This document shows positions 1 to 31,885 of a stretch of DNA of 31,885 nt, piece by piece (the stretch's first letter is position 1; every line of letters starts with the position of its first letter). The position numbers and the translations under genes are program-made. Location: positions 1 to 31,885 of IMG/VR virus record IMGVR_UViG_3300027522_000018; one strand, written 5' to 3'. Under the pieces are notes generated by a model. It made no database searches and was not told where the DNA came from. It saw only the letters and a program-made list of their open reading frames with translations. Source of the stretch: a virus.

Positions 1-92
1 ACTATCGAAAACATCGGTAGAACCATCGCCCCCTTACTCTGAACCTCGTCAGTAAAATAGGGGTTAAAGGGGTCCCTCCCCTCCGACCAGAT

Positions 93-185
93 TTAGTGCT
101 TTTTACTTTCCCTACCTATTGCGAATCCCATCATCCACATAATCATCATAGCCAGACCGACTATTAAGTGTTGGTTATATTCCAT
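93..185 (-). CDS. 30-residue single-pass membrane peptide
   Basis: This very short frame starts at an ATG inside the last codons of the upstream minus-strand gene (11-base overlap, the usual packing in this block) and ends at TAA. The product has a polar start (MEYNQH), a hydrophobic stretch rich in Met, Ile and Leu (residues 7-23) and a basic tail (GRESKKH), so it would cross the inner membrane once. The function is unknown; small holin-like or membrane-targeting phage peptides look like this. No gene was found between it and the left edge of the window. Support is the overlap and the clean membrane-segment pattern only. Confidence 0.45.
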   Translation of the reverse strand: MEYNQHLIVGLAMMIMWMMGFAIGRESKKH

Positions 186-432
186 GTTCAAATTGTTTTA
201 CTAGCTCACAAAGTTTCTCGTTCGATATAAAATCTTCTACCCAATCTTGGGGTGTGTAATCGTGTACGGATTCTTCGTCACCATCATTTACTAACTTGTA
301 AGTGTAATGTCTAGGAACAAAATCTTTTATAATAAAATCCAAACATTCATCTACACCTTCTTCGTAATAGAACACAACTAAATCTCTACCGTATAACTCG
401 TAACTATCGTAGCTTAATTTATTTAATCTCAT
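175..432 (-). CDS. hypothetical acidic phage protein (85 aa)
   Basis: This is a small, acidic soluble protein with no recognised domain. It is rich in Tyr and Asp/Glu (for example LVVFYYEEGVDECLDFIIKD), which is common among phage early proteins that bind host factors, but nothing shows a partner. It sits six bases after the previous minus-strand gene and its end overlaps a short membrane peptide, so it is probably co-transcribed from the promoter near 3064-3096. The start follows an A/T-rich leader without a Shine-Dalgarno sequence. Confidence 0.6.
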   Translation of the reverse strand: MRLNKLSYDSYELYGRDLVVFYYEEGVDECLDFIIKDFVPRHYTYKLVNDGDEESVHDYTPQDWVEDFISNEKLCELVKQFEHGI

Positions 433-438
433 AATTTC

Positions 439-639
439 TTAGTTTAATCTACCTGACCTTTCAGACATCAGAACATCAATTAGTTTATCTTGGGCCTCAA
501 TACGTTTTGAGTTAAGTTCAATAAAGTCATATAGAATCTGTTTGGACTTTGCACTTGTTTCTGATAAAATTATTAAATCAGATAAAGCTTTCATAACCCC
601 TTTGTTAAATTCGTTTTGTAAATCTTGTGGTGTTTTCAT
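439..639 (-). CDS. hypothetical helical protein (66 aa)
   Basis: This small protein is predicted mostly helical, with heptad-like Leu/Ile spacing (for example LQNEFNKGVMKALSDLIIL) that suggests a short coiled coil or helical bundle. No family is recognised. It lies between two small genes of the same strand with gaps of 12 and 6 bases, consistent with one transcript. The start is an ATG after a run of A and T. Confidence 0.55.
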   Translation of the reverse strand: MKTPQDLQNEFNKGVMKALSDLIILSETSAKSKQILYDFIELNSKRIEAQDKLIDVLMSERSGRLN

Positions 640-651
640 ATAATATTTTTT

Positions 652-840
652 TTAATCGGTCGGATATGACCTGGTTGACTCCCAATAATAATCGCACTTA
701 GTTACCCCGTTTTCATCTTCTCCCTTAGTTGGTGGTCGGGCAAAATACGATTGTAAATAATCGGATGAAGTCGATGTAAATCGGTAGCAAGTTTCTTTTA
801 ACGTACAATCTTTTCCACTACATTTAGCTATATCTGACAT
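652..840 (-). CDS. small Cys-containing phage protein (62 aa)
   Basis: The N-terminal half carries three cysteines spaced C-x4-C-x5-C (KCSGKDCTLKETCYRF) and a fourth follows near residue 49 (TKCDYYWES), a pattern that could bind one zinc ion. I recall similar short Cys proteins in flavobacterial phages but no known function. The ATG is preceded by an A/T-rich linker that is nearly the same as those before the genes starting at 2343 and 2576. Just upstream lies what looks like the 3' remnant of another gene and then the methyltransferase unit. Confidence 0.6.
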   Translation of the reverse strand: MSDIAKCSGKDCTLKETCYRFTSTSSDYLQSYFARPPTKGEDENGVTKCDYYWESTRSYPTD

Positions 841-848
841 CTTTTAGT

Positions 849-911
849 CTATTGTTTTAGTTTATAATTTTTAACAGTTGCTAAATCAACATTAAAAAGT
901 AGTTTAGCTTG
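849..911 (-). pseudogene. possible 3' remnant of a gene cut by the methyltransferase unit
   Basis: On the minus strand a frame without a start reads HQAKLLFNVDLATVKNYKL followed by KQ and a TAG stop, ending eight bases before the next ATG. The ending resembles real gene ends in this block (VELKQ-stop at 2583, KQLKQ-stop at 2352), and 20 bases of it also occur inside the DnaA-like gene at about 2637-2656. It may be the tail left when the methyltransferase unit replaced the body of a gene. The fragment is short, so chance is a real alternative, and it overlaps the attC-like hairpin described separately. Confidence 0.3.
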
Positions 912-920
912 GTGTTAGGC
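872..920. repeat. attC-like imperfect hairpin, left side of the methyltransferase unit
   Basis: The arms pair as TAAC (872-875) with GTTA (914-917) and GCTAAA (880-885) with TTTAGC (903-908), separated by unpaired spacers of 4 and 5 bases. This is the R-spacer-L layout of integron attC sites. The outer right box GTTAGGC (914-920) fits the core consensus GTTRRRY exactly, while the outer left box (TTTTAAC) matches only in its AAC end. The assignment is inferred from structure; no integron integrase is in the window. Confidence 0.4.
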
Positions 921-923
921 ACA
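912..923. repeat. 12-bp inverted repeat, copy 1 (GTGTTAGGCACA)
   Basis: This copy is exactly complementary to TGTGCCTAACAC at 1725-1736, and the pair flanks the methyltransferase gene. The 12-base match contains integron-type core boxes GTTAGGC and GCCTAAC. It stops matching on both sides, so it is not part of a longer terminal repeat like those of an insertion sequence, and no transposase lies between the copies. Confidence 0.85.
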
Positions 924-924
924 A

Positions 925-1695
925 TTAAAATAACGTGCTGTTAATTCTATCCTGTGCTATATTAAAATATTTTTCGTCTTGCTCAATACCTACAAAGTTT
1001 CTGTTTAAGTTCTTTGTGGCTACTCCTGTACTTCCGCTGCCCATTGTAAAATCTAATATAGTTTCGTTTTCGTTGGTATAGGTTTTTATTAAGTATTCCA
1101 TTAAAGCTATTGGCTTTTGGGTAGGGTGTAGTTTACCTCCGTTAGCATTAGGTACACTATTTATTTTTATTACAGTTTCTGGATATTTACCTCTTAAAAT
1201 CTCCATTCCTTGTTCTCCTTTAAACGATAAACCTCCTTGTATTTTATTTGAGGATTTAATCAACTGTTTATTTCTATTAACCATCTCCCCATTTTTAAAC
1301 CTTTTTTTAGTAGAATCTGAGTAGTCTTGAAATTGAGGGTTGTATGTTGGTAGCTTATTGTAAAAAATACTTATAATTTCGTGGTATTTCATTGGTAATT
1401 TTTTAGCTGTAGCAAAACCTCCAGAAGTGTTTTTATGCCAAATCCAATCGTACCTATAATCCTTAATATTACTCATTCTTAAAGCAGAACTAAACGGCTC
1501 AGAACCAAACAATACAATTGCTCCATTAGGTTTAATTATCCTATTAAGTTGCTCCCACATCAAATCAAAATCTATTACTGAATCCCACTTACATGCTGTT
1601 GTTCCATATGGTGGGTCTGTAATAATAGCATCTATACTATTATCTTCAATTGTTTTCATTACTTCAAGGCAATCTCCTTTTCTTAAATCTATCAT
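925..1695 (-). CDS. orphan site-specific DNA methyltransferase (beta-type order)
   Basis: This 256-residue enzyme should methylate adenine-N6 or cytosine-N4 using S-adenosylmethionine. The catalytic motif DPPY is at residues 27-30 (TDPPYGTT), and the AdoMet-binding motif lies near the C-terminus (LDFTMGSGSTGVA) after HPTQKP, so the order is catalytic-before-binding as in the beta group. No restriction enzyme is adjacent, which fits a phage enzyme for evading host restriction or for marking DNA. It is set off from its neighbours by a 12-bp inverted repeat and attC-like hairpins on both sides. By eye it also uses fewer TCG and CGA codons than nearby genes, suggesting acquisition. The target sequence cannot be read from the protein. 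Confidence 0.92.
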   Translation of the reverse strand: MIDLRKGDCLEVMKTIEDNSIDAIITDPPYGTTACKWDSVIDFDLMWEQLNRIIKPNGAIVLFGSEPFSSALRMSNIKDYRYDWIWHKNTSGGFATAKKLPMKYHEIISIFYNKLPTYNPQFQDYSDSTKKRFKNGEMVNRNKQLIKSSNKIQGGLSFKGEQGMEILRGKYPETVIKINSVPNANGGKLHPTQKPIALMEYLIKTYTNENETILDFTMGSGSTGVATKNLNRNFVGIEQDEKYFNIAQDRINSTLF

Positions 1696-1724
1696 TATTT
1701 TTTATTTAAATTCATTATTAAAAC

Positions 1725-1736
1725 TGTGCCTAACAC
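1725..1736. repeat. 12-bp inverted repeat, copy 2 (TGTGCCTAACAC)
   Basis: This is the perfect inverted partner of 912-923. It lies 29 bases upstream of the methyltransferase start and contains GCCTAAC (1728-1734), which fits the integron inverse-core consensus RYYYAAC exactly. Confidence 0.85.
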
Positions 1737-1786
1737 GGTATAAATAACATGGCGAAAAGCCACGTTTCTTATACTAACCGTTAACC
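1728..1786. repeat. attC-like imperfect hairpin, right side of the methyltransferase unit
   Basis: Outer boxes TAAC (1731-1734) and GTTA (1780-1783) pair, followed by unpaired spacers, then TATAA with TTATA, AAC with GTT, and TGGC with GCCA closed by a GAAAA loop. The left box GCCTAAC is a consensus inverse core; the right box GTTAACC differs from GTTRRRY at one place. The many unpaired bases set it apart from a terminator, and it is not followed by a T run on either strand. Intergenic DNA from here to 1932 holds a further short inverted repeat (GATAGC/GCTATC) and no gene. Confidence 0.45.
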
Positions 1787-1932
1787 CACTATGGAGGCAA
1801 TCCCCACCGCCCCCATGCTGATTTTTAAACCCCTAGGTTCAAATTGATTGATAGCTATCACGCTGCTATCGGTCGGATTAGTTAAGTATGATGGAATTGA
1901 ACCACCTTACTACGATGTAAATATACAATTAA

Positions 1933-2127
1933 TTACTCAACTCCCATCATTAATTCGTAACAAGATAGCTTTACTAAATTCAGTCCGATTAAGTTCGACT
2001 CTTTTTTCTTCTTTCTATGCTCAGTAAGCTTAATCGAGTGATACAGACGTTTTTCTTCTTTAGATAACGTAGTATATCCGTTCTCTTTTTTAACTCGACT
2101 CTTATGTATTTGTGTTAAATTCTTCAT
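1933..2127 (-). CDS. small basic hypothetical protein (64 aa)
   Basis: This is a strongly basic protein, with KSRVKKEN near the start and HRKKKKES in the middle, which suggests binding to nucleic acid, but no fold is recognised. It starts three bases from the end of the upstream gene at 2131, so it is tightly coupled to it. After its stop there is a non-coding gap of over 200 bases leading to the methyltransferase unit. Confidence 0.55.
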   Translation of the reverse strand: MKNLTQIHKSRVKKENGYTTLSKEEKRLYHSIKLTEHRKKKKESNLIGLNLVKLSCYELMMGVE

Positions 2128-2130
2128 TGT

Positions 2131-2343
2131 TTAGTTTCTTAGTAGTTTATGTATTTCTTCGTCAGCCCAATTGTAACACTCTTGTGGTGTAGCGAATTGT
2201 TTAGAAGATTCTGTAACCCAATTACCTGTCTTCTTTCCTCTTTTATAGATTCCACAAATCCAACCTGAACCTGAGTTGGCTAAAGGACTTACTTGAATCC
2301 ACCAACCTATCTCTAGGTAGTAGTCAATGACTCGTTCATTCAT
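2131..2343 (-). CDS. hypothetical protein (70 aa)
   Basis: This is a soluble protein with several Trp residues (GWWIQ, GSGWICGIY, GNWV, YNWADEE) and a mixed strand/helix pattern, perhaps a small single-domain fold with a C-terminal helix. No family is recognised. The ATG follows an A/T linker that overlaps the end of the gene at 2352-2576 and is nearly the same as the linkers before 2576 and 840. Confidence 0.6.
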   Translation of the reverse strand: MNERVIDYYLEIGWWIQVSPLANSGSGWICGIYKRGKKTGNWVTESSKQFATPQECYNWADEEIHKLLRN

Positions 2344-2351
2344 CTCTTAGT

Positions 2352-2576
2352 TTATTGTTTTAGTTGTTTGATTCTTGTTAATACATCTAAATAACTTATT
2401 GTTATAGTAGCACCTAATGGCACATCTTGTTTTGGTAACTTCTCCAACTCCTCTATTACTCGTTTGTTGGCTAGCATCATAATCGTGTTAGCTTTTTTAG
2501 TTAAATCGCAATCAGTTTGTTGAACACCTAATTCATAGACTTGAAATAGTATATCTTCTAGTGTTTTGGTTTTCAT
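2352..2576 (-). CDS. hypothetical helical protein (74 aa)
   Basis: This is a mostly helical small protein that ends in KQLKQ. No domain is recognised. Its start lies six bases after the stop of the DnaA-like gene, using the linker ACTAAG before ATG, and the same linker type is repeated at its own 3' end. It is probably part of one early transcript with 2583-3026. Confidence 0.6.
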   Translation of the reverse strand: MKTKTLEDILFQVYELGVQQTDCDLTKKANTIMMLANKRVIEELEKLPKQDVPLGATITISYLDVLTRIKQLKQ

Positions 2577-2582
2577 CTTAGT

Positions 2583-3026
2583 CTATTGTTTTAATTCAAC
2601 AACCCCTTCTACAGATACCATAACCATAGAAACAGCTTGTTTTAGTTTATAATTTTGTTCTTTAAGCCTAGTAATCTCAGCGTTTAGTTCCGAAATGATT
2701 ATAGCCGTATCAATTTGAGTATTATCGTTTATGCTTAACCCTAACGCACTACAACAACTATTATAGTCTATAACGTAGTCTGGTTCAGTTTCCATCTTAT
2801 AAGCGTGTCGTTTATTCCAAAAACATACGTTAGTAGGGTCTTTATTGAAAGCTTCGGCTAAAGCGTTTACGGAAATGTGCGGATTAAGTCGTTTATATAG
2901 GTTTGAAGCTATAAATCTACCTTTAACTATATCGTCTGTTCTACGTTTACTCAGAATACGATTAGGTATATCGAGTATATTAGATACGATTGTAGTTAAT
3001 TCGATTACGGTCATCTTGTTTCTCAT
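2583..3026 (-). CDS. DnaA domain-IV-like DNA-binding protein with C-terminal coiled coil
   Basis: This 147-residue protein has at about residues 27-78 the pattern of the DnaA C-terminal origin-binding domain: a basic helix start (SKRRTDDIVKGRFIASNLY), then ISVNALAEAF and NKDPTNVCFWNKRHAYKME, which parallels the DHTTV...KK signature of DnaA. The ATPase domain of DnaA is absent. Residues 108-132 (SELNAEITRLKEQNYKLKQ) look like a coiled coil, so it may dimerise. As first gene after the promoter at 3064-3096 it is probably made early. It could bind phage or host DnaA-box-like sites in replication or regulation. The family call is by motif only; ATG at codon 5 is an alternative start. Confidence 0.6.
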   Translation of the reverse strand: MRNKMTVIELTTIVSNILDIPNRILSKRRTDDIVKGRFIASNLYKRLNPHISVNALAEAFNKDPTNVCFWNKRHAYKMETEPDYVIDYNSCCSALGLSINDNTQIDTAIIISELNAEITRLKEQNYKLKQAVSMVMVSVEGVVELKQ

Positions 3027-3063
3027 AATATCAATAAATCTGTTTAGGTTAATAATTCTGGTA

Positions 3064-3096
3064 CAAATATAGCAAACATTTGTTAATAAACTACAA
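3064..3096 (-). promoter_or_regulatory. Bacteroidetes-type promoter for the left minus-strand block
   Basis: Reading on the minus strand, TTG (3096-3094) is followed after 22 bases by TATATTTG (3071-3064), matching the flavobacterial consensus TTG, a spacer of 17-23, then TAnnTTTG. Transcription would begin near 3057, about 30 bases before the ATG of the DnaA-like gene. Confidence 0.65.
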
Positions 3097-3385
3097 TTCC
3101 CTAAGTTATTTTTAAAAAGGTTTTTAAGGTATGATTTTAACCATTAATTTACAAGTATTTGACTCCTACCTCTAAGCTACTTTTTAGGATTAAGTGAATT
3201 TAAGTCAATCAACCCCTTAAATGCCTTTAAATCAATAAAAAGAAATGTATATCTCTAAGCGACCTACAAGGGGTTAAGGAAAAAGACATATATATACTTA
3301 TATATTAGTTATTATTATATTTAATAAATACAAGTACGGATTAAAATAATTTAATATAAATAAGTTATAATATAAATATTTTTCG

Positions 3386-3393
3386 TATGTTTG
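3386..3393 (+). promoter_or_regulatory. possible -7 box upstream of the late operon (TATGTTTG)
   Basis: The sequence matches TAnnTTTG, but no TTG is found at the right distance upstream. Initiation about seven bases downstream would fall at the ATG at 3398, giving a leaderless transcript. Either that is real or expression begins elsewhere, for example with help from the phage sigma-like protein. Confidence 0.35.
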
Positions 3394-3397
3394 TAAA

Positions 3398-3937
3398 ATG
3401 ATTGGAACTTACAGGATAACAAATAAGAAAAATGGAGATTCATTTATTGGAACATCTAAGGATGTTTTAAAAACTTTGAAAAACCAAAGGTATCGCCTTA
3501 AAAACAATAAACACACCAATAAAAAACTTCAAGGTGCTGTAAACGAATTTAAGTTTAAGAACTTTGAATTTGAATTAATTGAAGAGTGTGTTATTGAAAA
3601 TCAATTTGTTAGACAATATTATTGGTATAAAAAGAGTAACCATAATTACAATATAATTATAGTTAACCCTCACAAAAGACCAAGAGTAGAGTGGACTTCT
3701 GAGCAACGAGATAATCACTCGTCTTTGACTAACGCTAGAGTTCCTGTTCAAGCTATTTCTGTTTGGGGAATAGATGAAGAAGAAATAAAATACTTTGATT
3801 CTTTAGGTCAAGCTGCTAGAGAATTATTTCCAGAAATGACCCAAGATAAGGCTACTGCTAGTATTCGTTCAGTAATAAAAGGTACTTGGATTCATTTTGA
3901 GGGTTGGAAATTTAAAGAATGGAAAAAAGATGACTAA
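3398..3937 (+). CDS. degenerate GIY-YIG domain protein with NUMOD-like C-terminus
   Basis: The N-terminal ~95 residues match the GIY-YIG homing-endonuclease fold (GTYRITNKKNGDSFIG, then KNNKHTNKKLQGAVNEF and NYNII). The key residues are altered: the YIG tyrosine is Phe, and by alignment to I-TevI the catalytic Arg, His and Glu positions carry Thr, Gln and Arg. Residues ~115-175 (VQAISVWGIDEEEIKYFDS...GTWIHFEGWKF) resemble NUMOD/IENR DNA-binding repeats. It is therefore probably a DNA-binding protein that no longer cuts. Its end overlaps the TerS start by eight bases, so the two are translated together. It may be a decayed selfish gene or a packaging helper. Confidence 0.75.
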   Translation: MIGTYRITNKKNGDSFIGTSKDVLKTLKNQRYRLKNNKHTNKKLQGAVNEFKFKNFEFELIEECVIENQFVRQYYWYKKSNHNYNIIIVNPHKRPRVEWTSEQRDNHSSLTNARVPVQAISVWGIDEEEIKYFDSLGQAARELFPEMTQDKATASIRSVIKGTWIHFEGWKFKEWKKDD

Positions 3938-4406
3938 ACAACTACCAACAGAATTAAAAAGACAGAGGGGAACTCTTCGAGCGGATAGACAAAATCCAGC
4001 AGAACCGATTCTGCCTAGCTCTATTCCACCTACTCCGACTTGGTTGTCCGAGCAAGGACAGAAGAGTTTCATTGAGTTAAGCCACATTTTACACGACATG
4101 ACTGTGTTGACTCTAGCCGACTCTATGGCACTCGAAATGCTTTGCGACTCATACAGCGAGTATAAGGCAGCCAAAGAAGTAATCAATACTCTAGGGTCAA
4201 CTGATATAGTTATGTCACGAGAGGGCAACCCAAAGACCGTCATTCGACCAGAGGTACAGATAGCTAACCAAGCTTTCGTTAGAGTCTTTCAATTACTAAA
4301 AGAATTTGGTCTAACTCCATCGAGTCGAGCGAAGGTAAATGCAATCGAAGGATATGCGACTACACCAGACATTAAAATAGAAAATTTCTTTAACAATGAC
4401 GAGTAA
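3930..4406 (+). CDS. terS: phage terminase small subunit, P27 family
   Basis: TerS recognises the phage DNA and hands it to the large terminase subunit for packaging. The protein shows P27-type features: a basic N-terminus (PTELKRQRGTLRADRQNP), a Pro-rich bridge, the helical block LADSMALEMLCDSYSEYKAA, and near the end GLTPSSRAKVNAIEG. I chose the ATG at 3930 over the in-frame one at 3897 because P27 proteins usually begin close to this basic segment and a GGAAAAAAG stretch precedes it. Its end overlaps the following methyltransferase by 11 bases. Confidence 0.88.
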   Translation: MTKQLPTELKRQRGTLRADRQNPAEPILPSSIPPTPTWLSEQGQKSFIELSHILHDMTVLTLADSMALEMLCDSYSEYKAAKEVINTLGSTDIVMSREGNPKTVIRPEVQIANQAFVRVFQLLKEFGLTPSSRAKVNAIEGYATTPDIKIENFFNNDE

Positions 4407-5025
4407 AATAACCAACGAATGCAACATGGAGCTAATGGCTAGGTATAAAGATAATCACTTTGACTTGGCTATTGTAGACCCGCCTTATGGGATTGGAGCA
4501 AACAAAGAAAAAGAGCATAACGGGTGGAAAAGTTACGGTGTAAAAGAATGGGATAATGAAATACCAAAAAAAGAATATTTTGACGAACTAAAAAGAGTAA
4601 GTAAAAATCAAATAGTTTGGGGGGGGAATTATATGACTGAATTTTTACCGCCAAAAATGTGCTGGTTATTATGGGATAAAGGGCAAAGAGATTTTAGTTT
4701 AGCTGATGGAGAATTAGCGTGGACAAGTTTTGATAAGGCAATGAGAATTTTTGAAATGCCAAGAGCCACAGCAATGAAAGACGCAAAAGATAACGGTGGA
4801 AAAATACACGCAACTCAAAAGCCAGTCAAACTTTACGAATGGATTTTAATGAACTACGCAAAGCAAGGCGACAAAATACTAGACACACATCTAGGCTCTG
4901 GCTCAATAGCTTTAGCTTGCCATAATTTAGGGTTTGACTTAACTGCTTGCGAATTAGATAAAGAATATTTCGATGCAAGTCAGAAGCGACTAAAAGAGCA
5001 CACAGCTCAACTTAGAATACTATAA
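4396..5025 (+). CDS. orphan DNA methyltransferase inserted between terS and terL
   Basis: This 209-residue AdoMet-dependent enzyme has DPPYGIG at residues 28-34, WGGNYM and HATQKP in the middle, and the AdoMet-binding motif LDTHLGSGSIALA near residues 161-173. The order is catalytic-before-binding, as in small phage adenine-N6 or cytosine-N4 methyltransferases. It overlaps TerS by 11 bases and is followed five bases later by TerL. Being made with the packaging motor suggests that it marks DNA late, perhaps in concatemers about to be packaged; that link is inferred from position only. No restriction partner is present. It is not a close copy of the methyltransferase at 925-1695. Confidence 0.9.
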   Translation: MTSKITNECNMELMARYKDNHFDLAIVDPPYGIGANKEKEHNGWKSYGVKEWDNEIPKKEYFDELKRVSKNQIVWGGNYMTEFLPPKMCWLLWDKGQRDFSLADGELAWTSFDKAMRIFEMPRATAMKDAKDNGGKIHATQKPVKLYEWILMNYAKQGDKILDTHLGSGSIALACHNLGFDLTACELDKEYFDASQKRLKEHTAQLRIL

Positions 5026-5029
5026 AACG

Positions 5030-6610
5030 ATGAATAATCTATCAAACATAGACGAATCTATTTGGTGGTTTGATAAAGTCGCAGCTAGACGAGCCGTTGA
5101 TTTTATTGAAACCTTTTGCCAACACACTAAAGGCGATTTGGCTGGAACTAAATTCATCTTAGAAGCTTGGCAAGTTGAAATCATAGAGGGATTGTTCGGT
5201 TGGAAGTCTAAAGCAACTAATCTAAGAAAGTTTAGACAATGTTTTATCTTCATACCTCGTAAAAACGGAAAAACGACTATGATGGTTGGTATAGCACTTT
5301 ATATGCTATTTTCTGATGGAGAAAAAGGTGCTGAGATAGTTTCGGCTGCTGCGGATAAAGAACAAGCTAGATTGTCGTTCAGTATAGCCAAACAGATGGT
5401 TATACAAGAACCTCAACTAATTAAACGAGCAGGTACTTTTAGAGATTCAATCACATACGATAAAGTCGGGTCGTTTTACAAAGTTATATCGGCTGATGCT
5501 GATACAAAACACGGATTAAACTTATCTTGTTGCTTACTAGATGAGATTCACTCACACAAAAACAGAGATTTATATGATGTACTTCTTACGTCAATGGGAG
5601 CTAGGAAAGAACCACTTATGCTTGGGATTACGACAGCTGGTGCAGGACATCAAAAAGACCATATTTGCAAAGAGCTTTACGATTATGCGAAGAAATTAAT
5701 TGATGGTTCGATTGAGGACGATTCGTTTTTGGGGGTTGTATTTGAAGCTCAACTAGAGGATGATATTTTTGACGAAGAAGTTTGGAAAAAGGCTAATCCT
5801 GGTTACGGTTCAATCATTACTGAAGAGTATATGAAACAACAAGCTGTAAAGGCAAAAAATGAGCCATCCTACGAGAACACTTTTAGACGATTACATCTTA
5901 ACCAATGGGTTGTAAACGAAGCTAAGTGGATTTCAGACAAAAAATGGATGGTTGGTGGAACTAAGGTTGATTTAGCTAAATTAAAAGGACGACCTTGTTT
6001 TGGTGGTTTAGATTTAGCTTCGACTAGAGATATTACTACTTTAGCTCTTATTTTCCCAGACGATAACGATGGTTACGACTTGATTATGTACTCGTTTATA
6101 CCCGAAGAAAACGCACACAAACGAAGTGAGCGAGATAAGGTAAACTATTCTAAATGGGCTAGAGAGGGTTTAGTCGAACTAACTCCAGGCGATGTTTGTG
6201 ATTACAACTACATTAAACAAAAAATAAGGGATTTAAGTGAATTATACGATATTCGTATGATAGCTTACGATAGGTGGAACGCTTCTCAGATTGTAATCGA
6301 CCTCACAGATGAAGGTTGCCCGATGATTCCAGTAGGACAAGGTTATAAAACGATGTCACCTGCTACAAAACAATTTGAAACTTTAGCACTTAGCGGAAAG
6401 CTACGACATGGTGGTCAACCTGTACTTAGATGGATGATGTCTAACGTAGTACTAACCTTTGACCCTGCTGGAAACGTCAAGCCGAATAAGGCGAAATCAA
6501 ACGAAAAGATTGATGGTGTGGTCAGTTGTATAATGGCACTATCCGAAGCGATGCAAAACAAAAACGGAGGAAACTCAGCTTATGATGACAAAGAGATATT
6601 CTTTATCTAA
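5030..6610 (+). CDS. terL: terminase large subunit (packaging ATPase and nuclease)
   Basis: TerL cuts concatemeric phage DNA and pumps it through the portal. At 526 residues it has the usual size. The ATPase half carries the Walker A motif PRKNGKT (residues 76-82) and Walker B CLLDE (168-172) followed by HSH, and the coupling-type TTAGAG near 201. The nuclease half starts with GGLDLAST (325-332) with its metal-binding Asp, and a later Asp occurs in KIDGVVSCIMAL near the end. It resembles the Terminase_1/HK97-like family. The sigma-like gene begins inside its last 29 bases. Confidence 0.95.
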   Translation: MNNLSNIDESIWWFDKVAARRAVDFIETFCQHTKGDLAGTKFILEAWQVEIIEGLFGWKSKATNLRKFRQCFIFIPRKNGKTTMMVGIALYMLFSDGEKGAEIVSAAADKEQARLSFSIAKQMVIQEPQLIKRAGTFRDSITYDKVGSFYKVISADADTKHGLNLSCCLLDEIHSHKNRDLYDVLLTSMGARKEPLMLGITTAGAGHQKDHICKELYDYAKKLIDGSIEDDSFLGVVFEAQLEDDIFDEEVWKKANPGYGSIITEEYMKQQAVKAKNEPSYENTFRRLHLNQWVVNEAKWISDKKWMVGGTKVDLAKLKGRPCFGGLDLASTRDITTLALIFPDDNDGYDLIMYSFIPEENAHKRSERDKVNYSKWAREGLVELTPGDVCDYNYIKQKIRDLSELYDIRMIAYDRWNASQIVIDLTDEGCPMIPVGQGYKTMSPATKQFETLALSGKLRHGGQPVLRWMMSNVVLTFDPAGNVKPNKAKSNEKIDGVVSCIMALSEAMQNKNGGNSAYDDKEIFFI

Positions 6611-7079
6611 AAACGAAATAATCGAACTAGAGCAAACTACTATAAGGGAAATCTGCTCTAATGTTTTGATTAGCAATAACGACTCGCATTTAATAGACGA
6701 TTTGGTTCAGGACGTATCTTTAATTTTATTGAATCAATCTAAGGAAACGATACAAACTGTATTCGAAACAAACACGTTTAGCTTTTATGTGGCTCGTATC
6801 GTAACGAATCAAGTTTTATCTAACACGAGTCCATTTCACAATACTTATCGCCTTAGAGAGTCTGTTTCGATACTTAACAGAGAAGAATATGACTTTAAAT
6901 TAGATGAAATTTGGTATAAAGCGATGAATTTAACAAACGATATGGCTAAAACTATCATTTATCTTCGATTTGAGTACGGATTAAAGATAAAAGAAATAGC
7001 TACATTAAAGAGTGTTAGCCCTAGGTACGTCCACAAAGTACTATCTAAGTCATACGAAACATTAAAAAAAGACGTATAA
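6582..7079 (+). CDS. RNA polymerase sigma-factor-like protein
   Basis: The 165-residue protein has the layout of a small ECF-type sigma factor. Residues ~38-55 (LIDDLVQDVSLILLNQ) resemble the end of region 2, and residues ~120-165 (MAKTIIYLRFEYGLKIKEIA, then SVSPRYVHKVLSKSYETLKK) form a region-4 helix-turn-helix. The core DNA-melting part of region 2 looks weak, so it may instead be a sigma-related regulator. It starts within TerL; a clear Shine-Dalgarno GGAGG (6566-6570), rare in this window, lies upstream, which suggests strong or timed translation. ATG at 6582 or 6585 could be used. It may direct the host polymerase to late promoters. Confidence 0.7.
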   Translation: MMTKRYSLSKNEIIELEQTTIREICSNVLISNNDSHLIDDLVQDVSLILLNQSKETIQTVFETNTFSFYVARIVTNQVLSNTSPFHNTYRLRESVSILNREEYDFKLDEIWYKAMNLTNDMAKTIIYLRFEYGLKIKEIATLKSVSPRYVHKVLSKSYETLKKDV

Positions 7080-7147
7080 TTTGGTTCACATAATAGGCTT
7101 TTTTACTATTTGCTTATATAGCGAGTATTCATTAAACCTATCTTGAA

Positions 7148-8422
7148 TTGGGATTATTTGATTTTTTAAATAGAAAGAAAGATTTCACGAACGAAGTAGA
7201 AGAAAGAGATGTTTACGGTCAAACGATTGTAGGTAGTTATCTTGGGGCTGCTTCGGGTCAAATCGTTTCTAAAGAACAAGCTATCCGAGTAGCTGCTGTT
7301 TGGTCGTGCGTAAGAGTACTATCCGAAACAATAGCTTCACTTCCTATCTCACTTTACGAAAAAGATTCTAGTAATAGAAAGACGATAAAGTCCGATAGTC
7401 CTTTAAATACTCTTGTGGGAGAGCAACCTTCGCCACTATTCAACTCATTTATGTTTTTTGAGCGTATTCTAGTGGATTTGTCTATGGATGGTAATTTCTA
7501 CGCTTACATTGAGCGTAACGCAGGAGGTTTACCTATCGGACTACACCCAATTAAATGTGATGATGTAGATATTTTCATAGCCCCAAAGGGTCGTGGAGTG
7601 TACTACTACGTTACAGATAGAGATGATACTTATCCGATTCAAGGAAAGATAGAATCTATCGACATGATACACGTTAAAGGTCTTTCATTTGATGGAGTTG
7701 TAGGTAAATCGCCTATAGTTACTGCTGCTGAAACTCTTGGAATCGCAATTGCTTTAGATAAACACGCTGGTTCATTCTTTAAGAACGGAGCTGCAATAGG
7801 TGGTATTCTTAAACATCCTGGAACACTTAAACCTGAAACGGCTAAACGACTTAGAGAGTCTTGGGGTACTAAATACTCTGGTGCTGAGAACGCAGGTAAA
7901 ACGGCAATTTTAGAAGAAGGAATGGAGTTCCAAGCTAGGTCTATTCCAAACAACCAAGCACAGTTCATCGAATCTAGGCAATATCAAATTAGCGATATTT
8001 GCCGTATCTTTAGAGTACCGAATCACCTCGTAAACGACTTATCCAATGCTACATACAGTAATATCGAAGCTCAACAAATTGATTTTGTCGTTCACACTAT
8101 TACCCCTTGGATTAAACGTATCGAGTCGGAATTAAACTCAAAACTTGTACCTTTTAACAAGAGAGGAAAGGAATACTTTAAATTCAATCTAACGGCTATA
8201 CTTAGAGGAGATTCTAAGGCTAGAGCAGATTACTATAGAACCTTAGTTAATATCGGAGTAATGTCGCCAGACGAGGTTCGTAAACTAGAGGACTTAAATA
8301 GTATCGGTGGAGCTTCTGAAGATTTCTATATGCAATCTAATATGATGCCTATCGACAGATTAGGGGAAGCTAATTCAAGACAAGACCTAAACGAAAACAA
8401 AGACGATAAAGATGAAAAATAA
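7148..8422 (+). CDS. HK97-type portal protein
   Basis: The portal forms the dodecameric ring at one capsid vertex through which DNA enters and leaves. The 424 residues match the HK97 portal family: N-terminal MGLFDFLNRK, VSKEQAIRVAAVWSCVRVLSETIASLP, and IEAQQIDFVVHTITPWIKRIE near residue 310. No ATG fits this beginning, so the start is TTG at 7148, an uncommon start codon. The 68-base gap after the sigma-like gene has no other gene. The 3' end overlaps the protease gene by 11 bases. Confidence 0.93.
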   Translation: MGLFDFLNRKKDFTNEVEERDVYGQTIVGSYLGAASGQIVSKEQAIRVAAVWSCVRVLSETIASLPISLYEKDSSNRKTIKSDSPLNTLVGEQPSPLFNSFMFFERILVDLSMDGNFYAYIERNAGGLPIGLHPIKCDDVDIFIAPKGRGVYYYVTDRDDTYPIQGKIESIDMIHVKGLSFDGVVGKSPIVTAAETLGIAIALDKHAGSFFKNGAAIGGILKHPGTLKPETAKRLRESWGTKYSGAENAGKTAILEEGMEFQARSIPNNQAQFIESRQYQISDICRIFRVPNHLVNDLSNATYSNIEAQQIDFVVHTITPWIKRIESELNSKLVPFNKRGKEYFKFNLTAILRGDSKARADYYRTLVNIGVMSPDEVRKLEDLNSIGGASEDFYMQSNMMPIDRLGEANSRQDLNENKDDKDEK

Positions 8423-9020
8423 AGAAATTAGGGTTTATTCAAAAGACTGTGAGGTTCGGATGGATGAAAGCTCAGGAGAAATAAAAGTAAGTGGTTACGC
8501 TTCATTATTCGAACACGAATCAAGAGATTTAGGTTTTTTCGAAACTATTTCTAGAGGTGCTTTAGATGGACGTTTGGATGACAACGTAATCTTAACTTAC
8601 AATCACGATACAAACGCTATTTTGGATAGAAACCAAGGTGGTACATTAAAGCTTTCGATTGACGAACGAGGCTTAAAATACGATGGTACATTACCAGACA
8701 CTTCTACAGGTCGAGATGTCGCAGAATTGATGCGTAGAGGTCTACTTTATGAATCTTCATTTGCTTTTACGGTAGAGGAAGATAATTGGGTAGAGGAAGG
8801 TGATGTATATAAACGAAACATTACTAAAATCGGAAGATTATACGATGTTTCAATAGTTGGTACTGGGGCTTATTCCGATACTAAAGTAGCTTTAAGGTCA
8901 ATAGATAAGATGAAAGTCGATTCTAGTGAATTAGAAGCAAGGGCGAAAAGCGATAGTGCTGATACACTTAGAAAAATCAATCACTTACATAACGAATTAA
9001 AACTGAAAAGTAAATTTTAA
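8412..9020 (+). CDS. HK97-family prohead protease
   Basis: This serine protease (family S78) removes the scaffold part of the capsid protein during head maturation. The 202 residues contain VSGYASLFEHESRDLGFFE, a catalytic-type His65 in TYNHD and Ser116 in ESSFAF, then LYDVSIVGTGAYSDTKV, all hallmarks of the family. It overlaps the portal gene and is followed six bases later by the major capsid gene, the standard order. Confidence 0.94.
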   Translation: MKNKEIRVYSKDCEVRMDESSGEIKVSGYASLFEHESRDLGFFETISRGALDGRLDDNVILTYNHDTNAILDRNQGGTLKLSIDERGLKYDGTLPDTSTGRDVAELMRRGLLYESSFAFTVEEDNWVEEGDVYKRNITKIGRLYDVSIVGTGAYSDTKVALRSIDKMKVDSSELEARAKSDSADTLRKINHLHNELKLKSKF

Positions 9021-9026
9021 AAGAAA

Positions 9027-10271
9027 ATGAAAAACTCTGTAGAATTACGTCAAGAACGTGCAACAAGCATTTCAGACGCTAACGTAATGTTAGAATTGTG
9101 TAAAACGGAAAAAAGAGATTTTACCGAAGCTGAACAAGTTTCTTACGATGGTAAAATGAATCTTATTGATAAATTAAAGAAAGACATTGAAACGGTTAAA
9201 CGTCAAGAGTCTTTGAATGCTGAAATGGCACTTAAACCTAAAACCGAAGAAAAAGTGAAAAAAGAAGAAAAAAGAGGTTACTCTTTATTTAAAGCTATTA
9301 AAGGCTTAATGGATGGTACATTGGATGGTCTTGAAAAAGAGTTACACGATGAAGCTGTATTAGAAGCTAGAGCGACAGGTCGAATCATTGAGGGAGTAGG
9401 TATTCCATCTAGATTACTAGAACAACGTGCAACGGTTGACCAAACAAATTCTGCTATTGCTCCTGTTCAAGTATTAGGATTCCAAGAAGCTTTAAGAGAA
9501 GCATCTGTATTTAATCGTGTTGGAGCTAATATCCTTACGGGACTTTCTGCTGATACTCGTTTACCTATTACAGCTAAACAATCTGTAGCCTGGGCTACTG
9601 CTGAAAATTCGGAAGCTGCTGATGGGGGTGCTCAATTCGGTAAATTAGATTTATCTCCTATTAGAATAACTTCTAGAGTAAATATATCTAAGCAATTATT
9701 GATGCAAAATGGTGCTGGTGTTCAAGCTGCCGTAGTTGAAGATTTAGGTCGTGCTACAGGTCACGCAATTGATGAAGCTATTTTTTCTACTGCTAGTATA
9801 AGTGATGCTCCAACTTCTATTGGTGCTACTTCTAACGTACTTACTATTAGTGAGAACTCTTATACTCCAAACGCATCTATCTTTGACGATTTCGGTTTAG
9901 CTGAGTCAGCGTTAGCAAATAACGAAGGTCTTTCTGGAAACTTAGCTTATGTAGCTAACCCTAAATTAATGAAAGATTTAAAGCGTTCTGCACAAGTAGC
10001 TGCTGTAACTGTAGGTTCACAAGGAAACTTAGTTAATGGTTATCCAACTTTCTACACGACTGGTTGTACAAGTAGTGGTACTGCTTCTGCTGATTTTATC
10101 TTCGGAGATTTCTCTAAATTATTTATCGGAATGTTTGGCGGACTAGACATTACGGTTGACCCATACTCTAGAGCAGGACATGGTGAAGTGAAATTAGTGA
10201 TTAACCAATACATTGATTGGGGATTATCTCAACCAGGTGCGTTCGTTAAAGCAACTTCTTTAACAGCCTAG
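9027..10271 (+). CDS. major capsid protein, HK97 fold
   Basis: This is the main head subunit. The first ~100 residues are charged and helical (KTEKRDFTEAEQ, KLKKDIETVKRQ, KTEEKVKKEEK), like the HK97 delta domain that acts as scaffold and is cut off by the protease encoded upstream. The body contains TAKQSVAWATAENSEAADGG, SRVNISKQLLMQ and VDPYSRAGHGEVKLVINQ, typical of the HK97 capsid core. At 414 residues the length is normal. A terminator-like hairpin follows, which would raise the dose of head genes relative to tail genes. Confidence 0.94.
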   Translation: MKNSVELRQERATSISDANVMLELCKTEKRDFTEAEQVSYDGKMNLIDKLKKDIETVKRQESLNAEMALKPKTEEKVKKEEKRGYSLFKAIKGLMDGTLDGLEKELHDEAVLEARATGRIIEGVGIPSRLLEQRATVDQTNSAIAPVQVLGFQEALREASVFNRVGANILTGLSADTRLPITAKQSVAWATAENSEAADGGAQFGKLDLSPIRITSRVNISKQLLMQNGAGVQAAVVEDLGRATGHAIDEAIFSTASISDAPTSIGATSNVLTISENSYTPNASIFDDFGLAESALANNEGLSGNLAYVANPKLMKDLKRSAQVAAVTVGSQGNLVNGYPTFYTTGCTSSGTASADFIFGDFSKLFIGMFGGLDITVDPYSRAGHGEVKLVINQYIDWGLSQPGAFVKATSLTA

Positions 10272-10290
10272 TTAATTAAATAAATAAAAG

Positions 10291-10318
10291 GGGAAGGTTC
10301 TTTAAAAAGAGCTTTCCC
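10291..10318 (+). terminator. hairpin after the capsid gene
   Basis: A stem of about 12 pairs (GGGAAGGTTCTTT against AAAGAGCTTTCCC, two of them G-T) closes on a small A-rich loop and is followed by ATTTATTA. It lies 20 bases after the capsid stop and is the only strong hairpin of the late operon. It probably ends part of the transcripts, with read-through into the tail genes. Confidence 0.7.
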
Positions 10319-10345
10319 ATTTATTACCTCTTATAAAACCAATTT

Positions 10346-10930
10346 ATGTATCTGAACCCAGATTTACAAGGCGATTTAGTTTTAGTTACCAATCCAACTA
10401 CAAAGGTTGTTTCGGTCGCTGATGTAAAGTCACACCTTAGAATAGACACATCGGACGAAGATACTTTACTTGGTTTATATATAGATGCTGCGACTGAAAT
10501 GGCTGAAAACTTTTGTGGTCGTCATTTCATTAAACACGAATACAGATTATACTTTGATAGTGTAACAAGTGTAGCTTCTTTAGTTTATCCAGATTGTACT
10601 TTAGATGTAATTAATCCTGTAAAGTGGATAGATAACGATAGTGATTCACAATTTGCTTCAACTAAAGCTCACATAGATGCTTATTCTAATCCTTCAATAG
10701 TATATTTAGATTCTGACTTCCCTTCCGTTACTTTAAAATCGGACAAATCAAATGTGTTTTGGTTTGATTTCGGTACAGGAATTGGGTCTGCTAGTACGGA
10801 TATACCCGAAGCGATAAAACAAGCGATTAAATTAATTGTAGCCGATATGTATTATTTCAGAGAGGATAGGAAACGAACTTTCCCTATGACATCTGAGATT
10901 TTATTACAACCTTATAAATGCTACTACTAA
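10346..10930 (+). CDS. head-tail connector, HK97 gp6-like
   Basis: This protein joins the portal to the tail. Residues ~22-60 show the usual start of the family: VVSVADVKSHLRIDTSDEDT, then LLGLYIDAATEMAENFCGR. The later part (IPEAIKQAIKLIVADMYYFRED) forms the closing helix. At 194 residues it is a full-length member. The stop codon directly abuts the ATG of the next gene. Confidence 0.85.
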   Translation: MYLNPDLQGDLVLVTNPTTKVVSVADVKSHLRIDTSDEDTLLGLYIDAATEMAENFCGRHFIKHEYRLYFDSVTSVASLVYPDCTLDVINPVKWIDNDSDSQFASTKAHIDAYSNPSIVYLDSDFPSVTLKSDKSNVFWFDFGTGIGSASTDIPEAIKQAIKLIVADMYYFREDRKRTFPMTSEILLQPYKCYY

Positions 10931-11308
10931 ATGGCAGCGTTCATAAGCAAAGTAACGGCAGGTGAATTTAATCAAAGAATACGATTAAAATCAATAAGCT
11001 CAACTGAGGATAGTTTCGGAGGACGAGCAGAGTCTTATTCAACTCACACGACAGTTTGGGCTAATAAGAATGTAAAGTCGCTTAGAGACGTTAAGGAGAA
11101 GTTTGAAGGAAAAGAACTTCAATCATATTCGAGGTTCGTTTATACAATAAGGTATTCATCTGAAACTGCTACGATAAAATCAAATTGGGTTTTAGAGGAA
11201 GTTAGTACAAGTGAAACTTACGATATTATAGGGTTCGTTATTGACCCTAGAAAAGAGTTCATTGAGATATTTGTAAAGCAAGATTTACCAACTGAATCTA
11301 TAGTTTAA
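10931..11308 (+). CDS. head closure / head-tail joining protein (SPP1 gp16-like)
   Basis: The 125-residue protein matches phage head-tail joining proteins: FNQRIRLKSISSTEDSFGGR near the N-terminus, TTVWANKNVKSL, and FVYTIRYSSE with a final beta strand block (YDIIGFVIDPRKEFIEIFV). It would sit below the connector ring and close the DNA channel. It lies in the conserved position between the connector and the gp10-like protein. Confidence 0.82.
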   Translation: MAAFISKVTAGEFNQRIRLKSISSTEDSFGGRAESYSTHTTVWANKNVKSLRDVKEKFEGKELQSYSRFVYTIRYSSETATIKSNWVLEEVSTSETYDIIGFVIDPRKEFIEIFVKQDLPTESIV

Positions 11309-11315
11309 ATTCATT

Positions 11316-11861
11316 ATGGCTAAACATAGTTCACATAGAATAGAAGTCGAAGGCATTAAGAAGGTTAAAAGGGCTTTAAAGCGATTAGGTAAAACTACCA
11401 AAGAGTCAAGGTCACTTGTAAACAAAGCGTTACGACCTGCTGCTGAAATAGCTAAGAAAGCTTTAAAGAACAACTATAAGTTCATGACAAAGACTAAGAC
11501 TCCAGGTGTTCGCTACGATGCAAGTACTCAGACGAAAGTTCAAGGTAAATCCATAGCAGATTCTATTGGATTAAAAACGGCTAAACATACTCGATTTCCA
11601 AGTATTTATGTAGGTGTTATATTAAAAAGAGTTACCCCAACTTGGGTTGATGGAGAAAAGAGTAAAAACTTAGCTGCAATGTTAATCGCTGGTACTGAGG
11701 AGAGATTTCACAAAAGCGGTAAATCCGTAGGTAGAATTGAACCTATGCACGATTACCCTAGTGAGGTAGCAAAAAAGAAAGGTTCTCAAATGGCTAGTAC
11801 AGCTCAGAGAGATATAAGCAAAATGCTTGACAAGTTAATTAGAGAAGTTGGATTAAAGTAG
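11316..11861 (+). CDS. HK97 gp10-like neck/tail completion protein
   Basis: This 181-residue basic protein begins with IEVEGIKKVKRALKRLGK and has a helix LVNKALRPAAEIAKKALKNN, the pattern of the HK97 gp10-like family that completes the head-tail junction. A later segment (AAMLIAGTEERFHKSG) resembles the family's loop region, and the C-terminal helix is charged. Its order in the operon supports the call. Confidence 0.78.
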   Translation: MAKHSSHRIEVEGIKKVKRALKRLGKTTKESRSLVNKALRPAAEIAKKALKNNYKFMTKTKTPGVRYDASTQTKVQGKSIADSIGLKTAKHTRFPSIYVGVILKRVTPTWVDGEKSKNLAAMLIAGTEERFHKSGKSVGRIEPMHDYPSEVAKKKGSQMASTAQRDISKMLDKLIREVGLK

Positions 11862-11862
11862 T

Positions 11863-12273
11863 ATGTTTCAAGTAATAGGTAAAAAAGTAGTTTCGATTCT
11901 AAGTGGTTATGTAAATTTCATAACCGCTAACGGTTCACATAAAGTGTTTCCTGTAATCATTCCGCAAGGAACGAACTACCCTGCTACGACTTATGAAATA
12001 ATGAACGTAAGTAACTTTATGTCTAAAGGCAGTTCGTTAAACTCTTGCAACGTCACGATACGAATAGCTTGTTTTGCTGATAGCTATATAACTACATATA
12101 ATCAATCTAAGGCAGTAGTAGAAGCTTTAGATTTAACAACAACAACTTACACCGAAGATGGTGTATCTTATACGGCAAAGTTCAGATTCGAAGGACTCGA
12201 TGATGAATACTTCAAGTCGGCTGAGAAATTCTACAAAAACGTAATTTTCGATTGTTTAATAATTAAAAACTAA
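11863..12273 (+). CDS. tail terminator-like protein (DUF3168 type)
   Basis: The 136-residue protein has the short mixed fold of tail terminators: KVFPVIIPQGTNYPATTYEI near residues 27-46, then a segment of strands (CNVTIRIACFADSY) and a helix (YNQSKAVVEALDL). It would cap the finished tail tube and bind the head. It starts one base after the stop of the previous gene and precedes the major tail protein, as expected. Confidence 0.75.
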   Translation: MFQVIGKKVVSILSGYVNFITANGSHKVFPVIIPQGTNYPATTYEIMNVSNFMSKGSSLNSCNVTIRIACFADSYITTYNQSKAVVEALDLTTTTYTEDGVSYTAKFRFEGLDDEYFKSAEKFYKNVIFDCLIIKN

Positions 12274-12279
12274 CATAAA

Positions 12280-12681
12280 ATGGCAGTTCAAAACGCATCA
12301 CAAGTGACCCTATCGGTAGATGGGTCTATAATGGCTCACGCTACAAGTGCATCTTTCTCTATTAGTAGAGATTTAAGAGATAAAACGTCAAAAGCATCAG
12401 GAGGTTTCTCTCAATCACTAGCAGGATTAATGTCTTGGGAATTGAGTGGGGACGCTTTCATTGATATAGCAACAACAGATGTTTCAATGGCAGATTGCTT
12501 CACTTTACTTACAGCGGCAGACTCTACTGCAACTACAACAGCAGTCTTTACTGTAGGAACTAACACCTATACAGGACAAGTTTTTGTTACAAGTATTTCG
12601 GCAGATGCAGGAGTAGAAGAAAACGCTACGTTCTCTTTATCTCTTACAGGTACAGGATTATTAGAGCAAGTAATAGCATAA
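12280..12681 (+). CDS. major tail tube protein
   Basis: This 133-residue protein is Ser/Thr/Ala-rich and mostly beta strand, with VTLSVDGSIMAHATSASFSI, SKASGGFSQSLAGLMSWELS and SADAGVEENATFSLSLTGTG, typical of TP901-1-type major tail proteins that stack into the tail tube. It lies directly before the tail chaperone and tape measure genes. No sheath gene is present, so the tail should be non-contractile. Confidence 0.88.
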   Translation: MAVQNASQVTLSVDGSIMAHATSASFSISRDLRDKTSKASGGFSQSLAGLMSWELSGDAFIDIATTDVSMADCFTLLTAADSTATTTAVFTVGTNTYTGQVFVTSISADAGVEENATFSLSLTGTGLLEQVIA

Positions 12682-12712
12682 TAACATTAACAATTCAAAA
12701 AGGTAGAACGAT

Positions 12713-13012
12713 ATGAATAAGGTAGAATTAGGCGGTCAATTCAGACCAGTTAGATTTAGTTACTTATGTTTAAAAGACATTTGTAACAAGTGCGGATTAA
12801 AGTTAAAAGACTTGAATCAATTAGGAACGGAGATAGACCACATTGGTATAATCGCTTATTACGGATTAAAGCACGGAGCAAAGAAAGCTGGAGATAAGTT
12901 TGCTTATAAAATAGTGGACATTGAGAATTGGATTGACAACGAGGACTTCTCGAAAGTAAACGAAATATTCGAAGCGTTCCAACTCGACCAGCCTCAAAGC
13001 GAGGGAAAGTAG
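12713..13012 (+). CDS. tail assembly chaperone, short form (gpG-like)
   Basis: This is the 99-residue zero-frame product of the tail chaperone gene. It is a small soluble helical protein (FSYLCLKDICNKCGLKLKDL, then a hydrophobic HIGIIAYYGLKHGAK) that ends in QSEGK right after the slippery heptamer at 13003-13009. Its place between tail tube and tape measure and the frameshift site show the role: with the long form it coats the tape measure during tail assembly and does not remain in the virion. Confidence 0.85.
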   Translation: MNKVELGGQFRPVRFSYLCLKDICNKCGLKLKDLNQLGTEIDHIGIIAYYGLKHGAKKAGDKFAYKIVDIENWIDNEDFSKVNEIFEAFQLDQPQSEGK

Positions 13013-13380
13013 TCGAGGGAGAGGAAGTCGATTCGGATGATGGAGATATAAACTGGGATAAACTTGAAGAAATAGGATTAGGACAAATGGAGTTAGCTTA
13101 TGATGAATTATATGGGCTAACTCCTCGTTCTTTTAATAACAAGCTTAAAGGTCGTCAATCCATTAAAGAAGAATTACTTAGAGAAGGATGGGAGCAAACT
13201 AGAACGCTTATGATAGCTGTACTTACTCCACACTCCAAAAAGACCCTAAAAGCTAAAGATATTTATCCGTTCCCTTGGGATTCAGAATACGCTAATCAAA
13301 ATATAACTATAGCTACACCAGAGCAAATTGCAAAAGACGTAGCTAGACACAAAAGAATACTACTTAAAAAGAAAGGTTAA
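12713..13380 (+). CDS. tail assembly chaperone, long form by -1 frameshift (gpGT-like)
   Basis: Slippage by -1 at GGGAAAG replaces the UAG stop with GTA GTC GAG and joins the short form to a second frame that is open from 12937 and ends at 13380. The product would be 222 residues: 99 from the first frame and 123 from the second, continuing VVEGEEVDSDDGDINWDKLE through an acidic linker to MELAYDELYGLTPRSFNNKL and the C-terminal region. An ATG at 13087 exists within the second frame, but in known systems this part is made only by frameshifting. The T part is expected to bind tail-tube subunits and bring them to the tape measure. Confidence 0.85.
13003..13009 (+). promoter_or_regulatory. -1 programmed frameshift site GGGAAAG
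   Basis: Read in the zero frame as G GGA AAG with the UAG stop immediately after, this is an X XXY YYZ slippery site and is the same heptamer used by the lambda G/GT chaperone. The -1 frame is open across the site. No clear pseudoknot was seen downstream; the directly following stop codon may help pausing. Confidence 0.9.
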
Positions 13381-13383
13381 ATT

Positions 13384-15705
13384 ATGGGTTCAGTAAAGAC
13401 CATCTCGATAATTGTAGCAGCCAATATAAAAGGGCTAGAGAACGGATTAGGAAAGGCGAACAAATCGTTAGCTAAATTCGCTTCGGGTGCAGCTCGAATG
13501 GGTTCGCTTATGTCGTTTGGTATTACAGCACCTTTAACTGCTTTAGGTAAATCAGCTTTCGATGCGTTCTCTACGTTTGAGAATAGTATGATGAAAGTGA
13601 ACGCTGTTACATCGGCTTCTGTTAGTGAGTTTAAGATGCTTACGGACGAAGCAAAACGATTAGGTTCGACTACTCAATTTACGGCTCAACAAGTAGCTGA
13701 ACTTCAATTAGTTCTTGGTCGTAAAGGTTTTGACCCTACCCAAATTAAGGGTATGGAACAAGCTGTTTTAGATTTAGCTTTAGCTACAGGAGAGGATTTA
13801 TCTCTAGCTGCGGAAGTTGTAGGGGCTTCTATAAACGCTTTTGGTAAAGATGCTTCGGATGCTGCATCAATAGCTAATACGTTAGCTTCTGCTGCTGCTA
13901 ATTCATCAATACAACTTAGAACATTTTCTACTGCATTCGCTAACGCAGGAGCTTCTGCAAGTGCGGTAGGAGTAGATATAGAAGAACTATCCGCTATGAT
14001 GGGTGTTCTTATGGATAGTGGTATTAAAGCTTCTAAAGCTGGTACAGGTTTAAATTCCCTATTCATTCAGTTAAAAACTGATGGAGTTAGTTTGTCTGAT
14101 ACTTTAGATAGGTTGTCTGAGGGTGAATTAACTTTAAGTAGAGCAACTAAATTAGTAGGTAAAAACTTTAGTAAACAACTTTTAATACTAGGTAAGAATC
14201 GGGCTAGAACCAAAGAATTAACAGAATCTTATAGAACAAACACAAGCGAATTAGCTAGAATGGCTAAGTTGATGGGTTCTACGGCTAAAGCAAAGGTAGC
14301 TATAATGAACTCTGCTATTGAGGGTTTAAAGATAGAAATGGGTGGTTTGCTTTATGAATCTCTAATTCCTATAATAGATAAAATAAAAGAATGGGTACTT
14401 GCGTTTCAGAATTTAAACAAAGAAACTAAAAAGACTATAATAAAAGTATTGGCTATAGCAGCTTCATTAGGGCCATTATTACTTATTATATCCCTTATAA
14501 CTACGGCAGCTGGAGTATTATCTAGTACTTTTGTTTTAGTGGGTGCAGCAATTTTTGCTTCTATATATTTAATTATACAGATAGTAGATAGGTTTGTTCG
14601 TATATTTTCTGCTGTAGGTCAAAGTATAGGTGATAATATAGATGCAATAGCAGAAAGGTTTTCAAACTTTGCTAGTAAGGTTAAAAACTTCTTTATAAAA
14701 GCCTTTACCTCTGCTGTTAAGTTTATAGATAAGTACGCTCAAAAAGTTGGTATTGATTGGTTTAAAACTGATGGAGAACCTGTATTTGACGAGATAATAC
14801 CAGATGATGAATTAAAAAAGTTTGTTGCTTGGAGTGATAGTGTAGCTAAATCGGAAATCCGTATAGACAATTTAACTGATAGCTTAAAAGAATGGATTAA
14901 AGCTAAACTAGGAATGGATGGTGAAAGCGGAAGTTCTGGTAGCGGAGAAGAACCAATAATAAAGACTAAATTTGAGAAGTCTGATTTAGATTTCAGTTCA
15001 GAGTATGAAAAATCTTTAGAAATAGTTGTAACTCCTAAAATGAAGTTTGAAAGCTTTATGTCTGATTTAAGTGAAAACTTAGAAAATGCTGCTTCTGCTG
15101 TAACTAAGTTTGCTGACAAGTGGGGCGATGCAATCGGAATAGGTTTAGATATAATTAACCAAGGTTTAGACAACCAAATGGTTAAGTTAGAAAATAACTA
15201 CGCTAAAGAATCTGATTTAATTGCTAATTCTGGTATGAACTCAGAAGAACAAGCTACAGCCCAAGAAAAGTTAGATAAAAAAATGGCTAGGGAAAAAGGA
15301 AAGATTCTTCGCAAACAAGCTATAATGGAAAAAGCTGCTGCGATTATATCTGCTACTATAAACGGAGCTCAGGCAATTACTAAAGTAGCTGGTCAAACAG
15401 GTATCGGAGCAATAGGAGCTGCCCCAATAATAGCTGCTTTAGTAGCTACTCAAATAGGAATGATAGCTTCTGCCCCTATTCCAGCATTCGCTCAAGGTGG
15501 ACTTGTTACAGGTGCTACAATGGGTCTAGTCGGAGAGGGTCGAGGTACAACGATGAGTAATCCAGAAGTAATAGCACCTTTAGATAAATTAAAGGGAATG
15601 TTAGGTGATTCAGGAGGGAACAGTTATATCCCTAACGTAACAATTTCGGGTGATGATTTATTAATAGTATTCGATAGAGCTAACAGAAGAAAAGATAGAA
15701 GATAA
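13384..15705 (+). CDS. tail tape measure protein, TP901 type
   Basis: The tape measure sets tail length and is ejected with the DNA. The 773 residues show the TP901-type N-terminal domain (FGITAPLTALGKSAFDAFST, KRLGSTTQFTAQQVAEL, and DSGIKASKAGTGLNSLF near 211-227). Hydrophobic segments span about 352-402 (LGPLLLIISLITTAAGVLSS and after) and could insert into the membrane during DNA entry. The C-terminus has the typical FAQGGLVTGATMGLVGEGRG followed by PEVIAPLDKL. At roughly 0.15 nm per residue the tail would be about 115 nm long. Confidence 0.92.
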   Translation: MGSVKTISIIVAANIKGLENGLGKANKSLAKFASGAARMGSLMSFGITAPLTALGKSAFDAFSTFENSMMKVNAVTSASVSEFKMLTDEAKRLGSTTQFTAQQVAELQLVLGRKGFDPTQIKGMEQAVLDLALATGEDLSLAAEVVGASINAFGKDASDAASIANTLASAAANSSIQLRTFSTAFANAGASASAVGVDIEELSAMMGVLMDSGIKASKAGTGLNSLFIQLKTDGVSLSDTLDRLSEGELTLSRATKLVGKNFSKQLLILGKNRARTKELTESYRTNTSELARMAKLMGSTAKAKVAIMNSAIEGLKIEMGGLLYESLIPIIDKIKEWVLAFQNLNKETKKTIIKVLAIAASLGPLLLIISLITTAAGVLSSTFVLVGAAIFASIYLIIQIVDRFVRIFSAVGQSIGDNIDAIAERFSNFASKVKNFFIKAFTSAVKFIDKYAQKVGIDWFKTDGEPVFDEIIPDDELKKFVAWSDSVAKSEIRIDNLTDSLKEWIKAKLGMDGESGSSGSGEEPIIKTKFEKSDLDFSSEYEKSLEIVVTPKMKFESFMSDLSENLENAASAVTKFADKWGDAIGIGLDIINQGLDNQMVKLENNYAKESDLIANSGMNSEEQATAQEKLDKKMAREKGKILRKQAIMEKAAAIISATINGAQAITKVAGQTGIGAIGAAPIIAALVATQIGMIASAPIPAFAQGGLVTGATMGLVGEGRGTTMSNPEVIAPLDKLKGMLGDSGGNSYIPNVTISGDDLLIVFDRANRRKDRR

Positions 15706-15708
15706 TAT

Positions 15709-18582
15709 ATGGCTACTTACAGGCAATTAAGGTCAACAACTATAAGCGGTCAAGCTGGTACGACTTGGTACGTTCAATTATGGAAAAAAGATTATTTAGG
15801 TTCTTCAAGTGAAATGACCCTTAGCGGAGAGGGATTCTCTGTTAATTGGTCGGGTCAAGGTGGAACTAGAGATAAGCAATTCTTAAACTCTGAGTGTGTA
15901 TTAAATATGTACGCTCAGAACTCTACTGATGAAGATTTAATTTACGATATATTTAGTAAAGGGGATAGAAACTATTACGTCAGAATATATAAAAATGGAG
16001 AATCTAATGCTGATATTTGGTGGTTTGGTTGGGTAAACCCATCTTTTTCTAAGATAGAGAATGTTTCTTTCCCTTATCGTGTAAACATTAAAGCAACCGA
16101 TTCTATTGGTACTTTTTCTAAGCAATCTGAATCTTCATTATCTGAAAGCGAATTTTCATCATCGTTTCCTGTAAATAATATTATTAAGGATTTCGGTGAT
16201 TCTATGGGTGTTTATCACTCAGGCATTCTGCCTACAAATAATCCAGCTCCTTGTCCTACCAATAACGATTGGTTTAAAACGAGTGTAGATTGGTGGGCTA
16301 GTGAAAGTACATATAACTCTAATGACCCATTCAATTTATATAGAATATCAAAGTTACCATTTAGAAAAGACCCTGAAAAGTTTCCTAATAAATACTTTAA
16401 GTATGACGTATTAAAGGAGTCTTTAAAAACTTTTGGAACAACTTGTGTATTATCTAACGGAACTTACAATTTTATACAACCAAACAGTTATAAAGGAAGT
16501 ACATCAGGAGTTTTACCATTTTATAGTTACCAAGATGGTGATGAAGGTTCAGAAACTAAAGTAGATAAAACCAATCTATTAGAGTTAGATGGTACTACTA
16601 ATAGTAATAAAGGGGTTGTTATGCAAGGTTCTGTCTTAACTTACGAACCACCATTTAAAAGTGTTTCTGCTAAATTTAAAAATGGAAACGCTAATATACT
16701 TATTCATCCTAATGGTAATTATTCTAGTTACGGATTTGTAGGAAACTTACAACAAGACCCTTCGGCTGCGGACGATGCTTATATATCTTGGCAATTAAAT
16801 TTATATTTTTTAGAGGTCTTAGTACAATCTTATGTTGATGCTATAATACCGTCAAATCAAACTTTAAGAAAGGAATATTTCAACACTAAATTTACTTGGA
16901 ATATAAAAATAGATAACGGAACAACAATCTATTACTTGACACATAACCCAAATAGTGATAAATATCATTGGGTTACATCAGAACCAAATAATATTAACTA
17001 CGCAGGTTACTTACCTCCAACAAACTCTAACCCATTACAATACGCTCCTTATAACTCAAATTCACAAGCAACAATTCCTTGTAATATGTATATTGGGTCT
17101 GGTGCTGATTATCTAAAAAGATACGTTAATACTTCAATAGCATTGGGTATTACGTCTGATTTACCACCAATAACAGGGTCGGTATCTGTAGAACTAAACG
17201 CTGAAAATATTTACTATTCTTGGCAAGATACAGGGACAATTAATGGACAAGCTTTTTATAGAGGTGGTTTAGATACTACTTTATTTTCACAAGAAAGATA
17301 TTTTTATCCTCCATCTACGGTTACTGATTCAAATAGTATATCTATTAATGATGAAGGTGAGGGAGTTATTTATTTTTCAGAACAGACAGATAATGTATCT
17401 GAGGAAAATTTTGAATTTAAAGAATTAATGATTGGTTCTTCTGGGAGTTCGACACAGGAAGCTAATAACGTACAATATTTAGACTCAAATTCAATATCTC
17501 TATCTGTTTCAGAAGGATTCAGAAGGGGGAGTTCTGGAGGGTTTGCTAATATAACTCAATTATTGTGTAGTGAATTTCTATCGTTACAATCAGAACCTTT
17601 AGAAATACTTCAAGCTGATGTTTTTAGTGCAGATATTTCTCCATTAAAATTAATTAAATACTCTATTGATAATAATAGTAGTTTTAAATACTACACGTTT
17701 TTAGGTGGTAAATTCTCGGCTCAAAGCGAAACAATGAGTGGTGAATGGTATAAGGTTAATTCGACCACGCCAACAATAACTCAACAACCCGAAGTTATTA
17801 AATTCCAACGTGGAGATAATCAATCTAATCAAACGGAATTATTACTAGATAATTTAAAGTCCGACACGACTACAGCATTAATAGAAGCTAGTTTAGGTAT
17901 TTTAAGTGTAGCTATATCTTCTGGAGTAGCAACAACTTTAATAACTTTAGGTTCAAGTTTAAAAGGAGATATAGTCCAAAATCAAAACTTAAAATTGACA
18001 ATGCCTAACGGAACTAAAGCTAAGACTATTGTAGTTTTGACTGGTAAAAATAGTTCGGCTAACTCATTTAATACTGATTCGTTTACTACGGATATAGATT
18101 ACCCAATAGGTTCTATAATCTCAATATCACCTTACGAAACAGTAGGTTTAATGCAATCGCTAGTATCAAGTGGTAACGTAAATTTCAGGTCATCTGGAGT
18201 AAACAACATCCAGGAGATGAACTTTCTACCTCACGATTTCAATCTAACATCAAATCCAAGTGTAGGTGTAGCTTCATCCGACTTAGGTGGCTCGATTCAA
18301 ATCGCTTCGGCTACAGCAAATATGTACGCTCAGAAATTGATTAGCAAAGGAAAGACTATTACAAAGGTCAACGTATTCGCTTCGTCTAATTTAGATTATA
18401 GGGTTTACGAAGGATTTATATTTAACGACACAACTACCTTAGTTGGAACAGGTGTTGCTAATACAGAATTAGATATTACAGATATAGTAGGAACTTCAAG
18501 GAATTACATAACAATACAAATAGACGTTGGCTCCGCATCGGAAAAGGTGTATGGCGGTTACGCTCTAGTGACAAACACATAA
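15709..18582 (+). CDS. large distal tail / tail-tip protein
   Basis: This is the largest gene of the window (957 residues). Residues 1-150 have a strand-rich fold (TTWYVQLWKKDYLGSSSEMT, GDRNYYVRIYKNGESNADIW, WFGWVNPSFS) like the hub-type proteins of flavobacterial phages that join the tail tube to the tip. The central part is a long, Asn/Ser-rich beta region. Residues after ~820 (MNFLPHDFNLTSNP, then MYAQKLISKGKTITKVNVFA) look like a jelly-roll-type binding module for surface sugars. It lies directly after the tape measure, where Dit/Tal proteins are expected. The host-receptor role is inferred. Confidence 0.7.
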   Translation: MATYRQLRSTTISGQAGTTWYVQLWKKDYLGSSSEMTLSGEGFSVNWSGQGGTRDKQFLNSECVLNMYAQNSTDEDLIYDIFSKGDRNYYVRIYKNGESNADIWWFGWVNPSFSKIENVSFPYRVNIKATDSIGTFSKQSESSLSESEFSSSFPVNNIIKDFGDSMGVYHSGILPTNNPAPCPTNNDWFKTSVDWWASESTYNSNDPFNLYRISKLPFRKDPEKFPNKYFKYDVLKESLKTFGTTCVLSNGTYNFIQPNSYKGSTSGVLPFYSYQDGDEGSETKVDKTNLLELDGTTNSNKGVVMQGSVLTYEPPFKSVSAKFKNGNANILIHPNGNYSSYGFVGNLQQDPSAADDAYISWQLNLYFLEVLVQSYVDAIIPSNQTLRKEYFNTKFTWNIKIDNGTTIYYLTHNPNSDKYHWVTSEPNNINYAGYLPPTNSNPLQYAPYNSNSQATIPCNMYIGSGADYLKRYVNTSIALGITSDLPPITGSVSVELNAENIYYSWQDTGTINGQAFYRGGLDTTLFSQERYFYPPSTVTDSNSISINDEGEGVIYFSEQTDNVSEENFEFKELMIGSSGSSTQEANNVQYLDSNSISLSVSEGFRRGSSGGFANITQLLCSEFLSLQSEPLEILQADVFSADISPLKLIKYSIDNNSSFKYYTFLGGKFSAQSETMSGEWYKVNSTTPTITQQPEVIKFQRGDNQSNQTELLLDNLKSDTTTALIEASLGILSVAISSGVATTLITLGSSLKGDIVQNQNLKLTMPNGTKAKTIVVLTGKNSSANSFNTDSFTTDIDYPIGSIISISPYETVGLMQSLVSSGNVNFRSSGVNNIQEMNFLPHDFNLTSNPSVGVASSDLGGSIQIASATANMYAQKLISKGKTITKVNVFASSNLDYRVYEGFIFNDTTTLVGTGVANTELDITDIVGTSRNYITIQIDVGSASEKVYGGYALVTNT

Positions 18583-18737
18583 TGGACAGACAGACAATTG
18601 AAATAGGTGTAGCACAATTCGCAGCAATAGGTTTAAGCTTATCGTCCGTAGAACAATGGTTACGAATTACATCGTTAGTTTTAGCGGTATCTTTCGGTGC
18701 TTACAAATGGATAGAAAAATTAACTAAAAAGAAGTAA
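18582..18737 (+). CDS. 51-residue single-pass membrane protein, holin candidate
   Basis: The start codon shares its A with the stop of the tail-tip gene (TAATG), a sign of coupled translation. The peptide has an N-terminal polar part, one membrane segment (LRITSLVLAVSFGAYKWI, residues 27-44) and a basic end (EKLTKKK). Its size, topology and place after the tail genes fit a small holin or a membrane helper of lysis, but two other membrane proteins follow and the actual holin cannot be picked. Confidence 0.6.
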   Translation: MDRQTIEIGVAQFAAIGLSLSSVEQWLRITSLVLAVSFGAYKWIEKLTKKK

Positions 18738-18835
18738 GGGTGGTGGGAATGAATGGTTTAAATCTCTACCTTTTCCATTTATTTTCACTATCTTTACATA
18801 ATTATCATTAACTAAATAAACAAAAAACAACTATT

Positions 18836-19000
18836 ATGATTGAATTTATTACATCAAATTGGGGAGCTTTAATTGTAGCTGGATTAGCTTTTGCTAGAGT
18901 TATAGTTAGTTTAACTCCAACGGAAAAAGATAACAAAGTATTCGGTTACATTGACGACTTTTTCAGTTTCTTTATTACGGATAGAATTAAAAATAAATAA
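18836..19000 (+). CDS. 54-residue membrane protein
   Basis: This short gene starts at ATG after an A-rich leader (AAACAACTATT). The product has a hydrophobic segment near the start (GALIVAGLAFARVIVSL, residues 10-26), then a charged bridge and an aromatic stretch (YIDDFFSFFITDRI). Together with its neighbours at 18582 and 19003 it forms a cluster of small membrane proteins, the likely lysis or membrane-remodelling part. Function is unknown. The 98 bases before it hold only an AT-rich stretch with a weak TATCTTTA box. Confidence 0.6.
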   Translation: MIEFITSNWGALIVAGLAFARVIVSLTPTEKDNKVFGYIDDFFSFFITDRIKNK

Positions 19001-19002
19001 CT

Positions 19003-19239
19003 ATGAATCCTTTATGGCTCAAAGGAGTTTTAGCTATTATACCTAAGATGTTTACGGACAACAAAGGGAAGTGGTCCTCGAAGCGAACTGTTTCGGGTGT
19101 ACTCGCTTTGGCTGCTGTAACTCAGGTCGATACGATGGGTATTACTTGGCAAGTTTTATTATTGTCTTTAATAGCCGTTCTCCCTCTTTGCTTTCTTGGC
19201 AATGAGAATAAGTGTAAAAAGTGTAACAAATTAAATTAA
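19003..19239 (+). CDS. holin-like membrane protein (78 aa)
   Basis: The protein begins MNPLWLKGVLAIIPKMFTDN, then KGKWSSKRTVSGVLALAAVT and a second strong hydrophobic helix WQVLLLSLIAVLPLCFLG before a short tail with CKKC. Two membrane segments separated by a short loop and a charged C-terminus match class II holins, and the NKGKWSSKR segment resembles holin-like proteins in other Bacteroidetes phages. It starts two bases after the previous small membrane gene. A zinc or disulfide role of the C-terminal CKKC is possible. Confidence 0.6.
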   Translation: MNPLWLKGVLAIIPKMFTDNKGKWSSKRTVSGVLALAAVTQVDTMGITWQVLLLSLIAVLPLCFLGNENKCKKCNKLN

Positions 19240-19245
19240 GATATT

Positions 19246-19500
19246 ATGGGATTTCTTCCAACAGCAAAAGTAACGCAACAAGCAATAAGAGCAGTAGAAA
19301 TTGGTGTAGGTTCAGACACAGACTTAGCCGTATCGGGTGCGGTCGTATTTATCGGAGTCGGTGGTGACGTAAAAGTTACAACCGTTTCGGGCGATACTGC
19401 TACGTTTAAAAACCTCGCAGATGGTTCGGTTCTAGCTGTTCAAGTTAGACGAGTTTGGGCGACTGGAACAACAGCTACGGATATGATAGCTTTGTATTAA
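19246..19500 (+). CDS. spike-base-like small structural protein (RCAP_Rcc01079-type)
   Basis: The 84 residues follow the pattern of the spike base protein family first named from the Rhodobacter gene transfer agent: a strand pair (SGAVVFIGVGGDVKVTTVSG), then TFKNLADGSVLAVQVRRVWA and TGTTATDMIALY at the C-terminus. Members are small beta proteins that decorate heads or tail parts in many phages. Here it precedes the BspA-type protein and may anchor it or a head spike. The motif match is clear; where it sits in this virion is inferred. Confidence 0.65.
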   Translation: MGFLPTAKVTQQAIRAVEIGVGSDTDLAVSGAVVFIGVGGDVKVTTVSGDTATFKNLADGSVLAVQVRRVWATGTTATDMIALY

Positions 19501-19521
19501 CTGTAAAAACGATATAGACTT

Positions 19522-20286
19522 ATGATTATATCAATGATTAATACGATTGGAGCTTTAAGGAATAGCTTTAATGCTAATTTTGAGTTCACAGTCGATACGA
19601 CCAAAGCAGGAACGGCTAGCGATAAGTTTCAATTGCCTTTAGTTGATGTAGGAGCTGTTTCGTTTATTGTAGCTTGGGGCGATGGCACTACAGATACTAT
19701 CACGAACTATAATGATACTGAAACATTGCACACTTACAGTTCTTCTGGGGTATATACTATTAGTATTGAAGGTGAAGTCAAAGGGCTTAGTTTTGATAAT
19801 TTAGGTGATAAGTTAAAAATAACCAACGTATCTAACTGTGGTGGACTTAATTTAACTGAACATTCAATATTTAGAGGCTGCTCTAATCTGATTTGGACTG
19901 CTACGGACACACCAGTTGTTAGCACGACATCTTTAAAGGATATGTTTAGAGATTGCACTTTATTTAATAGCAATATAGGCGGTTGGGATGTTAGCCTTGT
20001 GACCGAATTTAGCAGTACATTTAGAGGTTGCACTGCTTTTGACCAAGATTTAAGTGCTTGGGATATAGGTTCTGCAACTAACATGACAAACATTATGGCG
20101 TTTGTAACATTGTCAACAGCGAACTATGATGCTTTATTAATAGGATGGGAATCACAAGCACCAAATACAGGTTTAACGCCTAATTTTTGGGATTCTACAT
20201 ATACGGCAGGTGGAGCAGCTGCAACGGCTAGAGCTAGCTTAGTTTCTACTTATGGATGGACAATAACTGATGGAGGAACTGCATAA
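19522..20286 (+). CDS. BspA-type (DUF285) repeat surface protein, likely adhesin
   Basis: Residues ~20-95 look like a PKD-like beta domain (DVGAVSFIVAWGDGTTDTIT, then HTYSSSGVYTISIEGEV). The rest consists of DUF285/BspA-type repeats: SLKDMFRDCTLFNSNIGGWD, FSSTFRGCTAFDQDLSAWDI and the closing motif YDALLIGWESQAPNTG. Such repeats are found in surface proteins that bind host material. In a phage tail region it is best read as a receptor-binding or virion-decorating protein. No signal peptide is seen, so it is not secreted by the general route. ATG at codon 5 is an alternative start. Confidence 0.72.
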   Translation: MIISMINTIGALRNSFNANFEFTVDTTKAGTASDKFQLPLVDVGAVSFIVAWGDGTTDTITNYNDTETLHTYSSSGVYTISIEGEVKGLSFDNLGDKLKITNVSNCGGLNLTEHSIFRGCSNLIWTATDTPVVSTTSLKDMFRDCTLFNSNIGGWDVSLVTEFSSTFRGCTAFDQDLSAWDIGSATNMTNIMAFVTLSTANYDALLIGWESQAPNTGLTPNFWDSTYTAGGAAATARASLVSTYGWTITDGGTA

Positions 20287-20480
20287 TGGATATAACTAAA
20301 CCAACTAAAACAACTTACTTTATTTGTAGAAATGAAGCGATGGAAATTAAGGCTTACGGAATTGTAGAGCCTAATCAAGTTATGATAACAAGCCAGCCTA
20401 ACGTAAAAACATACACAAGAAAGGGGTCTTGGAAGAATAAATTATTATCTGAAAATATAGATATAAGTGGGTATATATGA
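20286..20480 (+). CDS. hypothetical protein (64 aa)
   Basis: The ATG shares a base with the stop of the preceding adhesin gene (TAATG), and its own end overlaps the next start by four bases (ATGA), so it is firmly part of the operon. The product is small and soluble (TTYFICRNEAMEIKAYGIVE), probably beta-rich. I recall short proteins of this kind next to tail fibres, but no family can be named. Confidence 0.6.
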   Translation: MDITKPTKTTYFICRNEAMEIKAYGIVEPNQVMITSQPNVKTYTRKGSWKNKLLSENIDISGYI

Positions 20481-20887
20481 AGTTAAAAGCATTTCTAAAT
20501 AGACTAACTAAAGATAAAAACCAAACTCTAGGTCGTTTTACTTTGTACGATGGCTTAGAGGAAGTTTTCTCTTGCGTTACTTTAGAGCTTCCCGATAAAG
20601 GGAATAAAACTTCGATTAGTTCGATTCCAATCGGTACTTATAAAGTCGTTCACAGACGTTCTAAGAAGTACAATAACCACTTAATTCTACTAGATGTTCC
20701 CAATAGAAGATACATTCTTATTCACCAAGGCAACTTTTACACAGACACGAGAGGGTGTATTCTTGTTGGCTCTAGGTTTGAACAAATCAACAAAGACTCT
20801 ATCTTGGATATTACAGCATCAAGACGAACTCTCTCTAACTTATTGGAAGCCACCGATGAAGGTGGATTTGAATTAACTATAAGCTAG
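20477..20887 (+). CDS. DUF5675-like protein, candidate cell-wall enzyme
   Basis: The 136 residues carry the DUF5675 signature: CVTLELPDKGNKTSISSIPI followed by GTYKVV, then LLDVPNRRYILIHQGN with a later DTRGCILVG. The H-x-G-N ... D-x-x-GC layout resembles the active site of L,D-transpeptidase-type enzymes, so it may act on peptidoglycan. It lies just after holin-like genes, and no other endolysin is recognised in the window, which makes it the best lysis-enzyme candidate. The enzymatic role has not been established for this family to my knowledge. Confidence 0.72.
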   Translation: MKLKAFLNRLTKDKNQTLGRFTLYDGLEEVFSCVTLELPDKGNKTSISSIPIGTYKVVHRRSKKYNNHLILLDVPNRRYILIHQGNFYTDTRGCILVGSRFEQINKDSILDITASRRTLSNLLEATDEGGFELTIS

Positions 20888-20894
20888 TAGAGAT

Positions 20895-21197
20895 ATGCCA
20901 AAATTACCTAAATCTAGAAGTGTAAGACCAGTCAATGAAAGTTGGGGTGGCGACACTTCATTTTATCGTCAATCTGTTTGGAAAAAAATGCGTAAATATA
21001 TACTCTCGTTAAATCCTTTATGCGTACATTGCACTAAGAAAGGAGATTTAACTAAGGCAGATGTAGTTGACCACATTCGACCTATTAAAATGGGTGGAGC
21101 AAAATTAGACGAGTCAAATCTACAAGGACTTTGCCACCCTTGTCACAATAGAAAAACTAGACATGAAAATAACCCCAACGCTGAGATTCAGGAGTAA
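20895..21197 (+). CDS. HNH endonuclease
   Basis: This 100-residue nuclease has the HNH fold with zinc-binding cysteines (NPLCVHC near residues 40-46 and GLCHPCHNRKTRH near 83-95) and the catalytic-type VVDHIRPIKMGG with a later Asn (DESNLQGL). Phage HNH proteins of this type nick DNA near packaging sites or help TerL. This one is far from terminase, at the end of the late operon, and overlaps the Holliday-junction resolvase gene by 35 bases. Confidence 0.88.
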   Translation: MPKLPKSRSVRPVNESWGGDTSFYRQSVWKKMRKYILSLNPLCVHCTKKGDLTKADVVDHIRPIKMGGAKLDESNLQGLCHPCHNRKTRHENNPNAEIQE

Positions 21198-21561
21198 CTA
21201 TGAAAAGGTTACTTGCACAAGGTTAGACGACTTAGGTGTCCAATTCGAATACGAAACAGTTAATTTACACTACCAAGTTTCAGAACAACGAAAGTACACG
21301 CCAGACGTAATATTACCTAACGGAATAATACTAGAATTAAAGGGTAGGTTCACTACACAGGACCGTAAAAAGATGTTGTTAGTTATAGCACAACACCCTG
21401 ACAAGGATATTCGAATGGTATTTCAAAGACACACTAATACTCTATTTAAAGGAAGTAGAACTACCTACTCTGAATGGTGTGACAAAAACAACATAAAATG
21501 GGCAGACAAAATAATACCGATAGATTGGATAAAGGAGTTGAAAAAACATCCGAAGAAATAG
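21163..21561 (+). CDS. T7 endonuclease I-type Holliday-junction resolvase
   Basis: The 132 residues align along their length with T7 gp3: FRSNYEK matches FRSGLED (catalytic Glu), FEYE, YTPDVILPNGIILELKG matches YTPDFLLPNGIFVETKG (catalytic Asp, Glu and Lys all kept), then QHPDKDIRMVFQ, TYSEWC and WADKIIPIDWIKE. It should cut branched DNA left by replication and recombination so that concatemers can be packaged. The overlap with the HNH gene places both in the late transcript. Confidence 0.93.
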   Translation: MKITPTLRFRSNYEKVTCTRLDDLGVQFEYETVNLHYQVSEQRKYTPDVILPNGIILELKGRFTTQDRKKMLLVIAQHPDKDIRMVFQRHTNTLFKGSRTTYSEWCDKNNIKWADKIIPIDWIKELKKHPKK

Positions 21562-21668
21562 ACCAAGCTAGAGATACTTGGGATTCCTGGTTAGGCGATA
21601 TGTCCGACAGAGAACAACCCGAAGTCTGTAAAATAGACGACCCAGATTGCGAAGCTTGTGGCTCTTAG
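21498..21668 (+). CDS. small acidic Cys-containing protein (56 aa)
   Basis: This last plus-strand frame overlaps the resolvase gene by 64 bases in another frame and stops two bases before the opposing minus-strand gene ends. The product is very acidic (EEIDQARDTWDSWLGDMSD) with three cysteines at the end (VCKIDDPDCEACGS). The long overlap weakens the case; its neat end at the convergent junction and protein-like composition support it. Function unknown. Confidence 0.45.
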   Translation: MGRQNNTDRLDKGVEKTSEEIDQARDTWDSWLGDMSDREQPEVCKIDDPDCEACGS

Positions 21669-21669
21669 T

Positions 21670-22143
21670 TTACATATACCACTCAACTTTGGGTAACTTA
21701 ACTACCTTAAAATATTCTTTATACTCAGCCATTGGAAGTAAGATGATAGAGGCTTCTTTATCATCCCCTCCTTTGATGATGTTTAACTTACTTTCGTTAT
21801 CTTTAAGTACCTTCTTTAATTCTACTAAAGGAATGAAAAACAAGTAAACGTATAGTTCGCTTATATTAGTGTAATTGTATATAAACACGTCAGCTTCGCT
21901 TACAGATATTCCAGACAACTTTCCGTTATCGTATATTTCTAAAGCCATATTACCAGTATTCTTATACCTATCTGACTTTATTTCGAACTTAGTTACGTTA
22001 GATTTATAAACCCCTTTTATATCGTAACGACTATCGTTGTTGTAAGTCATTTCGCTTACACCATTAAAAAAGAGGTAAAGACCGATTACTCGTTCCCACC
22101 TCTCTCCCCAAGCTAAATCTTTTAGCCAGAGTCTACTTTCCAT
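21670..22143 (-). CDS. PD-(D/E)XK-like nuclease
   Basis: The 157 residues contain DSRYDIKGVYKSNVTKFEIK, in which the Asp and the E-I-K motif fit a PD-(D/E)XK active site, followed by NTGNMALEIYDNGKLSGISV and SEADVFIYNY, segments typical of phage nucleases of this fold. It is the last gene of the minus-strand replication block, and its start overlaps the MazG-like gene. It could degrade host DNA or process recombination intermediates; the substrate is unknown. Confidence 0.7.
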   Translation of the reverse strand: MESRLWLKDLAWGERWERVIGLYLFFNGVSEMTYNNDSRYDIKGVYKSNVTKFEIKSDRYKNTGNMALEIYDNGKLSGISVSEADVFIYNYTNISELYVYLFFIPLVELKKVLKDNESKLNIIKGGDDKEASIILLPMAEYKEYFKVVKLPKVEWYM

Positions 22144-22324
22144 CGTGTTCTAGGTTGATTAATTTTTCAAGGTAAACTACCATATCCATAGCTTCCTCTT
22201 GCGTATGAATAAGCCACTCTAAACGACTTAAATCGGTTCTCTCCATTGTCGTTCCGTATTTTGATTTACCTATCCTAGCTCGGCCTAATATCTTCGAACA
22301 AACTGAATCTTCTATCTTACTCAT
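22133..22324 (-). CDS. MazG-like helical protein (63 aa)
   Basis: The segment KYGTTMERTDLSRLEWLIHT followed by QEEAMDMVVYLEKL matches the EExxD helical core of MazG/dUTPase-superfamily nucleotide pyrophosphohydrolases, but the protein is much shorter than a full enzyme. Similar short forms are common in phages and may assemble as oligomers. It may adjust the nucleotide pool during phage replication. It overlaps the next gene by 11 bases. Confidence 0.6.
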   Translation of the reverse strand: MSKIEDSVCSKILGRARIGKSKYGTTMERTDLSRLEWLIHTQEEAMDMVVYLEKLINLEHDGK

Positions 22325-22328
22325 ATCG

Positions 22329-22427
22329 TTACGGATTAAGTCTAATATATTTCTCTACTAAAATCGAAGCGAATACAATCACAACGAATGCTATTGCTGG
22401 TAATAATATAACCATGAACGTGTACAT
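22329..22427 (-). CDS. 32-residue membrane peptide
   Basis: This mini-gene starts four bases after the stop of 22432-22632 and ends four bases before the next start, leaving no wasted space. It encodes a single hydrophobic helix (MVILLPAIAFVVIVFASILV) with a short charged end (EKYIRLNP). The spacing and membrane character support it; the function is unknown. Confidence 0.5.
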   Translation of the reverse strand: MYTFMVILLPAIAFVVIVFASILVEKYIRLNP

Positions 22428-22431
22428 ATCT

Positions 22432-22632
22432 TTATCTGGATTTAATTACTTCGTAAAATATCGGGTCGAGTTCTTTAATTCGCTCTTGAATCTTCTCCCA
22501 AGCCCATTGAACCTCGTCCTCTCCGCCTATATCGTTTTGGCTACCTGTATCTGAGTTCGCTACGTTCGAGCAATTTTGAAGTAGTAGCTTATCTATCTTC
22601 GTCTTAATTTCTTGGTTGTCGTTGTAAATCAT
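22432..22632 (-). CDS. hypothetical acidic protein (66 aa)
   Basis: This small protein has a helical N-terminus (NQEIKTKIDKLLLQNCSNV), a Gly/Asp-rich middle and a helical end (WAWEKIQERIKELDPIFYE). No family is recognised. It is the first gene after its own promoter (22658-22665) and a terminator (22672-22706), so it begins a separate transcript containing the membrane peptide, MazG-like and nuclease genes. Confidence 0.6.
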   Translation of the reverse strand: MIYNDNQEIKTKIDKLLLQNCSNVANSDTGSQNDIGGEDEVQWAWEKIQERIKELDPIFYEVIKSR

Positions 22633-22657
22633 ATCGTTTAGTTTATTTAAGTTTCAA

Positions 22658-22665
22658 CAAATGTA
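22658..22665 (-). promoter_or_regulatory. -7 box TACATTTG before the 22632 gene
   Basis: It matches TAnnTTTG exactly and lies 25 bases upstream of the ATG. The same TACATTTG octamer occurs before the genes starting at 27091 and 29622. No good -33 TTG is at the right distance. Confidence 0.6.
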
Positions 22666-22671
22666 CATAAA

Positions 22672-22706
22672 AAAAAGGGAAGAATCTAATCGACCCAACC
22701 CTTTTT
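22672..22706. terminator. AAAAAGGG/CCCTTTTT hairpin
   Basis: Arms of eight bases (22672-22679 and 22699-22706) pair around a 19-base loop, with A and T runs on the outer sides that could end transcripts from either strand. It separates the minus-strand transcript ending after 22810 from the promoter at 22658. The large loop makes it weaker than a classic terminator. Confidence 0.55.
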
Positions 22707-22809
22707 ATTGTATGAAAACCTAAAACCAAATCGTATTAACCTAAACAAAATACAACCGATGGTCAAATATACGGATTCTTTTCTTAATAAACAACACTAT
22801 TCGTCTTTA

Positions 22810-23037
22810 TTATAAGTTTTTTAAGTAACCTTCCTCTTCACTCGGAAACAATGGTTTCGATATGACTCGAGTACTTCTGACTTTGTAGTACTCGGTTAAG
22901 GCTTTATCTATAATGCTCCAACAACCTCTAAAATAAAGGTCTTTTATTTGCTCTTTAGTACATTTTTCTTCCGCTAATCGCTTATCAGCTAACATAGCAC
23001 CTCGAATAAAGGCGATTAATTCTCTTTCTTTACTCAT
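22810..23037 (-). CDS. hypothetical protein (75 aa)
   Basis: This helical, soluble protein begins MSKERELIAFIRGAMLADKR and has a second helical part (IKDLYFRGCWSIIDKALTEY). No family is recognised. It starts two bases after the end of the upstream gene and is the last gene before a terminator-like hairpin. Confidence 0.55.
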   Translation of the reverse strand: MSKERELIAFIRGAMLADKRLAEEKCTKEQIKDLYFRGCWSIIDKALTEYYKVRSTRVISKPLFPSEEEGYLKNL

Positions 23038-23039
23038 AT

Positions 23040-23255
23040 CTAACTAACTTTAACTTCGTGTACTACCCCTCTTTTACTTAAACCTTTTAAGTCTATATGA
23101 AACATAAGAAGTACGACTAATTCAGACTCTAATTTATGCCCATAATTATATCCAGTAGCTTCGTTTCTAGTCTGATTAGTTAGCGTAATAAAATCAAATA
23201 CCTTTAACATATTTTCGCCCTTCTTATTTTTGTAACTTATCTTTATTAAATCCAT
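23040..23255 (-). CDS. hypothetical protein (71 aa)
   Basis: This small mixed-composition protein (KISYKNKKGENMLKVFDFIT, then KLESELVVLLMFHIDLKGL) has no known domain. Its ATG follows immediately after the 48-base remnant of a gene end that resembles the C-terminus of the protein at 23573-23923. ATG at codon 16 (MLKVF) is an alternative start. Confidence 0.5.
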   Translation of the reverse strand: MDLIKISYKNKKGENMLKVFDFITLTNQTRNEATGYNYGHKLESELVVLLMFHIDLKGLSKRGVVHEVKVS

Positions 23256-23257
23256 CC

Positions 23258-23305
23258 TTATTCGTCTTTATTTAATTTAGTCAAAACATTCAGTTCGTGC
23301 TTCAA
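23258..23305 (-). pseudogene. diverged copy of the 3' end of the 23573-23923 gene
   Basis: The minus strand reads LKHELNVLTKLNKDE and stop; the intact gene ends LKHELNILTKLKEDE and stop (23573-23620). Twelve of 15 residues agree, and many base changes are at silent positions, so this looks like the tail of a diverged homologue rather than a fresh tandem copy. It lies directly after the zinc-ribbon-like gene 23302-23580 and overlaps its stop codon. Confidence 0.75.
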
Positions 23306-23580
23306 TCTGTGAGTGAAGTATCTGTAAAACCATAATCTTCTAAACATTCTTCACATAATGATTCATAACCAATATAAAACCCTCCGTTATCTATAGTATC
23401 GGAAAGTGTATCTAAATCCCATAAAGGTGATTTACAACATTCACTTACTTTATCTGTTTTATTAAATCCTGTTTTTTTTAACCAATCCAAAAAATCATCT
23501 TCGGTCATATCTAACGTATTATTTAGTTCTATATTCATCCTCTCTAGCAATTCAATAGCATCCACTTTATCTTTACTCAT
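23302..23580 (-). CDS. zinc-ribbon-like protein (92 aa)
   Basis: The C-terminal half has VSECCKSPLWDLDTLSDTID and YESLCEECLEDYGF, two cysteine pairs (CC and CEEC) that could hold one zinc ion. The N-terminal half is acidic and helical. Many phages have such proteins, which often bind nucleic acid or partners. The start overlaps the end of the previous gene by eight bases. It is flanked on both sides by related gene ends, which suggests insertion by recombination. Confidence 0.6.
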   Translation of the reverse strand: MSKDKVDAIELLERMNIELNNTLDMTEDDFLDWLKKTGFNKTDKVSECCKSPLWDLDTLSDTIDNGGFYIGYESLCEECLEDYGFTDTSLTD

Positions 23581-23923
23581 CCTCTTTTAGTTTAGTTAAT
23601 ATATTCAACTCGTGCTTCAGTTCTATAACCGCACTAGCCATATCCATCTCGTTCGCTTGTGCTAACAGAACCTCTCGCTTATATTGCATCATCGTAAAGT
23701 AAACATAGGTAAAAGCGACCGAACTCTCCTCGAATACATCTAATCGCTTCTTTAACTTATCTGCTTGTGGGTGGTCTGAATACGAAACGTACTGCTCTCG
23801 CATCGTAGCTAATTCCTTCTGGTGACTTAAAAACTTATCCATACTGTTCATCTCGTCCAGGTTCGGGTCGGCATCTCTTAGTAATTGAATCGCTTTGGTT
23901 GTAATGTTGTCGTTTGTTTTCAT
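23573..23923 (-). CDS. hypothetical helical protein (116 aa)
   Basis: This protein is almost entirely helical and charged (LSHQKELATMREQYVSYSDH, ADKLKKRLDVFEESSVAF, then AVIELKHELNILTKL), probably a coiled-coil bundle. No known family is recognised. It starts four bases after the ABC-GNAT gene and may be made with it. A diverged copy of its last 16 codons lies at 23258-23305. Confidence 0.6.
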   Translation of the reverse strand: MKTNDNITTKAIQLLRDADPNLDEMNSMDKFLSHQKELATMREQYVSYSDHPQADKLKKRLDVFEESSVAFTYVYFTMMQYKREVLLAQANEMDMASAVIELKHELNILTKLKEDE

Positions 23924-23927
23924 ATAT

Positions 23928-25076
23928 CTAAAATAAACTTAAATTCTTTTTGTCTCTCATTTCTTTGATTGGTAAAAGTAAATCCTCATAACCACTTATT
24001 CCTTCACCAATGTACTCGTGGCAATAAGACTTTCTCGTTAATAAGTTTTGAAACTTATCATTATCACCTTTTATATCCTTTCTAAACTGACCATTCTTAG
24101 ATGTACCTATCCAGTATTTAGATTTATTAAAGTATTCACCTAACGCTGGGTTTACTGTTTTAATAAAAACCCTTCCATTGCCTTGCTTTATAATACCCCC
24201 TAAAAACTCGCATATTTTAGAGCCTATCCCCATACCTTGATAATCTGGGATTACAACGACTCTACTTATTGCAAATCCATTTTTTATAGTTCCGCTTGGT
24301 TGGTTTTTATAAATTACAATTCCAATAGGTTTATTATTCCATTCAAAAACAAGATGACCAAATCCTTTATTCCTTTCATTTGTTAAATAATGATGCTCTT
24401 TAAAGAAGTCCCAAGTACTAGATTCTGTTCTATAAACTTGTAGTTCAATTTTAGGCTTTCCTTGCCGAAGCCATTGCCCTCTTTCAAGCGACCCCCCTTT
24501 TTGCGGTGAACAAGTCCAATCAGGCATTAACCATTCCATTATATCGTAGTGGCAACTAGCAAGTACAATCCTTTTTTTGTTTTTTCTAATGTATTTTTGC
24601 AAAGCAAAACTCATTGCTTTAGCTACATCTCTATCCACAACCGAAGTGTATTCGTCAACCAATATAACTTCACTATCTTTTGCTTTACCAACCTTGTACG
24701 CTAATTCGGCTCTGTATTGCTCTCCGTTACTAAGTAGGTGAAATGGTCTCAACCAAGTAGGTACAGAACTCAAACCCATACTAGTAAGTAGAAAAGTTGC
24801 TTCTTTAGGTGTTAACCAATCGAAATTACTTATTAAGGGTTTATTGTGGTCAAACTCACATTTACTTAATTTACCTAAATCTTTAAGTATGGTTGTTTTA
24901 CCACTCCCACTACTACCATAGACAACCCCTATATTCCAATCAAACGACTTAGTTTCACTTAAACTATAAGTTATACTTACACTAGTTTCGTTGTTGTCTT
25001 GTATATCAAATGAATCATAAATATACTTAGTGTACTCATCGTTCAGTATCTTGCTTGTTAATTTAATTTCTGCCAT
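23928..25076 (-). CDS. ABC-type ATPase fused to GNAT acetyltransferase (Mom-like?)
   Basis: This 382-residue protein joins two enzymes. The N-terminal part has Walker A GSSGSGKT (54-61), an ABC signature LSNGEQYR (115-122), Walker B VILVDE (137-142), a D-loop-like VVDRD, and a switch His (SCH176). The C-terminal part is a GNAT domain: HHYLT (228-232), then VFEWNNKPIGIVIY and the acetyl-CoA-binding motif RVVVIPDYQGMGIGSKI (272-288). No membrane segment is present, so it is not a transporter subunit. Mu Mom, a GNAT-fold DNA-modifying enzyme, also has an HY motif at this place. It lies between helicase and small genes in the replication block, so DNA modification coupled to ATP is plausible but inferred. 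Confidence 0.85.
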   Translation of the reverse strand: MAEIKLTSKILNDEYTKYIYDSFDIQDNNETSVSITYSLSETKSFDWNIGVVYGSSGSGKTTILKDLGKLSKCEFDHNKPLISNFDWLTPKEATFLLTSMGLSSVPTWLRPFHLLSNGEQYRAELAYKVGKAKDSEVILVDEYTSVVDRDVAKAMSFALQKYIRKNKKRIVLASCHYDIMEWLMPDWTCSPQKGGSLERGQWLRQGKPKIELQVYRTESSTWDFFKEHHYLTNERNKGFGHLVFEWNNKPIGIVIYKNQPSGTIKNGFAISRVVVIPDYQGMGIGSKICEFLGGIIKQGNGRVFIKTVNPALGEYFNKSKYWIGTSKNGQFRKDIKGDNDKFQNLLTRKSYCHEYIGEGISGYEDLLLPIKEMRDKKNLSLF

Positions 25077-25081
25077 AGGTT

Positions 25082-26014
25082 CTAAAATATACCGTTAGTT
25101 TTAGTTTTATTATCCACCTCTTGAATCGGGTCAATTTGACTTCCATTCTCGTTAAGGAATTGGAATCTTCTCTTGTTATACGAATAGAACAATCCGATTG
25201 GACTTTGTTCGGGTGTAGGTACTCCGACTAATTTCTGAAACTTTACCTTCTGAATATGTATCTCAGTTAAGTTCCAATTTTCACTTTGAGGGTTTCTATG
25301 GAATACTATAAAGTTATCCGCCCTATTTCCAAACATAGCACCATACTCTACATCGCTCATATTCGGAGCAGGTCGAGAACCATCGTCATTTCTTCTTCGG
25401 TTCGCTGCCGTACCAGGATGTACTACTAAATAGAACGCTACCTTATTCTTCTTAATAAATCTTCTTATGTTAGATAAAGCATCGTAATAGTACTCGTACT
25501 TAGATTGCTTCTCTGCTGACTTCAAATCGTTAAGTGGGTCTATTGATACACCATCTATATGAACGACTTGCATATAGTCTTGAAACGCTTCCAACACCTC
25601 TTCTACAGTTGGAGTTTCATCGAACGTAAGAACGGTAAAGTGTTCGTAAGCCCAATTGATAGCAGTAAGGTACTCGTCTTGATTTACTCTGTTGTGAAAG
25701 TCTTTATCGGCTGTGTTACCGCAGAACATCTCAGCTATATCAATCATTAAATCACCTACTGGCTCGTTCTCAGGGCAATACATTAACCATTTCCAACCGT
25801 ACAGCTTAGATGCCATTATCATTAAAAAGAGTTGAGATGTGGTTTTACCTATATTAGCAAACCCAGTCATAATAGTAAGCTCTCCTTTTCTGAACGTGTA
25901 ATGTGGGTCAAGTGGAGTTATTCCTGTAGATAACCCTTTAGTGTAACCTTTAGAATATATCTTTTTACAATAATCGTTAACCTCTTGTTTTGAAGTAATC
26001 CTATATAAAGCCAT
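25082..26014 (-). CDS. RecA/DnaB-fold replicative helicase-like ATPase
   Basis: The 310 residues make up one RecA-type motor domain. Walker A is GFANIGKT (51-58), Walker B is in VHIDGVSIDPLNDL near 155-165, and a sensor His lies in FYLVVHPGT. The start FRKGELTIMTG is typical of DnaB/Twinkle-type helicases. The N-terminal primase-binding domain of DnaB is missing, as in many phage helicases that load through a partner. It follows the likely replisome organiser by four bases, and the pair should open the phage origin. Confidence 0.82.
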   Translation of the reverse strand: MALYRITSKQEVNDYCKKIYSKGYTKGLSTGITPLDPHYTFRKGELTIMTGFANIGKTTSQLFLMIMASKLYGWKWLMYCPENEPVGDLMIDIAEMFCGNTADKDFHNRVNQDEYLTAINWAYEHFTVLTFDETPTVEEVLEAFQDYMQVVHIDGVSIDPLNDLKSAEKQSKYEYYYDALSNIRRFIKKNKVAFYLVVHPGTAANRRRNDDGSRPAPNMSDVEYGAMFGNRADNFIVFHRNPQSENWNLTEIHIQKVKFQKLVGVPTPEQSPIGLFYSYNKRRFQFLNENGSQIDPIQEVDNKTKTNGIF

Positions 26015-26018
26015 AGGA

Positions 26019-26672
26019 TTAGTTCTTTTTCATCGCAGCCAATTGACCACCTAAGTAATCCGAATCGGGCTTACTTGTTTTATTCCGAGAAATCCATCCA
26101 GAAGCCGACATCTTCCAATTCTTCATCTTCGTTTTACCAATCATCCAACCTTTAGATTCGTAGAAATAGTAAAACTTTTCGCCCTCGTTCTTAGAACTAC
26201 CTTTTGCTTTGAAGTAGTCAATAGCTTCTGCGATGGATTCTGGATTACCTTTTGGGACAGGTTTAGTTTCTTTTTTGGGTTCGTTCGGTTCGCCTAACTC
26301 TAGTTTAGGTGCTTTATCCTCATCGCTCCAAATAATTGCGTTTTTAATTAACAAAGTTAAAATAGACTTGTGTACTCTGTTATTTTCGTTTAGTTTACCT
26401 CCGTACTGAAACGATATAAAACCTGTAAGATACCATCTACCATTGTTAAGCTCTAGTAATCTTACTTTATCTTCGTTAACTACACTAATAAACTCAGATA
26501 CATTAATCTTTTTACCTATAAGTAATTCGAACAACCTCTTATTAGGCTTAAATATACCAGCGTGGTCACAATTATCGCAAATGTATATCCAAAATAACTT
26601 ATGCTCACTGTTTAAATCTAAAAACCAATCTTCGTTCCATTTGGTCGTTTCTGTAAATCTCTTTGCCATCAT
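26019..26672 (-). CDS. replication initiator / helicase-loader-like protein
   Basis: The 217-residue protein begins KRFTETTKWNEDWFLDLNSE, then HKLFWIYICDNCDHAGIF, a pattern frequent in Bacteroidetes phage replication proteins. Residues ~150-205 (FYYFYESKGWMIGKTKMKNW, then SASGWISRN) resemble the C-terminal part of DnaD/DnaT-like loaders. A disordered Pro/Lys/Glu linker (EPNEPKKETKPVPKGN) joins the halves. Its place right before the helicase supports the role. ATG at codon 2 is equally possible. Confidence 0.7.
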   Translation of the reverse strand: MMAKRFTETTKWNEDWFLDLNSEHKLFWIYICDNCDHAGIFKPNKRLFELLIGKKINVSEFISVVNEDKVRLLELNNGRWYLTGFISFQYGGKLNENNRVHKSILTLLIKNAIIWSDEDKAPKLELGEPNEPKKETKPVPKGNPESIAEAIDYFKAKGSSKNEGEKFYYFYESKGWMIGKTKMKNWKMSASGWISRNKTSKPDSDYLGGQLAAMKKN

Positions 26673-26723
26673 CGTTAATATTTATTTAGGTTAAAATAGG
26701 CTTTAGGTAGTAGGTAAAAATAA

Positions 26724-26742
26724 AGAGGGTGGTTAGCCCTCT
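26724..26742 (-). terminator. AGAGGG/CCCTCT hairpin after the SSB gene
   Basis: On the minus strand six G/C-rich pairs (26742-26737 with 26729-26724) enclose a seven-base loop and are followed by TTATTTTTA. It lies eight bases past the SSB stop and should end or weaken the SSB transcript before the initiator gene, giving more SSB than helicase. Confidence 0.75.
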
Positions 26743-26749
26743 CTAGTGA

Positions 26750-27091
26750 TTAAAAAGGTAAATCTTCTACCTCACTCGGTTTACTTGGATTAGCTTCGGT
26801 CTTGTTGTCCGACTCAAATATCTTCCAAGCTTGTAAGTCTGTGTAGTACTTTTCATTGTACTCTCTCGATTCCACATTAAAGCTTACATCAACTCTTTGA
26901 CCTACCTTATTGAACTTCATAAGATTGTCAACTTTTTCCTCTCCGAACACAGAGAACGCTACGTCCTTTGGGTAATCACCCTCAGTTGTTACGACAAAAC
27001 CTGACTTTCTCCAAGCTTTACCTGCTTGAGAAACACCCTCTACTATCGGCATAATCTTTTTGATAACTCCGTTTAATTCTAAATTGCTCAT
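26750..27091 (-). CDS. single-stranded DNA-binding protein, DUF3127 type
   Basis: This 113-residue OB-fold-like protein reads NLELNGVIKKIMPIVEGVSQ, AGKAWRKSGFVVTTEGDYPK, VDVSFNVESREYNEKYYTDL and ends in EVEDLPF, the acidic tip by which SSB proteins bind partners. It matches DUF3127 proteins of Bacteroidetes. I chose the ATG at 27091: an in-frame ATG at 27127 exists, but a TACATTTG promoter box (27125-27132) covers it, so transcripts would start downstream of it. SSB protects single strands in replication and may help the RecE-like nuclease. Confidence 0.82.
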   Translation of the reverse strand: MSNLELNGVIKKIMPIVEGVSQAGKAWRKSGFVVTTEGDYPKDVAFSVFGEEKVDNLMKFNKVGQRVDVSFNVESREYNEKYYTDLQAWKIFESDNKTEANPSKPSEVEDLPF

Positions 27092-27124
27092 AATTGTTAA
27101 TTGTTTACTCGTTATTGTTAGATG

Positions 27125-27132
27125 CAAATGTA
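27125..27132 (-). promoter_or_regulatory. -7 box TACATTTG before the SSB gene
   Basis: It matches TAnnTTTG and lies 33 bases upstream of the chosen SSB start. Together with the hairpin at 26724-26742 it makes the SSB gene a single-gene unit. The -33 element is weak. Confidence 0.6.
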
Positions 27133-27179
27133 ATAAATACTTTTTGAATTAACACTATGTTAATAAGTATTATTTTTAA

Positions 27180-27596
27180 TTAACTTTTTCGGATTAAATT
27201 ATACAAAGAAGATACCTTGGTGTCGTCAAGCTCATCTCCTTTCATTATTAACTCTATTTTCTTGTGCAATAGAGCCTTACTCCTTAACTTATTACCCTTT
27301 GTAATTCGATTGAATAGGACTCTAAAATCCTCGTCCGAATCGGATAGGTTTAAAAAGGTCTTTTTAGAGTGCATTACGGTTGTGTGGTCGCCATTAGTCA
27401 ATCCACCTATCTCTGCTAAACTAAACTTGTTTTGAGTCGTTAGCATATATCGTATAGAATGTCTAGCGTTTATTATATTACGCAATCTAGTTTTAGTGAA
27501 AACTACATTTTTATCTACGTTCCAATATTCGCAACAAATTGATTTGGCTTCCTCTAATCTTTTCGTGCCTAGTTGGCTTGTTTCGTGTTTTATCAT
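27180..27596 (-). CDS. stand-alone DnaA domain-IV-like protein
   Basis: Residues ~8-82 match the origin-binding domain of DnaA: LEEAKSICCEYWNVDKNVVF, RLRNIINARHSIRYMLTTQN and LAEIGGLTNGDHTTVMHSKK, in which DHTTVMHSKK is close to the classical DHTTVLHA signature. There is no ATPase domain; the last 50 residues are helical and basic. It should recognise DnaA-box-like DNA and may recruit the phage initiator or block the host DnaA. It sits in the replication block right before SSB. A second, more diverged protein of this kind is at 2583-3026. Confidence 0.82.
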   Translation of the reverse strand: MIKHETSQLGTKRLEEAKSICCEYWNVDKNVVFTKTRLRNIINARHSIRYMLTTQNKFSLAEIGGLTNGDHTTVMHSKKTFLNLSDSDEDFRVLFNRITKGNKLRSKALLHKKIELIMKGDELDDTKVSSLYNLIRKS

Positions 27597-27602
27597 CTCT
27601 TT

Positions 27603-27821
27603 TTAGTTTTGTTGTTTAAGTTCTTCGATTCGCCTATCTACTGGCTTATGTTCGTTTTCTAATAACAGAATATCAGACATTCGCTCTAGCTCTTTTATAA
27701 CTTGCTCCTTTGCGTATTTCTCAGCTATAATAGCACATTGTAAATTAACAAGGTTTCTACTTACGTTTGTATCTAACCACTTATCAAACTCAGCGATTAA
27801 ATATTTTCGTTCTTGTGTCAT
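27603..27821 (-). CDS. hypothetical helical protein (72 aa)
   Basis: This small helical protein (RKYLIAEFDKWLDTNVSRNL, then AEKYAKEQVIKELERMSDIL) ends in ELKQQN. Its start overlaps the exonuclease stop by four bases (ATGA type). No family is recognised; it may be an accessory of the nuclease by position. Confidence 0.6.
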   Translation of the reverse strand: MTQERKYLIAEFDKWLDTNVSRNLVNLQCAIIAEKYAKEQVIKELERMSDILLLENEHKPVDRRIEELKQQN

Positions 27822-28594
27822 AACTCCCCTTTAATTAAATAACTATTAGCTATCTCAGCCGATTCGCAATATTTTTGCTTCTGTTCTAATAATTCGATAT
27901 ACTCCTGGCGACCCTTATCAATGAAATCTTCCGAACAAGTAAAGATACCTATCTGATGCGGTGCGTTCGATTCGATTACAATAAACACGAACTCAGTTGC
28001 CCCGAATCCATCCATATAGAACGCAGCTTGACGATGATAATCAAAATTGTACGCACTACGCTCGAAATCTTTTACGTCCTTCCCAGTCGTCTTAATATCA
28101 ACTAAGGTCGTTCCACCTTTCATTACTATATCTGCTTTACCTTTACACTTTGACATCGTATTAAGGTCAGTCCACATCTTAGGTACTTCCGTATCGCAAT
28201 TGTTTAAAACCTCCATAACCTCTGGACAAGCGTAAAGTTTCTCTTGTAAAGTTAAAGCAAGCTTTATTTGCTCCACAGTCATAAGAGTTTTACGACCCAT
28301 TTTACAATCTAAATCCATCTGAATCTTCCACTCCTTATTAATCTTAGAAGTCATTCCTTTATCCGCTTCTGGTCGTTCGTCTGGATTAAACATTACGAAG
28401 TTATCCTTAACCTTCTCTGGTTCGAGTATCATTGTATGAACTAAAGACCCAAATCTTAAAGCAGCTCCATCTATTTTAGCTCCGTTACGCATCTTCCAAT
28501 AGTTAGCTGGAGAGCGTTTAACGTACCCTAACTGAGAATTGGTTGTGTATTCCCAATCTCCGTAGTACTCTTCGTCATCGTTAAAATTCTTCAT
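27818..28594 (-). CDS. RecE-like exonuclease (PD-(D/E)XK, exonuclease VIII C-terminal type)
   Basis: This 258-residue nuclease should resect double-stranded ends to prepare DNA for strand annealing. It shows RFGSLVHTMILEPE (His53), CKGKADIV (Asp155), LVDIKTTGKD (Asp166 and Lys168) and YHRQAAFY (His187 and Gln189), the full active-site set of the RecE/PDDEXK group. No RecT or Erf annealing protein is recognised beside it; the upstream 163-residue protein or the SSB may take part. The start overlaps the small membrane gene by 14 bases. Confidence 0.88.
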   Translation of the reverse strand: MKNFNDDEEYYGDWEYTTNSQLGYVKRSPANYWKMRNGAKIDGAALRFGSLVHTMILEPEKVKDNFVMFNPDERPEADKGMTSKINKEWKIQMDLDCKMGRKTLMTVEQIKLALTLQEKLYACPEVMEVLNNCDTEVPKMWTDLNTMSKCKGKADIVMKGGTTLVDIKTTGKDVKDFERSAYNFDYHRQAAFYMDGFGATEFVFIVIESNAPHQIGIFTCSEDFIDKGRQEYIELLEQKQKYCESAEIANSYLIKGEL

Positions 28595-28754
28595 CTTCTC
28601 CTATATCGTTTAGGTTAATGGTGTCAGAATATTTCTTTACGCTTCCAGCTACAAACATAAACACTCCGACTACAAGATGTAACCAAAAAGCTACCCAAAT
28701 AAAGGTCGGTGCGTTCGCTACGGATAGAATGTAATATAGTATAATGTGTATCAT
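28581..28754 (-). CDS. 57-residue membrane protein
   Basis: This gene is wedged between two larger ones: it starts in the ATGA overlap with the end of 28751-29242 and ends 14 bases inside the exonuclease gene. The product has two hydrophobic stretches (ILYYILSVA, then WVAFWLHLVVGVFMFVAGSV) and an acidic tail (NDIGEDEEF). The overlaps on both sides are good evidence that it is translated. A membrane protein in the middle of a recombination operon is unusual; it could serve superinfection exclusion or anchor replication. Confidence 0.65.
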   Translation of the reverse strand: MIHIILYYILSVANAPTFIWVAFWLHLVVGVFMFVAGSVKKYSDTINLNDIGEDEEF

Positions 28755-29242
28755 CCTTTTTTAGCTTTATTAATAGCATCCCTAATTCCGTTCTCTTGTA
28801 CCTTACTCATAACGTACTTTGGTATAGCCAACTCAACTTGGCCTACTTTACCATTCTTTACCGAATCTAACATAGCCGTTTCGATTTCCTTAGTCATCTT
28901 AGTTAAGCTAGGCTTCTTATCCCTAATTCGTAACGCATCGACTACATCGCCAAACGCTTTAACTCCCTTCTCTACATATAGAGCTACCCTCGTTCCAATC
29001 CAATCCTCTACCAATCCACTACCAGAAACCTTCTCTATCGCTTTCGCATTAGTTCGGTTCAGTATCATCGGCTTGTCAAACTCGTTGAAGTTTACCACAA
29101 AGCAATCTTCCTTACGTCCGCTTTGACCCGTAACCTTTGCCGTTCCGACTCCCTTTACTGTTACTACTACTTCTCGTTTACCATCTAAACTATACGACCC
29201 TAAATAGTCGTAGTTAAATTGTTTCTTCCAATGTCCGTTCAT
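28751..29242 (-). CDS. conserved phage protein of the recombination module (163 aa)
   Basis: The N-terminus YDYLGSYSLDGKREVVVTVK, then FDKPMILNRTNAKAIEKVSG, DWIGTRVALYVEKGVKAFGD and VVDALRIRD follow a pattern that I recall from many unrelated phages next to RecE/YqaJ nucleases. It has a beta-rich first 115 residues and a helical end. The function is not known; binding to single strands or pairing with the exonuclease is a reasonable guess by context. It begins after a possible terminator at 29286-29323. Confidence 0.68.
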   Translation of the reverse strand: MNGHWKKQFNYDYLGSYSLDGKREVVVTVKGVGTAKVTGQSGRKEDCFVVNFNEFDKPMILNRTNAKAIEKVSGSGLVEDWIGTRVALYVEKGVKAFGDVVDALRIRDKKPSLTKMTKEIETAMLDSVKNGKVGQVELAIPKYVMSKVQENGIRDAINKAKKG

Positions 29243-29285
29243 AATCGCTTCGTTTTTGTTTACTTTGTTATTTAATATATAAAAA

Positions 29286-29323
29286 GGGTGGGGTGGTCTA
29301 ATTTCTTACGCACTACCTCGCCC
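29286..29323 (-). terminator. imperfect hairpin with T run between early genes
   Basis: On the minus strand GGGCGAGGTAGTG (29323-29311) pairs incompletely with the segment at 29298-29286 (ending CCACCC) and is followed by TTTTTATATA. Nine or so pairs are possible with three mismatches. It would trim the transcript from the promoter near 29652. Confidence 0.45.
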
Positions 29324-29346
29324 AAAACCAATCTTTCACTATCCAC

Positions 29347-29622
29347 CTAAGACAACCCTAGTGTACGCTTATACGTGTGTAGTACAACGTCATCAAATAG
29401 TTCGACAAATACTCTATCGCAATTTAAACTATCCTGAGTTCTTCCGTTTAGCATCAATAAAGTGAATCTTACTTTAGGTGGATTCGTTCCGTTAAATTCT
29501 TTCGGGATATACACAAACTCTAAGAATACGTTCCTAGCTTTTTCGTTGTTATTTGCGTTCCACAAATTTACAAGAATAGGTTGTAACGACTTCTTTAATT
29601 GTAATCGACTTAAATTGTTCAT
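29347..29622 (-). CDS. hypothetical early protein (91 aa)
   Basis: This is the first gene of the long minus-strand block, with its own TACATTTG promoter 30 bases upstream and a possible terminator after it, so it should be among the earliest and most abundant products. The protein is basic at the start (LSRLQLKKSLQPILVNLWNA) with a beta-rich centre (RFTLLMLNGR, DRVFVELFDDVVL). No family is recognised. Its position suits a host-takeover or anti-host protein. Confidence 0.6.
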   Translation of the reverse strand: MNNLSRLQLKKSLQPILVNLWNANNNEKARNVFLEFVYIPKEFNGTNPPKVRFTLLMLNGRTQDSLNCDRVFVELFDDVVLHTYKRTLGLS

Positions 29623-29651
29623 ATCGTTTCTTTTTAGGTTAATTATTTCAA

Positions 29652-29659
29652 CAAATGTA
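29652..29659 (-). promoter_or_regulatory. -7 box TACATTTG of the early minus-strand block
   Basis: It matches TAnnTTTG and is followed on the minus strand by a leader with TTAACCTAAA and ACGAT before ATG at 29622. Only a weak TTC-type -33 element is seen 19 bases upstream. Confidence 0.6.
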
Positions 29660-29823
29660 GATAACTTATTTTGATTGAACTAATACTTTTAACAATTCTT
29701 TTTAAATACTTTCTAGTTCTTTATATATAATATGTCCAGTTTTTATTATTTATTATATAAAGATGAGGGTCGAAAAAAACCTACCTTCTCCCCTACTCAA
29801 CTTTTTTAGTGGTCGAAAACGTC

Positions 29824-29844
29824 TATTTAGAATCATTCTAAATA
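29824..29844. repeat. perfect palindrome, arms TATTTAGAAT and ATTCTAAATA
   Basis: Ten-base arms are exactly complementary around a single central C. The size and symmetry suit a binding site for a dimeric regulator. It lies between the two divergent promoters. Confidence 0.8.
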
Positions 29845-29851
29845 AGGCGGT

Positions 29852-29872
29852 GGGGGAGGGGTGGGGGAGGGG
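29852..29872 (+). repeat. G-quadruplex-type motif, runs of 5, 4, 5 and 4 G
   Basis: Four G runs separated by single A, T and A form two direct copies of GGGGGAGGGG. Single-base loops predict a very stable parallel quadruplex. Such a run is striking in this AT-rich DNA. Confidence 0.85.
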
Positions 29873-29900
29873 TAAAAATAGTCAATTTGACAAAACCTAA

Positions 29901-29939
29901 TTTATTTGTATTTTTTTTATAACTATTTTATTTGTATTT
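29901..29939 (+). repeat. two direct copies of TTTATTTGTATTT
   Basis: The copies at 29901-29913 and 29927-29939 are identical and 26 bases apart, about 2.5 helical turns. A related TTTTGTATTT occurs in the promoter just downstream (30032-30041). Confidence 0.7.
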
Positions 29940-30017
29940 CCCGCGCGCCCGCCGCCGCTTGCGAAAAGAAGGTATTACAAAAAACACTATTTTAAAAATA
30001 AATATATATATTAACAT

Positions 30018-30044
30018 TTGTTTAAAACTAATTTTGTATTTTTG
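30018..30044 (+). promoter_or_regulatory. Bacteroidetes-type promoter for the right plus block
   Basis: TTG (30018-30020), preceded by a T to give TTTG, a 16-base spacer and TATTTTTG (30037-30044) fit the consensus well, though the spacer is one base short of the usual range. The start of transcription near 30051 leaves a leader of about 25 bases before ATG at 30075. Confidence 0.65.
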
Positions 30045-30074
30045 CGGGGTTACTAACTTAAAACAACCTAAATC

Positions 30075-30326
30075 ATGACAAAGTACGAATCTAATCACTA
30101 CATAAATGAAATAGCCGAAGAATTTGAAAGGGTTATGGATGGCGACTTAAAAAACAACGCCTTAATTAATAATAATGCATATTTAAAAAAAACAATAACG
30201 CATTTTTTGAAAATTGCATACGAAAAACATACTTATAATTACATTTTGTCGGGTTCTGTTGAACTTTGTGAATGTTATAAACTAAATGAGTTAAAACTAG
30301 AATTAATAAACCTTAAAAAAGCTTAA
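30075..30326 (+). CDS. hypothetical protein (83 aa)
   Basis: First gene of the right plus block. The protein is soluble and helical (HYINEIAEEFERVMDGDLKN, then KTITHFLKIAYEKHTYNY) with two cysteines (ELCECY). No family is recognised. The leader ACCTAAATC before ATGA is repeated before the gene at 30665. One base separates it from the next gene. Confidence 0.6.
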   Translation: MTKYESNHYINEIAEEFERVMDGDLKNNALINNNAYLKKTITHFLKIAYEKHTYNYILSGSVELCECYKLNELKLELINLKKA

Positions 30327-30327
30327 C

Positions 30328-30624
30328 ATGAATTATATTACACCAATCAAAACAGAATTAGACGCTAAGATGCATATTGAATGTATTTCATTTCTAAACC
30401 AAAACAATATATACAAGTCGCCAAGGTGGTTCAATGTAAATAACTTTGACTATTACACTAATACTTTAAAAATTCAAAGCACTCAAAATAGTGGTTTATT
30501 TTTTACTGTAGACTGCAAGCATATGAATATAGGCTATTTTGATAGTTCTGAATTTTGGGTTCAATTTAAAGAATACAGAACCGATTTTTTACTTGAAAAT
30601 TTTCCTCAAATAGACGTTTATTAA
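30328..30624 (+). CDS. hypothetical protein (98 aa)
   Basis: This protein is rich in aromatic residues and has a mixed strand/helix pattern (FNVNNFDYYTNTLKIQSTQN, then FTVDCKHMNIGYFDSSEFWV). It has no known domain. It directly follows the 30075 gene, with the same codon style, and is probably co-translated. Confidence 0.6.
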   Translation: MNYITPIKTELDAKMHIECISFLNQNNIYKSPRWFNVNNFDYYTNTLKIQSTQNSGLFFTVDCKHMNIGYFDSSEFWVQFKEYRTDFLLENFPQIDVY

Positions 30625-30664
30625 ATTAAACCTAAATTAACAACAACCTTAAAAAACCTAAATC

Positions 30665-30985
30665 ATGAAAACAAGTAAAACAGCTAAACAAGCCTGGCAG
30701 CTAAGTAATTTAAGACAAATTAAAGTGTCTTTTAACGGTCCTACTAATTCTAGAGGTGCCAGGGTTTGTATATCTGAGCCGAGCCGAGATAATAACGAGT
30801 CCACACAAAGAAAGTATTTTTCTTACTCTTATAAGTATGGCAATATTTTAGAACAAGCTTATAACCTTCTAAAATTTAACGGGTGGAACGTCATTTGCCG
30901 TACATCCGATAAAGACTCGTATACTTTTCTTTGTGATAATTGGAGTGATGAATTCCTTGAAATTAAAAACCTTAAAACTACCTAA
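30665..30985 (+). CDS. hypothetical basic protein (106 aa)
   Basis: The N-terminus is basic (MKTSKTAKQAWQLSNLRQIK) and is followed by beta segments (VSFNGPTNSRGARVCISEPS) and a helical end region (AYNLLKFNGWNVICRTSDKD). Proteins of this look occur in Bacteroidetes mobile elements, but I cannot name a family. It has its own A-rich leader with ACCTAAATC, the same as for the 30075 gene. Confidence 0.6.
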   Translation: MKTSKTAKQAWQLSNLRQIKVSFNGPTNSRGARVCISEPSRDNNESTQRKYFSYSYKYGNILEQAYNLLKFNGWNVICRTSDKDSYTFLCDNWSDEFLEIKNLKTT

Positions 30986-30986
30986 G

Positions 30987-31244
30987 ATGATAACAACCGA
31001 AAATATAAAAGATTATTTTGACTTACTTACTGAGTCCGATATAAACGAAGCTATTAATAGTGATGTAGATTACATAGGTTGCTATATTAATGGATACGGA
31101 TACGTTTATGCCATCCCTATGGATACAAACGATTGTGATGAAGATTTGATTTCTATGGGAGGCTTCAAATGTGACAAATACGACTTTTTACGCTTATTTC
31201 AGGAAAGCGAAAGCCTAAACCCTTGGTTAATCGACTTATTATAA
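30987..31244 (+). CDS. hypothetical acidic protein (85 aa)
   Basis: I chose the ATG at 30987, one base after the previous stop, over an in-frame ATG at 30933 that lies inside the previous gene. The product is acidic (TTENIKDYFDLLTESDINEA, then AIPMDTNDCDEDLISMGGFK). Small acidic early proteins often mimic DNA or bind host enzymes; here that is only a suggestion. No family is recognised. Confidence 0.6.
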   Translation: MITTENIKDYFDLLTESDINEAINSDVDYIGCYINGYGYVYAIPMDTNDCDEDLISMGGFKCDKYDFLRLFQESESLNPWLIDLL

Positions 31245-31264
31245 ACCTACTAAATTACTTTAAG

Positions 31265-31633
31265 ATGTATAAAATAACCCAAAAACAAAAGCAGTCTAAT
31301 AATTGGTTCGGATTGAAACGAGCCGACAAGGTAACGGTTTACGAATTTTCTACTTATAATAAGGCTTTAATATTTGCACTTAGCGAACAAATACAATTCT
31401 TTTATTGTCATATTGAGAACGTTAAAACAATCCGTAAAACTTACTCTAGGTATTTAACTTGCATACAATTTTGCAAAAAAGCAGCTAAGAATACGCTACA
31501 TTACACAGGAACAAGTACAACCAAAAATTTAGATTTGAAAAACTTGTATTATTACTATGTAAATAGTAACAACTTGCATAGAATCGAGAAATTTGTAATT
31601 GATTTACCAGAACCTAAAAAAAGAACGCAATGA
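31265..31633 (+). CDS. hypothetical basic protein (122 aa)
   Basis: The ATG at 31265 is preferred because the in-frame ATG at 31223 would overlap the previous gene. The protein is basic and rich in Tyr, Asn and Lys (KITQKQKQSNNWFGLKRADK, then KTYSRYLTCIQFCKKAAKNT). No family is recognised. It ends in an ATGA-type overlap with the next gene. Confidence 0.6.
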   Translation: MYKITQKQKQSNNWFGLKRADKVTVYEFSTYNKALIFALSEQIQFFYCHIENVKTIRKTYSRYLTCIQFCKKAAKNTLHYTGTSTTKNLDLKNLYYYYVNSNNLHRIEKFVIDLPEPKKRTQ

Positions 31634-31812
31634 AACTATATACCAAGAAAGGAAAACTCACAAGTTACGCATTACATTGCGGTTATATTGCTTGGGTGAA
31701 CGGCTATTCATTACAGGTACAATTTAACCAGTACGTCGTAAAAGGTTATAATTTAGAAGATATTTACTTTGAAACTATAACCGAAGCCCGAAAATATATA
31801 AACAGCTTGTAG
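31630..31812 (+). CDS. hypothetical protein (60 aa)
   Basis: This small basic, Tyr-rich protein (KLYTKKGKLTSYALHCGYIA, then GYNLEDIYFETITEARKYIN) starts within the stop of the preceding gene. It has a compact strand-helix pattern like short domains found singly in Bacteroidetes elements, but no function is known. About 60 A-rich bases follow before the last start codon of the window. Confidence 0.55.
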   Translation: MKLYTKKGKLTSYALHCGYIAWVNGYSLQVQFNQYVVKGYNLEDIYFETITEARKYINSL

Positions 31813-31871
31813 TAATTTAACCCACAACAAATTTAAACAGAATCAATTTAAACCGATAAAAACTAAAAACG

Positions 31872-31885
31872 ATGAAATACTTTAA
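31872..31885 (+). CDS. possible start of a further gene, cut by the window edge
   Basis: ATG AAA TAC TTT AA follows an A-rich leader (AAACTAAAAACG) like those of other genes in the block. Only four codons are visible. If the window is a circular genome, the frame would continue into position 1 and end at a TAA near 53-55. Confidence 0.3.

Follow-up and report, generated by a model that had tools for sequence, protein, structure and literature searches.

The 31,885-nucleotide viral sequence analyzed here (the window) encodes, on its minus strand, a protein in which an ABC-type ATPase is fused to a GNAT acetyltransferase domain, which raises the question of what substrate such an enzyme might act upon. 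An earlier note on this DNA suggested an ATP-driven modifier of phage DNA or of a replication protein, acting with the two methyltransferases of the same genome. In the analysis described below, this gene of a marine-type phage probably has the predicted role of decorating phage DNA and thereby shielding it from bacterial defences, because related phages carry known DNA-modifying enzymes at the same gene positions.

Domain Architecture of the ABC-GNAT Protein

The protein is encoded by a single ATG-initiated frame in the ORF list of the window (382 aa, stop included), and the coordinates and strand given for it earlier proved exact (Table 1). PHROG 11143 matches its whole length, and a Pfam scan detects Acetyltransf_1 at residues 222-292 as well as ABC_tran (5.5e-4), the latter under the curated cut-off. 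The AlphaFold2 model, built with the family alignment as input, is that of a soluble two-domain protein, in agreement with the earlier description of a protein lacking a membrane part.

The ABC motif set and the acetyl-CoA motif that had been noticed in the sequence are both present and conserved among 117 non-redundant homologues. The Walker A motif (G54-x-S-G-x-G-K60-T/S in the family), signature, Walker B, D-loop (D148-R149 in the window protein) and switch histidine H176 are invariant or highly conserved; the Q-loop glutamine shows no conservation across the same 117 sequences. In the GNAT domain, the acetyl-CoA motif reads D278-Y-Q-G-M-G-I-G285 in the window protein, and its Q and G positions are conserved in at least 94% of the homologues. 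After the switch histidine motif comes a conserved W182-x-x-P-D-W187 segment, each tryptophan of which is present in 116 of the 117. Two hallmarks of the family are this CHYDxxEWLxPDW stretch and, at the beginning of the GNAT fold, the HHYL motif, in which H229 and Y230 are candidate catalytic or base-contacting residues.

Table 1. Features of the ABC-GNAT gene and its borders in the window
Feature	Coordinates	Strand	Evidence
ABC ATPase-GNAT fusion protein, 382 aa	23928..25076	-	ORF; phrog_11143 3.2e-128; AF2 pLDDT 92.3, pTM 0.85
ABC ATPase domain, residues 1-204	24465..25076	-	VIA-align Z up to 14.4 vs ABC cassettes
Walker A GSSGSGKT, residues 54-61	24894..24917	-	G54, S56, G57, G59, K60 invariant in 117 homologues
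ABC signature LSNGE, residues 115-119	24720..24734	-	L, S, G invariant; E 110/117
Walker B VILVDE, residues 137-142	24651..24668	-	D141, E142 invariant
Switch histidine motif C175-H176-Y-D178	24543..24554	-	C175, H176, D178 invariant in 117 homologues
GNAT acetyltransferase domain, residues 210-358	24003..24449	-	PF00583 6.3e-8; VIA-align Z 14.7 vs 1y9k; domain-only model pLDDT 89
HHYL motif, residues 228-231	24384..24395	-	H229 and Y230 invariant in 117 homologues
Acetyl-CoA-binding QGMGIG, residues 280-285	24222..24239	-	Q 116/117, G281 117/117, G283 110/117, G285 114/117
DnaB/AAA_25-like helicase, upstream slot border	25082..26014	-	PF13481 1.9e-7; DnaB_C 4.9e-4
116-aa protein, downstream slot border	23573..23923	-	no Pfam or PHROG match

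Several familiar classes of ABC protein do not describe this architecture. The compact soluble model contains no membrane domain of an ABC transporter, and the families listed by Pfam for the neighbouring genes do not include a permease. An SMC/Rad50-type protein was rejected, as the long coiled coil is absent and only ~55 residues separate the Walker A motif from the signature. A PADLOC defence system was likewise rejected: no full-length match was found, the best being partial (mad3, 1.5e-7 over 59 residues), and the matches are ABC-type.

A Cargo Slot Shared with DNA Methyltransferases

In the window, the ABC-GNAT gene directly follows the DnaB/AAA_25-like helicase gene within a replication/recombination block, as had been proposed, and precedes the gene for the 116-aa protein. 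Of 49 loci that encode a related helicase, 45 have the 116-aa gene downstream of it. The expectation that the fusion would always reside in a replication module does not hold in other branches of the family, whose members lie beside terminase genes or at the Mu right end.

A survey of 47 viral contigs that carry this helicase yielded 43 distinct helicase-to-116-aa slots, counts that are not phylogenetically independent because the contigs are related. Sixteen slots are empty (a gap of 5 nt or less between the bordering genes), 9 contain small or uncalled ORFs, 2 (the window and L007) hold ABC-GNAT, and 16 accommodate one other large gene. Based on Pfam and PHROGs scans of group representatives, 15 of these 16 cargoes are DNA methyltransferases, belonging to the C5 (PF00145; 7, plus 1 divergent), phrog_757 (6) and N6/N4 (PF01555; 1) types, and the other is a lone GNAT (L436). 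Of 126 large ORFs located elsewhere on these contigs, 7 are methyltransferase-like; 3 of the 7 also lie directly after the helicase, which leaves ~4/126. The L406 contig, with a helicase 99% identical to that of the window and 84-87% DNA identity on both flanks, has an empty slot from which ABC-GNAT is cleanly missing, and in L419 a Mom homologue is encoded one gene further along. Several unrelated kinds of enzyme occupy this one position, which is a natural trap for further DNA-modifying genes. A 280-285 aa protein with MKTVNSLSGGKSSSYIALNYP close to its N-terminus, which is presumably similar to PAPS-reductase/PP-loop enzymes, is encoded near the slot in L415, L416, L426 and L447.

It could be that the slot is instead a general counter-defence site and that ABC-GNAT counters restriction or another defence without modifying DNA, as the lone GNAT in L436 and the small ORFs in other slots might indicate. 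However, the preponderance of DNA-modifying enzymes among the other large cargoes, together with com-mom and ParB-Mom interchanges that are specific to DNA modification (see below), makes this reading very unlikely.

The slot survey also bears on the proposed cooperation with the two methyltransferases of the window genome, a partnership that was rejected: just 5 of the 32 related records encode a PF01555 methylase scoring above the cut-off, and methyltransferases are alternatives to ABC-GNAT at the window locus. Elsewhere in the window, an ORF resembling N6/N4 methyltransferases (209 aa, 4396-5025, plus strand) lies between the likely small- and large-subunit terminase genes.

Interchange with Mom in Mu-like and Arthrobacter Phages

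The ABC-GNAT gene of Pseudomonas phage Komp_PAO1_1 resides after the tail-fibre genes and behind a gene for a Com zinc ribbon (PF10122, 9e-21), the position taken by mom in Mu, and at the corresponding position in Pseudomonas phage GEC_PNG14 com is followed by mom. A Com-type zinc ribbon is encoded upstream (~290 nt; within 900 nt) in 68 of 80 viral contigs with Komp-like proteins, near-duplicates included, versus 2 of 1500 random stretches, according to a regular-expression test in which the random stretches were unmatched for base composition. Downstream, a formyltransferase gene is present in 53 of the 57 Mu-like contigs with enough sequence on that side. In Mu-like prophages, an operon of com, a ~50-aa adaptor, ABC-GNAT and formyltransferase replaces com-mom (L049:5614-7661, L325-L404). 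As for Com control in the window, the com-mom operon is absent and the gene upstream is the helicase.

Arthrobacter phages provide a further setting. The gene order in phages Sonny and Wyborn is ParB-(orf)-Mom, then HTH-sliding clamp, and that in phage EastWest is ParB-ABC-GNAT-(2 orfs), then HTH-clamp. The flanking proteins of EastWest and Sonny/Wyborn are 54-67% identical on the ParB side (gp69, gp73 and ParB) and 32-88% on the other. ParB-Mom and ParB-ABC-GNAT interchange in these syntenic phages.

Three independent settings thus show ABC-GNAT interchanging with established DNA-modifying enzymes, namely Mom and DNA methyltransferases. The assignment of a role class rests on this genomic interchange, which shows a shared class of role and not the same reaction; it is considerably stronger evidence for the predicted DNA-modification family, of which the window protein is a member, than is domain content alone. 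The part of the earlier proposal that concerned a DNA modifier is supported by these exchanges, while kinship with the Mom family is not (see below).

Putative ParB-like Partners and an Adaptor Outside the Window Clade

In most other branches of the family, ABC-GNAT begins within or directly next to a ParB-like gene. The ParBs encoded there carry a small C-terminal domain (VIVxCxxExxQ...LxxxGYxCxV); ParBs linked to Mom have a zinc ribbon at the C-terminal end in its place. In Mu-like phages, the small domain stands by itself as an ORF of 43-49 aa (L049:5786-5935, L052:5756-5884), a form that, judged from sequence, suggests a dedicated adaptor. Of 201 loci searched with an HMM, 84 have this domain just upstream of ABC-GNAT; among the 57 non-redundant genome loci, the number is 49.

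The window belongs to a set of 22 rows in a 67-row tree (SH-aLRT 99), and none of these 22 has a ParB or adaptor upstream. A partner hidden elsewhere in the genomes of this clade was considered and rejected: ParB or adaptor was found anywhere in 1 of 32 records, many of the others of which may be fragments, and is absent from the 234-kb record of Tenacibaculum phage pT24. Phages of the window clade thus appear to use ABC-GNAT alone.

Family Distribution and Earlier Prediction

Homologues number in the hundreds and are found in viral contigs and prophage-like loci from many phyla, with 28-72% identity among those aligned; such a distribution is far beyond chance, and the fusion constitutes a widespread viral family, phrog_11143. 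Copies on genome contigs are probably prophages, and a chromosomal host function for them was rejected, because a terminase cluster lies nearby at 38 genome loci. Members also occur in isolates with laboratory hosts, including Lactococcus P335, Leptospira biflexa LE3/LE4, Arthrobacter EastWest and Pseudomonas Komp_PAO1_1. Among small isolates, the one nearest to the window protein is Nonlabens phage P12024S (55%).

The neighbourhoods are varied. At one locus (L010:9149-9721), ABC-GNAT is followed by a second GNAT domain that is encoded on its own and is 51% identical to the first, and in Gordonia phage Jace (L044:7101-7526) the downstream gene encodes aspartate 1-decarboxylase (PF02261, 2e-33), a CoA-precursor enzyme. 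Aeromonas phage PX29 (GU396103.1) encodes both a Mom homologue and ABC-GNAT, and the presence of one therefore does not preclude the other.

The core idea of a DNA-modifying ABC-GNAT protein is already published as a prediction, to which the interchange context is a new addition. Phage pT24 is the named example of an earlier identified pairing of GNAT and ABC ATPase that was predicted to carry out an uncharacterized acyl modification of a DNA base (Iyer et al. 2021, PMC7824862); as restated there, the prediction originates with Iyer et al. (2013). The pT24 homologue is the best-scoring match to the window protein among phage records (57% identity over 99%) and the sole matching place in the pT24 record. 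It is annotated as two ORFs (L040:6001-7173), yet tblastn gives a single continuous 378-residue match across them, which suggests either a stop codon inside the gene or an error in sequencing. In the literature searched, which did not extend to the 2013 paper itself, no experimental test of the prediction was found, and no measured modified base was reported for any phage with an ABC-GNAT gene. Given how common the family is, and given its members among phages of laboratory hosts, the prediction, which dates from 2013, is directly testable by nucleoside mass spectrometry.

Fold Relationships of the GNAT Domain

The best fold matches of the GNAT domain are protein N-acetyltransferases (RimI, Naa50 and Ard1; 8-18% identity), with RimI (5isv) as the top Foldseek match. 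The earlier note had named a close match to ribosomal-protein acetyltransferases as evidence against DNA modification; the likeness to RimI exists at the level of the fold only (TM 0.54, 13% identity). These matches are consistent with acetylation of a protein such as host RNA polymerase or a replication protein, in the manner of phiKMV Rac, in which case the ABC part would have a regulatory role, and jumbo-phage GNATs have been predicted to act like Rac (PMC7824862). However, similarity of this degree is generic for GNATs, whose folds do not settle their substrates, so the RimI match cannot tell substrates apart, and both the methyltransferase/Mom interchange and the linkage to ParB and Com point to DNA. 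Protein acetylation is accordingly regarded as unlikely.

Proposed Mechanism of DNA Modification

Taken together, it is likely that the window protein is an ATP-dependent, DNA-directed acyltransferase belonging to a phage self-modification system that acts against restriction. Soluble ABC ATPases of DNA repair grip or distort DNA. Conceivably, the ABC part of the window protein dimerizes on ATP and does likewise with phage DNA, and the dimer would then present a base to the GNAT pocket. There, acyl-CoA would supply the group, perhaps with the help of H229-Y230 in its transfer, and an acetyl or other acyl moiety could be placed on the exocyclic amine of adenine or cytosine, which would protect the DNA from cleavage by host restriction enzymes. 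For most members of the family, the partner would be a ParB-like protein that carries the C-terminal adaptor, or the adaptor alone, possibly with a function in DNA targeting.

A more tentative proposal, for which the chances seem slightly short of even, is that an ATP-powered base acyltransferase evolved independently of Mom, that the Mu-like operon produces a new and possibly two-step (acylated and formylated) base, and that in the window clade one protein suffices. To our knowledge, no characterized enzyme has ATP-powered DNA base acyltransferase activity. If the family does modify DNA, hypermodification in phages would proceed by at least two GNAT routes that lack detectable sequence kinship, one of which uses ATP.

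Comparison with Known Systems

Like the window protein, the RNA N4-acetylcytidine synthases TmcA and NAT10 have their GNAT domain after a P-loop NTPase, and the acetyl-CoA motifs are similar; they act on nucleic acid, as is proposed for the window protein. Foldseek aligns TmcA (2zpa) over 421-432 columns, long enough for both domains (E 1.5e-6), and the GNAT domain profile weakly matches RNA cytidine acetyltransferase over the acetyl-CoA motif (E 0.018), as would be expected if the protein acetylated RNA, for example a tRNA cytidine. However, the helicase part of TmcA is of the RecD type and not an ABC ATPase; its Pfam domains (RecD-type helicase and tRNA-binding part) have no match in the window protein, which has the ABC signature LSNGE instead, and the genomic contexts of ABC-GNAT are those of DNA modification. 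RNA acetylation is consequently most improbable.

The GNAT-EVE systems with ASCH, in which a prophage GNAT with ASCH and ATPase neighbours is proposed to acetylate a DNA base (PMC7641849), differ in having an EVE reader domain and an AAA_17 ATPase; the ATPase of the window protein is instead of the ABC type and fused to the GNAT. An ASCH gene also comes next after ABC-GNAT in 6 of 111 loci, and ASCH proteins are encoded at +1/+2 in some loci. A route to N4-acetylcytosine through YqfB-type ASCH neighbours was rejected: these proteins have Glu (GxKxFExR) in place of the catalytic Thr24 of YqfB (PMC6972931) and are therefore not YqfB-type amidohydrolases, but may be readers. The system predicted by Iyer et al., as restated in PMC7824862, has the same domain pair, represented by the pT24 homologue, and the window copy differs from the latter in being one intact frame.

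Mom, the methylcarbamoylase of phage Mu (PDB 8bv8), resembles the window protein in belonging to the GNAT superfamily and in a role in phage DNA modification, which is predicted for the latter; among Mu-like phages and among Arthrobacter phages, Mom and ABC-GNAT share gene positions. Mom differs in lacking an ATPase domain and in having different conserved residues. Membership of the window protein in the Mom family was rejected: the profile match is insignificant (hhalign probability 1.5%, E 0.034, 46 columns), and the canonical QxxGxG is present instead of the residues of Mom. Structure 8bv8 is not among the 50 matches listed for the GNAT model, and the Mom homologue LP65 orf128 appears at rank 28 of the viral library matches. 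The best explanation is that the window protein works like Mom, yet stands outside the Mom family.
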